A stretch of DNA of 64,000 nt, from the NCBI GenBank assembly GCA_027483535.1, contig JAIXUN010000003.1, positions 682,001 to 746,000 of the forward strand. Reading direction: 5' to 3'. Shown in pieces: positions 1 to 64,000 of the stretch. Origin of the DNA: a bacterium (GTDB lineage Bacteria; Armatimonadota; Fimbriimonadia; Fimbriimonadales; Fimbriimonadaceae). The number at the start of each line of letters is the position of its first letter. Position 1 is the stretch's first letter. Under the pieces are notes generated by a model. That model was not told where the DNA came from and did not search any database. It saw only the letters and a list, made by a program, of their open reading frames with translations. Made by a program: the position numbers and the translations under genes.

Positions 1-1
1 G

Positions 2-496
2 AGCAAAGCGGTTGCCGAGCGGATCGAACTGGACCACGAGGTCGCCATGTATCTTGCCGAGCACGTGCCCGGGAACATCCGGGTCTTGGAAGGTGCGCTC
101 ACCAAGCTAACCGTTCAAGCCAGCTTAGATGGTCGACCGCTGTCCCTAGAACTCACCGAAGAGCTAATCGAGCGTCATTACGGGGCGGCGACGATGGCAA
201 AACCCAGCGTCCCGCAAATCATCGACCGCGTTTCTCGTGAGATGAAGATTTCCAGCGAGGACATCGTGGGGCACTCTCGCAAGGCTCCCATCGTGCAAGC
301 GCGTCACGTGGCGGTTTATCTTGCCCGTGAAGTTCTTGGCGACTCGTGGAAGCATCTTGCGTCTCACTTCGGAGACCGAGACCATACGTCCATCATGCAC
401 GGCTACCAGAAGGTCTCCGAGCACATGATCTATGACAAGGACCTTCGGGCGATTGTGAAGAAGATGATGCGCGATCTCGATGATCGGCTCCGCTAG
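2..496 (+). CDS. dnaA: Chromosomal replication initiator DnaA, C-terminal part (5' truncated by window edge)
   Basis: DnaA binds DnaA boxes at the origin and opens it for replication. The frame is open from base 2, so the window cuts the gene and only about 164 residues are seen. They cover the end of the AAA+ region (a stretch reading PGNIRVLEGALTKL, the typical lid helix) and all of domain IV, with the DNA-binding signature GDRDHTSIMHGYQKV near the end. An internal ATG at 47 is not the true start. The next gene is a creatininase-family gene, not dnaN, so the common dnaA-dnaN order is absent here. Confidence 0.95.
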   Translation, partial: SKAVAERIELDHEVAMYLAEHVPGNIRVLEGALTKLTVQASLDGRPLSLELTEELIERHYGAATMAKPSVPQIIDRVSREMKISSEDIVGHSRKAPIVQARHVAVYLAREVLGDSWKHLASHFGDRDHTSIMHGYQKVSEHMIYDKDLRAIVKKMMRDLDDRLR

Positions 497-534
497 GAGG
501 ATTCAGATTTTGCCGCCACGGTAAGGCGGCGTGG

Positions 535-540
535 CACAAT
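535..540 (+). promoter_or_regulatory. Putative -10 hexamer of creatininase-family gene
   Basis: CACAAT lies exactly 6 bases before the ATG at 547. No convincing -35 is seen. The same hexamer at the same spacing precedes speE on the other strand, so it is one of the set of start-proximal -10-like motifs in this window. Confidence 0.4.
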
Positions 541-546
541 GAGGGC

Positions 547-1290
547 ATGGTTCTCGCCCATCTCACTTGGGAAGAGGTCGATGCCCTCGATCGTGAAACG
601 GTGGTGCTCATCCCAACGGGTTCGTTGGAGCAGCACGGTCCCCACTTGCCCATGTTCACAGACTCGCTGCTGGTGACGGCGGTGGCAGAGGAGATCGAGC
701 GGCGACTCCCGTCGAAAGTGCTCCTAGTCCCAACGGTCTGGTTAGGTGCGAGTGCGCACCATATGGCGTTTGCGGGCAGCCTCACCGCCTCCATGACGGG
801 CTACGGCGATGTGCTGAAGCAGATCGTGACCGGGCTGAGCAAGCACCGATTCCGAAAGTTCTTCGTGTTGAATGGTCACGGCGGAAACGACTCTCTCAAC
901 GACATCGCCCTTCGAGAACTGAAGGAGACCTTTGCCTCATCGGTCCTCGCACACAAGGGGTACCATGAATTTGCCGAAGCGACCATTGCTCAAGTTTTAG
1001 AGGGTCCTTCGAAGCGCATCCAACATTCTTGCGAGGCAGAAGTCTCGCTGATGATGCACCTGCATCCGGACAAAGTCCGCAAAGAAAAACTGATCGACGA
1101 TGGTCTAATTCCTGAACCCGCAATCTCCTCGCTAGTGCTGACCTTTGATGAGGTCACCGATCGTGGCGCCCTCGGCTACGCGACACTGGCGACAGCGGAA
1201 AAAGGAAAAGCCATTTTTGAATCCGCCGTCTCCGGAGCAATCACCGAGTTGGAAGCCATCCATGCAGGCTTTGTGCTGCGTGGGCAATAA
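547..1290 (+). CDS. Creatininase-family amidohydrolase
   Basis: Members hydrolyse cyclic or linear amides with a two-metal centre (creatininase, and relatives acting on pterins or mycofactocin precursors). The 247-residue protein has the metal-binding N-terminal motif GSLEQHGPHLPMFTDS around residues 26-41, supplying Glu, His and Asp ligands, and the family LNGHGGND motif around residue 108. Length matches the family (about 240-260). The true substrate cannot be read from sequence, and the neighbours (dnaA, hflX) give no pathway. There is no Shine-Dalgarno before the ATG, but a -10-like CACAAT sits 6 bases upstream. Confidence 0.88.
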   Translation: MVLAHLTWEEVDALDRETVVLIPTGSLEQHGPHLPMFTDSLLVTAVAEEIERRLPSKVLLVPTVWLGASAHHMAFAGSLTASMTGYGDVLKQIVTGLSKHRFRKFFVLNGHGGNDSLNDIALRELKETFASSVLAHKGYHEFAEATIAQVLEGPSKRIQHSCEAEVSLMMHLHPDKVRKEKLIDDGLIPEPAISSLVLTFDEVTDRGALGYATLATAEKGKAIFESAVSGAITELEAIHAGFVLRGQ

Positions 1291-1313
1291 AGGGTTAAGG
1301 CCCTTGTGGCTAT

Positions 1314-2591
1314 ATGCGTAAAACCGAATCTAATATCCCAAAAACAGAAAAGGCCGTCCTCGTTGTTGTGAACGAGCACGATTCCGACGACCAAATGGTC
1401 GAAGAAGAACTCATCGGGCTCTGTGAAGCCGCGGGGGTTGAACCGCTGATCACCGTCAGACAAAGGCTGGACAGACCGTACAAAGGCACGTTTATCGGAA
1501 CGGGCAAGGTCGAAGAAGTGGCGGTGGTGGCGAAGGACGTCGAAGCCGACTTCGTTCTCATCGATGGGGAAGTCTCCGGCATTCAGCAACGAAACCTGGA
1601 AGAGGCCTTTGGCAAGAAGGTCATCGACCGGACCCAGCTCATTCTCGACATCTTCGCTCGAAGGGCCAGGACGCGAGAGGGCATGCTCCAAGTGGAGCTC
1701 GCTCAGCTCTCGTACATGATGCCGAAGCTCATGTCCGTTTACACCAAGTTTGAACGGCAAAAGGGTGGTATCGGTATGAGAGGCCCCGGCGAAACGAAGC
1801 TGGAAAGCGACCGTCGTTTGGTGCGAGACCGGATCTCTCGGTTGAAGGGCGAGATCGATGAAGTCAAGCAGATTCGCGATCGCCAACGTGAAGGTCGCCG
1901 GAAGCATCCGTTCCCGTTCGCTTCGATCGTGGGTTACACCAGTGCCGGGAAGTCGACGTTGATGAACCGCATGGCGGGCACCGACCTTCTGGCGGACGCG
2001 ATGCCGTTCGCCACACTCGACCCAACGACGCGCAAGATCGACCTCCCGGAGGGATACGCGATGTTCCTTACCGACACGGTCGGGTTCATCCGAAACCTTC
2101 CCACTCACCTGGTTGCCGCGTTCCGATCCACCCTGGAAGAGGTCACCTTTAGCGACTTCGTTCTTCACGTGGTCGATGTCAGCAATCCAAGTTGGGAAGT
2201 CCAGATGGATGCCGTCATGGACACTCTGAAGATATTGGGTGCGGAAGGGAAGCCGATGATCACCGTCTTCAACAAGATCGACACCATCACCGACCCAACC
2301 GTGCGCCGCGATCTCGTCGCCGAGTTCCAAAACTCGGTTGCGATCAGTGCCAAATCGGGCGAGGGTATGGACGATCTACTGCTGGCGATCAAGAGGCAGG
2401 TCCAAGACCTCCTTGGCTTTGTACAAGCTCTGGTGCCTTATTCAGAGAGCAGTCTGATCCAAGATTGCTACAACTTTGGTCGAGTGCACAAAGTGGACTA
2501 TCGAGAAGAGGGCATCTACCTTGAAGCGGAGTTAGTCTCAGAGATGAGAGGCAAGCTTCGTCGGTATGCCATCGAACCCGCCTCGTCCTAG
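1314..2591 (+). CDS. hflX: GTPase HflX, ribosome-splitting factor
   Basis: HflX is a cytosolic GTPase that binds and splits stalled or heat-stressed 70S ribosomes. The 425-residue protein has the N-terminal HflX domain (through about residue 150), the glycine-rich GGIGMRGPGETKLE linker, and then the G domain: G1 GYTSAGKS near residue 206, the switch region DTVGFIRNLPTHL, and G4 NKID near residue 321. Length is typical. It lies 23 bases after the creatininase gene and 27 before prmC, all on the plus strand, so these may be cotranscribed. Confidence 0.95.
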   Translation: MRKTESNIPKTEKAVLVVVNEHDSDDQMVEEELIGLCEAAGVEPLITVRQRLDRPYKGTFIGTGKVEEVAVVAKDVEADFVLIDGEVSGIQQRNLEEAFGKKVIDRTQLILDIFARRARTREGMLQVELAQLSYMMPKLMSVYTKFERQKGGIGMRGPGETKLESDRRLVRDRISRLKGEIDEVKQIRDRQREGRRKHPFPFASIVGYTSAGKSTLMNRMAGTDLLADAMPFATLDPTTRKIDLPEGYAMFLTDTVGFIRNLPTHLVAAFRSTLEEVTFSDFVLHVVDVSNPSWEVQMDAVMDTLKILGAEGKPMITVFNKIDTITDPTVRRDLVAEFQNSVAISAKSGEGMDDLLLAIKRQVQDLLGFVQALVPYSESSLIQDCYNFGRVHKVDYREEGIYLEAELVSEMRGKLRRYAIEPASS

Positions 2592-2618
2592 GGCCCGGTT
2601 AGAGTAGTCTCGCCGCAA

Positions 2619-3488
2619 ATGCCTCCTGCCGGTGAAAACCTGACTCACGATGATGGTTCTCGAGCGCCGACCGTTGCCGAATGGCTGCGGTCGGCGGAGG
2701 CTCGGTTGCAATCGGCTGGAGTCGAAAGTCCGCGGATGGAAGCTCAAGTGCTTGCTGCGCACATTTTGCGCGTGGATCGATCTTGGCTTTTTGCCCACCC
2801 GGAGCATGAATTCAACGACCTCGCCGGGGAAAACCTGCTCTCCAGGCGCCTGAATCATGAGCCGTTGGCTTATCTAACGGGGAAGAGGGAGTTCTTTGGC
2901 AGGCGCTTTCGAGTTTCTCCATCGGTGCTCATTCCTCGCCACGAAACGGAAATCCTCGTTGAAGAAGTTCTTAAGGAGGCTTCGGATGCGAAAAGGGTCC
3001 TCGATATCGGCACCGGATCGGGATGCATCGCCATCACGTGCAAACTCGAGAATTCCTCGCTGGAGGTCTGGGCAACCGATGTTTCCGGGCCCGCCATCGA
3101 GATCGCCCGCGAGAACGCGGAGACACTCGGCGCGGAGATCATCTTTCGACTCGCCGACCTCTTCCCCGAGGCAGACAATAAGTTCGACCTCATTGTTTCC
3201 AACCCGCCTTACATCGGCCGAGAAGAACCGTTAGCTCCGGAAGTGGTCGATCATGAACCCCACCTAGCGCTATACGCGGAGGAAGAAGGACTTGCGATCT
3301 ATCGCAGATTGGCACAAGAAGCCAAGGGGCACCTGGTGGTCGGGGGCAAGATTTTCCTTGAGGTTGGCTATACCCAGGCTGACAAAGTGGTGACATTGTT
3401 CGAAGAATCCGGTTGGAGTCATGTCCGTACCGTAATGGATCTTGCCGGCGTCCCCCGATGCGTTGTCTTGCAGCCTGTCACTGGTTGA
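2619..3488 (+). CDS. prmC: Peptide chain release factor N5-glutamine methyltransferase
   Basis: PrmC methylates the glutamine of the GGQ motif in release factors RF1 and RF2 using S-adenosylmethionine. The 289-residue protein has the N-terminal helical domain with RRLNHEPLAYLTGKREF, the SAM-binding motif LDIGTGSGCIAI near residue 129, and the catalytic substrate-binding NPPYIGR near residue 192. Length matches E. coli PrmC (277). Its position just before def and fmt, other translation-modifying enzymes, supports the call. Confidence 0.95.
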   Translation: MPPAGENLTHDDGSRAPTVAEWLRSAEARLQSAGVESPRMEAQVLAAHILRVDRSWLFAHPEHEFNDLAGENLLSRRLNHEPLAYLTGKREFFGRRFRVSPSVLIPRHETEILVEEVLKEASDAKRVLDIGTGSGCIAITCKLENSSLEVWATDVSGPAIEIARENAETLGAEIIFRLADLFPEADNKFDLIVSNPPYIGREEPLAPEVVDHEPHLALYAEEEGLAIYRRLAQEAKGHLVVGGKIFLEVGYTQADKVVTLFEESGWSHVRTVMDLAGVPRCVVLQPVTG

Positions 3489-3532
3489 ACTCGACTGATG
3501 AACGGGGAAAGCCTAATCCACGGTGAAGCGGT

Positions 3533-3538
3533 CATAAT
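3533..3538 (+). promoter_or_regulatory. Putative -10 hexamer of def
   Basis: CATAAT ends 8 bases before the def ATG at 3547. No clear -35 is seen. An identical CATAAT-8-start arrangement occurs before 5098 and 28085. Confidence 0.45.
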
Positions 3539-3546
3539 TTGAGTTC

Positions 3547-4089
3547 ATGGAGATCGTCGTTCCGGAAGAGTTTCGATACCTGTACGTTCAAAACGACGAG
3601 CGGCCGGTAGTCAAGATTCCCGATCCCGTTCTAAGAAAGGTCGCTGCCGAAGTCACAAAAGTTGGCAAGAAGACCGACTTTTTCATCGACGAGATGATGC
3701 GGGTCATGCGCAAGGCCAACGGAATCGGTCTTGCGGGTCCTCAGCTGGGCGTTTCGCAACGAATCATCGTCATTGCCCCCCACGATTTCAAACCTGCCGC
3801 CCTGATCAATCCTCGAATCATCAAGGCCGAGGGCGAGCAGATTGGGCAGGAAGGGTGCCTCAGCATTCCCGGATTGTACGGAGACGTGAAGCGCTTCGAC
3901 TACATTGAAGTGGAAGCCTTTGACCGAAAAGGTCGCGAACTGGTTTATGAACTAGAAGGACTTCCGGCGCGTGTGGTCCAGCACGAGATCGACCACTTAG
4001 ACGGCGTTCTGTTCATCGACAAGGTCGACGCGAAGACTCTCCACTGGCAAGATCCGGATCGTCATCTCGAAGACGAAGAAGAGATCTAA
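3547..4089 (+). CDS. def: Peptide deformylase
   Basis: Removes the formyl group from the N-terminal methionine of nascent proteins at the ribosome. All three family motifs are present in 180 residues: GIGLAGPQLG (motif 1), EGCLSIPG (motif 2, metal-binding Cys), and QHEIDHLDG (motif 3, the HExxH-type metal site). A short N-terminal extension precedes the usual start of the fold. It is followed after 5 bases by fmt, the enzyme that adds the formyl group; the def-fmt pair is a common bacterial operon. Confidence 0.96.
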   Translation: MEIVVPEEFRYLYVQNDERPVVKIPDPVLRKVAAEVTKVGKKTDFFIDEMMRVMRKANGIGLAGPQLGVSQRIIVIAPHDFKPAALINPRIIKAEGEQIGQEGCLSIPGLYGDVKRFDYIEVEAFDRKGRELVYELEGLPARVVQHEIDHLDGVLFIDKVDAKTLHWQDPDRHLEDEEEI

Positions 4090-4094
4090 TCGGA

Positions 4095-5018
4095 ATGCGT
4101 CTCGTCTTTTTCGGCAGCGGGATCTTCGCCGTCCCGATCTTGCGGGCTCTTGCCCCTCACGTGATCGCGGTGGTGACGCAGCCCGACAAGCCCACCGGGC
4201 GGAAGATGGTTTTGACTCCCACGCCCGTCAAGATGGTTGCCGAAGAACTCGGTCTTGCCGTTCACACCCCCATCAAGGCGCGTGAACCCGAGTTTGTCGA
4301 CTGGGTGAGATCGCTCGAAGCGGATGCGCTGGTGGTCGCAAGCTACGGCCAGATCCTTTCGCAGAAACTCCTTGATTCGGCAACGCGAGGGGGCATCAAC
4401 CTCCACGGATCGATCCTGCCGGAGTATCGAGGCGCGGCGCCGATTCAGCGATGCCTGATGGACGGCAAGCCGGAAACAGGTGTGACGCTCATGCAGATGG
4501 ATAAGGGGATGGATACGGGCGACATGATCGCCATTGAAACCATCCCGATCAACCTTAAGGACACGTACGCGACGCTTGAACCCGAACTGGGCGAGCTGGC
4601 GGCGAAGATGGCGGCGGAATGGATGCCGCGAATCGTCGCAGGCGACTACCCACGCGAGCAGCAGAATCACGATCTCGCGACCTACGCCCCCAAAATTTCT
4701 AAGGAAGACGGTTATCTCAACTGGACTGACGACGCGTTGACGATTTACCACCGATGGCAGGGCTTGTATCCGCGACCGGGGATCGTTCTCCCTACGCCCA
4801 ACGGGGTGATCAAGCTTGCAAAGTTCAATGTTCTTTCAAGCACGGCAGATGAGCTCCCAGGAACGATTCTCTCCGTGAAGCCCCAAGTGGTGGTGGCCGC
4901 AGCGAACGGGGTTTTGGAACTTCTCGAGGTTCAACCGGAAGGGAAGCCCGTCATGGCAGCGACGGCTTGGGCGAACGGTGCTCGCCTTGCTGTGGGCGAT
5001 AAACTGCAACCCATTTGA
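4095..5018 (+). CDS. fmt: Methionyl-tRNA formyltransferase
   Basis: Transfers a formyl group from 10-formyl-tetrahydrofolate to initiator methionyl-tRNA. The 307-residue protein starts with MRLVFFGSGIFAVPIL, has the formyl-transfer signature HGSILPEYRGAAPIQR near residue 106 and the following GVTLMQMDKGMDTGD, then a C-terminal OB-like domain. Length is typical (about 315). It follows def by 5 bases in an operon. The folate substrate links it functionally to fhs at 49681. Confidence 0.96.
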   Translation: MRLVFFGSGIFAVPILRALAPHVIAVVTQPDKPTGRKMVLTPTPVKMVAEELGLAVHTPIKAREPEFVDWVRSLEADALVVASYGQILSQKLLDSATRGGINLHGSILPEYRGAAPIQRCLMDGKPETGVTLMQMDKGMDTGDMIAIETIPINLKDTYATLEPELGELAAKMAAEWMPRIVAGDYPREQQNHDLATYAPKISKEDGYLNWTDDALTIYHRWQGLYPRPGIVLPTPNGVIKLAKFNVLSSTADELPGTILSVKPQVVVAAANGVLELLEVQPEGKPVMAATAWANGARLAVGDKLQPI

Positions 5019-5053
5019 ACCTGCAATCCAATTGAAATCGCATTGCGATACGA

Positions 5054-5075
5054 ACTCGGAACCTTGCTTCCGAGT
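5054..5075 (+). terminator. Hairpin after fmt, possible weak terminator
   Basis: Perfect 8-bp stem ACTCGGAA / TTCCGAGT with a 6-base loop, followed by a GT-rich rather than T-only tract. It sits between fmt and the next gene's putative -10. Confidence 0.4.
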
Positions 5076-5083
5076 GTTGGGTT

Positions 5084-5089
5084 CATAAT
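5084..5089 (+). promoter_or_regulatory. Putative -10 hexamer of beta-propeller gene
   Basis: CATAAT ends 8 bases before the GTG start at 5098, with no Shine-Dalgarno between. This is the same layout as before def. Confidence 0.45.
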
Positions 5090-5097
5090 CCTTAGTT

Positions 5098-6342
5098 GTG
5101 ACGAGTCAGAAGGTTCTTCGACGCATTCTCATTGGTGCGGTGATCTTGGTTGGTCTGGTTCTCGGCATCCAGTGGCTCACGAGCTTACAGGGCGACCTTG
5201 ATCTTGGCACCGCTTCGACCGTGGGCATGATCGCGGCGGTTCAACTTGAAGATGACGGCCAATCGGCTGTGATCGTCAAAGAGGATGGCACCGTCGTGAA
5301 GAACAACGGCTGGCAGCCCGGCAACCAAGACCGGGATCTTGCCTGGGACCCAGATGGTCAGCGGCTGTTCTTTGTTTCGGATCGCCAGGAAGAGACGTTC
5401 CACGTCTATCGGTGGAACCCGGATAAGAACAATGTGCCGGAGAAGCGGTCGATCGACAAGGCGGGTCGGTCGAGCATGTTCTTCGATCTCGAAAAGCATA
5501 GTGAGACGGACCGAACTGCACTCATCACGACTCGCGGAACCGTCCAGCGCTTCAACCCGAAAGACGGTTCGTTCACACAGGTACTTCCCCCCAGCAACTC
5601 GGCTGGAGCTACCGAAGAGGGAGGCTCGACCACGGCGATGGAAGGCACCTACGGTCGCTTGGGTGGCACGAGCTTCCGAAATGCGGTTTGGTTGAAAGAG
5701 CGCACTTGGGCCGCCGCAGTTATGCGCACCGACGATGGCGAGATTCTCCTGGTCCAACCACTCTTCTCGGCAGACGGCAAGCCAACTCGCCCTCAGGTGA
5801 TCATGGCGGCTAAGAAAATCGACATGGCGGTGAACCCCAAGACGGGCGCCCTTGTTTTCACCTTCATGGACTTTCAGTTCCCGCCGAATCAGCCCATTCC
5901 AGAGGAGAGCATCAAGAATGGAAAGGTGGTTCGACCGTTCGCTCACGGGATCGGTCTGTTCGACCCCTCCGCTGAGACCGCGTTTGGCCTGGTTGCGGGC
6001 GTTCCAGACGACAAGACTTGTTTCTCCAGTCCGGCCGTTTCTCCAGATGGGGCTTCGTTTGTGGTTGTCGTTGGCGAATACACGGGCGATGGTTCGATCG
6101 ATGCGCGAGGACTCTTCAGCATTCCGTTTGAGGTTGGGGGCGCTTCGAAGGGAAGTCCGCTTCTGGAAGGCGAGGTGTACGAGCCATCTTGGAATCCGGC
6201 AGGCGACAAACTAGTCTATATCCGGAAAACAGGTTCCAATCGCGCGATCTACTCCTGCGATTCGTCCGGCGGTGGGGAGAGGAACCTGACCGGCGATAAA
6301 GGCGACTTTATGAAACCTATCTTCTCGCCGCAAGTCAAATAA
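5098..6342 (+). CDS. Membrane-anchored TolB-like beta-propeller protein
   Basis: Function unknown. The 414-residue protein starts with GTG and has an N-terminal hydrophobic segment (about residues 9-26, RILIGAVILVGLVLGIQWL) that would anchor it with the rest outside the cytoplasm. The remainder contains WD40/TolB-type blades: DLAWDPDGQRLFFVSD near residue 80, SPAVSPDGASFVVVVGE near residue 306, and EPSWNPAGDKLVYIRK near residue 362. Such propellers usually bind proteins or carbohydrates. It may be cotranscribed with the repeat lipoprotein 24 bases downstream. There is no pal or tolA nearby, so it should not be called TolB. Confidence 0.75.
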   Translation: MTSQKVLRRILIGAVILVGLVLGIQWLTSLQGDLDLGTASTVGMIAAVQLEDDGQSAVIVKEDGTVVKNNGWQPGNQDRDLAWDPDGQRLFFVSDRQEETFHVYRWNPDKNNVPEKRSIDKAGRSSMFFDLEKHSETDRTALITTRGTVQRFNPKDGSFTQVLPPSNSAGATEEGGSTTAMEGTYGRLGGTSFRNAVWLKERTWAAAVMRTDDGEILLVQPLFSADGKPTRPQVIMAAKKIDMAVNPKTGALVFTFMDFQFPPNQPIPEESIKNGKVVRPFAHGIGLFDPSAETAFGLVAGVPDDKTCFSSPAVSPDGASFVVVVGEYTGDGSIDARGLFSIPFEVGGASKGSPLLEGEVYEPSWNPAGDKLVYIRKTGSNRAIYSCDSSGGGERNLTGDKGDFMKPIFSPQVK

Positions 6343-6366
6343 CCACACCCGTTCGAAAAGGATCTT

Positions 6367-6996
6367 ATGAACTCACAACAACCCAACCGTAAGGTCCTCG
6401 GACTCATCGTCATCGTAATGGCCGCGCTCATCATTGGGTGCGGCGGTTTCGGAACATCGGTGGGATCCAAAACCACCGCATCTGGCAGTACGGCAGGCGG
6501 GGCCACGGGTGGGACGGCATCTTCCGGCGGGGAGACCGGTACAGCCGGATCCTCTTCGTCAACGGCCGGAACAGGCTCGACGGCAGGAACGGGTTCGACC
6601 GCAGGTACCTCATCCACCGCTTCGACAGGCGGTACCACCGATGGCACGACAGTCGGAGGCACCGATGGAGGCACAACTGTTGGTGGCAGCGACGGCGGCA
6701 CAACCGTAGGATCGACTGACGGCGGCACCACCGTGGGTGGCAGTGACGGCGGTACGACGGTCGGATCAACCGACGGCGGTACGACCGTTGGCGGTGGCAG
6801 TGGCGGCACGACTGTCGGGGGAAGCGACGGCGGAACCACAGTTGGAACGACCGACGGTGGAACAACCGGGACTACCGGAACAAGTGGAACGAGCGGAACG
6901 ACCGACGGTGGAACGACGGGAACCACGGGGACGACCGGGACCACGGGAACCACGGGAACCACGGGAACAACCGGAACTACTGGAACCGGCTCTTAG
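6367..6996 (+). CDS. Thr/Gly/Ser-repeat lipoprotein
   Basis: Residues 9-24 form a hydrophobic signal segment ending in lipobox IIGC with Cys25, so it is predicted to be lipidated and exported. Almost all the rest of the 209 residues is low complexity: first Ser/Thr/Gly/Ala-rich, then about nine imperfect units of the type DGGTTVGG(S/T), then a C-terminal run of GTT triplets ending in GS. No folded domain is recognisable. The 3' end is a tandem array of a 9-base unit (ACGGGAACC and variants, about 6910-6985), so length can change without a frameshift. It may act as a surface stalk or filler. The antisense frame is also open but is an artefact of the repeat. Confidence 0.75.
   Translation: MNSQQPNRKVLGLIVIVMAALIIGCGGFGTSVGSKTTASGSTAGGATGGTASSGGETGTAGSSSSTAGTGSTAGTGSTAGTSSTASTGGTTDGTTVGGTDGGTTVGGSDGGTTVGSTDGGTTVGGSDGGTTVGSTDGGTTVGGGSGGTTVGGSDGGTTVGTTDGGTTGTTGTSGTSGTTDGGTTGTTGTTGTTGTTGTTGTTGTTGTGS
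6650..6990 (+). repeat. In-frame minisatellite inside the lipoprotein gene
   Basis: Imperfect 24- to 27-base units encoding DGGTTVGG-type repeats occupy roughly 6650-6865. A tighter 9-base array (ACGGGAACC-like units encoding GTT) occupies roughly 6905-6985. All units are multiples of three. Confidence 0.8.
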
Positions 6997-7119
6997 AGGG
7001 GCTCGTCCGATTAAATGGAGCCATAGTAAAAGGGGGGATTCCTTTAGATTTCCCCAAATGACCCATAATGTTAAGAAGGCCCTGCAATTCTCCTCTTTGG
7101 GGGCCGGATCAAGGAAGAA

Positions 7120-7794
7120 ATGCGCATTCATTTTCAAGAACGACTCGCCGCAATCTCCACCGAAGTGGTGAAGATGAGCCAAGAAGCGGAAGCCATGGTA
7201 CGGCTTGCCGTGGAGTCGATTCTGCAAAACGACCCGAATCTCGCGCTCCAAGTAATTGCTGCCGACGACGAGATCGACAACTGGGAGCGAAAGGCTCTCC
7301 ACGGTGCCATCGCAACCGTGATGCAAGAATCGCCCGTGGCGAACGATCTTCGGTTCCTCATTTCCACCCTCGGGGTGGTGGGAGAAATCGAAAGCGTTGC
7401 GGATGACGCGGTGAAACTCGCTCGTCGAAGTCGCAAACTTGTGGGCGTGTTTCCCTCCTCGCTTAAGATTTCCTTCTCGGAAGTCTCCGGCATGTCTCGG
7501 TCCATGTTCAATCAAGCCATGAAGCTATACCTGGACTACTCCGACGAGTTGTCGCAGGAGATCATCGACCAAGACGTGGACGTCGACAAGGCATATTCCC
7601 GCGCTCGTGATCAGATTTACGAAATGATAAAGGCCGACCCGGTGAGCACCGAGCACCTGATTCGAGCGATCGAGTCGTTCCACGCCTTAGAACATGTCGC
7701 GGATCGAGCGGTGGCTATCGCCAAACGGATGCGCAACGTCCACATGAGAATCACGGCGACGGGCAGCCTAGAAGATATTCAGGCGATCGTCTAA
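7120..7794 (+). CDS. phoU: PhoU-family phosphate regulator
   Basis: PhoU restrains phosphate uptake through the Pst transporter and PhoR signalling. The 224-residue protein is all-helical with the two PhoU repeats: the first has AADDEIDNWERKAL near residue 47 and LRFLISTLGVVGEIESVADDAVKLARR, and the second has DQDVDVDKAYSRARDQI and ALEHVADRAVAIAKR, including the Glu/Asp metal-binding positions. Shine-Dalgarno AAGGAAG lies 4 bases before the ATG. No pst or phoBR genes are in the window. It overlaps the stop codon of the convergent CNNM gene by 4 bases. Confidence 0.92.
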   Translation: MRIHFQERLAAISTEVVKMSQEAEAMVRLAVESILQNDPNLALQVIAADDEIDNWERKALHGAIATVMQESPVANDLRFLISTLGVVGEIESVADDAVKLARRSRKLVGVFPSSLKISFSEVSGMSRSMFNQAMKLYLDYSDELSQEIIDQDVDVDKAYSRARDQIYEMIKADPVSTEHLIRAIESFHALEHVADRAVAIAKRMRNVHMRITATGSLEDIQAIV

Positions 7795-9113
7795 GATTCC
7801 TCTTCGGAAGGAATCGTGACCTCAGGGGCGAGCTGAATGCCCACGCGCGTGATTCGGCGTCGAGCCATGTTCTCCACCCGAATCAGGCCGATTTCGGTCT
7901 GAACAGAGTCGCCTGGGCGAGGCACTCTCTCCAAAGATTCGACGATGACAGTGGCGATGGTCTCTCGAGACGGTTCGTTCTCGAGCTTCAAGTTCAACCT
8001 CTCGACCAACTCATCCATCCGTAAGTCTGCACGGGCAGAAATTCGCCCACCTGGGAACGTTTCCACAGTCGGACGCTCGCTTTCCAGCGTGTCCTCTAGT
8101 TCTCCAAAAATTTCTTCGACAACGTCTTCTAGCGTGATAATGCCGCTCGTCCCGCCGTATTCGTCCATCACCACGAGCATCTGGGTTTTGTTGTCCTGCA
8201 TCGTCTGAACAATCCGGTCGAACGATAAGTTCTCAGGGATCGCGATCATCGGTCGAACGAGTTCGTCTAGCTTCGCGGTTGGGTTTTTGAGGTGCTTGAG
8301 GACGTCGTGGAGGTAAGCGATTCCAACGATGTCATCGATGTCGCCACGGCATATTGGAGACCTGCTGTGCTTGATGCGAACAAACCGTTGCACCGCTTCT
8401 TCTATGCTCAAATCAGCATCGATCCAGCGCACGTCGAGCCGGTGGACCATGATGTCCCGTGCCGCCAAGCCCTCCGTTCGGAAGGTTTTAGACAGCAGGT
8501 CGGCGTGGCCCTTTTCGAGGACTCCTCCCGATCGACCCGCTTGAATCATCATCAGCAGTTCGTCTCGTTCGAGGGTCTCTTTGCCGGTCTCTTTGATATC
8601 GATCCCAAGCGGCCTAAGAATGAACTGAGAAGTCACCTGGGCAAGCCAGATAATAGGCTTAAAGATGGTGACGAAGCCCTGCAAGGGGGCATAGCCCGTG
8701 AGCATGAACCGCTCCGGGTGTTTCAAAGCGAGATACTTGGGGACTAGCTCGCCAACCACAACCAGGAAGAACAAGACCAGGAAGAGGGATATCGCTTGGC
8801 CCAGGCGAGGATCTAGCCCAGTGAACGCCTTGATGAGGAGGGAGGTGATGAATGGTTCGGTGAACGCACCCATCGCGATGCCAACGATGGTGATTCCAAT
8901 TTGAGTCCCGGCAATGAAGGGACTCAGGTTGTCAATGACTTGAATCAGCTTCTTGGCGCGAGACTTGCCCTGTTTCGCAAGACTCTCTAGCTTGCTTCGA
9001 CGCATCGAAACAACGGCGTACTCACCACCCACGAAAAAGAAGCTCGCAAGTACCAGTAGAGCGCTGGCTCCCCAATTAACGACCGGATTACCGCCCGGAG
9101 CATGCTCTACCAC
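7791..9113 (-). CDS. CNNM/CorC-family (HlyC/TlyC) membrane transporter
   Basis: Members are linked to Mg2+/Co2+ or Na+ transport. The 440-residue protein has a DUF21 (CNNM) membrane domain in the first roughly 190 residues with several hydrophobic segments and the EL(V)PKYLALKHPERF motif, then a CBS pair (about 205-325, with VMDEYGGTSGIITLEDVVEEIFGEL), then a CorC_HlyC domain at the C-terminus. The start is GTG; no Shine-Dalgarno is seen, but a perfect inverted repeat and a TAAAAT hexamer lie directly upstream. It ends convergently on phoU with a 4-base overlap. Confidence 0.9.
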   Translation of the reverse strand: MVEHAPGGNPVVNWGASALLVLASFFFVGGEYAVVSMRRSKLESLAKQGKSRAKKLIQVIDNLSPFIAGTQIGITIVGIAMGAFTEPFITSLLIKAFTGLDPRLGQAISLFLVLFFLVVVGELVPKYLALKHPERFMLTGYAPLQGFVTIFKPIIWLAQVTSQFILRPLGIDIKETGKETLERDELLMMIQAGRSGGVLEKGHADLLSKTFRTEGLAARDIMVHRLDVRWIDADLSIEEAVQRFVRIKHSRSPICRGDIDDIVGIAYLHDVLKHLKNPTAKLDELVRPMIAIPENLSFDRIVQTMQDNKTQMLVVMDEYGGTSGIITLEDVVEEIFGELEDTLESERPTVETFPGGRISARADLRMDELVERLNLKLENEPSRETIATVIVESLERVPRPGDSVQTEIGLIRVENMARRRITRVGIQLAPEVTIPSEEES

Positions 9114-9136
9114 AACCCTGCTATTTTAGCAGGGTT
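9114..9136 (-). promoter_or_regulatory. Perfect inverted repeat abutting the CNNM start, with embedded -10-like hexamer
   Basis: AACCCTGCTA and TAGCAGGGTT (10-bp arms, 3-base centre) end immediately before the GTG start at 9113. The centre carries TAAAAT on the minus strand (9123-9128), 9 bases from the start. It could be an operator over a start-proximal promoter, or an RNA hairpin following the deacetylase gene, which stops at 9148. Confidence 0.55.
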
Positions 9137-9147
9137 TGAGATTCCGA

Positions 9148-10098
9148 TTATTTCGCCACGTACGGCTGCCACTTTCCTGCTTTAGCCTGGTTCAAGTAGT
9201 CATCGATCCCCATCTCTCGACCGTTGCCATGCACGCGCCAGATTCGGTACGGATCAAACCGCTTGTCGTTAGGTGAGAGGCTCGGCGCGGACCCCGCCAG
9301 GACAGACGACTCGAGTTTGTAAGTTTTCCCTTTAAACTCGAATTCCTTCACCAACTGCCGATTGGCAGGATAGGATCCATACGGCGGGGCAAAGTGAATC
9401 TTGGTGATGCCGTGCTTCTCCAGTAGGTCGCTCAGCCCGGCGATCTCTTCTTTCACCTGCTCTTCAGAAAGCTTTCGAAGGTCTTTGTGGTGGACGGTGT
9501 GGTTCCCAATCTCAGACCCCCACGAAACAAGAGCGTCGATCTTCTTCTTCGCGAGTTTGGGTTGATGCCAAAGGTCGGGCAGCACGTACCACATGCCTTT
9601 CACGGGAAAATCGGGGTGCTCTTTGGCGAACTTTAGCCAAATACCGACCGCGCAGTTTGGATCGATCGTCTTGCCATCGCGAAGGTATCGAAACTGGTTG
9701 ATGTGCGCGTCGTCGAAGGTGATCACCACCGGGGAAGCCCCTTTGGGAAGCTTCATCGTGTTGGTCACGTACTCGGTCATCGAAACCGGGCGAAAGCCCA
9801 TGTTGCGCAGGTTCTCGAGGTCGCGGCGAAACTTGCGAGCCGACCGAAACATCGTGTTGTCGCCTTCCAAAATGTGATGGTACATGAGCACCATCACCCT
9901 TCCGTTTGTGTTGGGTTTACGCGAGGTAACGGGCTTTTGCGGAGTTTCGGTCGTCTCGCCGTCCGATCCGGTTTGATCCGGGTCCGAGGTCTTCTGGACC
10001 TGACTTTGACCGTGATACAAAGCCCCGAAAGCCGGAAGTCGAGAGCCCGATGGAAGACTCGATACGAGGGTGAATCCGATAAGAAAACTAAGGGTCAA
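9148..10098 (-). CDS. Exported polysaccharide deacetylase (NodB fold)
   Basis: Carbohydrate esterase family 4 enzymes remove acetyl groups from peptidoglycan, chitin or exopolysaccharide. Motifs: VMLYHHI near the start of the domain, ITFDDAH (catalytic base Asp and metal Asp), GNHTVHHKDL (metal His pair) and FAPPYGSYP. I chose a TTG start at 10098 because AGAAGGA lies 6 bases upstream and it places a hydrophobic export segment (TLSFLIGFTLVSSL) at the very N-terminus. A longer version starting with TTG at 10170 lacks a ribosome-binding site. A Gln/Asp/Thr-rich linker precedes the catalytic domain. The substrate is unknown. Confidence 0.9.
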   Translation of the reverse strand: MTLSFLIGFTLVSSLPSGSRLPAFGALYHGQSQVQKTSDPDQTGSDGETTETPQKPVTSRKPNTNGRVMVLMYHHILEGDNTMFRSARKFRRDLENLRNMGFRPVSMTEYVTNTMKLPKGASPVVITFDDAHINQFRYLRDGKTIDPNCAVGIWLKFAKEHPDFPVKGMWYVLPDLWHQPKLAKKKIDALVSWGSEIGNHTVHHKDLRKLSEEQVKEEIAGLSDLLEKHGITKIHFAPPYGSYPANRQLVKEFEFKGKTYKLESSVLAGSAPSLSPNDKRFDPYRIWRVHGNGREMGIDDYLNQAKAGKWQPYVAK

Positions 10099-10201
10099 CG
10101 CAATTCCTTCTGACGTGCCGGAGTGAATGTCGTAACCATCCTTAGCCCGACCAATGATCGCCGCCGGCAAGATAAGTATATTCGTCGGTTTGACCCATTT
10201 A

Positions 10202-10220
10202 AATGTGATCGGATCACATT
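10202..10220. promoter_or_regulatory. Perfect 19-base palindrome, candidate operator
   Basis: AATGTGATC-G-GATCACATT, a perfect 9+1+9 inverted repeat about 100 bases upstream of the deacetylase start. It contains TGTGA and TCACA half-sites as in CRP/FNR-family operators, but separated by 5 rather than 6 bases. Confidence 0.55.
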
Positions 10221-10252
10221 CGGGACAAAGAAATCGGATGGCGAATACTCGC

Positions 10253-10364
10253 CTGATTTGAGCGCATCAAGAAAGAAGGTGGCCGTCCTGGCCTAAGGAT
10301 GCGCCCGCCAGTCCATTGGCAGGGATACAGACGCCGAATGGAACCGATTCGATGCCCTTTTTTT
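10253..10364 (+). other. Structured intergenic segment, possible small RNA
   Basis: Between the deacetylase and the MBL-fold gene. Complementary GCGCATC (10262-10268) and GATGCGC (10298-10304) enclose a GGCC/GGCC hairpin. This is followed by a GCCA/TGGC hairpin (10307-10320), a CGAAT/ATTCG hairpin (10335-10351) and a T7 run (10358-10364) on the plus strand. An AATACT at 10244-10249 could be a -10. No plus-strand gene ends here. Confidence 0.25.
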
Positions 10365-10385
10365 GGATTGTTGGAATTTGTCGAT

Positions 10386-11240
10386 CTAAGCGTGCTGTCG
10401 GTCCGAAGCGCGCAGGACCGAAGCGTTCGGACACTGAATTTCAATCGATAATCCGTCGAACCCGGGTCGCATGCCGTGAGGGGCAAGGGCCGCCTCTAGC
10501 TGGGCGTGAGTCGCACCGCCTTGCGCGGCGTGGTGAGTGGTCACCACCTGGGCAGAGGGTTTCAGTGCGTTGGTCGCACGAAGTCGCTCCACGAGTTTTG
10601 CGGCATCGGCGATATCGAGGTGCCCGGCGTAAGGGGTGTTGTGGAATCCATCGGTGGCCTCTAAGACCATTCCGTCCAATTCCCAACCTTCCAAGAATCC
10701 AAACGTTCGCTCCGGATACATGCCTGTGTCCGTGGCATAGAGGAACTTGGCGCCGCCCCGCTCGAAAATCAGATTCAGGCTGTCTTCATCTTCCTTATGA
10801 TTCGCCTCGATGGGCGTGATCTTGTAAGGACCGGTTTCAAAGGATTGGAAGCTCCGAATGCGAACCAGTTCAATGGGCCAATCCGGATACCGAGAGGCGA
10901 TGATGTCGCACACGGCGTCGTTGGCAAAAATCGGCCACGGCATGTGGTCCATTTCTACAAACGGGAAGAGGGCGTACTGCAGTTCGGAGACGCAAAGATG
11001 GTCTTCGTGGCTATGCGTGAAGATGAGGGCCGACCAGTCGCGTGGGTTGTGCCCGAAACGCTGAATCTGATGGAAAGTATCGGGGCCGAAGTCGATTTTG
11101 ATGGTTCGGTCAACAATCGCCGCCGATCGTGTGCGGACATCCTTCCCTCCATGACGTCGGGCGTACTCGCTTACAGGATCGTTCCCAAAGAAGGCGGGAA
11201 TCCCATCCGCGGCGCCGGTGCCAAGGAGTTGTACGTTCAT
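10386..11240 (-). CDS. Metallo-beta-lactamase-fold hydrolase (PhnP-like)
   Basis: A 284-residue MBL-fold enzyme. It begins with MNVQLLGTGAADGIPAFF and has the metal-binding HxHxDH motif as FTHSHEDHL near residue 75, followed by further His/Asp ligands (EANHKEDED, YATDTG, HLDIADAAKL, TTHHAA). The layout resembles PhnP-type phosphodiesterases and RNase Z relatives; the substrate is unknown. The start ATG at 11240 is chosen because GAGGGA lies just upstream and the fold begins right there. It sits 26 bases after the DUF1015-like gene on the same strand, so the two are likely cotranscribed. Confidence 0.85.
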   Translation of the reverse strand: MNVQLLGTGAADGIPAFFGNDPVSEYARRHGGKDVRTRSAAIVDRTIKIDFGPDTFHQIQRFGHNPRDWSALIFTHSHEDHLCVSELQYALFPFVEMDHMPWPIFANDAVCDIIASRYPDWPIELVRIRSFQSFETGPYKITPIEANHKEDEDSLNLIFERGGAKFLYATDTGMYPERTFGFLEGWELDGMVLEATDGFHNTPYAGHLDIADAAKLVERLRATNALKPSAQVVTTHHAAQGGATHAQLEAALAPHGMRPGFDGLSIEIQCPNASVLRASDRQHA

Positions 11241-11266
11241 GATGTCCCTCATTTGAATCCGTGACC

Positions 11267-12502
11267 TCAGCAAAAATCGGCAAAGTGCCAGGTGATCAAT
11301 CCGGAGGCGGCAGGAGGATCGAGCGCAAGGGTGCCCGTTGGAAGAGTTCCCATCGGTTCCGTCTGCAACTTCATCAATTCTCCGTTACCACCTTCGATTT
11401 CGATCAAGAGTTGTCCTACTGGCAGATTCTCGGTCGATAGCTTCGGTGCGTCTGATAGAGATCGAGTGATTTCGACCTCTAATGGATTCAACGCTCTTTC
11501 TAACATGAAATGCCCGGCAAGGGAAACCGGTAGGGACTTTGTACTTACGCTGCGCTCGGGATGTTCGCCCGCCGAACGAGGGTCGGGTAATTGCGAGACT
11601 CCGCTTGCATCTTTCAAAGTAATTGGCGCGTGATCGCTCAACCTCAAGGTCTGGAGGGAGTTTTCGACCTCTTCGCGAAGTCCTGAACTCAATTTCCCCT
11701 TGGCAAGAAGAGTCGACTTTCGCAAGAAAACGGCTTCGTCTTCCAGGATCACTTCGAAAAGAGCGAACTCCTCGGCGATCTCATCCGGGCCCGCTTCCGG
11801 AGCGACCGGTTCTAGTCCGCGTCTCCTCCTACCGGAAAGCCGCTCGCGAGCATCTTCTTGAAAAGCTCGTGCTGCCACCAGGCGGTGAGAACCCTCTATG
11901 ACCAGCAGCTTTTCGAACGCCACGGTTGGCACTGAGAGCAAAAAGATTTCGTGACGATCGCCGCTCGACTCTTCGGCGGTAAACACCGGCTCCCCGAGGT
12001 TCTCCAGCGCCGTGTCTAGGCTCTCGGTACGAGATCCGAGGGCGACGACCGGGTCGGCGTGGAACCGAGTTGCTTCGAGCATTCGCAAACGGTCCTCTCG
12101 CTCTTGAAAGGCAACTGCCTCCGTGAGCACGATCTCCGGGGAGTTGACCGGGATCAGGCCGATGATCGAGGTCCGACGAAGGAGTTGGTCGCCGCGCTGG
12201 AAGTGATGAACGTGGACATAGAGTGCGGGATCGGTTGCGGTGGATAGGGTTCCGTTTGCTCGCCACTGGGTCACCAAGGAAGCGGCGCGAACGTATCGGA
12301 CGTGTTTGCTACGATCGTCTCTCGCCCCGGAAGGTTGGGTGATCTGAGCGATATTCTCACTCGTTGACGAGTCGGCGAGATCAGACCCGTGCACCGATAG
12401 GTAAGAGTCTCCCGGTGATAAAAAGGAGGCGATTCGGCTAGGCTCGAAAGGCTGTTCAACCGACCCAAAACGAGTTGCCCGGAGGGCCCGCATAGCCACC
12501 AT
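11267..12502 (-). CDS. DUF1015-like protein (SerK/ParB-fold relative)
   Basis: The 411-residue protein follows the plan of DUF1015 proteins, some archaeal members of which are ADP-dependent serine kinases. It has an N-terminal FRALRxT-like opening (MRALRATRFG), a central ALYVH...SIIGLIPV segment, the TEAVAFQEREDRLRMLEATR block (matching the usual TRPDKEEDRL region), and VIEGSHRLVAARAF in place of the usual DGHHRYEAA. Divergence at this last motif makes the activity uncertain. It is transcribed divergently from the prenyl synthase gene, with only 38 bases between the starts. Confidence 0.6.
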   Translation of the reverse strand: MVAMRALRATRFGSVEQPFEPSRIASFLSPGDSYLSVHGSDLADSSTSENIAQITQPSGARDDRSKHVRYVRAASLVTQWRANGTLSTATDPALYVHVHHFQRGDQLLRRTSIIGLIPVNSPEIVLTEAVAFQEREDRLRMLEATRFHADPVVALGSRTESLDTALENLGEPVFTAEESSGDRHEIFLLSVPTVAFEKLLVIEGSHRLVAARAFQEDARERLSGRRRRGLEPVAPEAGPDEIAEEFALFEVILEDEAVFLRKSTLLAKGKLSSGLREEVENSLQTLRLSDHAPITLKDASGVSQLPDPRSAGEHPERSVSTKSLPVSLAGHFMLERALNPLEVEITRSLSDAPKLSTENLPVGQLLIEIEGGNGELMKLQTEPMGTLPTGTLALDPPAASGLITWHFADFC

Positions 12503-12509
12503 TTGACGT

Positions 12510-12515
12510 AGATTA
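12510..12515 (-). promoter_or_regulatory. Putative -10 hexamer of DUF1015-like gene
   Basis: TAATCT on the minus strand, 7 bases before the ATG at 12502. It lies in the 38-base divergent intergenic region. Confidence 0.4.
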
Positions 12516-12540
12516 CCTGCCGTGATTCGTACCTAACGGT

Positions 12541-13452
12541 ATGCTGAACCTTGTGGAGCGAGCGGCTGGCGAAACGCTGACTTTTGAAGAGCGATTGGCA
12601 AAGGCGGCTCAAACCGTCGACCATCGCTTGGGCGAGCTTTTGCCTCCTGTGGACCTGCGCCCAAGCGAGCTTCATTCGGCCATGCGGTACAGCTGCTTGG
12701 CTCCCGGTAAGCGACTCCGGCCGGTTCTTTGTCTTCTCGCTGCGCAAGCCGTTGGCGCACTGCCAATTCGGGCACTCGACGCCGCCTGTGCGGTGGAGAT
12801 GATCCACTGCTTTTCGCTCATCCACGACGATCTTCCCGCCATTGATAACGACGATCTGCGCCGAGGTCGACCCACCTGCCACGTTCAGTTCGGTGAAGCG
12901 GTGGCGATTCTCGCCGGGGACGCTTTGTTCGCGCTCGCGTTCGACACTCTGGCGCGAGTAGAGGGCGATCCGGCGGCGGTTCTGCGATCCATGCGCGTGC
13001 TGACCCACGCCGTGGGGTCAGACGGTCTCGTCGGCGGTGAAACCGTCGATATCCTCAGCGAAGGCAAGGCGGTTGATCGCGACACCCTGGATTACATCCA
13101 CACACGCAAGACGGGCGCCCTCATTTCCGCCGCAGCCGAGATCGGGGCGATCCTAGGAGGAGGCACCGAGGTTCAGATTCGCAAACTTCGCGAGTACGGC
13201 GAAAAGATCGGCCTTGCCTTCCAGATCGCCGACGACGTGCTGAACGAAACCGGAACCTCCGAGCAACTGGGCAAAGCGGTGGGTTCGGACCGAGAGCGAC
13301 AGAAAGCCACCTATCCCGCCCTGTACGGTCTGGAAGCTTCGCGAGTGCGCGCCTTGGAACTTGCCGACGAGTCGGCAAAATTGGTGGAGGGGATGCACCA
13401 AGAACAAATGCTTACCGCCATCGCCCGATACAGTGTCGAACGGCTCAATTAG
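12541..13452 (+). CDS. ispA: Polyprenyl synthetase (farnesyl/geranylgeranyl diphosphate synthase)
   Basis: Condenses isopentenyl diphosphate with allylic diphosphates to supply isoprenoid precursors. The 303-residue protein has GKRLRPVLCLLA (IPP-binding Lys/Arg), the first Asp-rich motif DDLPAIDNDDLRRGRPT near residue 98, and the second as FQIADDVLNETG near residue 227. In the second motif the last Asp of DDxxD is Asn. The long insertion with paired Asp in motif 1 is typical of the bacterial short-chain (IspA-type) subgroup. Product chain length cannot be fixed from sequence. Confidence 0.9.
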   Translation: MLNLVERAAGETLTFEERLAKAAQTVDHRLGELLPPVDLRPSELHSAMRYSCLAPGKRLRPVLCLLAAQAVGALPIRALDAACAVEMIHCFSLIHDDLPAIDNDDLRRGRPTCHVQFGEAVAILAGDALFALAFDTLARVEGDPAAVLRSMRVLTHAVGSDGLVGGETVDILSEGKAVDRDTLDYIHTRKTGALISAAAEIGAILGGGTEVQIRKLREYGEKIGLAFQIADDVLNETGTSEQLGKAVGSDRERQKATYPALYGLEASRVRALELADESAKLVEGMHQEQMLTAIARYSVERLN

Positions 13453-13461
13453 GTTCGATTT

Positions 13462-13481
13462 TGGGGATAACTTGTGGATAA
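13462..13481 (-). promoter_or_regulatory. Two adjacent DnaA-box-like sites upstream of ftsZ
   Basis: On the minus strand, 13473-13481 reads TTATCCACA (perfect DnaA-box consensus) and 13462-13470 reads TTATCCCCA (one mismatch). They are in the same orientation, 11 bases apart, between ispA and ftsZ. Confidence 0.45.
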
Positions 13482-13518
13482 CCCACTGGTTTTTTCCACT
13501 CCAGAAAAGTCTTTCCAT

Positions 13519-13537
13519 TTAAGTGGTTCACACTTAA
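13519..13537. promoter_or_regulatory. Inverted repeat upstream of ftsZ, candidate operator
   Basis: TTAAGTG-GTTCA-CACTTAA, a perfect 7-bp arm repeat in the 157-base ispA-ftsZ intergenic region, about 120 bases before the preferred ftsZ start. Confidence 0.4.
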
Positions 13538-13660
13538 TTTAGCTGGTGCTTTTCTAGCGATTCCTCCGTCCTCTTTAACACAAGGATCGTAGGGAACGCG
13601 CTACCGGAAATGGACGACGGTAGCGGGGGCAAAGGCATTGGAAGCCACTGCAGAGGATCC

Positions 13661-14851
13661 ATGAGGCCAGAAAACTTGTTTGAAAATCAAGCCACGATTA
13701 AAGTCATCGGCGTAGGTGGCGCCGGTTGTAACGCCGTCAATCGCATGATCAGCGAGGGCGTCGTTGGCGTTCACTTCATCGGCATGAACACCGATGCCCA
13801 AGCTCTCAACCTAAGTCGAGCCGGCACCAAGGTTCAGCTGGGTGCCGACCTCACTCGGGGTCTTGGCGCAGGCGGTAACCCAACGGTTGGCGAGAAAGCC
13901 GCCCGAGAAAGCGAGAAGGAGATCGACGCGATTCTTGATGGCGTCGATATGGTGTTCATCACCGCAGGCATGGGTGGCGGAACCGGAACCGGAGCCGCTC
14001 CTGTCGTTGCCGAGATCGCTCGACGAAAGGGCATCCTCACCGTTGGTGTGGTCACCAAGCCGTTCCTGTTTGAGGGTCCTAAGCGCACGCGACTGGCTCG
14101 CGAAGGTGCGGAGCGACTCAAGGAGCACGTCGATACCCTCATCACCGTTCCCAACGATCGACTTCTGGACTTCGTCGAGCGCAAAACCACCATGCAGCAA
14201 GCATTTGCCGCGGCGGATGACGTTCTGCGACAAGGCGTTCAAGGCATCAGCGACATCATCCTCCTGCCCGGCATCATCAACGTCGACTTTGCCGACGTTC
14301 GATCGGTGATGAGCAACGCGGGTGTTGCCCTCATGGGTCTGGGTAGAGGCATGGGCGAGCAGCGAGCCAAAATGGCCGCTCAAAACGCCGCCAATTCGCC
14401 TCTGCTGGAGACGAACATTCAAGGCGCCAAGCGACTGTTGGTCAACATCACCGCCGGTCAAGACTTCTCCCTCGGAGAGGCTCATGAGGCGATGGAGTAC
14501 ATCCTTCAGTTCACCGATGCTTCGGATGCCGACATCATCATGGGTCACGTCATGCGAGACTCCGGGGACGGCGAGGTTCAGATCACGCTTCTTGCCGCCG
14601 GAATGGACACCACGTCGCAAACCGTTTCTCAGGCCGTGAATCACGAAGTCTTCGTGAACGAACCCCGCGTTTCCAACCCCACCCGAATCTCCGATCCGGG
14701 CGTGGTGAATCAAGCCGTGGTCGATTCGGCAACGGTGAATCCGGCTCAACCCGCGAACGCGGCGGCAGGCTTCCAACCCGCGCCGATCAGCATCGACGAG
14801 TTGAACCTGGACATCCCCACCTTCTTGCGACGCCAGAAGCTGGGTCAGTAA
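13661..14851 (+). CDS. ftsZ: Cell division protein FtsZ
   Basis: Tubulin-like GTPase that forms the cytokinetic ring. It has [17 protein letters not shown] at the N-terminus, the tubulin signature [12 protein letters not shown] near residue 107, the T7-loop region [11 protein letters not shown], a disordered linker, and the conserved C-terminal peptide DIPTFLRRQ for membrane-anchor binding. I prefer ATG 13661, preceded by CAGAGGA, giving 396 residues. An upstream in-frame ATG at 13610 adds 17 Gly/Ser-rich residues not typical of FtsZ. No mur, ftsA or ftsQ gene is adjacent, so it lies outside a dcw cluster. Confidence 0.97.
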
Positions 14852-14903
14852 AGCCTTCAAGCAAAAAAGAACCAGACAATCAAGTTCTGGAGCCTCTGGA
14901 ATT

Positions 14904-14941
14904 GCCGCTACCCGTGAGCCTTGGGTAGCGGCCTTTTTGTT
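14904..14941 (+). terminator. Rho-independent terminator of ftsZ
   Basis: Perfect 10-bp stem GCCGCTACCC / GGGTAGCGGC (14904-14913 and 14923-14932) with a 9-base loop, followed by a T-rich tract. Confidence 0.9.
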
Positions 14942-15029
14942 TGTCTTGATGGTTCAGTTCGGGATGGCTCCGAAACTTATACTTCTCTTGCCTCGGTTTA
15001 GCTCTTCTGTTCTCTGATGGGAACCTGAA

Positions 15030-15049
15030 CCCAGGGTTGAAACCCTGGG
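15030..15049. repeat. Hairpin module, copy 1
   Basis: CCCAGGGT-TGAA-ACCCTGGG, a perfect 8-bp stem with tetraloop. It recurs at 15813-15832, and both copies are followed by the same GCGGCTCCGCCGCTT motif. Confidence 0.75.
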
Positions 15050-15110
15050 CTGCCGTGATGGTCGCGGCTCCGCCGCTTCTTGGCTTAACATGTACCGAGG
15101 TCGGGATCAC

Positions 15111-15158
15111 ATTCCCCTCTACGGAGGGGTGGTCCGAAGGACCGGGGTGGTCTCCGGG
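15111..15158. repeat. Solo left end of the MITE-like element
   Basis: Nearly identical to the left ends at 15200 and 15894 (ATTCCCCTCTA then GGAGGGGTG, GGTCCGAAGGACC and GGGGTGGTCTCCGG), but with no matching right end before the next left end begins. Confidence 0.65.
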
Positions 15159-15199
15159 AATATCCACTTTAAGAGATCTTTTTGGTGCCGACCACCTTC

Positions 15200-15366
15200 A
15201 TTCCCCTCTATGGAGGGGTGGTCCGAAGGACCGGGGTGGTCTCCGGTTAACTCGACTGTCCTCCCACATGCCCCTGGTCAAGGATCCACCCGAAATCAAA
15301 TCTGGTCAAGGTTCAATTCTGCCGACCACCCCGCCCCTGCCGGAGCACCCCTCCATAGAGGGGAAT
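15200..15366. mobile_element. MITE-like element, copy A
   Basis: 167 bases with terminal inverted repeats: left ATTCCCCTCTA-T-GGAGGGGTG and right CACCCCTCC-A-TAGAGGGGAAT. The repeats extend inward through GGGGTGGTC / GACCACCCCG around a variable 12-base centre. Each end can also fold by itself (CCCCTC/GAGGGG). It has no coding capacity. The interior shares ATCAAATC, GGTCAAGGTTC and ATTCTGCCGACCACCCCG with copy B. No target-site duplication is obvious. Confidence 0.6.
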
Positions 15367-15494
15367 GTCATGGGACGGCTCTCCTCCTTAATCTCCGTCA
15401 CTTCCAAGTTGCTCGTCCGTTCACCCGGCCTTCCTCTACCGCTAGCCCCCTAATGGTCAAGGTTCCGTATTGAGATCTCAGTGACTTTCCGAAA

Positions 15495-15551
15495 AGGTCC
15501 GGAGGACCGACAAGACTGTTAGCCCAGACCGTTAGGTCTGGGTAGGTGTCA
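15495..15551. repeat. Palindrome/hairpin module c, copy 1
   Basis: Contains the palindrome GGTCCGGAGGACC and the hairpin CCCAGACC-GTTA-GGTCTGGG. It is almost identical to 16109-16165, and related GGTCC...GGACC palindromes follow at about 15568. Confidence 0.7.
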
Positions 15552-15695
15552 TCCCACCATCCCAAAGGTCCGGCAGGACCGTCCAGACTCTCACCCGTAG
15601 GCAACGTAGGCGGGCGACCAGAGGAAAGCGGCGGAGCCGCGGCAATCATCGCAGCCTAGGGCAACGCCCTAGGTATCGAGGACCTCGAATAGATC

Positions 15696-15729
15696 CCCCT
15701 CTCCCTTCCGGTTTTGCAGGGGAGAGGGG
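15696..15729. repeat. GC-rich hairpin element (CCCCTCTCCC type)
   Basis: CCCCTCTCCC (15696-15705) pairs with GGGAGAGGGG (15720-15729), followed by a CCAGGGGGTGAGGGG tail. Similar intergenic elements are common in GC-rich bacterial genomes. It lies between the two repeat blocks. Confidence 0.6.
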
Positions 15730-15812
15730 CCCAGGGGGTGAGGGGAGGCTTCACATCGTTTTTCATCTATTGCCAGGGCTCCGCCCTTCTGGGTTAAGAC
15801 TCTGACCCAGTT

Positions 15813-15832
15813 CCCAGGGTTGAAACCCTGGG
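15813..15832. repeat. Hairpin module, copy 2
   Basis: CCCAGGGT-TGAA-ACCCTGGG, identical to 15030-15049 and followed by the same downstream sequence order. Confidence 0.75.
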
Positions 15833-15893
15833 CTGCGATGATGTTCGCGGCTCCGCCGCTTCATGTCTAAACCTATGTCGAGGTCGGGATCAC

Positions 15894-16059
15894 ATTCCCC
15901 TCTACGGAGGGGTGGTCCGAAGGACCGGGGTGGTCTCCGGGAACGACCACTTTCGCACCCCAAACCCCAACTCAGGGGGCCGCTCGAATCAAATCGGGTC
16001 AAGGTTCGATTCTGCCGACCACCCCGCCCCTGCCGGGGCACCCCTCCATAGAGGGGAAT
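15894..16059. mobile_element. MITE-like element, copy B
   Basis: 166 bases with the same ends as copy A: left ATTCCCCTCTA-C-GGAGGGGTG, right CACCCCTCC-A-TAGAGGGGAAT. Both outer arms are nearly identical to copy A, while the middle (about 15945-15985) differs. The near-equal length and conserved ends suggest one element family rather than random GC-rich sequence. Confidence 0.6.
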
Positions 16060-16108
16060 ATCTTAGGATGCCTCTATGTCAAATCGCCGCTATAACAACA
16101 TTCTTGAG

Positions 16109-16165
16109 AGGTCCGGAGGACCGGCAAGACTGTTAGCCCAGACCGTTAGGTCTGGGTAGGTGTCA
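16109..16165. repeat. Palindrome/hairpin module c, copy 2
   Basis: Same order as copy 1: GGTCCGGAGGACC, then CCCAGACC-GTTA-GGTCTGGG, then TAGGTGTCA. It is followed by another GGTCCGGAGGACC at 16179. Confidence 0.7.
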
Positions 16166-16285
16166 CCAGAAAATCAAAGGTCCGGAGGACCGACCAGAAA
16201 CACACCTTGAGAGCCTTGCTTCAGCCATCGACTAACTTATGCAGCGTGAGAACGCCGCTAGTGCCGTGCAACCTAAAAGATTCTC

Positions 16286-16314
16286 TTCGCTTTCCTGAAA
16301 GTCTGGTGTATAAA
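16286..16314 (+). promoter_or_regulatory. Promoter candidate for the unknown exported protein
   Basis: TTCGCT, 17-base spacer, TATAAA (16309-16314). The -10 is good and the -35 is weak. The start codon follows about 55 bases later. Confidence 0.45.
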
Positions 16315-16369
16315 GTACCAAGGACGAACCCAGGTCGGTGCTTCCTCTCTCCACTCTCGAGCGAGTAGA

Positions 16370-16924
16370 TTGACCGAGCGGAAAAGTGATCGAATGCTGC
16401 TAACTCTAACTGCCGGATTGGTTGTTTTGCCCTTGGGTCAAACAGCTCCGCCCAAGGTCTCGATGATGATCTCCAGCTACTATTGGAAAGTGCCGGTCGG
16501 ACAGCAGAGGCGATTCAAAGAAGAGAGAGGCGATTGGGTGATCTCGGTGCTGCTCTCTCGTGAGCCGGAGGACTACGCACCAAGGTATGGCTGGAAAACG
16601 GAAAAGCCCGGCTGGGGGCGATCGGCTTGTTTGCGATCTAAAACCAGCATTAGGCGAGTCGATCTCGTCTACAAGGGTCAACATACAATCGTTCGTACGG
16701 GGTTGAAGAACCTTTACAATATGGAATGGGTGCGCTTCGATCTTGTCCCAGGTGGTTTTGATATGACCATGGATATTGAGGCTTACGACGATGAGTCGCA
16801 GGCCTACGACGTACATTCTAGCTATCGAATGGGAGGGATTCGCAGAGTCGTGAGGGACATGATAGACGGGGAGGTTGTTGAAACACGCACCTTCCGTCCA
16901 AAAAGCTGGCCTAGAATCCTCTAG
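16370..16924 (+). CDS. Unknown exported protein
   Basis: Not recognised. The 184-residue frame begins with TTG; an ATG at 16394 would start directly in a hydrophobic segment (LLTLTAGLVVLPLG). With the TTG start, the basic residues RKSDR precede this segment as in a Sec signal peptide. The mature part is rich in Tyr, Arg and Asp with no Cys pair or known motif; the C-terminal half (FDMTMDIEAYDDESQ...) looks like a small beta-sandwich, but this is a guess. It lies directly after the repeat island and before another unknown exported protein, and base composition appears less GC-rich than in the flanking housekeeping genes. Confidence 0.6.
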   Translation: MTERKSDRMLLTLTAGLVVLPLGQTAPPKVSMMISSYYWKVPVGQQRRFKEERGDWVISVLLSREPEDYAPRYGWKTEKPGWGRSACLRSKTSIRRVDLVYKGQHTIVRTGLKNLYNMEWVRFDLVPGGFDMTMDIEAYDDESQAYDVHSSYRMGGIRRVVRDMIDGEVVETRTFRPKSWPRIL

Positions 16925-16987
16925 CAGACAGCTTCTTAACTAACACCCTGTATTAATAGAAGAGTTGATGAATCCTAGGAAGGAAGC

Positions 16988-17560
16988 ATGAAGGTTGCCG
17001 TTGCATTATCTGTCGCCATTTGTTTACTTGGTCAAAACACCATTACCCTGCAGGATTACCTAAGTTCAAACGGCAAGAAAACTCTGTCAAAGGCAATGGT
17101 CGAGGAAAGATATCAGAAGCTCTCTCCAGATGGGCAGCTAAAGCAGTGCGTCTTGGAGCTATGTAGTGCAAAAAGAGGGACATCGGCCTATAAAAACGCA
17201 CGACACCGTCTCGCGAAGTTGGATCGAGAAAAACTTTCTGTTGCGGTTAGCGCAGACGCCCGTGAAGCCCTTGCAATTAGGTATCTAAAAACTGCGGATA
17301 CTGAGCTCGAGCTTGAATCCCTAAGCCTACCAATCGACGGCGCCTACGGAGACAGTTACGAGATTCTATTGATTAAGCGCCTTGTTCAAAGAGAAGTTCC
17401 TACTCGCTCTGCCTCTTTGCAAGTGAAGTCGATCGTGCGGAAGCTAAAGAGCAGGATGGGCAGTCTTCAGGAAGAAATTATCGATGAGATTTCTGCCTTC
17501 CTTCGAACGCAGAGACAGAGCCAGTTTGTGAAATCACTGTTGAGATTGTTTTCAAGCTAG
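16988..17560 (+). CDS. Unknown exported protein
   Basis: Not recognised. 190 residues starting at ATG with AGGAAGGA 5 bases upstream. Residues 1-15 (KVAVALSVAICLLG) form a short signal peptide. The mature part is predicted helical and charged (Lys/Arg/Glu/Leu-rich) with no conserved motif that I can name. It is 63 bases after the preceding unknown protein on the same strand, so the pair may form an operon. Codon use is visibly more AT-rich (many AAA, ATT, GTT codons) than in the surrounding genes, which fits recent acquisition. Confidence 0.65.
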   Translation: MKVAVALSVAICLLGQNTITLQDYLSSNGKKTLSKAMVEERYQKLSPDGQLKQCVLELCSAKRGTSAYKNARHRLAKLDREKLSVAVSADAREALAIRYLKTADTELELESLSLPIDGAYGDSYEILLIKRLVQREVPTRSASLQVKSIVRKLKSRMGSLQEEIIDEISAFLRTQRQSQFVKSLLRLFSS

Positions 17561-17658
17561 ATTTCAGAGGCAGGGACGTGGGAGTTCTTGAAGGGTTATC
17601 CTTCAGGTGTTTCGATGCGCCGGATTCAATGCCCACTTCCCCCAATATTCTGAGGGGT

Positions 17659-18045
17659 TTACCGGAACCATAGGTGAGGCTCGGCGAACTCTAGCACGTT
17701 CCCCGCCGGGTCGTTGAAGTAAATCGACCGCGATCCGTTGCCCCAGGTGCGTTCCTGGATGATTGGAACTCCGACCGCCTCAAGTTTGTCCTTCCACGAC
17801 TCCAATTCGTCAGCATTGGCTCGAAAGGCGACGTGCCCGATTCCGGTCATGCCATGGGGAGGAACGCCCGCATCGTTGACGATGGTTTTGCTTGCCTTGA
17901 AGAGGATCAGGACAGAATCCTCCAGCCGCAAGAAGAGGTCGCGGTTTGGGTCGAAGGAGATCACTTCCAGACCTAGGACGTCCGTATAGAATCGTTGGGC
18001 GGCGACAAGGTCTTCGGCGTAAAGGATGGTTTCAAGTATTCGCAT
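17659..18045 (-). CDS. VOC-family protein (glyoxalase/dioxygenase fold)
   Basis: A 128-residue protein with two beta-alpha-beta-beta-beta units of the vicinal-oxygen-chelate fold: RILETILYAEDLVAAQRFYTDVLGL at the start, GIGHVAFRA near residue 68 (metal His), and SIYFNDPAGNVLEFAEP near residue 106 (metal Glu). Such proteins include glyoxalase I, ring-cleaving dioxygenases and fosfomycin-modifying enzymes, and no subgroup can be fixed here. GGAG lies 6 bases before the ATG. It is transcribed from the same strand as dapF, with a 113-base gap. Confidence 0.85.
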   Translation of the reverse strand: MRILETILYAEDLVAAQRFYTDVLGLEVISFDPNRDLFLRLEDSVLILFKASKTIVNDAGVPPHGMTGIGHVAFRANADELESWKDKLEAVGVPIIQERTWGNGSRSIYFNDPAGNVLEFAEPHLWFR

Positions 18046-18158
18046 AGGCGGCTCCGTTGGTCCCCAAGCTCAGGGGCAACCGTTCCTACGACCATCCGCA
18101 AATCGGTGCTTCTCAAGCGGGACTTTGAGCCCGCCTGGATCAGAGCAAACCGCCGGGA

Positions 18159-19061
18159 TCAGAGCAAACCATCTGGGATCGAGTAGCTCCCGCGATAAAC
18201 CGTTTGAGCCTCGCCCGAGATCGTGAGCGGCAGATTCCAGCCGTCGGCCTTCACCCAAACCGTCCCGCCCGGATTGCGAACCTCGACCACGCCGAATTGC
18301 TTCGTCCGACGCAGATAGTCCGCCGCCGCCGCGCTAGAACCCGTTCCGCAGCCTTGCGTTTCACCGACTCCGCGCTCCCAAATCCGAATCGCGAGCACCT
18401 TCGGCTCGACCACCTTCGTCCAGATCACGCTCGTGCGCTCCGGAAACTTGGAATCGACCTCGATCTTCGCGCTCACCGAGGCAAAAGAGTCATCGTCCGG
18501 AAGCCGATCGGTTGGAATCACCACGTGGGTAGAGCCGGTGGTTAAAGCGCTGCCGAACAAGCTAAGCGGGATGCCAGAATCCATGCCCGACCAAATGGTG
18601 GTGTCCACCAGAGGTCCAAGCGCAGTGTGCGGCACCTTGTCTGGTTCGTACGAGGCGAGCCCAAGAGTGGAGTCGATGCGCGTCCCTTCGATATGGATCG
18701 GAACGGTTCGCTCGCGGTGAAAGATCGAAAAGTCGTTCCCGACCCAACCAAGATCGTTGGCCAGCTTCGCCGCCACTCGAATCCCGTTTCCGCAAAAGTC
18801 CTCGGTGCCGTCTGGGTTGAACATTCGCAGTCGAACCCCATCGCCCTCTTTGTGAATGGTCAGCAGGCCGTCTCCGCCCACGCCAAAGTGTCGGTCCGAC
18901 ATCATTGCCGCCAATCGCTGCAGAGCGCCGGAAACCTGAGCGCTGTCTAACGAAACGTTTGGGCCAAGCAATGCGGCAACGTCAGTGGTGAGCAGAACGG
19001 GAAAGTCATTCCCAATCGCTTCCATCTTCACAAAAGGAAGGGTTGGAACTGCGGCGCTCAA
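18159..19061 (-). CDS. dapF: Diaminopimelate epimerase
   Basis: Interconverts LL- and meso-diaminopimelate for lysine and peptidoglycan synthesis. It has FVKMEAIGNDFPV at the N-terminus, the first catalytic Cys in PDGTEDFCGNGIRVA and the second in GETQGCGTGSSAAA. I chose a TTG start at 19061: it overlaps the upstream stop as TTGA, has GGAG 8 bases upstream, and gives about 300 residues beginning shortly before the fold. A longer version from 19145 would add 28 non-family residues lying inside the upstream gene. Translation is probably coupled to the upstream gene. Confidence 0.92.
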   Translation of the reverse strand: MSAAVPTLPFVKMEAIGNDFPVLLTTDVAALLGPNVSLDSAQVSGALQRLAAMMSDRHFGVGGDGLLTIHKEGDGVRLRMFNPDGTEDFCGNGIRVAAKLANDLGWVGNDFSIFHRERTVPIHIEGTRIDSTLGLASYEPDKVPHTALGPLVDTTIWSGMDSGIPLSLFGSALTTGSTHVVIPTDRLPDDDSFASVSAKIEVDSKFPERTSVIWTKVVEPKVLAIRIWERGVGETQGCGTGSSAAAADYLRRTKQFGVVEVRNPGGTVWVKADGWNLPLTISGEAQTVYRGSYSIPDGLL

Positions 19062-21112
19062 CAGAGGTGCTCCAATCGACAAGTGGCGGTTCGATTGATC
19101 TCGTGGAACCATGCCCCATCGGGACTCACCATAGGAATCCACCAAGCACCGGGGCGACGGTTGGCGTTTTGCAGTCCCTTGGTGGCCTGAACGGCCTCGC
19201 GAATCATGCGCAGTCGCTTCATCTCCGCTTCCAGTTCCAACTGCCGACGACGGTCGTGAGCATCCACCGCTTCTCCGGTCTGAGCGGCGGCGGCCTGGGT
19301 GTGCAAAGCGCGGTGCAACTGAGACTTTACCGAACGCATTTCTGATTCGATCTCGGTCAGTCGTGCCTTGAACGCTTCTCGCCTAGCCAGGGCAGACTGG
19401 GTCGCCTGCTGCTCAAAAATTTCGGCTCGGAAGTGATCTCCCATCTGCTTCTGAACGTTCTGATGTTTGCCTTTCAGCTCATCCAAATGAGCGTACAGCG
19501 CCTTTCGTTCCGATCTCGCGGAATCGACTTCGTCTCGCACGTGCTCCAACCTGGAGTGGATAGATAGGTACTCGTTCGCCACTTCTCGCCAAGCTCCGCC
19601 GACCTTTTCATCCAGGTATCGAATCAGGTCGATGGGGCGTCTCAACGATCCCAATTTCGTCAGAACTTCTTGTTGCTCCTCAGCGACCGATTTCCAGCGG
19701 GCGGCAAAGCTGGGCGCGCAAAGATCATCGGTGCCGAAAGGTCGTTTCAGCTCGGGCGGAAGTTTCAGCCACGCCTTCACCTGCGCAAGCGAATCCCAGG
19801 TGGCGTACTGAATCCGGACGATGGGGTAGGTGTGGAAACACCCTCCGTTCAGCCCGCTCAGTTCCTCGTGGAGCTTGGCAGAGGAAGTCACGTATGAACT
19901 TGCGCCTTCGTGGAAGACAAACGCGAACTCTCGCGAGAGCATGCCGATGAGGGTCACCGCTTTGCCGACCAGCACGCACCGGTCGCCGAGTCGATCCTCG
20001 ATCAGTGCGGCGAGTTCCTGAACGGATTCGAGCGGCTTGGAGAGGTGGAAGAAGATCGGCTTGGGAGTGTTGATCACCACGCCGCGCTTGCCAAGTCGAA
20101 TGGTTCCTCGACCCTTGCCCGGCACCACTAGGTCGAACGGGATCGCGCCCGTTCCGAACTTGTCTAACTCGTAGATGCCCGATGCGGTGGCGATGGCTCG
20201 ATCGTAGGCCGCCTTGGCTTCGGCGCGAGTCTCCTGGTTCACAAAGAATCGGAGCAATTCAAATCGAGGGAGGGAAGCGGTGGATCGGTTGAATCGGAGC
20301 AGTTCGGTGGTCTGCGCGGTTTCAATGGCGAGGTTCTCGCCCGCCACCAGCGAGTACATCGCAGGAAGCATCGCCCGGTAGACGCATGCCGCCGTTTTGC
20401 CCGGAAGGTCGAGCAGATCGCAAAGCTTGGTATGAATCTCGTCGGCAACCTTGCGAGCCGCTTCACGCGATTGCCCGGCGGTCAATTCTATCGACGTATC
20501 CAGCGCCCAGTTGAGCGTTTTGCAAAGCTCTTTGGCAAGGGCCTGAGCCGGAATCTCGGCGGTGACGGGCGGACGCTCGTCCAGCGAAACGATGCCTCGC
20601 CAACCCCACGCCTCGGTTGCCTCGTCCAGAAAATTGGGATCGGCCTGCTCTAGGCGGTCGATCTTCAGCCCGGCTTGCTTGAGGATTTCCCGGGTCACCA
20701 CCGTTTCGGAGCCGAAGAGGGCTGAGAATTCGCCCGCTGCGCTCCACAGGCCGCGAGTGCTACCGTCGTTGTGAGGCAGGGCGGTGAACATGCCCTTCCG
20801 ATGTTCTCCGCTGGGAATCTTGGCGAAGTAGTCGGTGTCGTGAATGCCCGCCACAAACCTTCGGCCGCGTTCCAAAGCGAACTTTGCCAAGCCCGCTTTC
20901 ATGGGCTCGTCCCAAAATATGGTCTGACCAAGGGCTAAGAGCGGTACGCCGGGAGCAATTCTATCGAGTTCATCCAGAGCCCATTGAAGGCCGTGGTAGT
21001 CGGTTTTATGGGAGGCTGAACAACAATCGGGTTCGCCCGCAGTCGCAGGTGATTCTCCCGCAGTTGCAGGTGTTATCGTTGCGGCGATCGTACAGTTCGC
21101 GACGCTCTCCAT
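19058..21112 (-). CDS. Large protein of unknown function with C-terminal coiled coil
   Basis: Not recognised. 684 residues without a signal peptide. The N-terminus contains a short tandem duplication (PATAGE twice, residues about 15-27, from a 21-base DNA repeat at about 21035-21080). Residues about 35-420 are globular, with stretches such as FVAGIHDTDYFAKIP, and HNDGSTRGLWSAAGEFSALFG. Residues about 480-640 are rich in Glu/Lys/Arg/Gln/Ala with heptad character and probably form coiled coils. The stop overlaps the dapF start by 4 bases, so it is the first gene of a pair with a cell-wall precursor enzyme. This coupling is the only functional hint. Confidence 0.75.
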   Translation of the reverse strand: MESVANCTIAATITPATAGESPATAGEPDCCSASHKTDYHGLQWALDELDRIAPGVPLLALGQTIFWDEPMKAGLAKFALERGRRFVAGIHDTDYFAKIPSGEHRKGMFTALPHNDGSTRGLWSAAGEFSALFGSETVVTREILKQAGLKIDRLEQADPNFLDEATEAWGWRGIVSLDERPPVTAEIPAQALAKELCKTLNWALDTSIELTAGQSREAARKVADEIHTKLCDLLDLPGKTAACVYRAMLPAMYSLVAGENLAIETAQTTELLRFNRSTASLPRFELLRFFVNQETRAEAKAAYDRAIATASGIYELDKFGTGAIPFDLVVPGKGRGTIRLGKRGVVINTPKPIFFHLSKPLESVQELAALIEDRLGDRCVLVGKAVTLIGMLSREFAFVFHEGASSYVTSSAKLHEELSGLNGGCFHTYPIVRIQYATWDSLAQVKAWLKLPPELKRPFGTDDLCAPSFAARWKSVAEEQQEVLTKLGSLRRPIDLIRYLDEKVGGAWREVANEYLSIHSRLEHVRDEVDSARSERKALYAHLDELKGKHQNVQKQMGDHFRAEIFEQQATQSALARREAFKARLTEIESEMRSVKSQLHRALHTQAAAAQTGEAVDAHDRRRQLELEAEMKRLRMIREAVQATKGLQNANRRPGAWWIPMVSPDGAWFHEINRTATCRLEHLC

Positions 21113-21276
21113 GAACTCTTCTTGTGTGGGACCTGACCGGGTGGCTGAAAATCAGTGAATCAGGCTACGAACATTTTCATTGTGGCTAAAATGCTCGAAA
21201 CTTCCAATGCATCCGGGTCCTGAAAGGTTCCTATGCCTCGATCACGCGATTCGTTTCATTCCGAGCTGCCAAAGCT

Positions 21277-21738
21277 TCACTCCACGGTTTCAAACTCAGC
21301 CGGGTCTCGTTCCAGCATCTCTCTAACCGGTGCGGGAATGGTGATCGCCTTGAACTCGGACCCCACCAAAACGTGCCAGGTGTACCCTTCGGTTACGGTC
21401 GCTCCGGAGGTGGTGTTCACCACCGAATAGTCGAAACGCATCGCCGCTCGTTTGATCTCGGTGAGCGAGATGTGGATTTCAAGCAGATCGTCGTACTTCG
21501 CTTCGCCCTTGTAGCGCAGGTGAGCCTCCACCACGGGGAGCTTGTATCCCGCTTCCTCCAGCGATTTGTAAGTGAAGCCTCGGTCTCGGCACCACGCCCC
21601 TCGGGCCTGCTCGAACCAGAAAAGGTAGTTCGCATAGTAGGCATGACCCATCATGTCCGTCTCGCCGTACCGAACGCGAATCCGCTCGATGGTGGTTCGG
21701 TGGGCGGGAATCTCGGTCGGGGCGTCGTGCTTGCTCAC
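21277..21738 (-). CDS. Acyl-CoA thioesterase, YbgC/4-hydroxybenzoyl-CoA thioesterase type
   Basis: Hot-dog-fold hydrolase of acyl-CoA or acyl-ACP thioesters. The 153-residue protein has the family signature RVRYGETDMMGHAYYANYLFWFEQARGAW near residue 20, with the catalytic Asp of TDMMGH. The usual YbgC signature has a V/A-Y-H/Y motif after Gly, which is kept here. The GTG start is preceded by CATAAT at 6 bases with no Shine-Dalgarno. No tol-pal genes are adjacent. The acyl substrate is unknown. Confidence 0.88.
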   Translation of the reverse strand: MSKHDAPTEIPAHRTTIERIRVRYGETDMMGHAYYANYLFWFEQARGAWCRDRGFTYKSLEEAGYKLPVVEAHLRYKGEAKYDDLLEIHISLTEIKRAAMRFDYSVVNTTSGATVTEGYTWHVLVGSEFKAITIPAPVREMLERDPAEFETVE

Positions 21739-21744
21739 ACGAAG

Positions 21745-21750
21745 ATTATG
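21745..21750 (-). promoter_or_regulatory. Putative -10 hexamer of thioesterase gene
   Basis: CATAAT on the minus strand, exactly 6 bases before the GTG start at 21738. Confidence 0.45.
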
Positions 21751-21797
21751 GTGTTAGCGAGACATGGTCGAGTCCCCCTGGATCATTTAGCAAACTC

Positions 21798-22148
21798 TTA
21801 GTTAGACCAGACAAACCGGACCGGGCCATCCACGATGACCGGAAGCAGAACGGCACAAGCTAGGACTTGTGCTGAGAAGCTACCAAGCCCAATAAGGGTC
21901 CATTGAAGTGCGCGCCTCCGTCGTTTCTCTGGTGCCTTTGCGTAAGCTGAAGCGATCAAAAGCAAAAAAGACAAAACAATGGCCCCCGTGAAGGTCCAGC
22001 ACCAAACAGTGTTGAACGTTTGAATGGCCAATTGGGAAACGTTCAAAGCCGTTGACAACAACATTACCGTCATCCCAAATGAGGTCCAAAAGCAGACCTT
22101 TCCCATGATTGTTGCTGAGCGAGCAAGAATGTTAGCTTTGTTTTGCAT
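21798..22148 (-). CDS. Small membrane protein of unknown function
   Basis: 116 residues with three hydrophobic segments (about 16-38, 49-69 and 82-107) and a cluster of basic residues (KRRRR) between the second and third, which would face the cytoplasm. No family is recognised. No convincing ribosome-binding site precedes the ATG at 22148, and a second Met at residue 15 is possible. The region is AT-richer than its surroundings. Confidence 0.5.
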   Translation of the reverse strand: MQNKANILARSATIMGKVCFWTSFGMTVMLLSTALNVSQLAIQTFNTVWCWTFTGAIVLSFLLLIASAYAKAPEKRRRRALQWTLIGLGSFSAQVLACAVLLPVIVDGPVRFVWSN

Positions 22149-22377
22149 TGCAAAAGATTACAAAAGAAACTCAAGGTTTCTTCAGTCAGTTTACGTTGCT
22201 AGGGCCATGGACTCAGTGAATGTCCTGGAGCCCGATGGACGCGATTCGAACGACACCGTTTTGCAGAATCTTTGAATAGATTGCAGGATGCAGAAGATTT
22301 CCCGTTAATAAAGTCGTGTTATGGTCGAAAAGGGTCGGCTATAACGTCTTCAAACAGGGAGTGGCAAAGGAGCACAC
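22149..22377. other. Intergenic region upstream of the ManC-like gene
   Basis: No gene is seen. A promoter candidate for the plus strand is TATAAC at 22340-22345 with TGTTAT 17 bases upstream (22317-22322), followed by a normal leader and the Shine-Dalgarno AAAGGAG before the ATG at 22378. Confidence 0.45.
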
Positions 22378-24897
22378 ATGAAAGCGGTAGTGATGGCAGG
22401 AGGAGAGGGGTCTCGATTAAGGCCTCTAACGTCGAATCGACCCAAGCCCCTGGTCCCGGTCGCCACCGTGCCGATCATGGAGCACATCGTGCGGCACCTT
22501 GCCCACCAGGGTTTCACGGAGCAACTCTCGACGCTTTTCTATCTAGGCGACGAGATTCAGAGCTACTTCGGATCGGGAGCCGATTTCGGCGTTTCCATGG
22601 AGTACAGCGTCGAGCCTGTTCCTCTTGGAACGGCGGGCAGCATCAAAAAAGCCGAAGAGTCTCTAAAAGACGAAACGTTCCTGATCGTCTCCGGCGACGC
22701 CCTTACCGACTGCGATTTCAAGAAAGCTGTGGAGTTTCACAAAGAGAAAGGGGCGGTAGCCACGCTCATTCTTTACCGAGTTCCTAACCCGCTCGAGTTC
22801 GGTCTGGTCATCACCGACGAGTCCGGAAAGGTTGTTCGCTTCCTAGAAAAGCCAAGTTGGTCGGAAGTGTTCACCGACACCGTGAACACGGGAATGTACA
22901 TCCTCGAACCCAGCGTGTTCGAGCTCATGGAGCCAAACCGTTCTTACGACTGGAGCCAAGACATCTTTCCGAAACTGCTCGAAATGGGAGCACCGATTTA
23001 CGGCTACGTCATGGACGGTTTCTGGTCGGACGTAGGATCGCTTCAGCAGTATCGAGAGGCCCAGGAGCAGGTGCTTCGACACGAGGTTCAGTTGCCCATC
23101 CCGGGTTCGGCCACCGATAGCGGGGTGTTTCTCGGCAGCAATCTTTCGATCGATCAAGACGTGGTCCTTCGCCCCCCCGTGGTGATTGGGCGAAACGTCA
23201 AGATCAAATCGGGTGCGGTGATCGGACCGTACGCGTCCATCGGCGACAACTGCATCATCGAAGAGGGCGCCCAGATCGAGCGATCCGTTATCTGGGAGCG
23301 GTCTTATATCGGGCCCAATGTGAGCGTCAAATCCGCCATCGTCTGCAGCCGGGCGACCATTAAGCGCGAATGCCAACTGATGGAAGATTCGGTGGTGGGC
23401 GACCGCTGTTTGGTGGATGTCGGCACCCACATTCGACCCCGAGTGAAGTTGTGGCCGGACAAGATTGTCGAGCGCGGTTCGATTGTCAACATGTCCCTGG
23501 TTTGGGGCAACAAGTGGCGGGGCAATCTCTTTAGAGACCTGGGTGTTGCCGGGCTCAGCAACATCGAAATGACGCCCGACTTCGCCTGTCGGCTCGGGTC
23601 GGCGTTTGGATCGCTTTTCCCGACGGGCGGGACGGTCGTCACGGGTCGAGACAGTTCACGATCGTCGCGAATGCTCAAACGGGCGCTTATCTCGTCACTG
23701 CTGAGCGTGGGCTGTAATGTTCTTGACTTGCGGTCGGCTCCCGTCCCGATCGCTCGGCACTTCATTCGGAACAGCGGTGCAGAAGGCGCGCTCACCGTTC
23801 GTAAGTTGCCCGGAAACAGCCGCGTTTCGCTGATTGAGATGTTCGGTCCGGATGGCACTTACCTCTCCAAGAACCTTGAGCGGAAGGTAGAAACCCTCTT
23901 CTTCCGGGAGGATTACAAGCGCACCGACCCCGACGATGTGGGCGTCATCGAGTTCAGCAGTCGGGCGGTAGAGGAATACCAGTCGGACTTCTTCAAGCTC
24001 CTCGGCCCGCATGAAGACACCCGCACTCTGCGAGTGGTTTGCGACTATGGCTACTCCGCCCTTGCGTCCATCTACCCGGCGATGCTGGGCCAAATGGGCA
24101 TCGAGTCGATCTCGCTCAATGCGTTCAACGACTCTCGACGAGCCCCGCGCACCCAAGACGAGATCGAAGCTCACCTCCGCGATCTTTCCAAGATCGTAGG
24201 GACGCTCAACTACGACCTCGGCGTGCTGTTCCTGGACGAAGGCGAACGGTTGGTGCTCGTGGACTCCTCGGGCCGGGAGATATCGGGCAACCGACTCTTT
24301 GCCGTTCTCTGTTCGCTGGTGATCCACACGCAACCGAAAGCTCGGATTGCGATGAGTGTCGCCGCACCGAGGCTTCTGGAAGAATCGCTCCGAAGATTGG
24401 GCGCCGAGGTGATTCGAACGAAGGCGGATGTCCGCTCTCTGGTTCAAAGCGCGCAGTCCGATCAGGTGGACTTCGCGGGCGACGATCGTGGGGGATTCAT
24501 TTTCCCGACCTTGCACCCGGGCTTCGACGCACCGTTTTCCTTTGCTCAAGTGGCAGCGATGCTTCAACAAACCGCATCGACAATCGGTGAGTTGGCCGAC
24601 GGGCTGCCCGATTTCCACAGCGCCAAGCAATCGGTACGAGTGCCTTGGGAAGCAAAAGGAACCGTCATGCGAATCCTGAACGATTCCAGCTTCCCAGATG
24701 CGACGATCTCGTCGCTGGATGGCATCAAGATTCAGTGGCGAGACGAGTCGGTACTTGTGTTGCCAGACTCTTTCGAACCTGTCTTCCACGTGGTGGCAGA
24801 GGGTGCAAACGATGCCGATGCGCGGCGACTTGCCGACGAATTCAGCCAGCGGATAGAGGCGTTGATTCCCGAAGCGGGATTAGAGGCGATATCCTAG
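22378..24897 (+). CDS. Fused sugar-1-phosphate nucleotidyltransferase / phosphomannomutase-like protein
   Basis: 839 residues in three parts. Residues 1-235: nucleotidyltransferase with MKAVVMAGGEGSRLRPLT and the metal-site Asp in SGDALTDCD. Residues about 250-370: left-handed beta-helix hexapeptide repeats. Residues about 390-835: phosphoglucomutase/phosphomannomutase domains with VVTGRDSSRSSRMLKRAL. The mutase phosphoserine loop (normally TASHNP) reads TVRKLPGN, so the catalytic Ser is missing; as I recall, cyanobacterial homologues share such a loop, which suggests the mutase part is non-catalytic. The likely product is GDP-mannose or a related nucleotide sugar for surface glycans. Shine-Dalgarno AAAGGAG precedes the ATG. 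Confidence 0.88.
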   Translation: MKAVVMAGGEGSRLRPLTSNRPKPLVPVATVPIMEHIVRHLAHQGFTEQLSTLFYLGDEIQSYFGSGADFGVSMEYSVEPVPLGTAGSIKKAEESLKDETFLIVSGDALTDCDFKKAVEFHKEKGAVATLILYRVPNPLEFGLVITDESGKVVRFLEKPSWSEVFTDTVNTGMYILEPSVFELMEPNRSYDWSQDIFPKLLEMGAPIYGYVMDGFWSDVGSLQQYREAQEQVLRHEVQLPIPGSATDSGVFLGSNLSIDQDVVLRPPVVIGRNVKIKSGAVIGPYASIGDNCIIEEGAQIERSVIWERSYIGPNVSVKSAIVCSRATIKRECQLMEDSVVGDRCLVDVGTHIRPRVKLWPDKIVERGSIVNMSLVWGNKWRGNLFRDLGVAGLSNIEMTPDFACRLGSAFGSLFPTGGTVVTGRDSSRSSRMLKRALISSLLSVGCNVLDLRSAPVPIARHFIRNSGAEGALTVRKLPGNSRVSLIEMFGPDGTYLSKNLERKVETLFFREDYKRTDPDDVGVIEFSSRAVEEYQSDFFKLLGPHEDTRTLRVVCDYGYSALASIYPAMLGQMGIESISLNAFNDSRRAPRTQDEIEAHLRDLSKIVGTLNYDLGVLFLDEGERLVLVDSSGREISGNRLFAVLCSLVIHTQPKARIAMSVAAPRLLEESLRRLGAEVIRTKADVRSLVQSAQSDQVDFAGDDRGGFIFPTLHPGFDAPFSFAQVAAMLQQTASTIGELADGLPDFHSAKQSVRVPWEAKGTVMRILNDSSFPDATISSLDGIKIQWRDESVLVLPDSFEPVFHVVAEGANDADARRLADEFSQRIEALIPEAGLEAIS

Positions 24898-24912
24898 ACA
24901 GGAGTTAACGCC

Positions 24913-25404
24913 ATGACCCTACGAGTCCCCTACACCGGTTTCGCCGAGGCGGTTCGCCGAACGCTTGGCACCACAGAGTGCTACCTCTTGCCTGTGGGAG
25001 GATCGCTAGTGCTCACCGCCGGTCACTCGGAGAATGCAACCGTTGTCGTGTGCAACGTCATGGGTAGGCAGGAGACGATCACAAAGGAACTCCATTCGGC
25101 GGGAATGCACGTTTACGAAGGCATCTGGTCGGTAGATGACGATCAGGAGATCCTCCAATTGCCGTACGTCGCTTCGGTTGCCTATAAGACGACGGCAGAG
25201 AAGCCCGGCGTTTGGATCGATGCCTTCCCGCACGCGCCTAGTGAAGTCCAGGTTTTGGAAGCTATGTATGAAGATCTCAAGTCCACCGGAGAATTAGAGA
25301 ACGTCTCGGTAGAAGAGTTCATGAAGCACACGGTCGCAAATGTGGGCATTGTTTCACCGGAAGAACTCCGTGAATACATCATCTCGAAGTCGCCTTTGCT
25401 ATGA
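24913..25404 (+). CDS. Unknown conserved-looking cytosolic protein
   Basis: Not recognised. 163 residues starting at ATG with AGGAG upstream, 15 bases after the ManC-like gene. No signal peptide or membrane segment. It appears alpha/beta, with an acidic C-terminal helical region (VSVEEFMKHTVANVGIVSPEELREY). Its stop overlaps the next start (ATGA), so it belongs to an operon with the nucleotide-sugar enzyme and the glycosidase-like protein. Confidence 0.65.
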   Translation: MTLRVPYTGFAEAVRRTLGTTECYLLPVGGSLVLTAGHSENATVVVCNVMGRQETITKELHSAGMHVYEGIWSVDDDQEILQLPYVASVAYKTTAEKPGVWIDAFPHAPSEVQVLEAMYEDLKSTGELENVSVEEFMKHTVANVGIVSPEELREYIISKSPLL

Positions 25405-26495
25405 GTTCTTTAGCGGTCCTAACCGTGCCCCAAAGGGCCTTTGGGGTGACCGCTCATCTGCCTGTAAAAGGGACTGAACTTGATTGGAAGAGAGCCAGGG
25501 CGACGCTGGCAAAGCTCCCAACGTGCACGATTCGAGAAGATTTGCTTTTTTGGGAGGTGTCTTGGGCGCCGGGTGTGCTGGACACAAGAATCCTAGAAAA
25601 GCGCCTTGGAATCATTGCCCGGTCCGGCCACAACCTTGTGCTCAATGTCGTTCCTCACCCCCATCCAAGTTCGCAGCACTGGCAGAACCGTCTTGCAAAG
25701 TATCCAAAGAGGGTTCCCTGGGTAACTTGGCACCGTCCGCCTTACCCGCTGTGGGAGCCTATCCAACACACGCTCCAAAAGCAAATAGACTGGGTGAGCG
25801 ACTTTTGGGTGAAACAGGGTCGGGGGCACTACGACCTCACCTTTGAGTGGATCAATGAACCTGCTACGGGATATGTCTCTGGCGGACCCAAAAGCGAACC
25901 TGAGGGGCTCTGGAGCCAAGCCTTCCACGCATTCTGCAATCACATTCTCCTGGCCGATGGGGGAATCGACTGGCACGGGCACTTACTATTGGGACCTACC
26001 CTCTCTTTCTGGGATAAGCCGGGGCAAGAACAGGTCGGATTTGCCAGCGTAGAGGGCGGCTCTGGGGCGAGATGGTGGGAAAAGATCGACTGCCTGTCGC
26101 TCAATTCGGCGGTTTATCTGCCGGTCAGCGTGAAGAAAGACCCCGCACAGATTGCGGAACGCACGTTTGATGAGATCGATCGTCGCATCCGTCGAATGAA
26201 GAAGCTGGATCTCCCGGCTGCGTCCCGACCAATCGGTCTTCACGAATGGTACGTCACGAAAGAGACGGTTGGAGTTGGTGGACAGTTGGACCCACAGCTT
26301 CGAGCAGAGTGCATTGAAGCCATCGGTGAAAAGCTAAAGTCGCATCCCTATCTCTGGGGAATTTTTTTCTACTGCCTCTTCAACACGAACCCCGCACCAA
26401 AAACACTGGCTGAGTCAATCGGCTTCCGCAGGTACGAACACGCGTGCGAATCGGCACCCGCTTTCCGCGCCCTCACGAAGTTTCTTAGACCCTAG
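25401..26495 (+). CDS. Probable clan-A-like (beta/alpha)8 glycoside hydrolase
   Basis: 364 residues. Near residue 148 is FEWINEPATG, matching the acid/base NEP motif at the end of strand 4 in clan GH-A enzymes (GH5, GH39 and relatives). GLHEWYV near residue 275 places a Glu where the nucleophile would be expected at strand 7. WVTWHRPPYPLWEP and SLNSAVYLPVS fit a carbohydrate-lined barrel. There is no clear signal peptide, so it may act in the cytoplasm. The exact family is not identified. The start overlaps the preceding stop (ATGA). Confidence 0.6.
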   Translation: MSSLAVLTVPQRAFGVTAHLPVKGTELDWKRARATLAKLPTCTIREDLLFWEVSWAPGVLDTRILEKRLGIIARSGHNLVLNVVPHPHPSSQHWQNRLAKYPKRVPWVTWHRPPYPLWEPIQHTLQKQIDWVSDFWVKQGRGHYDLTFEWINEPATGYVSGGPKSEPEGLWSQAFHAFCNHILLADGGIDWHGHLLLGPTLSFWDKPGQEQVGFASVEGGSGARWWEKIDCLSLNSAVYLPVSVKKDPAQIAERTFDEIDRRIRRMKKLDLPAASRPIGLHEWYVTKETVGVGGQLDPQLRAECIEAIGEKLKSHPYLWGIFFYCLFNTNPAPKTLAESIGFRRYEHACESAPAFRALTKFLRP

Positions 26496-26499
26496 GGAG

Positions 26500-26528
26500 T
26501 TGGCGCAAAAGCAGATCGTGACCATACT
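26500..26528 (+). promoter_or_regulatory. Promoter of dut
   Basis: TTGGCG (26500-26505), 17-base spacer, CATACT (26523-26528). The ATG at 26540 follows 11 bases later, so the predicted 5' leader is only about 5 bases. Confidence 0.6.
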
Positions 26529-26539
26529 AGAACCCAACC

Positions 26540-26971
26540 ATGAACATCTCCGTTCCCGTTATCGTTGGCGAGGGTGGGCAACTGCCCGCGTACCAAACCG
26601 AAGGTTCGGCGGGGATGGATTTACGGAGCACTGAGTCTTTCGACCTAGCCCCCATGGAACGAAAACTCGTGCGCACCGGTCTCAGAATTGCGGTGCCGCA
26701 GGGTTTCGAGGCCCAAGTGCGTCCCCGATCTGGTTTGGCTTTGAAGCATGGAATTTCCATGGTGAACAGCCCTGGAACCATCGACTCGGACTACCGAGGT
26801 GAGGTTGGAGTGCTCTTGATCAACCTTGGCTCAGAAACGGTTCGATTCGAGGTCGGTGAGCGTATTGGTCAAATGGTTTTCTGCCCGGTTGCACACGCCA
26901 CATGGTCTGTCGTAGGGGAACTCCCCACAACGGACCGAGGCGAGGGTGGCTTTGGTAGCACAGGTATTTAG
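26540..26971 (+). CDS. dut: dUTP diphosphatase
   Basis: Hydrolyses dUTP to dUMP, keeping uracil out of DNA and feeding thymidylate synthesis. All five trimeric dUTPase motifs are present in 143 residues: GSAGMDLRS (1), [11 protein letters not shown] (2), [11 protein letters not shown] (3, catalytic Asp), RIGQMVF (4) and [10 protein letters not shown] (5, C-terminal arm). Length is standard. The gene has its own promoter with almost no 5' leader. Confidence 0.97.
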
Positions 26972-28034
26972 CAAGGTGAAGCCGTACTGTTCCAACTGCA
27001 ACGCTTCCTTTGATGAAGGAACGTTTCGGTGTCCCGATTGCGGGGCCGTTCTTATCGACGGCGTCCCGATGAAAGAGGACGAGTCCGTGCACCTAGACCT
27101 TGCCAAGGCAAATCTGGCGCGTATGCGCGGAAGTTTGGATGAAGCTCAGGACGTGCTCCTGGGCACCCTCAGAAGGTTTCCGTCCAACCTAGCCGCTCAT
27201 CAAATGCTGGGCGAGATCTCGTACGAGGCGGGACGATTTTCACAAGCGGTCGAATGGTTTGAACTTGCCCTCGATCTTGATCCGCGCAACGAGTCGGTTC
27301 GACGTCGCCTGGACGATGCGAAAATACGCCTGTCGAGCGTTCAAGAAAAGGATGTCCCCAAGGCTCCGATCAACACTCAGAACGCCCGAAAGTGGCTCGG
27401 TACCGGAACCATCGTTCTGGTGTGCGTCGTTGCGGCGATAGCGTTTTTGGCGGGTCGCCAAACGGACGGTAAAGGCATCAAGAACCTCCAAAAGATGTTC
27501 ATCGCCGACAAGTTAGAGGCACCAACCAAGCCTGCCGCGTCGGAAGTCGAACCTCTCCCAACCGAGACGGTAGAGCCGAAAACGACAACCGCCCAGCCAG
27601 ACGTCGCCCCGCAAGAAGTTACGGTCCGAAGGGTTGGAGCGCAAGAAGATGAGACGCTGACCCAGATTGTTGGGCAAAGATCGTCGCGCGGAACGAACCT
27701 CGTTAGCTGTCTGTATGACCACCGAAGCCATTCGATCACATTGACTTTTGCGGTCAACGCCACCGAGCCCGGTCGTCGCATTGGTGCCGAGCTTGCCAGG
27801 GCCGCGTTGGACTATTCGCAGGAGTGCCAACTCGTTGTCCTTAGAGGCATTCGAAACGGCTCGCTCTCTTGGATCGCCGACGCGCCGCGCACGAACTTTG
27901 AAGCGTTGACTCGCGATGGTTGGCCCGGCGGCGACAGCGGTACCGAGTGGGTGAACACCCTGCTCACCAACGAGTGGTTCAAAAACAAGGCTGCCTCCAG
28001 CACCGAGCCCGCATTCGGCGGCTCGGCTCAATAA
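26946..28034 (+). CDS. Zinc-ribbon, TPR and single-pass membrane protein
   Basis: 362 residues. An N-terminal zinc ribbon (YCSNCNASF...RCPDCG) is followed by tetratricopeptide-like helices (about 45-115, with [33 protein letters not shown]), a linker, one transmembrane helix (about 135-157, [17 protein letters not shown]), then a Glu/Pro/Thr linker and a folded C-terminal domain of about 130 residues outside the cytoplasm. Function unknown; the plan suits a membrane scaffold. GTG at 26946 overlaps dut by 26 bases and has GAGG upstream. A GTG at 26976 just after dut would start right before the zinc ribbon and is also possible. Confidence 0.7.
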
Positions 28035-28062
28035 ACAAATTTTAGGACAATTCGAGTCGCAT

Positions 28063-28081
28063 CCCCGATTCATAATCGGGG
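28063..28081 (+). promoter_or_regulatory. Hairpin containing CATAAT at the isomerase-like gene start
   Basis: CCCCGATT-CAT-AATCGGGG, a perfect 8-bp arm repeat ending 3 bases before the ATG at 28085. The centre forms CATAAT (28071-28076), 8 bases from that ATG. It may be a promoter with overlapping operator or, in a longer transcript, a hairpin hiding the GGGGG near the start. Confidence 0.45.
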
Positions 28082-28837
28082 GTGATGAAACTCACGGTGC
28101 AACTCTACACGGTGCGCGATGCGCTCGCGAAAGATATTCCTGGAACGCTGAAAGCGATCGCGGAGGCGGGTCTGAAAAACGTAGAGCCTGCAGGTGTGGG
28201 TTTGGATCAGGTGGAAACTTACGTCGCCGCTCTCGCTGAGAACGGATTGGCCGCAAGCGGTGCCCACTTTGGAATCGAGATGATCGAGACCGATTTCGAC
28301 GGTTTCGTTGCCGCCGCGAAGGCTCTTGGTCTTTCGACGGTTATCTGCCCTTACATCAGCCCCGATAACTTCGAAACCGTTGAAGCCACCGAGGCATTTG
28401 CGGTTCGACTCACGGCGGCCGCCGAGAAGGTGAAGTCGGCAGGTTTCCAATATCTGTATCACAACCACGACTTCGAAATGAAGGTCATTGACGGCAAGAC
28501 GGGTCTTGAGCGACTCCTCGAGCTGATCCCGGCGAGCCTCCTCAATCTTGAGGTTGATCTTGCATGGGTGCAAATCGGTGGTGGCGACCCCGTCGAGTTC
28601 CTTAAGAAGCATGCAGACCGAATCAAGATGGTCCACCTGAAGGACTTCGACCCGACCAAGACTCCTCGCTGGACAGTTGCGGGCGAAGGTGTCGTCGATT
28701 ACCCAGCCGTCATCGCGGTTTGCAAAGAACTCGGGATTGCGTACGGCGCGGTTGAGCTGGACGAGTCGCCGATTGATGCGGTGGAAGCGGTCGTTGCGAG
28801 CGCGAAGTACTTCTTCGCGAACGGCGTCGAAGCCTAA
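28082..28837 (+). CDS. Sugar-phosphate isomerase/epimerase-like protein (xylose-isomerase-like TIM barrel)
   Basis: 251 residues of AP-endonuclease-2/xylose-isomerase-like barrel: VQLYTVRDALAKDIPGTL at the start, HNHDFEM near residue 125 (metal ligands), LEVDLAWVQIGGGDP near residue 157, HLKDFD near residue 188 and a Glu near residue 222 in YGAVELDE. Related proteins act on inositol or sugar derivatives, and the substrate cannot be assigned. Start codons GTG 28082 and ATG 28085 are adjacent; ATG is the more likely one. A terminator follows. Confidence 0.85.
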   Translation: MMKLTVQLYTVRDALAKDIPGTLKAIAEAGLKNVEPAGVGLDQVETYVAALAENGLAASGAHFGIEMIETDFDGFVAAAKALGLSTVICPYISPDNFETVEATEAFAVRLTAAAEKVKSAGFQYLYHNHDFEMKVIDGKTGLERLLELIPASLLNLEVDLAWVQIGGGDPVEFLKKHADRIKMVHLKDFDPTKTPRWTVAGEGVVDYPAVIAVCKELGIAYGAVELDESPIDAVEAVVASAKYFFANGVEA

Positions 28838-28860
28838 GCACAACACTATAAGTGAACCGA

Positions 28861-28888
28861 GCCCTCGAGGATTCCTCGGGGGCTTTTC
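28861..28888 (+). terminator. Terminator after isomerase-like gene
   Basis: Ten-pair stem GCCCTCGAGG / CCTCGGGGGC (one U-G pair) with 3-base loop, then TTTT. It also lies at the 3' end of the convergent DUF5009 gene. Confidence 0.75.
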
Positions 28889-30381
28889 TATGCCCGAAGA
28901 TAGATCCGGAATCGGGCAAAGAGCGCGCACAGGCAGGCGATGAAGAGGGTCTTCACCCCGCCCCAAGCTACGACCACCCAAGGGTTCCCGGCGAATTTCT
29001 CAAACCGCAAAGTCCCAACCCAACTTTCTAGCCCGCCCAAACCGGCAATCGCAGGGACAAGTGCCGTGATGCACGCATAAGCAAGGATAGGATTTTCGCC
29101 CGTTCGCCGAACCAGCGTAAGCAGGATATCGAAAGCCTTACTGGCGTGAGCCGCGGTCAAACCAACCACGAACCAAGTGCCTAGCCCAGCGGTGACAAAG
29201 TAGTAACTGAGCGTGGGGGAGTCTTTTCGAATCCCGCCGTCAACCGGCTCCACCATCAGACCAATAGCCAGCAGAGCGATCCCCCAGCCAACAAGGTCGC
29301 GGAGCATCTTTTCTTGCGCCGAAACGGGTTTGTACGTTGCCAAAAGCAAGGTCACAGCGACCGATCCGAGAATGCCGAGGGTCGCGGGGATATCTCTGCC
29401 GAGCAAGCCGACACACGCCCCCACCATCGCGATGATGCTCAGGAAGAGCAGTCCGGCAAACCAGTGGGCGGGCCATCGACCCGTTCCTTGTTCTTCGATC
29501 GACTCCTCTTGCTTGGCTCGAAGAATCCTGTCGCCGATGAACGTGCCTGGCAGAACGATCAGCAAATACTTGTGATAGCTCGGTTGCAGGAAGTAGCCGA
29601 TAGGGTTCGGGTGCCAGTCCCAGATGGCCTTGGCGATGCCTCCCATCGGGGCACAAATCACAAATCCGGCGACCACTCCCAGTACCGCCATGCGCGCCAT
29701 TGGGTTCAAACGAGTCAGCCACCAGACCAGACCCCCCGAAACTGAGACGTTGGCGAGGACGACCAAAATGATGTCGGATCGGTCCCACCGAAACGGGGTG
29801 CCGTCGGGGAACGTTCGATTCCAGAGCAACGCCGCAGCGGCGAGAAAGCCAATGGCGTTGAGCAGATAACCGGACCATGCGGGTTCTCGCTTTGGCGGCC
29901 TTAGCCAGGCGAAGAGCATCGCGAAGAAGCCTCCCAAGACCCAAAGGAAAGTGTCTTGATCTGGCTTCGTAGTGATCACATTCGGCCGGAAGTGCTGACA
30001 AAGAACCGCAAAGAGGAAGAGGAGGGTGCCTCTCTGAAGGAGCCTCCCGATCAATTTCCAGAGAGATAGGCCAGATTCGGCAGCCTTCGTCAGTGCGAAC
30101 GGGATCGCCATTCCCATGCTCAGAAGAAAGAAGGGAAAGACCAGGTCCACCCAGGTGATGCCGTACACCTTCGGGTTGAAAACCCGGCTGGGTGGCGGCG
30201 ATTGGGCGTGGTACATCCAAGCCGGAAGCTCGCTCCAAGCGACCATCCCGGAGAGGCTCATGCCCAAGATCGCGAACCCGCGGAGGGTGTCTACTGATCG
30301 AACCCGAACGGTTGGAGCAGACTCGATCTTAGGTTGCGGGGAGCTCACGGTTGATGGGTCGGTAAGGAATTGTTCGTTCAT
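28888..30381 (-). CDS. DUF5009 / heparan-alpha-glucosaminide N-acetyltransferase-like membrane protein
   Basis: Polytopic membrane acyltransferase family that acetylates sugars with cytosolic acetyl-CoA. After a short polar N-terminus it has RVRSVDTLRGFAILGMSL, the family opening, and GITWVDLVFPFFLLSMGMAIPF, followed by about ten hydrophobic segments. I chose ATG 30381 (about 497 residues) because the fold starts about 30 residues later. The frame stays open to 30543, but that stretch would run into the next gene's promoter and start and has no family similarity. It could modify cell-wall or exopolysaccharide amino sugars. Confidence 0.85.
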   Translation of the reverse strand: MNEQFLTDPSTVSSPQPKIESAPTVRVRSVDTLRGFAILGMSLSGMVAWSELPAWMYHAQSPPPSRVFNPKVYGITWVDLVFPFFLLSMGMAIPFALTKAAESGLSLWKLIGRLLQRGTLLFLFAVLCQHFRPNVITTKPDQDTFLWVLGGFFAMLFAWLRPPKREPAWSGYLLNAIGFLAAAALLWNRTFPDGTPFRWDRSDIILVVLANVSVSGGLVWWLTRLNPMARMAVLGVVAGFVICAPMGGIAKAIWDWHPNPIGYFLQPSYHKYLLIVLPGTFIGDRILRAKQEESIEEQGTGRWPAHWFAGLLFLSIIAMVGACVGLLGRDIPATLGILGSVAVTLLLATYKPVSAQEKMLRDLVGWGIALLAIGLMVEPVDGGIRKDSPTLSYYFVTAGLGTWFVVGLTAAHASKAFDILLTLVRRTGENPILAYACITALVPAIAGLGGLESWVGTLRFEKFAGNPWVVVAWGGVKTLFIACLCALFARFRIYLRA

Positions 30382-30530
30382 CGCGCAGCATCGAGCGAAT
30401 AGGGATGGGACCTTTGGGCATCTTCGTTGAAACGGTGAAGTGCCAAGTTCTGTTAATCGTTCTACACTATGGGAAAGGGTGGAGCGAGGTGTGAGGGCAC
30501 CTATTCCCCATCCTAGAGAGGAAAACCGGT

Positions 30531-32279
30531 ATGAGGGGAGCATTGAATTTTTGGAGAGCCGGCGTCACCGCCGCATTTATTGGAGCGTTGGCTGGGCAAT
30601 CACTGGCAACCGCTCAGGACGATGACAAAGTCCGTATTGCGGTTCCGACGTTCATCATTTCCGGGCAAGTTTCCGGCGCCCAGTCCGCGTCTGCAGACGA
30701 AGCCCGTATCCGCGACGCGATAACGAGCAAGTTCATCGAGCAGTTCGAGAACGCCATGGCAAACGTTACGATCGTTGAGCGGGGACAGTTGAAGTCCGTC
30801 TTGGACGAGCAGAAGTTGCAAGACGTCGGTCTTACCGATTCAGAACTCTCGACGGCAGGCAAAAAGGTGAGCGCTCGCTTCATTCTCGTTGGTCAGATCA
30901 GCGCGATGGACGTGGTGCCTCCCTCGGGCGTGCTCGACATTAACCCCAAAATCAAAGTTGCCATCGATGCGCGTATTCTCGATGTCAACACCGGTTTGGT
31001 CGTCACCAGTCGCAGTGCCGAATCGATGCGCGACCTCAGGCCGCAAGTGCTTACCGCTTATCAGCAAGGGAACTACCAGGCAGCGATGGCGGGCGTTCTC
31101 CAAGGCGGAATCGACGCCTCGACCGACATTGCGAAGAGATTCGCAAAGGCTTTCGCCTGGCTGGCCTCTTCAGAAGCACCGGCGAAGTGGGTGAATCCCA
31201 AAGAAACCACCGATCTCTGCATTTTCCGAGGCTCGCTTCAGGATGTGAACATCGGAGACGAATGGAAGATCGAAGCCGTCACCGGTAAAACAGGCACGTT
31301 CGTCTCCAAAGTTGAGCTCGGGATGGTCACAGTCACCGATGTTCAAGCCGACTCTGCTCGTGCCACTTTCCAAGGCGGGGCGAAGCCCGACGCGAAAAAG
31401 TATTCGAAGGGTCTGGTAGCAACGCTCGTCAAGCGCTCCGAAAATCCTTCTCGAAAGCCTGTGGTTCTTGCTATTCCCGTGGTTACTCTTCCGGGTCAGG
31501 TGAGTGGCGCGGCGAGCAACAGCTATGTAGCAGCGCAACTCCGAGAAACGGTCACCAACCGATTGATCACGAGCTTTGCCACGACCCTTGATAACGTTGA
31601 CGTTGTTGAGCGAGGCCAGCTTAAGGCGATTCTCTCAGAGATGAAGCTCCAAGAAATTGGAATGACCGAAGAGAGTGCGGCGGCGCTTGGTGCAAAAGTG
31701 GGTGCTGAGTTCATGGTGCTCGGCGCAGTGACGTTCGCCGAAGTCGCTCCGACCAAAGATCTTGGAAAATTCTCGGCCTATTCGCTGTACCTAACTGTCG
31801 ATGTGAAACTGGTCAGTGTGGCGAACGGAACGGTGCTCGACACAGTCTCCATCACCAAATCCCGAGAAGTGGGGGCGCAACCGCCCGTCTCGTTGAGCTC
31901 GCACATCGCCAGCGCAGCGAGAGATGCGGGCGTGGAAGCGGCTCGCAAACTTCGATGGGTCAGTGCTCTCGACCACACCGCTCAGGCCCTGAACGACAAA
32001 ACCAGCACTGATCTGGTCGTTGCGTTCGGTTCCAAGCAAGGCGCTGTCAAGGGCATGAAGTTCGATGTGTACGGCATCAGCGACCGATTCGACATCGACG
32101 ACAAGGACTTAGCGAAAGATCTGCAAGAGTTTGAGGCTCGGACCTACCTTGGAACGGTGACCATTCAAGAAGTGCAACCTACCGCCAGCCGAGCAACGTT
32201 CGATGCCGCCCCGGCTGCCGACCTGAAGAAGTTCGGCAAGTGGAAGTTCCGAGTGATTCGTAAACTGGAGAGCAACTAA
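30531..32279 (+). CDS. Exported protein with two tandem CsgG-type domains
   Basis: 582 residues. Signal peptide about 1-28 (ATA-Q cleavage), without a lipobox Cys, unlike the outer-membrane lipoprotein CsgG. Two CsgG-like halves follow: about 36-260 (VRIAVPTFIISGQVSGA, FENAMANVTIVERGQLKSVLDE, SARFILVGQI) and about 308-540 (VVLAIPVVTLPGQVSGA, FATTLDNVDVVERGQLKAILSE, GAEFMVLGAV). The halves align closely, indicating an internal duplication. Each half also ends in a similar TVxxVQxxxxRATFxxAxxAxxKK(Y/F) segment. GAGAGGA precedes the ATG. The stop overlaps the caspase start (TAATG), so they form one operon. Confidence 0.85.
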   Translation: MRGALNFWRAGVTAAFIGALAGQSLATAQDDDKVRIAVPTFIISGQVSGAQSASADEARIRDAITSKFIEQFENAMANVTIVERGQLKSVLDEQKLQDVGLTDSELSTAGKKVSARFILVGQISAMDVVPPSGVLDINPKIKVAIDARILDVNTGLVVTSRSAESMRDLRPQVLTAYQQGNYQAAMAGVLQGGIDASTDIAKRFAKAFAWLASSEAPAKWVNPKETTDLCIFRGSLQDVNIGDEWKIEAVTGKTGTFVSKVELGMVTVTDVQADSARATFQGGAKPDAKKYSKGLVATLVKRSENPSRKPVVLAIPVVTLPGQVSGAASNSYVAAQLRETVTNRLITSFATTLDNVDVVERGQLKAILSEMKLQEIGMTEESAAALGAKVGAEFMVLGAVTFAEVAPTKDLGKFSAYSLYLTVDVKLVSVANGTVLDTVSITKSREVGAQPPVSLSSHIASAARDAGVEAARKLRWVSALDHTAQALNDKTSTDLVVAFGSKQGAVKGMKFDVYGISDRFDIDDKDLAKDLQEFEARTYLGTVTIQEVQPTASRATFDAAPAADLKKFGKWKFRVIRKLESN

Positions 32280-33679
32280 TGATTCTGTCGAGCGTTTTAG
32301 CCACCCTGGCGATGAGTCCTTTCGCGGCCGCGTCGCCAAGCTTTCCGCAAGGATCGCAAACCATCGAGAAGCTCGCGGAAGTCGTACGGCTCAGCAAGCG
32401 TTATGGCGTGGTCTGCGGCGTCATTCTCCCGCAACCCATCAACGACCCGCTCAAGTACACGCTGAGCGACGCTCAGGTGATGAAAGATGTGATCGGTGCC
32501 GAGGCCGGAGAGGTCTCGCTGCTCACCTCGGCATCGCCCGACGACAAGAAACCCACGAAGGCGAAGATTCTCGCCGAGGTCGATCGCCTTGCGGCGATGG
32601 CATCGCCTAGAGACACCTTCTGGTTCTACTTCTCCGGCCACGGAACGCAGTGGAACGACGACGGGAAGTCTTACGTGCTTCCTTACGATTTCAAGCCGGG
32701 TGTAAAGGAGTCGCTGATCTCGATCAGCGATATCCGGGCTCGTCTCAAGCAGAACTGCAAAGCCCGAGCCGTCGTGGTCGTTCTCGACTCTTGCCACTCG
32801 GGTAGCGATAAGTCTGTCCCGACGAGCGGCGGACTGGAGAATGCCTTCGGAGCGTTGAAGGGCGTGAATACCGTCGCATCTTCAAGGGTGGATCAAGTTT
32901 CCACCGAGCTTCCCCTGCTCAAACACGGCACGTTCACCTTCTTCTTTGTTCGAGGCATGGCGGGTGAGGCGAAGGGTCCCGGCAATGTCGTCACGCTGGC
33001 CTCGCTGAAGGATTACGTGATCAAGAACACCAAGGAAATGACCAAGGGGCACCCGAAAATGCCCGACGGTCAGGAGCCCGTGTTCATGATCGACGGCGAC
33101 GGCGGCAACGTTGGAGTCTCGCTTCCCAACGAAGCGGTTCTGAACCAACTGCCCCAACCCCCCGCTCCAGGAGCGGCAAGCTCCATGCAAGCACTCGCCC
33201 CAGGAGTGATTGTTTTGGTCCGGCCCGAAAACTCCAAATACAAGGCGAACGCGGCCGGAGTGGAGAAGGTCATCAACGGCATTCTCGTGAAGAAGAACTA
33301 TCCGGTGATCTCCTCGGAGCAATCGGGAACGTTCCTGAGCGTCCTCGCTTCCGGCTCACCCGCTCAAGCAGGAGCCCAAGCCGGAGAACTGAACTCTCGG
33401 TTTCTTGTTCGGGCAACCCTCAAGCTAGAGGAGTCTCAATACGACGTGGACGGTGCCGACTTCTTCCGATGTGAAGCAACCATCGAAGCCGAAGTGCTGA
33501 CCAAGGATGGAAAGGTGTTGGCTTCCTTCAGCACGGACGGTGCCGATGGTCGACCGATTGCGGGAACGGGCACGATCAAGTCCGCCGCAATCCAGCGCGC
33601 GATCGGATCGGTGAATAAGAAGTTCGAGCAACTCCTCGTTCCCGAACTAGATCGAGCTGTCAAGCCGTTCCTGAACTAA
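32279..33679 (+). CDS. Secreted caspase-family (peptidase C14) protein
   Basis: 466 residues with an N-terminal signal peptide (about 1-18, ending FAAA-SP). The caspase fold carries the catalytic dyad: His121 in YFSGHGTQW and Cys172 in VVLDSCHSGSD, with YVLPYDF after the His as in metacaspases and their relatives. Residues about 300-466 form a separate domain (VLVRPENSKYKANAAGVEKVINGILVKK...) resembling the outer-membrane FlgT/CsgG-associated alpha-beta modules; this part is inference. The start overlaps the stop of the tandem CsgG protein (TAATG), so synthesis is coupled. Export implies cleavage of extracytoplasmic targets or of its partner. Confidence 0.88.
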   Translation: MILSSVLATLAMSPFAAASPSFPQGSQTIEKLAEVVRLSKRYGVVCGVILPQPINDPLKYTLSDAQVMKDVIGAEAGEVSLLTSASPDDKKPTKAKILAEVDRLAAMASPRDTFWFYFSGHGTQWNDDGKSYVLPYDFKPGVKESLISISDIRARLKQNCKARAVVVVLDSCHSGSDKSVPTSGGLENAFGALKGVNTVASSRVDQVSTELPLLKHGTFTFFFVRGMAGEAKGPGNVVTLASLKDYVIKNTKEMTKGHPKMPDGQEPVFMIDGDGGNVGVSLPNEAVLNQLPQPPAPGAASSMQALAPGVIVLVRPENSKYKANAAGVEKVINGILVKKNYPVISSEQSGTFLSVLASGSPAQAGAQAGELNSRFLVRATLKLEESQYDVDGADFFRCEATIEAEVLTKDGKVLASFSTDGADGRPIAGTGTIKSAAIQRAIGSVNKKFEQLLVPELDRAVKPFLN

Positions 33680-33691
33680 GGCCTCAACTCC

Positions 33692-33735
33692 AAAAAAGCC
33701 CCTTCGCAGAGTCTGCGAGGGGGCTTTCTTTGTTT
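33692..33735. terminator. Bidirectional terminator between caspase gene and speE
   Basis: Long stem AAAGCCCCTTCGCAGA / TCTGCGAGGGGGCTTT (one U-G pair), with an A run on the left and a T-rich tract on the right, so it can serve both convergent genes. Confidence 0.85.
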
Positions 33736-33750
33736 GTCACCAACCGTTAA

Positions 33751-34578
33751 CTAGCTGAACCGAAGCTCTTGCTGAGCCAACGCGTAGGTGAGGTCGTTTA
33801 GGTAAGAGAATGAGAGATCAGAGGCGGGCAGTGCGGGCTTGAGTCCGCCATCCACGCTGCCGTAAACAAACCCGCTGTACCCTCCGAAAGAAGGGACCAG
33901 TGCGAAGTAGAACCCGGTGACGGGGAAGACTTTGCCCAGCAAATCCATCACGCTCTCCGCGCTGTACGGGCAGTAGACGTGGTTGTCGGCCTGGGTGACT
34001 ACCAACCCGCCCGGGTTCAGGAGATTCTTGAGGTCACCGTAGAACTCCTCCGTCCAGAGCATCTCGCTGATCTCACCTTCTTCGTCCTCGTAGGTGTCGG
34101 TCGAATCCACGACGATAAGGTCGTACTTCTCGGTCGCATTCTTCACGAACGGGAAAGCATCTTGGATCAGCAAGTTCACTCGCGGATCCTGAAACGCGCC
34201 GTTGTTGAGGGATGGCATGTGCTCCGAACAAGCTTCGACCACACCCTTATCGATCTCGACCATATCCACCTGCTTCAGAGACTTGTGTCGGCAGAGTTCT
34301 CGAATAACGCCGCCATCTCCACCGCCAACGACTAGGGCTCGCTCCAGTTGGGGAACATTAAAAGCCGGAATTTGAACGAGCGCTTCGTGATACGCCTTCT
34401 CGTCAAACTCGGTGAGCTGAATGTGTCCATCCAGCAGAAGCGCCTTGCCATATACATCGGTGTCGACGATATCGATGCGCTGAAAATCGGTTTGTCGGGT
34501 GTGCACACGCTCCGTAACGGAGAAGGTCATTTGAAGCTTATCGCTCCGAATCGGGATCGTGTAGTTATCGCCTGCCAC
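33751..34578 (-). CDS. speE: Polyamine aminopropyltransferase (spermidine synthase)
   Basis: Transfers an aminopropyl group from decarboxylated S-adenosylmethionine to putrescine or a similar amine. The 275-residue protein has the N-terminal beta domain (YGKALLLDGHIQLTEFDEKAYHEAL), the nucleotide-binding VVGGGDGGVIRE near residue 90, VEIDKGVVEA, and the catalytic/gating LIVVDSTDT. The acceptor amine cannot be read from sequence. The GTG start has CACAAT 6 bases upstream and no Shine-Dalgarno. Confidence 0.93.
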   Translation of the reverse strand: MAGDNYTIPIRSDKLQMTFSVTERVHTRQTDFQRIDIVDTDVYGKALLLDGHIQLTEFDEKAYHEALVQIPAFNVPQLERALVVGGGDGGVIRELCRHKSLKQVDMVEIDKGVVEACSEHMPSLNNGAFQDPRVNLLIQDAFPFVKNATEKYDLIVVDSTDTYEDEEGEISEMLWTEEFYGDLKNLLNPGGLVVTQADNHVYCPYSAESVMDLLGKVFPVTGFYFALVPSFGGYSGFVYGSVDGGLKPALPASDLSFSYLNDLTYALAQQELRFS

Positions 34579-34584
34579 GAAGCT

Positions 34585-34590
34585 ATTGTG
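34585..34590 (-). promoter_or_regulatory. Putative -10 hexamer of speE
   Basis: CACAAT on the minus strand, exactly 6 bases before the GTG start at 34578. Confidence 0.45.
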
Positions 34591-34735
34591 GCACCCCTCC
34601 CATTTTCTTAGTTTTTGAGAACCCGTCCCGAAGCTGGGTCAAAAGGACCTTTAACACAGATTTATTCATTTTCTTCTTCCGCTGAATTAAAACCTGTGTT
34701 AGGCTTTATTCGACGTGTTGGGACAGGTAAGACCC

Positions 34736-34822
34736 GTGAGCGAGATTGAAGCGACTGAGTCGCTCCGATCTGTTGTGCTTCTTGGGCTTATTCTTCTTGG
34801 CGGTATTACCGACTTAACGTAA
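34736..34822 (+). CDS. Leader peptide of the branched-chain amino-acid operon (ilvL-like)
   Basis: A 28-codon frame starting GTG and ending TAA, too short for ordinary gene calling. Its middle reads SVVLLGLILLGGI, so 11 of 13 consecutive codons from 34772 are regulated residues or Gly (Val, Val, Leu, Leu, Leu, Ile, Leu, Leu, Ile). This is the composition of an attenuation leader for an ilv operon. It ends 2 bases before the antiterminator strand and about 30 before the terminator, and ilvB starts 158 bases downstream. An AGG about 10 bases upstream is a weak ribosome-binding site. Confidence 0.85.
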   Translation: MSEIEATESLRSVVLLGLILLGGITDLT

Positions 34823-34824
34823 CG

Positions 34825-34887
34825 CCCCAGGAAGAGACACGACATCTGACAAGCCTTCCTGGGGTGAACCCCGGGAAGGCTTTTTTT
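34825..34887 (+). promoter_or_regulatory. Attenuator: antiterminator strand plus intrinsic terminator upstream of ilvB
   Basis: Terminator: AAGCCTTCC-T-GGGG (34851-34864), loop TGAA, CCCC-G-GGAAGGCTT (34869-34882), a 14-pair stem with one U-G pair, then a T run to 34887. Antiterminator: CCCCAGGAAG (34825-34834) is perfectly complementary to CTTCCTGGGG (34855-34864), the left arm of the terminator. A ribosome that reaches the leader stop codon (34820-34822) would cover 34825-34834 and let the terminator form. One stalled at Val/Leu/Ile codons would leave it free. Confidence 0.85.
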
Positions 34888-34980
34888 CTCACTGAAGAGA
34901 AGTTGGATTCGAACCTATCAATAACACATCACGCTAACAGAGTCGTTGGCAAAGGTCCGCTGTAGGACGCAGGAGTTTGC

Positions 34981-36675
34981 ATGGAACGATCTGGAGCGCG
35001 AGTAGTGATGGAGGCCCTTGAACGACAAGGCGTCGACGTCTTTTTTGGTTACCCTGGCGGTGTTGTTTTGCCGCTTTACGATGAAATGTTGAATTGGCCG
35101 CAAATCAAGCACATCTTGGTTCGGCACGAACAAGCGGCGGCGCACATGGCCGACGGCTACGCCCGAGCGACGGGCAGAGTGGGTGTGTGTCTTGCCACCA
35201 GCGGACCCGGTGCCACCAACCTTGTCACCGGAATCGCGAACGCGATCATGGACTCGATTCCGATGGTTGCCATCACGGGCAATGTCAATAGCTGGGCAAT
35301 CGGTAAGGATGCGTTTCAAGAGACCGACATCCAGGGAATCACCATTCCCATCACCAAGCACAACTACCTCGTGACCAATGTCGACGACCTTCCTTACGTT
35401 CTGGAAGAGGCGTTCTATCTGGCGAACACGGGTCGAAAGGGTCCAGTTTTGGTGGACATTCCGAAAGATGTGTTCATCAAGAAGACATCCGTAGCCTTCC
35501 CCGACAAGATCGAGCGGCGCGGTTACCGTCTACCGCCAACCCCCGATGCAGGTCAGATTGCCACCGCCGCCAAAATGATCGCCGAGGCCCAAAAGCCCGT
35601 CATCATCGCGGGTGCGGGTGTCATGCACTCTCATTCATGGGATGAGCTTCGAACCCTCGCCGAGACGTGCGACATTCCGGTCATCAACTCGCTTCTCGGA
35701 CTCGGCTGCTTCCCACGCGACCACGAATTGTCGCTCGGAATGATGGGCATGCACGGAGAAGCAACGGGCACCCTCGCAGTGCAAGAAGCCGACCTCGTCA
35801 TGGGCATCGGCATCCGGTTTGACGATCGTCTAACGGGTGACACCTCTAAGTTCGCTCCCAACGCTAAGATCCTTCACTTCGATCTCGATATCAGCGAGGT
35901 TGGAAAGACGGTGACCCCCATCGCGTTCGTCATTGGAGACCTCAAAGATTCGTTGCAAGCGGTCCTTAAGGAGGTCGCTCCAAAGACCCACCCGGCATGG
36001 CGAGCCCAGGTGAAATCTTGGCAAGAGACTTATCCGTTGGTGGTTCCGGAGGGCAAGTTCCTTTCTCGAACCGTTCTCCGCGCGCTTAACGAGCACACCG
36101 AGGGCGAGGCCATTGTCAGCACCGACGTGGGTCAGCACCAGATGTGGACCTCGCAGTTCATTAAGTTCAAGAAGCCTCACACCTGGCTGTCGAGCGGTGG
36201 ACTTGGAACCATGGGCTTCGGATTCCCGGCCGCGATGGGCGCCAAGTTCGCTCAGCCCGACGCTGAAGTTTGGGCGGTGGTTGGCGACGGTGGATTCCAA
36301 ATGACGCTCCAGGAACTCCAGACCGCCGTCGAATTCAACTGCAACGTCAAGATCGCGCTCCTCAACAATGGCTACCTGGGCATGGTTCGCCAATGGCAAG
36401 AACTGTTCTATGACCATCGCTACAGCCACGTCGCTATGGGCTCGCCCGACTTCGGCAAACTCGCCGAGGCTTACGGAGTTAAGTTCCTGCGATGTTCGCG
36501 AACGGAAGACCTCGACGCCACTCTCGAAGAGGCACGCGCTCACAACGGACCCGTTCTTTGTGAGTTTGTGGTGGAGATGGAAGAGAACGTCTTCCCGATG
36601 GTTCCGGCAGGCGGCAGCAACAGCCAGGTCATCATGGACCCGGCGCTGAAGACTCCGGTGGAGGCAGCGAAGTGA
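34981..36675 (+). CDS. ilvB: Acetolactate synthase, large catalytic subunit
   Basis: Thiamine-diphosphate enzyme making acetolactate (valine, leucine) and acetohydroxybutyrate (isoleucine). The 564-residue protein has GYPGGVVLPLYDEM near residue 20, the catalytic Glu in RHEQAAAHMADGYARATG near residue 47, and the ThDP motif GDGGFQMTLQELQTAVEFN through NNGYLGMVRQWQ near residue 437. CAGGAG lies about 7 bases before the ATG. It is the first structural gene behind the leader and attenuator. The stop overlaps the ilvN start (GTGA). Confidence 0.97.
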   Translation: MERSGARVVMEALERQGVDVFFGYPGGVVLPLYDEMLNWPQIKHILVRHEQAAAHMADGYARATGRVGVCLATSGPGATNLVTGIANAIMDSIPMVAITGNVNSWAIGKDAFQETDIQGITIPITKHNYLVTNVDDLPYVLEEAFYLANTGRKGPVLVDIPKDVFIKKTSVAFPDKIERRGYRLPPTPDAGQIATAAKMIAEAQKPVIIAGAGVMHSHSWDELRTLAETCDIPVINSLLGLGCFPRDHELSLGMMGMHGEATGTLAVQEADLVMGIGIRFDDRLTGDTSKFAPNAKILHFDLDISEVGKTVTPIAFVIGDLKDSLQAVLKEVAPKTHPAWRAQVKSWQETYPLVVPEGKFLSRTVLRALNEHTEGEAIVSTDVGQHQMWTSQFIKFKKPHTWLSSGGLGTMGFGFPAAMGAKFAQPDAEVWAVVGDGGFQMTLQELQTAVEFNCNVKIALLNNGYLGMVRQWQELFYDHRYSHVAMGSPDFGKLAEAYGVKFLRCSRTEDLDATLEEARAHNGPVLCEFVVEMEENVFPMVPAGGSNSQVIMDPALKTPVEAAK

Positions 36676-37151
36676 GCCAGCGACACACCATCACCGCTCT
36701 CGTGCAGAACGAGTCTGGAACCATCAACCGGGTGGTCTCGCTCTTCCGGCGACGCGGATTCAGCCTCGCCTCGTTCAACGCAGGCGACTGCGAGCAAGTC
36801 GGCTTCAGTCGCATGACGTTTGTGGTCGATGGCGACCACGGCGTGATGGTTCAGGTCTTGCGACAACTCGATAAGCTCATCGACGTCGTTGACTGCGAGT
36901 CTTTGGAGCCTGAAAAGTCGGTTAGCCGTGAAATGGTGCTTGTTCGGTGCCAACCTCGACCCGAGCAAAGGGAGAGCCTTTACAACCTTGTGCTCGAGTT
37001 CTTTGGCAAGACTCCCGCTGCTTCCGAGACGGCAGTGGTCGTGGAGTTCGCGGGAGACCTCGCCGAGGTGGAGCGACTCATTGAAGCGCTTCAGCCCTAC
37101 ACCATCCAGGAGATCGTTCGCACCGGACTGGTCGCGATCAAACTCGACTAA
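36672..37151 (+). CDS. ilvN: Acetolactate synthase, small regulatory subunit
   Basis: Regulatory subunit that binds valine for feedback inhibition and activates IlvB. The 159-residue protein has the N-terminal ACT domain (HTITALVQNESGTINRVVSLFRRRGFSLASFNAG) and the C-terminal subunit domain ending IQEIVRTGLVAIKLD. The GTG start overlaps the ilvB stop by 4 bases, so production is coupled. Length is standard for the IlvH/IlvN long form. Confidence 0.96.
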   Translation: MSQRHTITALVQNESGTINRVVSLFRRRGFSLASFNAGDCEQVGFSRMTFVVDGDHGVMVQVLRQLDKLIDVVDCESLEPEKSVSREMVLVRCQPRPEQRESLYNLVLEFFGKTPAASETAVVVEFAGDLAEVERLIEALQPYTIQEIVRTGLVAIKLD

Positions 37152-37157
37152 TTTTCC

Positions 37158-37193
37158 AGACTCTCCGCACGCGATCTTGCTTGCGGAGGGTCT
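37158..37193 (+). other. Intercistronic hairpin between ilvN and ilvC
   Basis: AGACTCTCCGCA (37158-37169) pairs with TGCGGAGGGTCT (37182-37193), a 12-pair stem with one U-G pair and a 12-base loop. No T run follows, so it is more likely an RNA-stability or processing element, or a weak internal terminator. Confidence 0.4.
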
Positions 37194-37217
37194 CACTACG
37201 CTTTCAGATACGAATCA

Positions 37218-38231
37218 ATGGCTACTGTTTACTACACTCAAAACGTTAACCCAGACCTGATCAAAGGTCTCAAAGTCGGCATCATCGGTTACGGTTCGCA
37301 AGGCCACGCTCATGCGCAAAACCTCAAGGACAGCGGAGTCGATGTCCGCGTCGGGCTCCATGCCGAGTCCAAAACCCGAGCTAAGGCAGAGGCAGACGGC
37401 TTCCAAGTGCCCACCGTTGCCGAACTCACTCAGTGGGCGGATGTGCTGATGTTCTGCACCCCCGACGTTCCGATGGCGAGCATCTACGCCAAAGATGTCG
37501 CGCCTCACCTCACCGAAGGAAAGACCCTTCTCTTCGCTCACGGCTTCAACGTCCACTTCAACCGAATCACCCCTCCGGAGGGCGTGAACGTGGCTATGGT
37601 GGCACCGAAAGGTCCCGGTCACCGACTCCGCGCCGAGTTCGCGGGCGGAAACGGAATGCCCGCTCTGGTTGCCGTCTATCAAGATGCAACCGGTACGGCC
37701 AAAGAGATCGCGCTTAGCTACGCTTGGGGAATCGGATCCGCTAAGGCGGGAATCCTCGAAACCACTTTCAAGGAAGAGACCGAGACAGACCTGTTCGGCG
37801 AGCAAGCCGTTCTGTGCGGTGGTCTTTCCGAACTGATCAAGGCAGGCTTCGAGACTTTGGTCGAAGCGGGTTATCAACCTGAAGCGGCTTACTTCGAGTG
37901 CCTTCACGAGACCAAGCTCATCGTCGACCTTCTTTACGAAGGCGGTCTCAGCTACATGCGTTACTCCATCAGCGACACCGCGGAGTGGGGCGACTACGTT
38001 GCCGGTCCGAAGGTGATCAACAGCCAATCGCGAGCCGCCATGAAGGAGCTTCTTGCCGACATCCAATCGGGCAAGTTCGCCGACGAGTGGGTGAAAGAGA
38101 ACGAAGCGGGTCGACCGAAGATGAACGAGATTCGACGCCGAGAGCGATCCCACCAATTGGAATCGGTGGGTCAAGAACTACGCGGCATGATGCCGTTCAT
38201 CACGGCAAAGGTTGCCCCGGATCAAGTCTAA
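37218..38231 (+). CDS. ilvC: Ketol-acid reductoisomerase
   Basis: Isomerises and reduces acetolactate or acetohydroxybutyrate to dihydroxy acids with a nicotinamide cofactor and Mg2+. 337 residues, class I length. It has the Rossmann motif [17 protein letters not shown] near residue 20, the cofactor loop [14 protein letters not shown] (Ser and Thr retained, as expected for NADPH use), [10 protein letters not shown] near residue 135, and metal-site [12 protein letters not shown] near residue 194. It lies 66 bases after ilvN, with a stable hairpin between. Confidence 0.96.
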
Positions 38232-38243
38232 GGTCGACTGCGA

Positions 38244-39800
38244 ATGAAGTTGACCCCAGAGGCCTACCTACGGCGAATGCGCGCGTCGGCGGTTTACAAT
38301 GTCGCCGTCAAAACGCCGTTGGACCACTCCCCGTGGTTATCCAAGAGCGTCGGGAACACCGTTTGGCTTAAGCGAGAAGACCTGCAACCGGTCTTCAGCT
38401 TCAAGCTGCGCGGGGCCTATGCGGCGATGGCTCGCTTGGAACCAGAGGCTCTCGAAAAGGGCGTGATCACCGCTTCGGCGGGCAATCACGCCCAAGGGGT
38501 CGCCTTGGCTTCCAAGCAGCTCGGCTGCTCGGCGGAGATCGTGGTGCCGACCACGACGCCAGACGTCAAAAAGCGATCCATCGAGGCGCTAGGGGCGACT
38601 CTGGTTTGTCACGGAGACACGTACGACGACGCCTATACCTATGCTCGTAACCGGGCAACGGAAACGGGCAAGTCGTTCGTGCACCCGTACGACGATCCAG
38701 ACGTGATCGCGGGTCAGGGAACCATCGGTCTGGAACTCGATGCTCAGATGCCCGCCGACGTGAAGGCGATTTTCATCGCCGTCGGCGGCGGTGGACTCTC
38801 GGCGGGGGTTGCGCTTGCCCTCAAGCAACTGCGACCCGGGATCGAGGTCTGGGGCGTTGAGCCGGAAGACTCGGACGCCATGTACCGCTCTCTGGAAGCA
38901 GGCGAGCGGGTGCGACTCGACCGAGTCGGACTCTTCGCAGACGGCGTTGCGGTTCGACAAGTGGGCGAAGAGCCGTTTGCGATCGCCCAAAAGTATCTCG
39001 ACGGCGTTTTGCGAGTCTCCAATGACGAGATTTGCGCAGCGGTGAAAGATGTCTTCCAAGATCGTCGCGTGGTTCTGGAACCTGCAGGTGCTTTGGCTAT
39101 CGCTGGACTCAGACGATACGTCGAAGTCCATCGGGTGTCGAATGAGAATCTCGTCGCCATTGCTTGTGGCGCGAACATCGCTTTCGACCGCATTGGACAT
39201 ATCGCCGAACGAGCCACTCTAGGAGAACGGTCGGAGGCGATCCTTGGCGTAAAGATCCCGGAAAGACCGGGCAGTTTCCGCGCGCTTTGTCAGGCGTTGA
39301 GGAGCCGAAGCGTCACCGAGTTCAACTATCGCATGTCCGATCCTCAAGAAGCGATCGTCTTTGTCGGCGTTCACCTTGGCTACGGTCACGAACGCGATGC
39401 GTCGAAGTTACTGGTCGCCGAACTGACCCATGAAGGGTTCGAGACCCACGATCTGAGCGACGACGAGCTCGCCAAAATGCACCTTCGCCACATGGTTGGC
39501 GGTCCCAGCGAATACGCAACCAACGAAAGGCTGTTTCACTTCGACTTTCCGGAGCGACCCGGCGCGCTTGCCACCTTCCTAGAGACCCTTGGGTCGGGTT
39601 GGAATATCTCCCTGTTCCACTATCGCAACCACGGATCGGATCGTGGGCGGGTCTTGGTCGGGATCCAGGTGCCCAGCGAGACGGTCGATTCCTTCCAGCG
39701 ATTCCTAGCGGAACTTGGCTACGACTATTCAGAGGTCACGGATTCTGCCGCCGTTCGCCTCTTCTTATCCACAAAGACAAAGGCAGGCTCCCCAACATGA
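38244..39800 (+). CDS. ilvA: Threonine ammonia-lyase, biosynthetic
   Basis: PLP enzyme converting threonine to 2-oxobutyrate, the entry step to isoleucine. The 518-residue protein has the PLP-lysine motif [11 protein letters not shown] near residue 52, the Gly-rich loop VGGGGLSAG near residue 180, and two C-terminal ACT-like regulatory domains (about 335-500, with [13 protein letters not shown] and [13 protein letters not shown]). This makes it the allosteric, isoleucine-sensitive long form like E. coli IlvA (514). It starts 12 bases after ilvC and its stop overlaps the ilvD start (ATGA). Confidence 0.95.
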
Positions 39801-41506
39801 ACGAAGAACAATTGAATGCAAGTAACACCCAGTGGGACCCTCGGCACAAAAGCCGAGTCATCACCGAGGGAGCCGACAAAACCGCCAACCGGGCGATGCT
39901 TCGGGCGATGGGACTCGGCGATAAGCACATGGTCCAGCCGTGGGTAGGCGTCGCGACGGTTTGGAGCGAAGCGACCCCCTGCAACGTGAACTTGGACCAG
40001 CAAGGTCTTGCGATTGCCAACGCGGTGAACGCGGCGGGTGGAACGGCTCGACGGTTCAACACCATCTCCGTCAGTGATGGAATCGCGATGGGTCATGAAG
40101 GCATGCGTGCTTCGCTGGTCAGCCGAGAAGTGATCGCCGACTCCGTGGAACTCATGATGCGGGCCCACTGCTACGACGGCCTGGTCGGAGTCGCCGGGTG
40201 CGACAAGTCTCTCCCCGGCATGCTTATGGCGATGGCGCGATTGAACGTCCCCTCGGTGTTCCTGTACGGCGGAACCATCATGCCGGGGCGACACAAAGAC
40301 AAAGACGTCACCATCCAAGACGCCTTCGAAGCAGCGGGAGCCTATGCGGCTGGCACCATCGACGCCGAGGAACTTCACGCCGTTGAATGTGCGGTTTGTC
40401 CGGGAGCAGGAGCGTGCGGAGGTCAGTACACCGCTAACACCATGGCATGCGTCGCCGAAGCACTTGGCATGGCTTTCCCTGGCTCGTCCGGACCGCCTGC
40501 GGAAGATCCAGACGGCTCTCGCGCAGACTTCCATAAGGTGATCGGTCAGCAGATCGTCACCCTGCTTGAAAGCGGGCTTCTGCCGAGCGACATCATGACC
40601 AAGAAGGCGTTCGAGAACGCCATCGCCGTCGGAGCCGCAACGGGAGGAAGCACGAACATTGCGCTGCACCTTCCCGCGATCGCTTACGAATTGGGCATCG
40701 AGTTAACGCTCGATGAGATTCACGAGGTGGCGCAACGGACGCCCATCATCGCCGATCTTCGACCGGGCGGCAAGTACGTGATGCTCGACCTATTCAGAGT
40801 AGGTGGCGTTCCCGCCGTACTCAAGGCACTGCTGGAGGCGGGCTGCCTCCACGGAGACTGTCTCACCGTGACGGGCAAAACCATGGCGGAAAACCTGGAA
40901 GGGGTTGAGATTCCGGCGGGTCAAGACGTGGTTCGGCACCCTGAAAACGCACTTTCCCCCACCGGGGGCTTGGTGATCGTTAAGGGCAACCTTGCTCCAG
41001 AGGGCGGAGTGATCAAAACGGCAGGTGTAAAGAAACTGGTTCACACAGGTCCAGCACGAGTCTTTGACTGCGAAGACGATGCGATGGCGGCCGTCCAACG
41101 TCGCGAGATCAATCGAGGAGACGTGGTTGTGATCCGCTACGAAGGGCCCAAGGGCGGACCCGGAATGCGCGAAATGCTCGGCGTGACGGCCGCGTTGGTC
41201 GGTCAGGGAATGGGTTACGACGTTGCTCTCCTCACAGACGGTCGGTTCAGCGGTGCAACTCGCGGTTTGATGGTTGGTCACGTCTGCCCCGAGGCTTCGG
41301 AAGGTGGTCCGATCGCACTGGTGAAAGAGGGCGACACGATTACGGTCGACGCCGAGACCCACCGACTCATCATGGACGTCTCCGATGAAGAGTTGGCGGA
41401 GCGTAAGAAGAGCTGGTCGCCGCCCGCTCCCCGATACACGAAGGGTGCCCTCGCCAAGTACGCGCGAACGGTTGGGTCCGCCTCTCGTGGAGCGGTGACG
41501 CACTAG
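39797..41506 (+). CDS. ilvD: Dihydroxy-acid dehydratase
   Basis: Fe-S enzyme dehydrating dihydroxy acids to the 2-oxo precursors of valine and isoleucine. 569 residues from ATG 39797, which overlaps the ilvA stop as ATGA; the frame stays open further upstream, but that is inside ilvA. Cluster Cys candidates are in [16 protein letters not shown] and [16 protein letters not shown]. The C-terminal half has [23 protein letters not shown] with the catalytic Ser region. It completes the five-gene ilv operon. Confidence 0.96.
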
Positions 41507-41528
41507 ACGGCTCAACCGCCGAAGAAGA

Positions 41529-41562
41529 AAGCGGGTCGAATCCAAAGTCGCTCGACCCGCTT
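41529..41562 (+). terminator. Hairpin after ilvD, possible weak terminator
   Basis: Perfect 11-bp stem AAGCGGGTCGA / TCGACCCGCTT with a 12-base loop. There is no T run afterwards, so termination would be inefficient or Rho-dependent. Confidence 0.45.
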
Positions 41563-41586
41563 CCAAAACTCGAAGTAAAAAACTAT

Positions 41587-41615
41587 TTGGCAATTCGAGA
41601 GATTCGCTGAATAAT
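41587..41615 (+). promoter_or_regulatory. Promoter of gltB
   Basis: TTGGCA (41587-41592), 17-base spacer, AATAAT (41610-41615), a good sigma-70-type match. The start codon is about 70 bases downstream, so unlike many genes here this one has a leader. Confidence 0.65.
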
Positions 41616-41683
41616 GGGTATCCCCGACCTGCGACGATGCCGGTCCAACTCGCACCAAAGACGGTGTTCACGGACACGCATCG

Positions 41684-44600
41684 ATGTACGAAGTTCAGAA
41701 AGACGGAAAGACGATTTTAGAAGCCGACGCCTGTGGCATTGGTTTTCTCGCCTCTAGAAAGGGGGTTGCCCAACGCAAGGTCGTAGATATGGCGCTGGAA
41801 CTCACCCAGCACTTCGACCACAGAGGCGCCCCGGGTCACGGCGCGGGTCTCCAACTTGATATCCCCTGGGCACTGCTTCTGGACCGATTCAGCGGGCACA
41901 GCAAGTTGATTGCGCAACGAGACGTTGCCCTCGGCATGTTCTTCTTGCCGTTTGAGGCCGCTCTGCGACAGCAGTGCGTCGAAGCAGTGGAGCACGTGGC
42001 TGAACTCGCGGGCACTCGATGCCTTGCTTGGGCGGACGTTCCCGTAAACGAATCGGCGTTGCCGGCTGGTAGCGCGGCTCTTCGAACGATGCCTCGCATT
42101 CGCCAAGCGATTTTTGCTCGGCCGGATCACATGAGCGAAGAGGCGTGGTTCGCTTGTCGCTATCTGCTTCGACTCGCTCTTGATGACAGCATCGGAGAGA
42201 TCGCAGGCGACTCGTTCAGCGTTTCCTCTCTCTCTAACCGGACGGTCGTTTACAAGGGCCTCGCCGAGCTCTCTAAGATCGGCGACTTCTATCCCGACCT
42301 CCGAAGCCGCGATTTCCAAAGCCGGTTCGCGCTCTTCCACAGTCGCTACTGCACCAATACGACCACGGCTTGGCGCCGTGCCCAACCTTTCTGGAGCATC
42401 GCTCACAACGGCGAGATCGCGACCATCAAGGGCAACGTTGCGTGGATGCAGGCCATCGGACCAGATCTCATCAAGAACTTGGTTTCCCGATTCCCGTCGC
42501 TGACCGAAGTCGCCAAGCAAGTGAAGTCGATCGTGTGTTCGGGAGGTTCGGATACCGCGAACCTAGACGACATGATGATCGCGCTCATGGCGGGCGGAAT
42601 GTCCTTCCCGCAAGCCATGCTCGCGCTCCTTCCGGCTGCCGAGTCTGTTCTTGACGAAAGCGACCCCCTGCATGAGTTCTATCGAGCGGCTCGGGTGTAT
42701 CTCGGTGCTTGCGATGGTCCCGCCGCGGTTGTTGGCTGCGATGGTGACCGCGCTGTGGCTCACCTAGATCGAAATGGTCTGAGACCGCTCTGGACGGTTT
42801 GCTCCGCCGAGTACGTGGTAGCGACGAGCGAACTCACCGGCACCATCGATATCGGTCCGGTCGAAGATCAACGCGTGATGGGCCCCGGTGAGATCTCGAT
42901 GATCGATCTCAACACGGGCAAAGTGTTCTTCGACGACGGTGTTCGTGAGGAAGTGGGGCGACAACCGTTCCCGTCTCCCGACTCCCGCCTTGTCGAAGGT
43001 GGCGAAAAGAAGTCCTCGCTGTTGCTCGATGAAGTGACGCTCGCAAAGGTCCAAAAGTCGTTCGGCATGACCAAGGAGGACATCGAAGTCCTAGTCGAGC
43101 CGATGGGAGAAACGGGCAAGCCCCCCGTTGGTGCCATGGGCGACGACACCAGCCCGGCCGCGATGCTCGACAAACTCCCGCGACGGATTGAAGACCACTT
43201 CAAACTCCGATTCGCTCAAGAGACCAGTCCTCCCATCGACCCGATTCGAGACGCTTGGGTTTTTGACTCCTCCGTCACCCTGGGCGACCGGATGGGACTG
43301 TGGTCCAAAGCTGAAGGGGTCCTAATTGAGTATCCCGAGCGCATCCTTTCAATGGGACAGATCGCTTGGTTGGTCGAGCGGTCCGAAGTCCGCACCATCT
43401 CGCTTCTGTTTGAATCGGGCAAGGATCTGGAATCAGAATTCGAGCGAAAGATTCAACAGGCGATCGCGGCTGCCGAATCGGCCGACGTCTTGCTTATCAG
43501 CGACCGAATGCCTACCGCGAAAGATGCCGCGCTCCCGGGCCTCCGGTTCATCAGCCGCCTTCACAGCGAACTAGTTTCCAAGGGTCGGCGAGGTCGCGTT
43601 GGCTTAGTGGCGGACATCGGCATTTGGGATGTTCATCACTGCGCGCTCACCATCACGCTGGGTGCGGATGCGGTCTGCCCTTGGATTGGCATCGCGTCGG
43701 CTCCCGATCATGAGGCTAAGTATCTCAAGGCATTGCGAAGTGGCACCACCGAAGCTATGTCGATGATGGGCGTTACCCCTTCGGCTGCATACTGCGGTGC
43801 GCGACTCATCGAAGCCATCGGACTGGATGCCTCGCTTCTCAAGCGAGACTTCCCCGGAGTTCCCGGGCACTTGGGCGGGATCGGCACCGAAGTTCTGAAC
43901 CGAGAATGGCTCCAATTCCATTCCGATGCCTTTACGATGGAAGAGGCGAAGCTCACGGACGCTGGAGAATTTCGACACACGAAAGACGGTCGGAAACATG
44001 CCAACAACGCTGAGATCGTCCGATCTCTTCAACTGGCTTCTGGTTACTCCCGCAAGATTCACGAGTTCAAACCAGGTTCCAAAGAGGCCTATGAAGCCTA
44101 TGCGAAACTGGTGAAGGATCGCGATCCAATCTCGATCTTGGACCTTTTGGAACCAAAGGAAGGCGACGCGATTCCGATCGCGGAAGTCGAGCCCGTCGAA
44201 GCGATTTTGTGGCGATTCATGGCTCCCGGAATGAGCGAAGGAGCCCTGAGCGAGCCCGCCCACAAGGCAGTTGCGAAGGCGTTCAACATCCTTTTCCGCT
44301 ATGCCCGGCTGAAGATGGGAGGGACTCTCCCCGGCATCGGTCCGGTGGCGAACAGCGGCGAAGGCGGCTTCGATAAGAACCGAATCGGAAAAGCGGATGG
44401 CAACCGATCGGTGCAGTACGCGGGTGGTCGATTCACCGTTACCCCCATGACCGCCTCCTGTGCGGACGAGACCGAGGTCAAGTTTGCTCAAGGCGCGAAG
44501 CCCGGAAAAGGAGGACAACTCCCCGGCAAAAAGGTCGCCCCGAGAATTGCCCACCAACGAGGATGCGAACCCGGTTACGAGCTCGTTTCTCCGCCGATCA

Positions 44601-46156
44601 ACCACAACCTTTACTCCATTGAGGATGTGAAGCTGATGGTGGAAAGCTGGCGACACCTGAACCCGAAAGTGAACTGCGCGCTCAAGTACGTGGCGACCTA
44701 CGGCGTCGAAATGGTGGCAGTTGGCGGCGTGAACGCGGGTGCCAACCGAATTCACCTAAGCGATGGTTGTGGCGGAACCGGAGCGGCCAAACGGGTTGAC
44801 CAAAAGCACGCGGGTGTACCCGTCGTGTGTCTCATGCCGACGGTCCAAGACATGCTGGTCGAGGAAGGCATTCGCAAGTACGTGGAGATCTCCGTTGACG
44901 GCGGTATCCAAACTGGCGAGCAAGCGCTGAAGATGTTCCTGATGGGAGCCGACCGAGTCGGTTTCGGAACCAGTCTCCTCATCGCGATTGGATGCTCGAT
45001 GCTGCGGAAGTGTCACCTGAGCGGACCCGATCCGGCCGACCCCAACGGAAAGCGACGACTGGGATGCACTCCCGGTGTTGCCACCCAAGACCCTCAGTTC
45101 ATTGCCAACTTCAAGGGCGAAGCGAAGCACATCGCGCAGATGCTGGTCTTCGTTGCCGAAGAGATTCGAGAGCGAATGGCAGAGCTTGGGATTCGAAGGC
45201 TTCAAGACGTCATTGGTCGCCGAGACCTGTTGCAGGTGAAGCCGAACCTGACGGGTAAAGCAGCGATGCTCGATCTCACCTCCATCGTCCGAGCCCCGAG
45301 TGCTCTCGCTCTTGAGCGGGACTATGCGGGACAAACGGCTCGATTCATGCCCGAGATTCGGCAATTCGAAGTACAGGCTGCAAAGCGAGCTCTGGCTGGA
45401 GAGCAAGTAGAAGTCGATGAATCGCTGACCAACGACGCAAGGTGTGTCGGCATGGCGGCGGCGGGGACCATCGCACGTGCGGTTGGCGACCTCGGTCTGG
45501 AAAAAGGCTCCTTGACCCTCGTCACAAAGGGCGCCGCAGGTCACTTTTACGGTGCGTACATGGTGAACGGAATGTCGTTCCGACACCTGGGCGTCATCGC
45601 CGACTCGTGCTTCACCGCCTCTTACGGTGGAAAGCTCGTGGTGGCTGCTCCCCGAGGACGTTCCGGACTGGCCCTTGCCGGAAACACGTTTGGCTACGGC
45701 GCTCGTGGCGGTGAGGCGTTCATTGCGGGCTCGGCGGGTAACCGGTTTGGAATCTGCTTCCGAAAGAACCACGAGGGCGGCGGTCCGGTGGTGGTTGTCG
45801 AAGGAGTAGGCGCGAACGCGTTCCAGTACATGACGGGCGGCGTTGCCGTAGTCCTTGGCTCGGTTGGACCGAACTTGGGTTCGGGCATGACGGGTGGGCG
45901 CGTGTATCTGCTGGACGTGGACGCACGGAATCTCAACCACGACTATGTGGATCACTTCCCGCTCGACGACGAGGACGTGAAGGTGCTGCGCGGTCTTCTG
46001 GAGCGTCACGCTCAAGAAACGGGGAGCGAACTCGCCCTTCGACTCCGGGCAGACGATGTTAAATCACGATTCAGAGTCGTGCGCACCATCGTGGTTCCGG
46101 AAACACTTCCCGAGTGGAACCTGGAATCCACGCCGGGTGCCGCGAACCTCGCTTAA
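41684..46156 (+). CDS. gltB: Glutamate synthase, large subunit
   Basis: Makes glutamate from glutamine and 2-oxoglutarate. In 1490 residues: the class II glutamine amidotransferase domain with catalytic Cys17 in ADACGIGFLASRKG after a short propeptide, YCTNTTTAW...AHNGEIATIKGN near residue 225, the central FMN barrel with HLSDGCGGTGAAKR near residue 1025, the 3Fe-4S cysteines near 1104, 1110 and 1128, and the C-terminal beta-helix (GxxGxxG repeats). The third cluster Cys is displaced by an insertion. No gltD is adjacent, so it could use a distant GltD or ferredoxin. It lies just after ilvD with its own promoter. Confidence 0.94.
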   Translation: MYEVQKDGKTILEADACGIGFLASRKGVAQRKVVDMALELTQHFDHRGAPGHGAGLQLDIPWALLLDRFSGHSKLIAQRDVALGMFFLPFEAALRQQCVEAVEHVAELAGTRCLAWADVPVNESALPAGSAALRTMPRIRQAIFARPDHMSEEAWFACRYLLRLALDDSIGEIAGDSFSVSSLSNRTVVYKGLAELSKIGDFYPDLRSRDFQSRFALFHSRYCTNTTTAWRRAQPFWSIAHNGEIATIKGNVAWMQAIGPDLIKNLVSRFPSLTEVAKQVKSIVCSGGSDTANLDDMMIALMAGGMSFPQAMLALLPAAESVLDESDPLHEFYRAARVYLGACDGPAAVVGCDGDRAVAHLDRNGLRPLWTVCSAEYVVATSELTGTIDIGPVEDQRVMGPGEISMIDLNTGKVFFDDGVREEVGRQPFPSPDSRLVEGGEKKSSLLLDEVTLAKVQKSFGMTKEDIEVLVEPMGETGKPPVGAMGDDTSPAAMLDKLPRRIEDHFKLRFAQETSPPIDPIRDAWVFDSSVTLGDRMGLWSKAEGVLIEYPERILSMGQIAWLVERSEVRTISLLFESGKDLESEFERKIQQAIAAAESADVLLISDRMPTAKDAALPGLRFISRLHSELVSKGRRGRVGLVADIGIWDVHHCALTITLGADAVCPWIGIASAPDHEAKYLKALRSGTTEAMSMMGVTPSAAYCGARLIEAIGLDASLLKRDFPGVPGHLGGIGTEVLNREWLQFHSDAFTMEEAKLTDAGEFRHTKDGRKHANNAEIVRSLQLASGYSRKIHEFKPGSKEAYEAYAKLVKDRDPISILDLLEPKEGDAIPIAEVEPVEAILWRFMAPGMSEGALSEPAHKAVAKAFNILFRYARLKMGGTLPGIGPVANSGEGGFDKNRIGKADGNRSVQYAGGRFTVTPMTASCADETEVKFAQGAKPGKGGQLPGKKVAPRIAHQRGCEPGYELVSPPINHNLYSIEDVKLMVESWRHLNPKVNCALKYVATYGVEMVAVGGVNAGANRIHLSDGCGGTGAAKRVDQKHAGVPVVCLMPTVQDMLVEEGIRKYVEISVDGGIQTGEQALKMFLMGADRVGFGTSLLIAIGCSMLRKCHLSGPDPADPNGKRRLGCTPGVATQDPQFIANFKGEAKHIAQMLVFVAEEIRERMAELGIRRLQDVIGRRDLLQVKPNLTGKAAMLDLTSIVRAPSALALERDYAGQTARFMPEIRQFEVQAAKRALAGEQVEVDESLTNDARCVGMAAAGTIARAVGDLGLEKGSLTLVTKGAAGHFYGAYMVNGMSFRHLGVIADSCFTASYGGKLVVAAPRGRSGLALAGNTFGYGARGGEAFIAGSAGNRFGICFRKNHEGGGPVVVVEGVGANAFQYMTGGVAVVLGSVGPNLGSGMTGGRVYLLDVDARNLNHDYVDHFPLDDEDVKVLRGLLERHAQETGSELALRLRADDVKSRFRVVRTIVVPETLPEWNLESTPGAANLA

Positions 46157-46172
46157 TAAATCGGACGAACAG

Positions 46173-46212
46173 ATCGCCCCTAGAATTGAGTATCTAGGGG
46201 CGATTTAGTTTA
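46173..46212 (+). terminator. Terminator of gltB
   Basis: Perfect 12-bp stem ATCGCCCCTAGA / TCTAGGGGCGAT with 8-base loop, followed by a T-rich stretch. Confidence 0.85.
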
Positions 46213-46264
46213 ACATTGCCTCGTAAATCGAGTCGAAATCGCAACCGCGCCCCGGCAATCCCTG

Positions 46265-46270
46265 TACGAT
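46265..46270 (+). promoter_or_regulatory. Putative -10 hexamer of the NfeD-flotillin operon
   Basis: TACGAT ends 8 bases before the ATG at 46279. No clear -35 and no Shine-Dalgarno. Confidence 0.4.
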
Positions 46271-46278
46271 GATTACGG

Positions 46279-46866
46279 ATGCTTTCTGTTTACATTGGAA
46301 CCGGATTGGTCGGAATTGTCCTGATCGTTCTGGCAGGGGTGTCGGGCTTCCTAGACGGAGATATCGATGCCGGCGGTGGGATCGACCATGATGTCCACTT
46401 GGAAGCGGACCACGGTCACGGGTTCGATTTCGGTTGGGTCCCGTTCCTCAGTCTCCGGTTTTGGACCTACGCAGCCGCTGGGTTCGGGTTAACCGGAACC
46501 ATCTTCTCCCTCACGAAAATGCTCGACGCGAGGGCCACGTTCATCGTGTCTCTCGTTCTTGGGCTTTTAATGGGTTTTGGCGTTTTTGCGCTCATGCGAT
46601 TCGCCAAGAAGAACCAAACCGAGCTTGTCCCATCTGCCTCCACGGTGGTGGGTCTGCACGGAAAGCTCCTGGTTGGGGTGGGTGCTACCGACCCCGGCAA
46701 AGTTCGAGTGCAAGTGAACGGCGAGTGGATCGACTATCTCGCTCGTTCTCAATCGGCGTTGCCTATTCCTGCCGGCCATGAAGTGGTTGTAGTTGGGGTG
46801 GACGATGCGGTCGCTTACGTAGAGAGCGTGCAAGAGCTCTACGAAGAAGAATCTGATCTGAAATGA
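46279..46866 (+). CDS. NfeD-like membrane protein with C-terminal OB-fold domain
   Basis: NfeD proteins partner with flotillins in membrane microdomains. The 195-residue protein has an N-terminal membrane helix (about 5-22), a His/Asp-rich loop (DGDIDAGGGIDHDVHLEADHG), two further helices (about 56-75 and 84-108) and a C-terminal beta domain (about 120-180, GLHGKLLVGVGATDPGKVRVQVNGEWIDYLARS) of OB type. The ATGA overlap with the next gene and the presence of two flotillins support the family call. Confidence 0.8.
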   Translation: MLSVYIGTGLVGIVLIVLAGVSGFLDGDIDAGGGIDHDVHLEADHGHGFDFGWVPFLSLRFWTYAAAGFGLTGTIFSLTKMLDARATFIVSLVLGLLMGFGVFALMRFAKKNQTELVPSASTVVGLHGKLLVGVGATDPGKVRVQVNGEWIDYLARSQSALPIPAGHEVVVVGVDDAVAYVESVQELYEEESDLK

Positions 46867-48263
46867 ACCTATTTGGGCAGTGGTTAGAGCAGCCGGCTGG
46901 GCTGTTTTGGGCGCAAGGTGGCACCACCACCGAAAATCTCGCAGGGTCGGCGATCGCAGGATTTACCGGGGCCGTTACGGTTCTGGTCATCCTCGGCATC
47001 CTGATTCTGATCATCAAGTCTTTTCTGTACATCGCTCCCCCGAGCGAAGTTCTGATCTTTAGCGGTCTGAAGCGCAAAGGCCCCGATGGAACCGTTCGAA
47101 GTTTTCGATTGGTGACTGGCGGACGCGGCTTCCGAATCCCTTTCTTTGAGAAGGTCGACCGCATGAACCTGGGTCTCATGGAGATTCCGATCTCCATTCG
47201 AGGCGCCTACTCCAAAGGCGGCATCGCGCTAAACGTCGATGCGATCGCCAACATCAAGATTTCCAGCAACCTCAGCGTATTGCCGAACGCGATCGAACGA
47301 TTCCTCGGTCGAGACGTGAACGAGATTCGTAGGGTGGCCAAGGAGACCCTCGAAGGTCATGTTCGAGGCGTTCTGGCGAACCTAACGCCCGAGGAAGTGA
47401 ACGAGGATCGACTCGCTTTTGGCGAAGCGCTCAGCAACGAGTGCGAAGAAGACCTTCGCAAACTCGGTCTTCACGTGGACACGGTCAAGATTCAGCACGT
47501 CACTGACGATGTTCACTACCTAGACAGCACGGGTCGATCCGCCATTGCGAGCGTGGTTCGCGAAGCGGAAATCGCGGAATCGAACTTCCGCCGAGCCGCC
47601 GAGCAAACCGAAGCCGAGCAAAACGGTCTTGCCGAAGTCGCCAAGGCGAACGCCGAAGCAACCATTTCGGAGATGAAGAACGAGATTCGGAAGCTGCTCG
47701 CCGATCTCGATTCCAACGTCAAATCGGAAGAAGAACGGACGATTGCCGCCGCTCGTGAAGCACGCGCGGTTGCCGAGCAAGAACTGCAAAAGATTCGAGC
47801 CGAACTGGCGGTTGTTCAGCAGATGGCAGACGTTATTCTCCCGGCCGAAGCTCAGCAGACCGCCGATTCTTACAAGGCAAAAGGCGACGCCGCATTCCTT
47901 CGAGAGCGCGGTAAAGCCGTGGGACAAGCGCTCGACATCCTTCAACAAGCGTGGCGAGAAAGCGGCGACACCGCCGTTCAGATTGCGATCATCGAGGAAA
48001 TCGAGAAGATTCTTGGAGCCGCCATCAAGGGTGTGAACAAGATCAAGGTGAACAACATTCAGGTCATCGATAACGGCTCGGGCAAGGCACTGTCCGGCTA
48101 CCTTTCGAACTACCCCGAGATGTTGCACACCGTCTTCGATTCGGTTCGATCCACCACGGGCATCGATATTTTGGGTTCGCTGGCGGGCAATCGGTCAAAC
48201 GGTGCCGCCGTAAATCCAGCCGAAGCAACCTCCCCCACAACCACCTCCACGGAGGCCAAATAA
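46863..48263 (+). CDS. Flotillin-like SPFH-domain protein 1
   Basis: 466 residues: one N-terminal membrane helix (about 35-58, VTVLVILGILILIIKSFLYI), SPFH domain (about 60-240, PPSEVLIFSGLKRK through KIQHVTDDVHYLDSTGR), a long Ala/Glu-rich coiled coil (about 245-370, many EAE/AEA repeats), then a flotillin-type C-terminal region. Flotillins scaffold lipid-ordered membrane domains and influence secretion and signalling. It is similar over its length to the next gene, so the pair is a tandem duplication that may form mixed oligomers. Confidence 0.9.
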   Translation: MNLFGQWLEQPAGLFWAQGGTTTENLAGSAIAGFTGAVTVLVILGILILIIKSFLYIAPPSEVLIFSGLKRKGPDGTVRSFRLVTGGRGFRIPFFEKVDRMNLGLMEIPISIRGAYSKGGIALNVDAIANIKISSNLSVLPNAIERFLGRDVNEIRRVAKETLEGHVRGVLANLTPEEVNEDRLAFGEALSNECEEDLRKLGLHVDTVKIQHVTDDVHYLDSTGRSAIASVVREAEIAESNFRRAAEQTEAEQNGLAEVAKANAEATISEMKNEIRKLLADLDSNVKSEEERTIAAAREARAVAEQELQKIRAELAVVQQMADVILPAEAQQTADSYKAKGDAAFLRERGKAVGQALDILQQAWRESGDTAVQIAIIEEIEKILGAAIKGVNKIKVNNIQVIDNGSGKALSGYLSNYPEMLHTVFDSVRSTTGIDILGSLAGNRSNGAAVNPAEATSPTTTSTEAK

Positions 48264-48264
48264 T

Positions 48265-49566
48265 ATGGGTCCGATTCTAACCATCCTGGGAATTCTCTTT
48301 TTCCTGGGGCTTCTGTTCGTCGCCGGACTGAAGTCGATCTTCTACAACTGCGCCCCTAACGAGGTGCTCATCTTCAGCGGCGGTAATCGCCGCGTGGGCG
48401 ACAGTCTGGTGCGCTATCGACTGGTGAAGGGCGGATTCGGAGTGCGAATCCCGCTCATCGAACGGGTGGATCGGTTGGACCTTACCAACATGATCATCGA
48501 ACTCACCGCAACCAATGCGTATTCGAAGGGCGGTATCCCGCTCAACGTGAACGGAGTCGCCAACGTGAAGGTGGCGGGTCATGAACCCACCCTCAACCGG
48601 GCCATCGAGCGGTTCTTGGGCAAGGGTCGAAACGAGATCATGCAGATCGCGAAAGCGAACCTGGAAGGCTCGCTACGGGGTGTGCTAGCCACGCTGACTC
48701 CCGAACAGGTGAACCAGGATCGAGCCGCTTTTGCAGAGAGACTGGTCGCCGAAGTTGAGCAGGACTTGAGTCTGCTGGGCCTCGTCGTAGACACGCTCAA
48801 GATTCAGAACGTGAGTGACGATGTCGGATATCTGAACTCCATCGGTCGGATTCGAAGTGCCGAACTGAACGCGACCGCGCGTATCGCGGAAGCGAAAGCC
48901 CGATCGGAATCGGTGATCGCCTCGGCGAAGAACCGCGAAACCGAGGTTCGTGCCCAGATCACAGCGCAGATGAATATCGCTCGCGCGGATGCGGAGCGAC
49001 AGCTAAAAGCCACGCTCTCCCAAAGAAGCGCCGTGGTTGCCGAAGAGCAGTCTTCGGTTGCGGCCCAGATAGCGAAGTCGATCGCTGAAGTCGAGGTCCA
49101 AAAGGCGCGGATCGAGCAGGTCCGTCGCAAACTGGAGGCGGAAGTAATCGAGCCGAGTAAGGCGAACTGCGAAGCCATGGAAGCCAACGCCAAGGCGTTG
49201 GTCGCCCCGATCATCGAAGAAGGAAAGGCAAAAGCCGACGCCTTCCGTGCACTTGCGGAAAGCTGGCAACGAGCGGGCGACAACGCTCGCGAAATCTTGA
49301 TCCTTCAAAAGATCGAGCCGATCATTCGCCAACTCACCGATGCCATCGCGGATACCAAGATCGACAAGGTGACCATCATCGACAACGGCAACGGCTCCTC
49401 GGCGAACTCGTCTGGCGTGGATGTCGGGAAGCTGCTGGCGATCAACGAGCAGATCAAAACCACGTTCGGGATCGACCTTGCAGAAAAGATCAAGGAGTTC
49501 CCCGCGCCGAAGCAACCGATCGTGATCAAGACAGAAGTGCCGGGTCCGAACCCACCAAGCGAATAA
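48265..49566 (+). CDS. Flotillin-like SPFH-domain protein 2
   Basis: 433 residues, paralogue of the preceding gene: N-terminal membrane helix (about 3-22), SPFH domain (about 27-205, with NEVLIFSGGNRRVGDSLVRYRLVKGG and KIQNVSDDVGYLNSIGRI), Ala/Glu/Arg-rich coiled coil (about 205-340), and a C-terminal region ending in Pro-rich sequence. It lacks the roughly 30-residue extracytoplasmic N-terminal extension of its partner. It starts 1 base after that gene's stop, with GAGG upstream. Confidence 0.9.
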   Translation: MGPILTILGILFFLGLLFVAGLKSIFYNCAPNEVLIFSGGNRRVGDSLVRYRLVKGGFGVRIPLIERVDRLDLTNMIIELTATNAYSKGGIPLNVNGVANVKVAGHEPTLNRAIERFLGKGRNEIMQIAKANLEGSLRGVLATLTPEQVNQDRAAFAERLVAEVEQDLSLLGLVVDTLKIQNVSDDVGYLNSIGRIRSAELNATARIAEAKARSESVIASAKNRETEVRAQITAQMNIARADAERQLKATLSQRSAVVAEEQSSVAAQIAKSIAEVEVQKARIEQVRRKLEAEVIEPSKANCEAMEANAKALVAPIIEEGKAKADAFRALAESWQRAGDNAREILILQKIEPIIRQLTDAIADTKIDKVTIIDNGNGSSANSSGVDVGKLLAINEQIKTTFGIDLAEKIKEFPAPKQPIVIKTEVPGPNPPSE

Positions 49567-49574
49567 ACGGAGCG

Positions 49575-49606
49575 AGAGGGGACGCCGATCGGCGTCCCCT
49601 CTTTTG
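49575..49606 (+). terminator. Terminator of the NfeD-flotillin operon
   Basis: Perfect 12-bp stem AGAGGGGACGCC / GGCGTCCCCTCT with GATC loop, followed by TTTTGTT. Confidence 0.9.
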
Positions 49607-49680
49607 TTGACAGACCCCAGTCTTGAAGACTTGTCGCGCAGCTTTGTCCGGGAGGAACAAGTAACGTAGAAAGCAGAGTC

Positions 49681-51309
49681 ATGACCAACCTTGAGATCGC
49701 CCAGAACGCCACCTTGCGCCCGATCAGCCAGATCGCTTCCGCCGCGCAACTCAGCGATGACGATTTCGAGCCGCTCGGCCGATACAAGGGCAAACTCACC
49801 TGGGAAGGCATTCAAAGGCTTCAAGCCCAGCCGCAAGGCAAGCTGATCCTGGTGACCGCAACCACGCCAACCCCCCACGGCGAAGGGAAGACCACCACCA
49901 CCATCGGACTCTCCCAAGCGCTCACCCAACGAGGCGTCTCGGCGATTTCAGCCACCCGAGAACCTGCTCTAGGCCCGATTTTTGGGGTGAAAGGTGGCGC
50001 GTGCGGAGGCGGCTACAGTCAGGTGCTGCCGATGGAGGACATCAACCTGTTCTTCACCGGAGACTTCCCGGCGATCTCCTCCGCGCACAACCTCATCTCC
50101 GCGATGCTGGACGCTCACCTCTTCCATGGCAATGCGGCTGGCATCGATAGTCGCAAGAAGGTTTGGCCGCGAACGATCGACATGAACGATCGTGCCTTGC
50201 GAGAGGTTATTGTGGGTCTTGGTGGCTCGGGGAACGGCGTCCCTCGCGAAGAAGAGTTTGTGATCACTCCCGCCAGCGAGGTCATGGCGACCCTCTGCCT
50301 TGCTCAGTCCATGGCCGACCTTAAGGCGCGCATTGGTCGAATGGTGGTGGGGCTTGGGAAAAAGAACGTGCCGGTCACGGTGGACCAAATCGGGGCGACC
50401 GGAGCGGCTTGCACGCTCTTACGAGACGCCCTGAGACCGAATTTGGTGCAGACCATCGAAGGCGGCGCGGCGTTGGTTCACGGAGGACCCTTCGGCAACA
50501 TCGCTCACGGCTGCTCGTCGGTGGTCGCCTCAAAAGTGGCGCTCGGAATGGCGGACTATACCGTCACCGAAGCCGGATTCGCGAGCGATCTGGGAGCCGA
50601 GAAGTTCTTGCACATCGTTGTCCCGCAACTCGGGAAATCGCCGGATGCAGCGGTTCTGGTCACCACGGTTCGGGCGCTCAAGTACCACGGAGAAGGGGAG
50701 CTTTCGAACGGGCTTGGCAACTTACAACGCCACTATGCCCACATGTCTCAGTACGGGTTCCCGGTCGTTGTTTTGCTCAATCGGTTCACGGATGACACTC
50801 CGGAGGAGATCGCGACCATTCGCGCTGCCGTCGAGTCTTGGGGCGGTTCGTTCGTGAACTCCAACCCGTGGGGCGAAGGCGGCAAGGGTTGTTTGGAACT
50901 GGCGGATTGGATCACCTCTGCACCCGCCGCGGGTCAGTTCACGCCTGTCTATACAGGAGAGGAGCCGATCCTTCAGAAGCTCCAAAAGCTGGTCCGAAAC
51001 GTGTACGGCGGCAACGAGGTTCGGTTGACGGTGGATGCCGAAAAAGCGCTGAAAGACCTCACCGCCAACGGGTTTGGCAACCTTCCGGTCTGCGTGGCGA
51101 AAACTCAATCCAGCCTCAGCGACGATCCCAAGAAACTTGGCGCGCCGACCGGCTTCGACCTCACGGTGAGAGACTTCCGCGTCTCGGCCGGAGCGGGTTT
51201 TGTTGTGGCGATCGCCGGAGATATTCTGCGGATGCCCGGTCTTGGAAAAACCCCCGCCGCTCTGAGTATCGATATCGACTCCGACGGCAAGATCACGGGT
51301 CTGTTCTAA
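49681..51309 (+). CDS. fhs: Formate--tetrahydrofolate ligase
   Basis: ATP-dependent synthesis of 10-formyl-tetrahydrofolate, the formyl donor used by Fmt and in purine synthesis. The 542-residue protein has the P-loop-like TPTPHGEGKTTTTIGLSQAL near residue 62, FGVKGGACGGGYSQVLPMEDINLFFTGDFPAI near residue 100, and a C-terminal GAGFVVAIAGDILRMPGLGKTPAA. Length is typical (about 555). The preceding 70 bases contain a TTGACA at about 49607 but no matching -10 that I can identify. Confidence 0.96.
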   Translation: MTNLEIAQNATLRPISQIASAAQLSDDDFEPLGRYKGKLTWEGIQRLQAQPQGKLILVTATTPTPHGEGKTTTTIGLSQALTQRGVSAISATREPALGPIFGVKGGACGGGYSQVLPMEDINLFFTGDFPAISSAHNLISAMLDAHLFHGNAAGIDSRKKVWPRTIDMNDRALREVIVGLGGSGNGVPREEEFVITPASEVMATLCLAQSMADLKARIGRMVVGLGKKNVPVTVDQIGATGAACTLLRDALRPNLVQTIEGGAALVHGGPFGNIAHGCSSVVASKVALGMADYTVTEAGFASDLGAEKFLHIVVPQLGKSPDAAVLVTTVRALKYHGEGELSNGLGNLQRHYAHMSQYGFPVVVLLNRFTDDTPEEIATIRAAVESWGGSFVNSNPWGEGGKGCLELADWITSAPAAGQFTPVYTGEEPILQKLQKLVRNVYGGNEVRLTVDAEKALKDLTANGFGNLPVCVAKTQSSLSDDPKKLGAPTGFDLTVRDFRVSAGAGFVVAIAGDILRMPGLGKTPAALSIDIDSDGKITGLF

Positions 51310-51342
51310 GCAAGCCTGCGCCCACCGAATCCCGGTGGGCGG

Positions 51343-51348
51343 TAACCT
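51343..51348 (+). promoter_or_regulatory. Putative -10 hexamer of ftsY
   Basis: TAACCT ends 11 bases before the ATG at 51360. A GCCCACC/GGTGGGC hairpin (51319-51340) lies just upstream, at the end of fhs. Confidence 0.35.
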
Positions 51349-51359
51349 GAACGATAGCG

Positions 51360-52238
51360 ATGTTCAAGAAGCTGATGGAGAATGTCGACCGTATGCTCGG
51401 TCGAGGAGTCATCGACGAGGACTTTTACGAGGAACTCGAAGAGGCGCTCTTGCAAGCGGATACGCACATCGAGGTCGCCACGCAGATTCTCGCTGAACTC
51501 CGCCAAGCCGTTCGAGACGAGAAGATCACCGAGCCTGGCGCGATGAAAGCGCGGCTTGAGAAAGCAATCGCAGATCGTTTCCGCGTTCAGGGCGATTCCG
51601 GTCTCATCGTGAGCGACGTCAACCCGACCGTCTATCTCTTCGTCGGCGTAAACGGGGTCGGAAAAACCACTTCGATCGCCAAGCTGGCTCACCTGTTGGT
51701 CAACAAGTATCAGGCGAAGGTGCTCATGGCGGCGGGCGATACCTTCCGCGCCGCCGCGATCGAGCAACTGGAAACGTGGGCAACCCGCATCGGCTGCGAC
51801 ATCGTGAAAGCCCAGCCAGGATCCGATTCGGCGACGGTTTTGTTCGATGCCATAAACGCGGCAAAAGCTCGCGGAGCCGAGTTCGTTCTTTGCGACACGG
51901 CGGGCAGACAGCATTCCAAAGCCAACCTCATGGCCGAGCTTGAGAAGGTCGCCCGTGTGACTCAAAAGGCGCTGGGTCGCAAGCCAGACGAGGTGCTTCT
52001 GGTGCTAGACGCCAACACGGGTCAAAACGCCATTCGACAAGCCGAAGAGTTCACCAAGGTTGCTGGGGTCACGGGCCTCATCCTTACCAAGCTGGATGGC
52101 ACTGCCAAGGGCGGCGCGCTCATTGGCGTTTACGAGCGGCTCAAAGTGCCTGTGAAGCTCATCGGAGTCGGCGAGAAAGTTGGCGACCTGAAAGACTTTA
52201 AGCCCGCAGAATTCGCCGCTGGACTCTTCGAGAACTAA
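51360..52238 (+). CDS. ftsY: Signal recognition particle receptor FtsY
   Basis: SRP GTPase that delivers ribosome-nascent-chain complexes to the membrane. 292 residues covering only the N domain (helical bundle with [15 protein letters not shown]) and G domain: G1 [15 protein letters not shown] near residue 98, [16 protein letters not shown] near 123, G3 DTAGRQ near 179, [11 protein letters not shown] near 242. The acidic A domain of E. coli FtsY is absent, as in many bacteria. Confidence 0.95.
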
Positions 52239-52290
52239 GAAGGACCCCAACGAAACCCACGACTTCGTTCACAAAAGTGAAAAAATGGAT

Positions 52291-52318
52291 TTGTTCGGAG
52301 GGGGAATCGTCGTAACCT
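52291..52318 (+). promoter_or_regulatory. Promoter of M28 peptidase gene
   Basis: TTGTTC (52291-52296), 16-base spacer, TAACCT (52313-52318), then 6 bases to the ATG at 52325. The predicted transcript starts at or next to the start codon. Confidence 0.5.
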
Positions 52319-52324
52319 TTCTCG

Positions 52325-53845
52325 ATGCCATTCTCGCCTCGTTTTTCACGACTTCTCGCGCTGGCTTTAGCCGGAATCATTGTCTCCGGTGCGTACGCAG
52401 ATAACGGATCCAAGGAAGCCACCCCAGCCGCAGGGTTCTGGAAGACGTCGGCAACGGTTCGCAGCAGCCTCAAAAAGGGTTTCGACGCGATCAACATTCC
52501 CGACGCGAAGAAGTGGCTGGGCGACCTCGCGGGCCCAGGCATGGAAGGTCGAGGTACGGGCGAACCCGGTTACGAAGTTGCCATGGAGTACATGGCGGAT
52601 CACTTCCGCAAAATGGGCCTCAAGCCCATCGGCGACAACGGAACATATTTCCAATACAACGACTTTTGGCGGTCCCGAGCCAACCCGGCGAGACTCGCCA
52701 TCAAAACCAACAAGGGCCTCGTCTTGGGCGATGAGATCGGCGTGCAAGGTGCCGGGCAGGGCATGGCTCTTGGACCTGCCGTTTATTTGAAACTGGCCGA
52801 CGATACGCAGTTGGATCAAGCCGCGGCGGCAAAGTTTGCGGGCAAGATCGTGATTCTTGAGGGTGGTGAAAACAATCGGCGCATCCGGTTCACTTTGAAC
52901 CGAGCGGGTGCTGCGGGCGTCATCACCATCTCAGAAACGCTTGAGCCAATCACCTGGCGTGGTAGCCGCACCGAGCCCCAAGCTGGGAACAACGTCGGTC
53001 GATTCCAATTGAAGCGAGAAAAGGCACTTTCTTTGCTCAGCGAAGGCGATCGCTCCAAGGTGAACGCGGCAGCGGTTGGGGTGCCTCAAGAACTCGAAAC
53101 CGAGGTCTTCATCCGGTCTGAACTGGAGATCGAAAAGGTGAAAGTGGCGAACGTGGTCGCCCTGTTGGAAGGGTCCGATCCTGTCCTCAAGAACGAGATC
53201 ATCGGCGTTGGAGCGCACCTGGATCACCTGGGTCGATCCGGCAATCAGATTTACTACGGCGCGGATGACGACGGGTCGGGAAATGCGGCTCTGCTCGGCT
53301 TGGCAAAAGGACTGACCTCCAACCCGGTTAAGCCGAAGCGCAGCGTGTTACTCATGGCCTTCTACGGAGAGGAAATGGGTCTTCTAGGGTCTGCATTCTT
53401 GGCGCAAAACCCGCCGATTCCGTTGAAGCAGTGGGTCGCCGAGCTCCAAATGGACATGGTGGGTCGAAACTCGTCCGGTCAGCAAAGACCGGGTCAGGTG
53501 GACAAGGACGAAGAGAACGTCGACACCATGCGGCTCGTGGGCAGCAAGCGGATTTCGACTGAGCTCGACCAGATCATTCAGGAGCAGAACAAGTACGTCG
53601 GGTTCCGATTCTTGTACGACGCAGAAGACGTTTACACCCGGAGCGACCACTACAACTTTGCTAAGAACGGCATCCCGATCGCCTTCTTCTTCGACGGTTT
53701 CCATCCCGATTACCACCAAGTCACCGACACGGTGGAGAAGATCAACTTTACGAAGCTGACCAACACCGCCAAGTTGGTCTATCTCACCATTCACGAGATT
53801 GGTAACCGACCGAATCCGCCCGCAAAGGACGTTCCGCAGAAGTAG
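52325..53845 (+). CDS. Exported M28-family metallopeptidase with PA domain
   Basis: 506 residues. Signal peptide about 1-25 (LLALALAGIIVSGAYA). A protease-associated insert lies at about 135-230. The M28 catalytic core has zinc ligands in GVGAHLDHLG (His), YGADDDGSGNAALL (bridging Asp), FYGEEMGLLGS (catalytic and ligand Glu), LQMDMVGR (Asp) and PDYHQVTDT (His). Probably an extracytoplasmic aminopeptidase. There is no Shine-Dalgarno; TAACCT sits 6 bases before the ATG. Confidence 0.92.
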   Translation: MPFSPRFSRLLALALAGIIVSGAYADNGSKEATPAAGFWKTSATVRSSLKKGFDAINIPDAKKWLGDLAGPGMEGRGTGEPGYEVAMEYMADHFRKMGLKPIGDNGTYFQYNDFWRSRANPARLAIKTNKGLVLGDEIGVQGAGQGMALGPAVYLKLADDTQLDQAAAAKFAGKIVILEGGENNRRIRFTLNRAGAAGVITISETLEPITWRGSRTEPQAGNNVGRFQLKREKALSLLSEGDRSKVNAAAVGVPQELETEVFIRSELEIEKVKVANVVALLEGSDPVLKNEIIGVGAHLDHLGRSGNQIYYGADDDGSGNAALLGLAKGLTSNPVKPKRSVLLMAFYGEEMGLLGSAFLAQNPPIPLKQWVAELQMDMVGRNSSGQQRPGQVDKDEENVDTMRLVGSKRISTELDQIIQEQNKYVGFRFLYDAEDVYTRSDHYNFAKNGIPIAFFFDGFHPDYHQVTDTVEKINFTKLTNTAKLVYLTIHEIGNRPNPPAKDVPQK

Positions 53846-53880
53846 GGAAGCCGAAAAAGGCGCGAGGAATGGAGGGGCGG

Positions 53881-53886
53881 TACGCT
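53881..53886 (+). promoter_or_regulatory. Putative -10 hexamer of the CCA-adding enzyme gene
   Basis: TACGCT, exactly 6 bases before the ATG at 53893. This supports 53893 over the ATG at 53869 as the start. Confidence 0.4.
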
Positions 53887-53892
53887 AGGGAT

Positions 53893-55284
53893 ATGCGGAT
53901 CGCCCCTTTTCCGTCGGCAGTGAATCGCATCGCAGAAGCGGTGCGGAGTACGCCGTTTTCGGGGAAGGTCTATGCCGTGGGCGGATCGGTTCGAGACGCA
54001 CTTCTGTACCCCGAGGGACTCGATGGCGCCCCGGTCGGCGATGACATCGATCTGGTTGTCGAGGGCGATTCGGGTGCTCTGGTGGAGTTTCTGGTCGAAG
54101 CGGGGATCACCGATGGTCCCGCTGCCGTCTATGCGAATTTCGGAACAGCCCAGGTGCGAGTGGACGGGCAGAAAGTCGAGTTTGTCACTGCTCGTAAGGA
54201 GAGTTATCGGGGCGAGAGTCGAAAGCCCGAAGTTGAACCCGCGAGCCTGTTGGAAGATGCCAAGAGGCGCGATTTCACCGTCAATGCTCTCTTGCGCAAT
54301 ATCGAGACGGGGGAGATTGTCGATCCCCTGCAGTCGGGTCTTGAAGACTTAGAATCGAAGGTTCTAAGAACCCCGCTTGATCCGAGTGATACCTTCTCTG
54401 AAGATCCGTTGCGAATGCTTCGCGCGATCCGGTTTATCCACAAACTGGGCTTCAAACCCGCTCCGGGACTCTTCGAGGCGATCCAGGCGAACGCTCATCG
54501 GTTAGAGATTGTCTCGGCCGAGCGGATTCAAGAAGAGTTCGCTAAAACCATGCTGGGACCCAATCCGGCGCGGGCTCTACGCGACTACGAGTCAACCGGG
54601 CTGCTCGCTCAGATTTTCCCCGAATTCCTCCCGACGATTGGCTGCGATCACGGTCCTTTCCACCATTTGGATGTGTGGGATCACACCCTCGCGGTGGTGG
54701 AGAAAGTCACTCGACCCTCTCTGGCGTTGCGACTGGCGGCGCTTTTTCACGACGTGGCAAAGCCAGAAACCAAGACCATCGAGCCATCGGGAAGACCCCG
54801 ATTCTTCGGTCACGAGACCCGAGGAGCCGAAGTGGCGAGAGAGGTGCTCAATCGGCTGAGATTCTCGAAAGATCTGATCGACCAGGTCGCTCACTTGGTC
54901 CGACATCACATGCGTCTTGGAAGCGCGGTTCCGTTCTCGTCCACAGCGGCTAGGCGGCTGATCCGCGACATGGGCGACCAGTTGGAAGAGTTTCTCGAGT
55001 TGGTCGATGCGGATTCACGTTCGCACCACCCGGAAGCGCCCCGGTTGAACCTGCAAGCGGTTCGAGACAAACTCGTTGAGGTCCAACAGACGGTGACTGT
55101 GAACGAACTCACCAGCCCGCTCACCGGCAGGGAGATCATGGACCTTTTGAAAATTGACGGTGGCCCAAAGGTTGGCGTCTGGAAAGAGGAACTGGAAGAG
55201 GCTGTCTTGGAAGGGGTTCTGGCGCCCGGCGACAAGGAAGGGGCAACCGCCTACCTCCTCGCGAAGGCGACTAACTCCGGCTAG
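53893..55284 (+). CDS. cca: CCA-adding tRNA nucleotidyltransferase / poly(A) polymerase family with HD domain
   Basis: Class II nucleotidyltransferase that adds or repairs the 3' CCA of tRNA. From ATG 53893, 463 residues: YAVGGSVRDALL near residue 26, catalytic DIDLVVEGD near 50, RRDFTVNALL near 125, DPLRMLRAIRF near 168 (template region), and a C-terminal HD domain with AALFHDVAKPETK near 285. ATG 53869 would add 8 residues. CCA-adding and poly(A) polymerase activities cannot be separated with certainty by eye. Confidence 0.9.
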   Translation: MRIAPFPSAVNRIAEAVRSTPFSGKVYAVGGSVRDALLYPEGLDGAPVGDDIDLVVEGDSGALVEFLVEAGITDGPAAVYANFGTAQVRVDGQKVEFVTARKESYRGESRKPEVEPASLLEDAKRRDFTVNALLRNIETGEIVDPLQSGLEDLESKVLRTPLDPSDTFSEDPLRMLRAIRFIHKLGFKPAPGLFEAIQANAHRLEIVSAERIQEEFAKTMLGPNPARALRDYESTGLLAQIFPEFLPTIGCDHGPFHHLDVWDHTLAVVEKVTRPSLALRLAALFHDVAKPETKTIEPSGRPRFFGHETRGAEVAREVLNRLRFSKDLIDQVAHLVRHHMRLGSAVPFSSTAARRLIRDMGDQLEEFLELVDADSRSHHPEAPRLNLQAVRDKLVEVQQTVTVNELTSPLTGREIMDLLKIDGGPKVGVWKEELEEAVLEGVLAPGDKEGATAYLLAKATNSG

Positions 55285-55320
55285 GGTTCCGATTTTATGG
55301 GAACTGTGAGAGATATCACG

Positions 55321-55347
55321 TTGAATCTCAGCGAATAAACCTAAAAT
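55321..55347 (+). promoter_or_regulatory. Promoter candidate of DUF1800 gene
   Basis: TTGAAT then TAAAAT about 15 bases later, in the 111-base gap before the gene. GGGGAG serves as ribosome-binding site before the ATG at 55396. Confidence 0.35.
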
Positions 55348-55395
55348 GAATGAAACGCCCCTTCTTGTTAAGGGTCGGATGACTGGGGAGTAGCA

Positions 55396-56871
55396 ATGCC
55401 GCTAACGCTGAGAGAGAAAATAGCCCACCTATACCGCCGGCTCGGGTTCGGTCCGACCGTTGCCGAACTTGATCAGGGCGAAATTGCGGGTCTCGACGCG
55501 ACGATCAAGCTGCTCATCGACTACGAAACCGCACCGAGCAACTTCCCGGTCCACCCCTACGAATTCATTTGGAACGAAAAGGCCGATCAAGATGCCGAAC
55601 CCGGTTCTTGGCGATTCCGACCTTGGTGGGGCATGGCGATGGTTTGCACCAAGCGCCCTCTTCAAGAAAAGCTTGCCTTGTTCTGGCACTCGCACTTTGC
55701 AGTGAGCGATAGCAAGGTCGAAAACGGCCTGATGATGCTGGAGTACGTGCAGGGGCTTCGCAAGAACGCGAACGGCAAGTTTGTCGACCTGCTCAAGTTC
55801 GCCTCGACCACCCCGGCGATGATGCGCTACCTAGACACGGAGCGCATGCTGAAGGGTTACCCTAACGAGAACTTCGCTCGCGAGGTGATGGAGCTCTTCA
55901 CGATGGGCATCGGGAGCTACACCGAGCAAGACATCAAAGAAGTCTCCCGGGCCCTCACGGGTTGGGGCATGATCGACGCTTTCTACGAGCTTGGAGAGAC
56001 GAATACGATTCGGATGAAGAAGCTCATGGAGCAGGGAAGGCCCTCCGCCGCTTTCTGCTACATGGACTCCATGCGAGATGATTCGCCCAAAACGATCTTG
56101 GGCGTCACGAAAGACTTTCGTGGCGAGGAAGTGCTCGAGTTCCTTGCGAAGCGTCCCGAAACCGCCCAATTCATCTCCACCAAACTGTGGGAGTTCTTTG
56201 CGTATCCAAACCCAGAACCCGCCGTTGTCGAGCGAATCGCTAAGGTGTTCCAAAGCTCGAACGGTGACATTAAGCAGGTGATGTACGCCATTGTGAAAGC
56301 TCCCGAATTCTGGGGCGATAAGTGCTACCTCAAGCAGGTGAAGAGTCCTGCCGACTACGTGATCGCCATCACTCGTCAAATGGGAATCGGCGACTCCATG
56401 CTCGCTTTCCGAGGCAAAGACGCCAAGCCGGAGAAGATGATCCCACGCGTCAATGTTCTCGATCAGATGTGGTACGTCACTTGGCGAATGGAGCAGATGG
56501 GTCTCAACCTCCTCTATCCGCCAGACGTCTCCGGTTGGAAGTGGGGAGCGCCCTGGGCAACTCCGGCCGCCATGACCCAGCGAATGCAGTTCCACGGCCT
56601 CATGATTTGGAACGACAAAGGACCTTGGGTCGGGGCAGACAACGTGCTTCGACAGATGAAGGTCACCGCCTTGCCCGATGCTAAAGCGGTAACAAAGCGA
56701 TTCTGCGAAGTGTTCGACCTCCATCTCAAGGCGGAGACTTACGCCAAGTTGGAAGCTCATTTCACTGCCGCAGGAGGACCGAACTGCACCGCAAACGCGG
56801 GTGCCTGGGCAGGAGCGATGTACCACGCCCTGCGAATGATGAGCGCGGCGCCAGAAATGCACCTCTGTTAA
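55396..56871 (+). CDS. DUF1800 family protein
   Basis: 491 residues. Family features: an opening LREKIAHLYRRLGFGPTVAEL, KLALFWHSHFAVSDSKVENGLMM near residue 94, NENFAREVMELFTMGIGSYTEQDIKEVSRALTGWG near residue 155, and PPDVSGWKWG near residue 375. DUF1800 genes are usually paired with a DUF1501 gene in planctomycetes, armatimonads and others, and the pair is thought to act on the cell surface. Here no DUF1501 follows. No signal peptide is seen. Biochemical role unknown. Confidence 0.88.
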   Translation: MPLTLREKIAHLYRRLGFGPTVAELDQGEIAGLDATIKLLIDYETAPSNFPVHPYEFIWNEKADQDAEPGSWRFRPWWGMAMVCTKRPLQEKLALFWHSHFAVSDSKVENGLMMLEYVQGLRKNANGKFVDLLKFASTTPAMMRYLDTERMLKGYPNENFAREVMELFTMGIGSYTEQDIKEVSRALTGWGMIDAFYELGETNTIRMKKLMEQGRPSAAFCYMDSMRDDSPKTILGVTKDFRGEEVLEFLAKRPETAQFISTKLWEFFAYPNPEPAVVERIAKVFQSSNGDIKQVMYAIVKAPEFWGDKCYLKQVKSPADYVIAITRQMGIGDSMLAFRGKDAKPEKMIPRVNVLDQMWYVTWRMEQMGLNLLYPPDVSGWKWGAPWATPAAMTQRMQFHGLMIWNDKGPWVGADNVLRQMKVTALPDAKAVTKRFCEVFDLHLKAETYAKLEAHFTAAGGPNCTANAGAWAGAMYHALRMMSAAPEMHLC

Positions 56872-56970
56872 GTTGCTAAAGCCTCGGACCCCTTCCGTTC
56901 GAGGCAAAATCGCATCAAGTTTCGGTGAAACGATGTATCGTTACCGGCTGGGTTGAGGGAGTTTCGCGTG

Positions 56971-56976
56971 TAAACT
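56971..56976 (+). promoter_or_regulatory. Putative -10 hexamer of the Gfo/Idh/MocA gene
   Basis: TAAACT ends 10 bases before the ATG at 56987. Confidence 0.35.
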
Positions 56977-56986
56977 CGCCCTTAGC

Positions 56987-58096
56987 ATGGACCCGTTACG
57001 CATCGGCATCATCGGCACCGGAAACATCAGCGGAATTTATCTCGAAAACCTCCAGAAGTTCCCGTCCACTCAGGTGGTCGCAGTGGCCGACCTCCGACTT
57101 GAAACCGCTCAGGCGCAAGCCGACAAGTACGGAGTAGGATTGGTCCTCACCCCGGACGCGCTCATCGAGCATCCTGATGTGGATCTCGTGGTCAACCTCA
57201 CCATCCCTAAGGTCCACGGCGAGGTCGCTCTTCAGGTTGTTAAAGCCGGTAAGCACGTCCACAACGAGAAGCCCCTCACCCCGAACAAAGCAGAAGCCCG
57301 AGAACTGCTCGCGATTGCGAAAGAGAAGGGTCTGCGAGTCGGCTGTGCACCGGATACGTTCTTGGGTGCAGGTCACCAGAAAGTTCGAGAACTGATCGAG
57401 TCTGGAGCCATCGGAACGCCCGTAGCGGTTCATGGTTACATGACCTCCAACGGTCCCGAGGGCTGGCACCCGTCTCCGGAGTTCTTCTACAAGCCGGGAG
57501 CAGGTCCGCTGCTGGACATGGGTCCCTACTACCTCACCGCCTTTGTGAACATGTTCGGTCCGATCGACTACGTGACGGGCGCTACCCGGATCACGTTCCC
57601 CGAGCGCACCATCGGCAGCGAGCCGCTGAAGGGACAGAAGATCACCGTCGAGACGCCAACCTCGATTGCCGCGACCATGCAGTTTGCGAACGGCGTTGTC
57701 GGACAACTCTTCACCACTTTCGACTCCTTCCCGTTCCCGGGTCAGCCGAACATCGTGGTGTACGGATCGGAAGGCACCCTCGTGGTTCCCGACCCCAACA
57801 TGTTCAACGGTGAGATCAAACTCCGAAAGGGCTGGGGAGAGGCAGAAATTGTCGAATCCACCAAGCCGTTCAAGCAAAACTCTCGCGGATTGGCCGTTCT
57901 GGATATCGCCAAAGCGATCCAAGAGGGTCGAACCCACCGCGCTTCGGGCGACCTTGCGTTCCACGTTCTCGACGCGATGCTCTCGATTCTGGAAGCGGGC
58001 GATACCCACACCCAAATAAAGCTTGAATCCAAACCGGAACAACCCGCCCTCTTGAAGGATGGAGAGTTCCCGGACGAGAACACCCTTCTCGGCTAA
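56987..58096 (+). CDS. Gfo/Idh/MocA-family oxidoreductase
   Basis: NAD(P)-dependent oxidoreductase of the glucose-fructose oxidoreductase/inositol dehydrogenase family. In 369 residues: Rossmann motif IGIIGTGNISGIYLENL at the start, the EKPLTPNKAEA motif near residue 94 (catalytic Lys), and a C-terminal beta-sheet domain with a GPEGWHPSPEFFYKPGAGPLLDMGPYYL stretch near residue 152. The substrate, probably a sugar or cyclitol, cannot be assigned. It is followed 29 bases later by the OsmC gene. Confidence 0.92.
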   Translation: MDPLRIGIIGTGNISGIYLENLQKFPSTQVVAVADLRLETAQAQADKYGVGLVLTPDALIEHPDVDLVVNLTIPKVHGEVALQVVKAGKHVHNEKPLTPNKAEARELLAIAKEKGLRVGCAPDTFLGAGHQKVRELIESGAIGTPVAVHGYMTSNGPEGWHPSPEFFYKPGAGPLLDMGPYYLTAFVNMFGPIDYVTGATRITFPERTIGSEPLKGQKITVETPTSIAATMQFANGVVGQLFTTFDSFPFPGQPNIVVYGSEGTLVVPDPNMFNGEIKLRKGWGEAEIVESTKPFKQNSRGLAVLDIAKAIQEGRTHRASGDLAFHVLDAMLSILEAGDTHTQIKLESKPEQPALLKDGEFPDENTLLG

Positions 58097-58125
58097 TCGT
58101 CTCCAAAGGGACTTAACGAACAACA

Positions 58126-58539
58126 ATGGTTAGAGTTGACTGGACAGGCGGAATGGCTTTTGAATCCACTCCGCCAAGTGGAAACAAGTTCACGATGGAC
58201 GCCTATACCGATGTAGGCGGCGAGAACAAGGGGCCAACCCCCGTGGAAGCCCTTTTAAGCTCTATTGCGGCCTGTAGCGCAATGGACGTGATCTCTATTC
58301 TTCGCAAGAAGCAGCAGAGCGTCACCGCTTATCGAATCGAGGTCCAAGGTGTACGCGGACCGGAAGGGACGTACCCGCGACCCTTTCAATCGATCACGCT
58401 GAAGCACATCGTCAGCGGCGAGAATTTGGATCCCGCGGCGGTGCAACGCGCCGTTCAACTGAGCGACGAAAAGTATTGCACGGTTATCACCACGCTTCGA
58501 GCGGCCCCACAGGTCGCTTCCGAGTGGTCGATTGAGTAA
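58126..58539 (+). CDS. OsmC/Ohr-family protein
   Basis: 137 residues. OsmC-family proteins reduce organic hydroperoxides with a Cys pair. Here Cys occurs in SIAACSAMDVISILRK near residue 52 and in EKYCTVITTL near residue 119, matching the two family positions, with GPTPVEALL just before the first. It resembles the YhfA-like subgroup more than classical Ohr. It is probably cotranscribed with the preceding oxidoreductase and ends at a bidirectional terminator. Confidence 0.85.
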   Translation: MVRVDWTGGMAFESTPPSGNKFTMDAYTDVGGENKGPTPVEALLSSIAACSAMDVISILRKKQQSVTAYRIEVQGVRGPEGTYPRPFQSITLKHIVSGENLDPAAVQRAVQLSDEKYCTVITTLRAAPQVASEWSIE

Positions 58540-58561
58540 CCGGTAGCTGGAATCAAACGAA

Positions 58562-58592
58562 AAAACGCCCTCGTCGATGACGAGGGCGTTTT
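58562..58592. terminator. Bidirectional terminator between osmC-like and NYN genes
   Basis: Perfect 14-bp stem AAAACGCCCTCGTC / GACGAGGGCGTTTT with GAT loop; A run on the left and T run on the right. Confidence 0.92.
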
Positions 58593-58595
58593 GCT

Positions 58596-59531
58596 TTACT
58601 TGCCGAGCGGGTTCATCTCGCGAACATCCGGGTGATTCCAGTTCACGATCAGCACCGAGTAGTCGAATGGGTCTCCGCGACGCTTTTCGATCTTAACCGC
58701 GCCGTACTCGACCATGGTCGAGATCACCGCTTTTCGCTCGTACTCGGCAAGGTGTTGCATGGCTTGTCGGAGCTTGTTGAGATAAGGCGAGATGAAGACT
58801 TCTGGTTTCTCGCCGTAGTTGGTGAGCAGGATCTCCAACGCCTCCACCGCATCCTGGTTGAACAATCGCTGAGGCTTGGCAAAGGCAACTTCCGGCGGTC
58901 GATATTCCTCGGCGACCACGCGCTGCTTTTCAACCGCCACCGCCTCGGCTTGCTGATTCCGTTGATGGCGCTCTTCCCGACGTCGCTCTTCGCCCACTTC
59001 GAGTTCGGACTGGCTGACCTTTCCAAGGAGCGTGAATGCATCGACGTACCCTTTGCCAACGTTCATCAGAAGGTCGCCTGAAATGTTGTCCTTAAACGCG
59101 ACCGCGAAAACCTCTTTGGCGTGCTTCTTAAGGTGTTGAATGACCGGGATGTAGTCCCGATCGCCCGCCATAAACAGGAATGTGCCGATCTCCTTACGCG
59201 TGTAAAGAGTCTCCATCACGTCGATGCACAAGCGCATGTCTGCGGCATTCTTGTGATCGGTACCGACGACGTTGTGGGTTTCCACACCGATGAGATACAG
59301 GTCGCCCATTGGGCTCACCTCAAGCTGCTCAAAGTCTGCGTAGGCGTGCTGAATGATGACCCGTCGGTTGCTGTCCTTTTCAATATGATCTCGGACGGTC
59401 CGGATCAGCTCCAGGGTCACTTCTTGGGTTCGATTTTCGTCGACGAGGCGATTGCTCAGATAGTGAAAAACATTCTCGTAGTCAATGAACAGAGCCACAT
59501 AATTTGGGGAAAGTCCTAACATATCCTTCAT
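58596..59531 (-). CDS. NYN-domain protein (LabA/DUF88 type)
   Basis: 311 residues. The N-terminal PIN-like NYN nuclease domain (about 8-170) carries the conserved acidic residues in VALFIDYENVFHYL, HKNAADMRLCIDVMETL and FLFMAGDRDYIPVIQHL. The C-terminal half has a charged, Glu/Arg/Gln-rich helix (about 175-210, EERRREERHQRNQQ) and a final winged-helix-like region of the kind (LOTUS/OST-HTH-like) often joined to NYN domains; that last point is inference. Probably an RNA-processing or RNA-binding protein. The immediate upstream region holds a TTGAA/TTCAA repeat. Confidence 0.85.
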   Translation of the reverse strand: MKDMLGLSPNYVALFIDYENVFHYLSNRLVDENRTQEVTLELIRTVRDHIEKDSNRRVIIQHAYADFEQLEVSPMGDLYLIGVETHNVVGTDHKNAADMRLCIDVMETLYTRKEIGTFLFMAGDRDYIPVIQHLKKHAKEVFAVAFKDNISGDLLMNVGKGYVDAFTLLGKVSQSELEVGEERRREERHQRNQQAEAVAVEKQRVVAEEYRPPEVAFAKPQRLFNQDAVEALEILLTNYGEKPEVFISPYLNKLRQAMQHLAEYERKAVISTMVEYGAVKIEKRRGDPFDYSVLIVNWNHPDVREMNPLGK

Positions 59532-59606
59532 ATTGAACTATTTCAAGTCCGGTTTGGTGCCCCAATCCACCGAGCAATATGTGCGGATTTAGCGATATAT
59601 CGCGCT

Positions 59607-60359
59607 TTAATCTGGGCGTTCTGAACCCGCAACAGGCGTCGAACTTTGTTGCGTCATGAACACAAAAAGAATGCTCCAGGCAGCTTCGGCAAGCAGCGAA
59701 AACGGAAACTGCAGCAGCGTGGGCAAGGTGTATAAGCAGCAAAGAACGGGAACCCAAAAAGCCCAGCACATGAGCACGCCCGGAACGATCTGCATGAGAT
59801 AGAACCGATCTCGTAACTCGCGAGCGAATGTTTCTCGCTGGAAGTTGTGGTACCGCCAGCGAAACATAATCGTTGCCGTTGGGATGGAGAGGAGCGGCGA
59901 GAAAACCAACTGATCGATCAGGGTCTTGGTGATCACCACCGATGGCGTTGCCTGACCTCCGAGCGTCGCGGTGAGGACCTGATAGAAGAGATCCACCTGC
60001 ACGCCAACGATTCCGTAAACCAAGCCGTTGAATGCCGACTCCTGCAGCCAACGTTTGCTGACCGATCTCAGCCGTCCGGTGAACAACTTCGCAAGCTCGG
60101 GAACCACCGCACCTGCCACCATGCCGCCGAAAAAGGCAAAGGCGAGGCCGCCACGAGCCTTGACGGTTTCAACCACCTTCAAAGACTCTTGCAGTGCCGG
60201 GGTTTGGTAGTAGGCGACAACCAAAATGAGCGCCACCAACTGGATGACCGCAATGGGAACCCAGTTGCCCCGAATGGCCTGAATGCCTGGTTCAACCGCC
60301 TGCCGTAAGGTCCATTTACTCCGCGCTTTTGGACTTGGCGAGGTTTGTAAATTTGGCAT
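59607..60359 (-). CDS. Membrane protein, possible Mpv17/PMP22-like family
   Basis: 250 residues with about five hydrophobic segments (about 33-50, 72-88, 110-130, 150-166, 193-235). The central part (NGLVYGIVGVQVDLFYQVL... ITKTLIDQLVFSPL) matches the Mpv17/PMP22 pattern of a Gly-rich helix followed by W/F-Y and a K-x-x-x-DQ motif. The C-terminus (WAFWVPVLCCLYTLPTLLQFPFSLLAEAAW) could be the family's final two helices. Known members are mostly eukaryotic organelle channels. The call is by eye and moderately confident. There is no visible ribosome-binding site. Confidence 0.5.
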   Translation of the reverse strand: MPNLQTSPSPKARSKWTLRQAVEPGIQAIRGNWVPIAVIQLVALILVVAYYQTPALQESLKVVETVKARGGLAFAFFGGMVAGAVVPELAKLFTGRLRSVSKRWLQESAFNGLVYGIVGVQVDLFYQVLTATLGGQATPSVVITKTLIDQLVFSPLLSIPTATIMFRWRYHNFQRETFARELRDRFYLMQIVPGVLMCWAFWVPVLCCLYTLPTLLQFPFSLLAEAAWSILFVFMTQQSSTPVAGSERPD

Positions 60360-60558
60360 TGCGGGTCCAAGAAAGGGGGCGACGCGGGCGGAGTCGTTTT
60401 CTGCCCAGCCATAGCGGAGCGTACCAAACCTGCTTCAACGGTCGCCGGGAATGCCCTAGAAGAGAGATGCGAGGGTGCATCGAACCTGCAATCGCAAAAA
60501 AATCAACGAATTTTAAGAATTATTCACACAATTCACTAATTTTAACTTAGATTTACGT

Positions 60559-60577
60559 CGATCCCCGAGGGGGATCG
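60559..60577 (+). other. Hairpin just upstream of porin gene
   Basis: CGATCCCC-GAG-GGGGATCG, a perfect 8-bp stem ending 10 bases before the ATG at 60588. The 228-base region upstream is AT-rich near 60495-60555 and probably holds the promoter (TAGATT at about 60548). Confidence 0.45.
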
Positions 60578-60587
60578 ATTTGAAGAC

Positions 60588-61787
60588 ATGATAGGGCTGG
60601 AAACTGTGGTTGCATCCGCACTTGCGACGATGCACCTAGGCTCGCCAACAAACGCAAACTCGATCGCCGAAGCTCGTAGCATTGCCCCGTCTCCGCGGAT
60701 TGCATCGCGGACTTCTCCGAAGAAGGCGAAGAAAGCAGCAGACGCCGAAGCTCCGAAATGGAACATCAGCGGACATTTGGATTTTTACTACCAGTATGAT
60801 TTTGGCAAGCCAGGTGTAGGAGCCGATCTCGTGGGTCGAGCGTTCGACGTTCGGAACGAGTCGTTCAGCCTCGCATCGGCACAGGTCAACATCGTTCGAC
60901 CGCCGACCGAATCCGAACCGTTCGGACTGACTTTAAACCTTGTTGCCGGTCGAAATGCTGACCTGCTCGTAGCCGCTCGACAGCCAAACGAGACCGCATA
61001 CAAGCTGCTGCAACAGGCCTACGGCACCTACGACGACCACAAAGGGCTCACCATCGACTTTGGTAAGTTCACCACTTGGGTCGGTTTTGAGGTTCTGGCA
61101 ACGCCGGATAACCCCAACTACTCACTGTCTCACTTGTTCAACTTCGGTCAGCCGTTCTGGCACACCGGAATCCGAGCCTCGAAGAAGATCAGCGACAAAC
61201 TCGCCTTCACGGGCGCGGTTGTGAACGGATGGAACGAGGTTGAGGACACGAACGGAGCAAAGTCTCTCGGTTTCGGATTGGTTTACACCTGCGACGCGAA
61301 CGATACGTTCATCCTCAACTACCTCGGTGGAAATGAGGGTGCGGGTGTAGTCAACGGAGCCGGCTTTACCGCGTTGGGCGAATGGAACGTTCAGGTGGTC
61401 GACTTCGACTACATTCGAACCTTTGGCAAGAAGTTCAAGATGATCTTCGACGGCACGTACGCCAGCGCAACGGGTAACTCCGCAGGAACGACGAGTGGCA
61501 ACTGGTACGGCTTTGAAGTTCACGCGATTGCTGAACTGAACGATCGGCAGAACCTCGCCATCCGATACGACACCTTCAAAGATCATGAAGGTCTCCGATT
61601 CTTCGGTGTCGGAAACTCGGGCTCGCTGTCTTCGCTCACGGCAACTTGGAACTACGCGGTCACGCCGTCGTCTCAGTTCCGCGTTGAACTGCGCCGAGAC
61701 TTCTCGTCGGCGAACTCATTTGTGTCCGATTCTGGAAACAAATCGAACCGAACGACGCTCACCGTCGCCCAGGCCATCCGCTTCTAA
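60588..61787 (+). CDS. Outer-membrane beta-barrel porin (OmpL-like, BBP2 type)
   Basis: 399 residues. After an N-terminal export region and a Lys/Ala-rich linker (to about 60), alternating hydrophobic/polar strands run to the end: ISGHLDFYYQYDFG near residue 63, GLTLNLVAGRNADLL, IDFGKFTTWVGFEVL, GQPFWHTGIRASKKISDKLAFTGAVVNGWNE, and a closing C-terminal strand ending in Phe (VAQAIRF), as required for outer-membrane insertion. It forms a diffusion pore; solute preference is unknown. This gene is strong evidence that the organism is diderm. The signal peptide is atypical. Confidence 0.85.
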   Translation: MIGLETVVASALATMHLGSPTNANSIAEARSIAPSPRIASRTSPKKAKKAADAEAPKWNISGHLDFYYQYDFGKPGVGADLVGRAFDVRNESFSLASAQVNIVRPPTESEPFGLTLNLVAGRNADLLVAARQPNETAYKLLQQAYGTYDDHKGLTIDFGKFTTWVGFEVLATPDNPNYSLSHLFNFGQPFWHTGIRASKKISDKLAFTGAVVNGWNEVEDTNGAKSLGFGLVYTCDANDTFILNYLGGNEGAGVVNGAGFTALGEWNVQVVDFDYIRTFGKKFKMIFDGTYASATGNSAGTTSGNWYGFEVHAIAELNDRQNLAIRYDTFKDHEGLRFFGVGNSGSLSSLTATWNYAVTPSSQFRVELRRDFSSANSFVSDSGNKSNRTTLTVAQAIRF

Positions 61788-61800
61788 GCGGGTAATCATA

Positions 61801-61833
61801 AAAAAGGGAGGGCTATATGCCCTCCTTTTTTGG
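61801..61833. terminator. Bidirectional terminator between porin and M14 peptidase genes
   Basis: Stem AAAAGGGAGGGC / GCCCTCCTTTTT (one U-G pair) with a TATAT-containing loop; A run left and T run right serve both convergent genes. Confidence 0.9.
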
Positions 61834-61849
61834 TCTTCAAAGCTCCCGA

Positions 61850-63550
61850 TTAACCGACGGTGACGATCTTTCGAACCGTGCCCGCGCGCTCATGTTTCGC
61901 GATGATTTCGTAGGTGCCGGGTTCGACAATCCACTCAAGCACCGCGACATCGGTCGTTTCATCCATCGACCAGCCCCATCCGCCAACCATGGTGTGACTG
62001 TAGCCCGTGAGCTGACCGTAGTCTTTCCTCAATTCGCCGGAGACCAGCCACGACGGCTCAGACTCTCCGGGCTTGGGCCAAGAGACACGGTCCCCATTCT
62101 CGTCGAGCTTGTAAATCTCACCGATCACTCCTCGACAGAGCTTCTTGGTAGCCGCTTGTTTGGTCACCGAAGTTGGAAGCCAACCTGTGTTTTGAACCGC
62201 AAAGCGCAGACGAGTATTCCCGCCAACTTCCGCTGATTCGAACGCCCGCTCCTTAAGGCAAGGACCCGTGCCCGCATGCCAGATCGCCCATTCGGCGAGC
62301 GGAGTGATCTCTTTGTCCAAGAGCTTGGGAGGAGGGTTTCGGAAGGCGTACAGGGCGTTCCATCCACCAATCTCCAGGTTCCCGAGTTGCGGATGCTCGA
62401 ACTCATACCAATCGATGTAGCCCTCACCGTCGAGTTGCTCGTCTGCCCATTTGAGCATTTGAACGTCGTGCTCGAACGGGTGATCGCGGAACCAGTCGAT
62501 GAACTTGTAATCGGTGATGCCGGCTTGCTTGGGCGGAGCCCAAATCTCCACCGTCCAAGCAAAGACGCCGCGATGGTCGAACATCCAATCGTCGAATGTG
62601 CCGGATATGACCTCTTTGGGGTGATAGCGGAAATCGTGATAGACCGCAATGTCGGGGTAACCCGTCATCTCTTTGCCCTTTGCCCCCAGCTTCTGATAAG
62701 CCCACAGATCTTCGGTGGGAATATCCGCATCCGGGAATCGGCTCGGTGGTCGAAGCAGAACACCACTGTAGGTGTGGAAAGTGATGGCGGAGCAGATGTT
62801 CGGTCGATCAAAGATGGCCTGAACCGCCGCCCGAATTTCAGGCTCGCTGGTGGGATAAGGACCCGCGCCGTACTGCTCGTTCTCTTGTCTCCACCCTCCG
62901 GGGAAGTTGCGGTTCATGTCGAGCCCCTGCTTCTGCTTGCGGGTTCGCATCGTCATGCCATCAAACGCTTGGAAGAGTCCCTCCGGAATGACGCGATAGT
63001 AGTCGCCACCCGTCTCGCCGGGCTCTCGAAGCTTCATGAGTCGGGGTTCCTCCTCGCTGATCTTCCAAGGACCGTTGGGGTCCTTGACTCGCATGGAGAG
63101 AATGCGACCATCGCCGTCGACGTCTTGTTTGTCGAGTCCTTCAATATCCTCCTCGTCGTACGGATACGGCCGAGTCGAGCTTCGAATGATGCGAGGTACC
63201 TCTTCTAGCGCCCACTCCGCACCGTCGGGACCGAGTCGCGGAACCAGGTAGAACACGCGATCCTTCAGAAGGGCAGGACGCTCGGTGACAAGCTTGTAAA
63301 GAATCTTGAGGACGGCGGTGGTGGCGCTCACTTCGCTGGCGTGAATGTTCCCATCGCACCAGAAGCCGGGCTTCTCCAGGGGATCGCCCTTGGCAAATTC
63401 GGTGACCGTTACCAGCCAAATGTTTCGACCCTCGTAGCTTTTCCCGATCGACTCAAGGCGAACGAGGTCGGGATACTCCGCTACAAAGGCCTGCAGAATC
63501 TCGGTGAGTTCCGCGTATCGGATGTACCGATCGAAGGGGACCTGTGGCAT
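61850..63550 (-). CDS. M14-family zinc carboxypeptidase
   Basis: 566 residues. Metal and catalytic residues: HxxE in CDGNIHASEVSATT near residue 93, the third zinc ligand His in AITFHTYSGVLLRPP near residue 259, and the general base Glu in FAWTVEIWAPP near residue 335. A C-terminal beta domain (about 440-566) follows the catalytic core. No signal peptide is seen. It has TAACCT 6 bases before the ATG and is divergent from the ABC exporter gene. Confidence 0.9.
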   Translation of the reverse strand: MPQVPFDRYIRYAELTEILQAFVAEYPDLVRLESIGKSYEGRNIWLVTVTEFAKGDPLEKPGFWCDGNIHASEVSATTAVLKILYKLVTERPALLKDRVFYLVPRLGPDGAEWALEEVPRIIRSSTRPYPYDEEDIEGLDKQDVDGDGRILSMRVKDPNGPWKISEEEPRLMKLREPGETGGDYYRVIPEGLFQAFDGMTMRTRKQKQGLDMNRNFPGGWRQENEQYGAGPYPTSEPEIRAAVQAIFDRPNICSAITFHTYSGVLLRPPSRFPDADIPTEDLWAYQKLGAKGKEMTGYPDIAVYHDFRYHPKEVISGTFDDWMFDHRGVFAWTVEIWAPPKQAGITDYKFIDWFRDHPFEHDVQMLKWADEQLDGEGYIDWYEFEHPQLGNLEIGGWNALYAFRNPPPKLLDKEITPLAEWAIWHAGTGPCLKERAFESAEVGGNTRLRFAVQNTGWLPTSVTKQAATKKLCRGVIGEIYKLDENGDRVSWPKPGESEPSWLVSGELRKDYGQLTGYSHTMVGGWGWSMDETTDVAVLEWIVEPGTYEIIAKHERAGTVRKIVTVG

Positions 63551-63556
63551 GAACCG

Positions 63557-63562
63557 AGGTTA
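63557..63562 (-). promoter_or_regulatory. Putative -10 hexamer of M14 peptidase gene
   Basis: TAACCT on the minus strand, exactly 6 bases before the ATG at 63550. Same hexamer and spacing as the M28 peptidase and ABC exporter genes. Confidence 0.5.
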
Positions 63563-63619
63563 CCGTCTCCTCACTGCACCCATTGAATCTGTTCATGAAA
63601 CGGACTCGCAGGAATGGCG

Positions 63620-63625
63620 TAACCT
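63620..63625 (+). promoter_or_regulatory. Putative -10 hexamer of ABC exporter gene
   Basis: TAACCT, exactly 6 bases before the GTG start at 63632. Confidence 0.5.
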
Positions 63626-63631
63626 AGAAAC

Positions 63632-64000
63632 GTGCAATCGCCTTCGGCTAACCCTTATCGCAAGCTCGACTGGGGAATCATCAAACGCCTGCTCCAACTG
63701 GCGATTCCACATAAGCGGTCTTTGGCCCTCGCTGGCGTGCTGGGAGTCCTCGCGACGGTCGTTCAACTGGCGCTGCCCTACGTTGCCAAGCAGGCGGTTG
63801 ATGAAGTTGGCAAAACTCAATCGGTCGCTCAAATAGACCGTGCCGCCGCGCTGATCATCGGACTTTTTCTCATCTCCGCGACCTTTGGGTTCCTGCAGTT
63901 CGTGATCCTTTCCAAGACGGGCAACCGCATCGTCAACGACCTTCGAAAGAACCTGTTCGCCCACTTGCAGCGACTCCCGGTCTCGTACTTCGACAAGCAC
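63632..64000 (+). CDS. ABC exporter (MsbA/LmrA type), N-terminal membrane part, truncated by window edge
   Basis: The frame from GTG 63632 stays open to the window end (123 codons), so only the start is seen. It contains two hydrophobic segments (about 31-52, LALAGVLGVLATVVQLALPYV, and about 80-100, ALIIGLFLISATFGFLQFVI) and then RIVNDLRKNLFAHLQRLPVSYFDKH, the hallmark of the first coupling region in type IV ABC exporters. The ATPase domain lies beyond the window. Substrate unknown. There is no Shine-Dalgarno; TAACCT lies 6 bases upstream of GTG. Confidence 0.85.
   Translation, partial: MQSPSANPYRKLDWGIIKRLLQLAIPHKRSLALAGVLGVLATVVQLALPYVAKQAVDEVGKTQSVAQIDRAAALIIGLFLISATFGFLQFVILSKTGNRIVNDLRKNLFAHLQRLPVSYFDKH

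Follow-up and report, generated by a model that had tools for sequence, protein, structure and literature searches.

In the enterobacterial ilvGMEDA, ilvBN and leu attenuators, a ribosome stalled on the leader peptide frees segment 2 of the leader RNA, and the resulting 2:3 pairing excludes the 3:4 terminator; their peptide frames are preceded by an ordinary 5′ leader that includes a ribosome-binding site. C. glutamicum is known to use an ilv attenuator of the leaderless type: its ilvBNC transcript begins one nucleotide away from the leader start codon, replacement of the leader's three Val codons with Ala abolishes the valine response, and expression falls by 80% when the leader ATG is altered (PMC11857589). 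A 2005 study predicted candidate leaders of ilvB in Actinobacteria (PMC1262725), and in 2023 leader frames were proposed for three motifs, ilvB-II, ilvB-OMG and Leptospira ilvB (PMC10272879). Full-text searches of open-access papers returned none on leader-peptide attenuation or T-boxes in Armatimonadetes, in line with an earlier sequence-only reading of the locus discussed here, which knew of no description in the lineage.

The window, a 64,000-nucleotide stretch of a contig from a bacterium of the family Fimbriimonadaceae (Armatimonadota), contains at positions 34715–34887 what is very probably a ribosome-mediated transcription attenuator controlling the ilvBNCAD operon, with a leader peptide gene that is probably leaderless or nearly so. 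This assignment is drawn from sequence and comparison, namely from the leader frame, its amino acid bias, two mutually exclusive and covarying stems, the link to ilvB and a nearby −10-like box. The element comprises the following parts:

34700..34705, + strand: −10-like promoter box TAGGCT, 9 nt before GTG 34715; predicted promoter of a leaderless transcript
34715..34822, + strand: putative leader peptide gene, 35 codons, GTG to TAA, VLGQVRPVSEIEATESLRSVVLLGLILLGGITDLT; the 28-codon frame of the sequence-only reading is its 3′ part
34772..34798, + strand: putative control codons Val-Val-Leu-Leu-Gly-Leu-Ile-Leu-Leu, overlapping segment 1
34772..34843, + strand: predicted anti-antiterminator (1:2) hairpin formed by segment 2 and the control codons, −24.5 kcal/mol, z −3.0
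34825..34834, + strand: segment 2, antiterminator 5′ arm CCCCAGGAAG, 2 nt (CG) after the leader stop
34851..34864, + strand: segment 3, 5′ arm of the terminator and alternative partner of segment 2
34851..34887, + strand: predicted intrinsic terminator, a 14-pair stem (34851–34882) with a 4-nt loop and seven T

The genes of the operon follow on the same strand, and curated models agree with the order ilvB-ilvN-ilvC-ilvA-ilvD claimed from the sequence alone:

34981..36675, + strand: ilvB, acetolactate synthase large subunit (TIGR00118, 1.1e-224)
36672..37151, + strand: ilvN, acetolactate synthase small subunit, overlapping the end of ilvB (TIGR00119, 8.5e-40)
37218..38231, + strand: ilvC, ketol-acid reductoisomerase (TIGR00465, 4.9e-130)
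38244..39800, + strand: ilvA, biosynthetic threonine ammonia-lyase (TIGR01124, 1e-217)
39797..41506, + strand: ilvD, dihydroxy-acid dehydratase (TIGR00110, 2.9e-216)

The open frame of ilvD reaches back to 39599, with the true start near 39797. A gene for the glutamate synthase large subunit lies downstream of ilvD, and the upstream neighbour is a speE-like (spermidine-synthase-like) gene at 33751–34578 on the opposite strand. Among named genomes, the closest ilvB belongs to an uncultured Armatimonadetes bacterium (76% identity), the next ones reaching at most 54%.

The sequence-only reading considered the mechanism to be that of the enterobacterial ilv and leu operons. The logic is indeed the same, but the nearest studied relative is the C. 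glutamicum ilvBNC leader, and no Rfam leader family matches the window at threshold. Like the IlvL/ilvB-II motif of C. glutamicum (PMC11857589, PMC10272879), the element places an Ile/Leu/Val-rich leader before ilvB and combines a terminator, an antiterminator and a putative anti-antiterminator. It differs in phylum, in leader length (15 codons there, 31–47 here) and in the position of the antiterminator arm, which here sits at the leader stop or a few bases behind it; the two leaders showed no relation in sequence. The leaders predicted in Actinobacteria likewise consist of short frames with Ile, Val and Leu runs and of terminators before ilvB, but there the runs and the terminators overlap and it was unclear how regulation works (PMC1262725), whereas the arrangement here is a clean 1:2:3:4 one in which the 2:3 and 3:4 stems covary. 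The ilvB-OMG motif, found in various phyla, and the Leptospira ilvB motif also have proposed leader frames rich in branched-chain codons before ilvB (PMC10272879); the window has no Rfam match, and an overlap with ilvB-OMG is possible.

The coordinates given by the sequence-only reading for segment 2 and for the 14-pair terminator with its seven T were all right, as were those of the frame it described, which runs from GTG 34736 to TAA 34820–34822 (28 codons) and encodes MSEIEATESLRSVVLLGLILLGGITDLT. The Val/Leu/Ile-rich frame proved to be real, but its start is probably GTG 34715, to which it extends in-frame upstream of GTG 34736. Comparison was made over 28 readable ilvB upstream regions of the family, the window included, 16 of them from its genus and 12 from seven other genera. 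All 28, across the eight genera, carry a leader frame, an antiterminator arm and a hairpin before ilvB, so the expected conservation of the short frame among related genomes was borne out. The frames have 31–47 codons and a Val/Leu/Ile-rich end. The antiterminator arm sits at the leader stop or a few bases from it (in L111 it is weak and 6 nt further on), and the hairpin is separated from ilvB by about 60–130 nt.

Val, Leu and Ile account for 57% of the last 22 leader codons (range 41–68% over the 28 loci), compared with 22% in the operon's own proteins; the leaders read in their other two frames give 27% and 9%, which makes the bias specific to the leader reading frame. The residues themselves vary, with a mean column identity of 28%, while the composition is kept, as expected for control codons. 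Codon choice within the frame is also skewed: Ile is ATT in 88% and Leu is CTT in 53% of cases in the leaders, versus 26% and 22% in the operon genes. In the window (34772–34807) and its relatives alike, the control codons favour ATT and CTT, and the operon genes favour ATC and CTC/CTG. This bias may act to slow decoding or to help segment 1 pair.

The pairing of the arm behind the stop with the left arm of the terminator, described from the sequence alone as perfect, was confirmed: segment 2, CCCCAGGAAG, pairs perfectly with CTTCCTGGGG inside the terminator stem (−19.4 kcal/mol), and none of 200 shuffles matched this duplex. The competing 3:4 terminator has a predicted energy of −27.4 kcal/mol (z −6.5), its seven T taking in the last two bases of the stem. 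The 160-nt leader as a whole folds at −71.4 kcal/mol (z −6.7), with no shuffle out of 200 as low. Taken locus by locus, the 2:3 duplex is matched by no more than 3 of 200 shuffles at 23 of the 28 loci; weak antiterminators are seen in L111, L011, L010, L008 and L108.

Pair counts were made on an alignment of 23 of the 28 regions, from which L003, L007, L011, L014 and L111 were left out as too different in layout or near-identical; the hairpins of L110 and L111 were set by hand, and L105 is cut by a contig end. In the terminator stem, where 97.3% of cells are paired, double-sided changes occur in 7 of 13 pairs and in 27 cells, against 6.9 ± 3.0 after shuffling, and in the antiterminator stem in 5 of 9 pairs and in 9 cells, against 2.2 ± 1.2, all counts being of sequences rather than of independent events. 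In both stems the signal drops sharply once the partner is slid. Because segment 3 belongs to both stems, double changes need three coordinated substitutions, as seen in L103 (an AU at the end of the stem next to the loop) and in L013 (a shifted GGGAAGACC/GGUCUUCCC/GGGAAGACC). The compensatory changes that the sequence-only reading had proposed to look for are therefore present in both stems and, together with the kept frame, support its interpretation of the locus as an attenuator with mutually exclusive structures.

The 1:2 hairpin appears less certain than the 2:3 and 3:4 stems. Across the relatives its pairing exceeds that of synonymously recoded leaders by only a little (mean z −0.6, Stouffer z −3.3), and in the window itself it is no better than after synonymous recoding.

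Half of the loci (14 of 28) have at most four T in a row after the hairpin, and the hairpin and the antiterminator are still conserved there. These hairpins (L004–L006, L009–L012, L019, L104, L106–L108, L110 and L111) are not textbook intrinsic terminators, and termination at them may be weak or of another kind.

We hypothesize that RNA polymerase begins transcription at GTG 34715, or no more than a few bases away, and that a ribosome loads directly on the 5′ end of the transcript. If charged Val, Leu or Ile tRNA were short, the ribosome would stall in VVLLGLILL (34772–34798) and keep segment 1 unpaired, leaving segment 2 (34825–34834) free for segment 3; with 2:3 paired, the terminator could not form and the operon would be transcribed. 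With plentiful amino acids, the ribosome would instead proceed to the stop at 34820 and cover segment 2, the 3:4 terminator (34851–34882) would form, and transcription would end at the T-run. Ribosome footprints are such that a ribosome at the leader stop (34820–34822) would reach over segment 2. In the absence of translation, the 1:2 pairing would also favour termination.

The proposed leaderless start derives from a −10-like box close to the leader start. A TAnnnT box lies 6–13 nt before the leader start at 26 of the 28 loci, against a background of 6% of positions in the same regions; the starts of the relatives were picked with this box in view, and a recount that allowed any in-frame start found it at 27 of 28 loci against 4.8 expected, a number never reached in 200,000 simulations. 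Comparable boxes precede only 6 of the 54 larger open frames of the window (operon-internal genes counted), so the box is not simply the rule for every gene. A −10 box so near the start codon would make the transcript begin at that codon itself or only a few bases from it, as in a leaderless mRNA. In the window itself the −35 is not recognisable and a sigma-70 scan gave no full −35/−10 match at the leader, and the case for its leaderless start therefore rests on its relatives. The nearest of these (L004, L005, L006 and L009) align at the window's GTG 34715 start (CACGTGTT) and carry TATGAT, TATTAT, TATTAT and TATCAT, respectively, 9 nt from the start, as the window's box is.

The same attenuator could in principle be translated from the internal GTG 34736, giving a 28-codon peptide from an mRNA that has a conventional 5′ leader. 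Both GTG codons head the same open frame, and an AGG at 34725–34727, about 8 nt before GTG 34736, is a possible weak ribosome-binding site. We nevertheless consider this start unlikely, as the four nearest relatives align CACGTGTTA or CACGTGTTT with the window's GACGTGTTG and start there, their TATxAT boxes keep the identical 9-nt distance, and Shine–Dalgarno-like motifs precede 7 of the 28 leader starts against a background of 14%, which is no clear enrichment. The leader mRNA is thus probably leaderless, with GTG 34715 as the start of a 35-codon frame in the window.

Other biosynthetic genes were seen with a similar layout: the start codons of leuA at three loci (L151–L153), and perhaps of trpE at two (L163 and L168), follow TATAAT-like boxes by a few bases. 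In the window's genus, biosynthetic genes may often have leaderless mRNAs. Inspection by eye of leuA, trpE and hisD in three genomes each revealed no leader frame plus terminator.

Across 20 genomes of the genus, a model of the attenuator gave matches of at least 49 bits at ilvB only, in 14 genomes; matches of 22–40 bits were many and frequently on both strands, which is what plain terminators would give. Four genomes of the genus (G006, G008, G010 and G015, two of them incomplete) had no ilvB match at the threshold used and no strong match to the attenuator model, and L021, from another family of the order, lacks such an element. An ilvB close to that of the window was found in only 29 of 113 genomes of the order, the rest having none at threshold or a distant one, a pattern suggesting that the synthesis of branched-chain amino acids is patchy across the order.

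Sensing by direct binding of a metabolite or tRNA (a T-box, a ppGpp riboswitch or another riboswitch), with no ribosome stalling, has a precedent in the phylum. The T-box (RF00230) was found at gathering score in 13 of 59 ilvB upstream regions sampled from other families, in six of 26 other Armatimonadota families; it would serve the same gene with the same signal (shortage of charged tRNA) and the same output (antitermination), but senses by binding the tRNA directly. At the present locus we regard such a sensor as very improbable. Scans for Rfam riboswitches, T-boxes and leaders gave nothing at threshold in the window, and at 20 ilvB loci from relatives of the same family no Rfam family, the T-box included, reached its gathering score. 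The best matches of a permissive Rfam scan were themselves leader-peptide attenuators, Phe_leader (18.9 bits; gathering 55) and His_leader (16.6 bits; gathering 49), neither of them significant, and what is conserved in the stretch preceding the antiterminator is a coding frame with its composition. It is equally hard to credit a reading in which the hairpin only ends a transcript or terminates constitutively and the short frame is a chance occurrence or an unrelated small protein: intergenic terminators are common and the hairpins of some relatives have no U-tract, but the speE-like gene runs on the opposite strand, so that the hairpin cannot end its transcript; the terminator and the antiterminator arm covary; and the frame is present in all 28 relatives.

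Further loci of other Armatimonadota families (within L205–L255) have T-box-like core and terminator motifs below threshold, and many of the 26 sampled families have neither a T-box nor a leader peptide. With T-boxes elsewhere and a ribosome-mediated leader peptide attenuator here, the phylum would use at least two sensors of aminoacyl-tRNA shortage at ilvB. That one family replaced the T-box at ilvB with a leaderless attenuator, half of whose hairpins have no good U-tract, is conceivable, and we put it a little short of an even chance; the replacement is read from the sensors found in the families rather than from a tree.

The element extends translation-coupled attenuation of branched-chain genes to a phylum for which we found no report of it, and suggests that the leaderless form of leader peptide recurs as a design beyond Actinobacteria. 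Within one phylum, the T-box and the leader peptide can be compared as they occur naturally at a single operon, and a strain of what is probably the window's genus is in culture.
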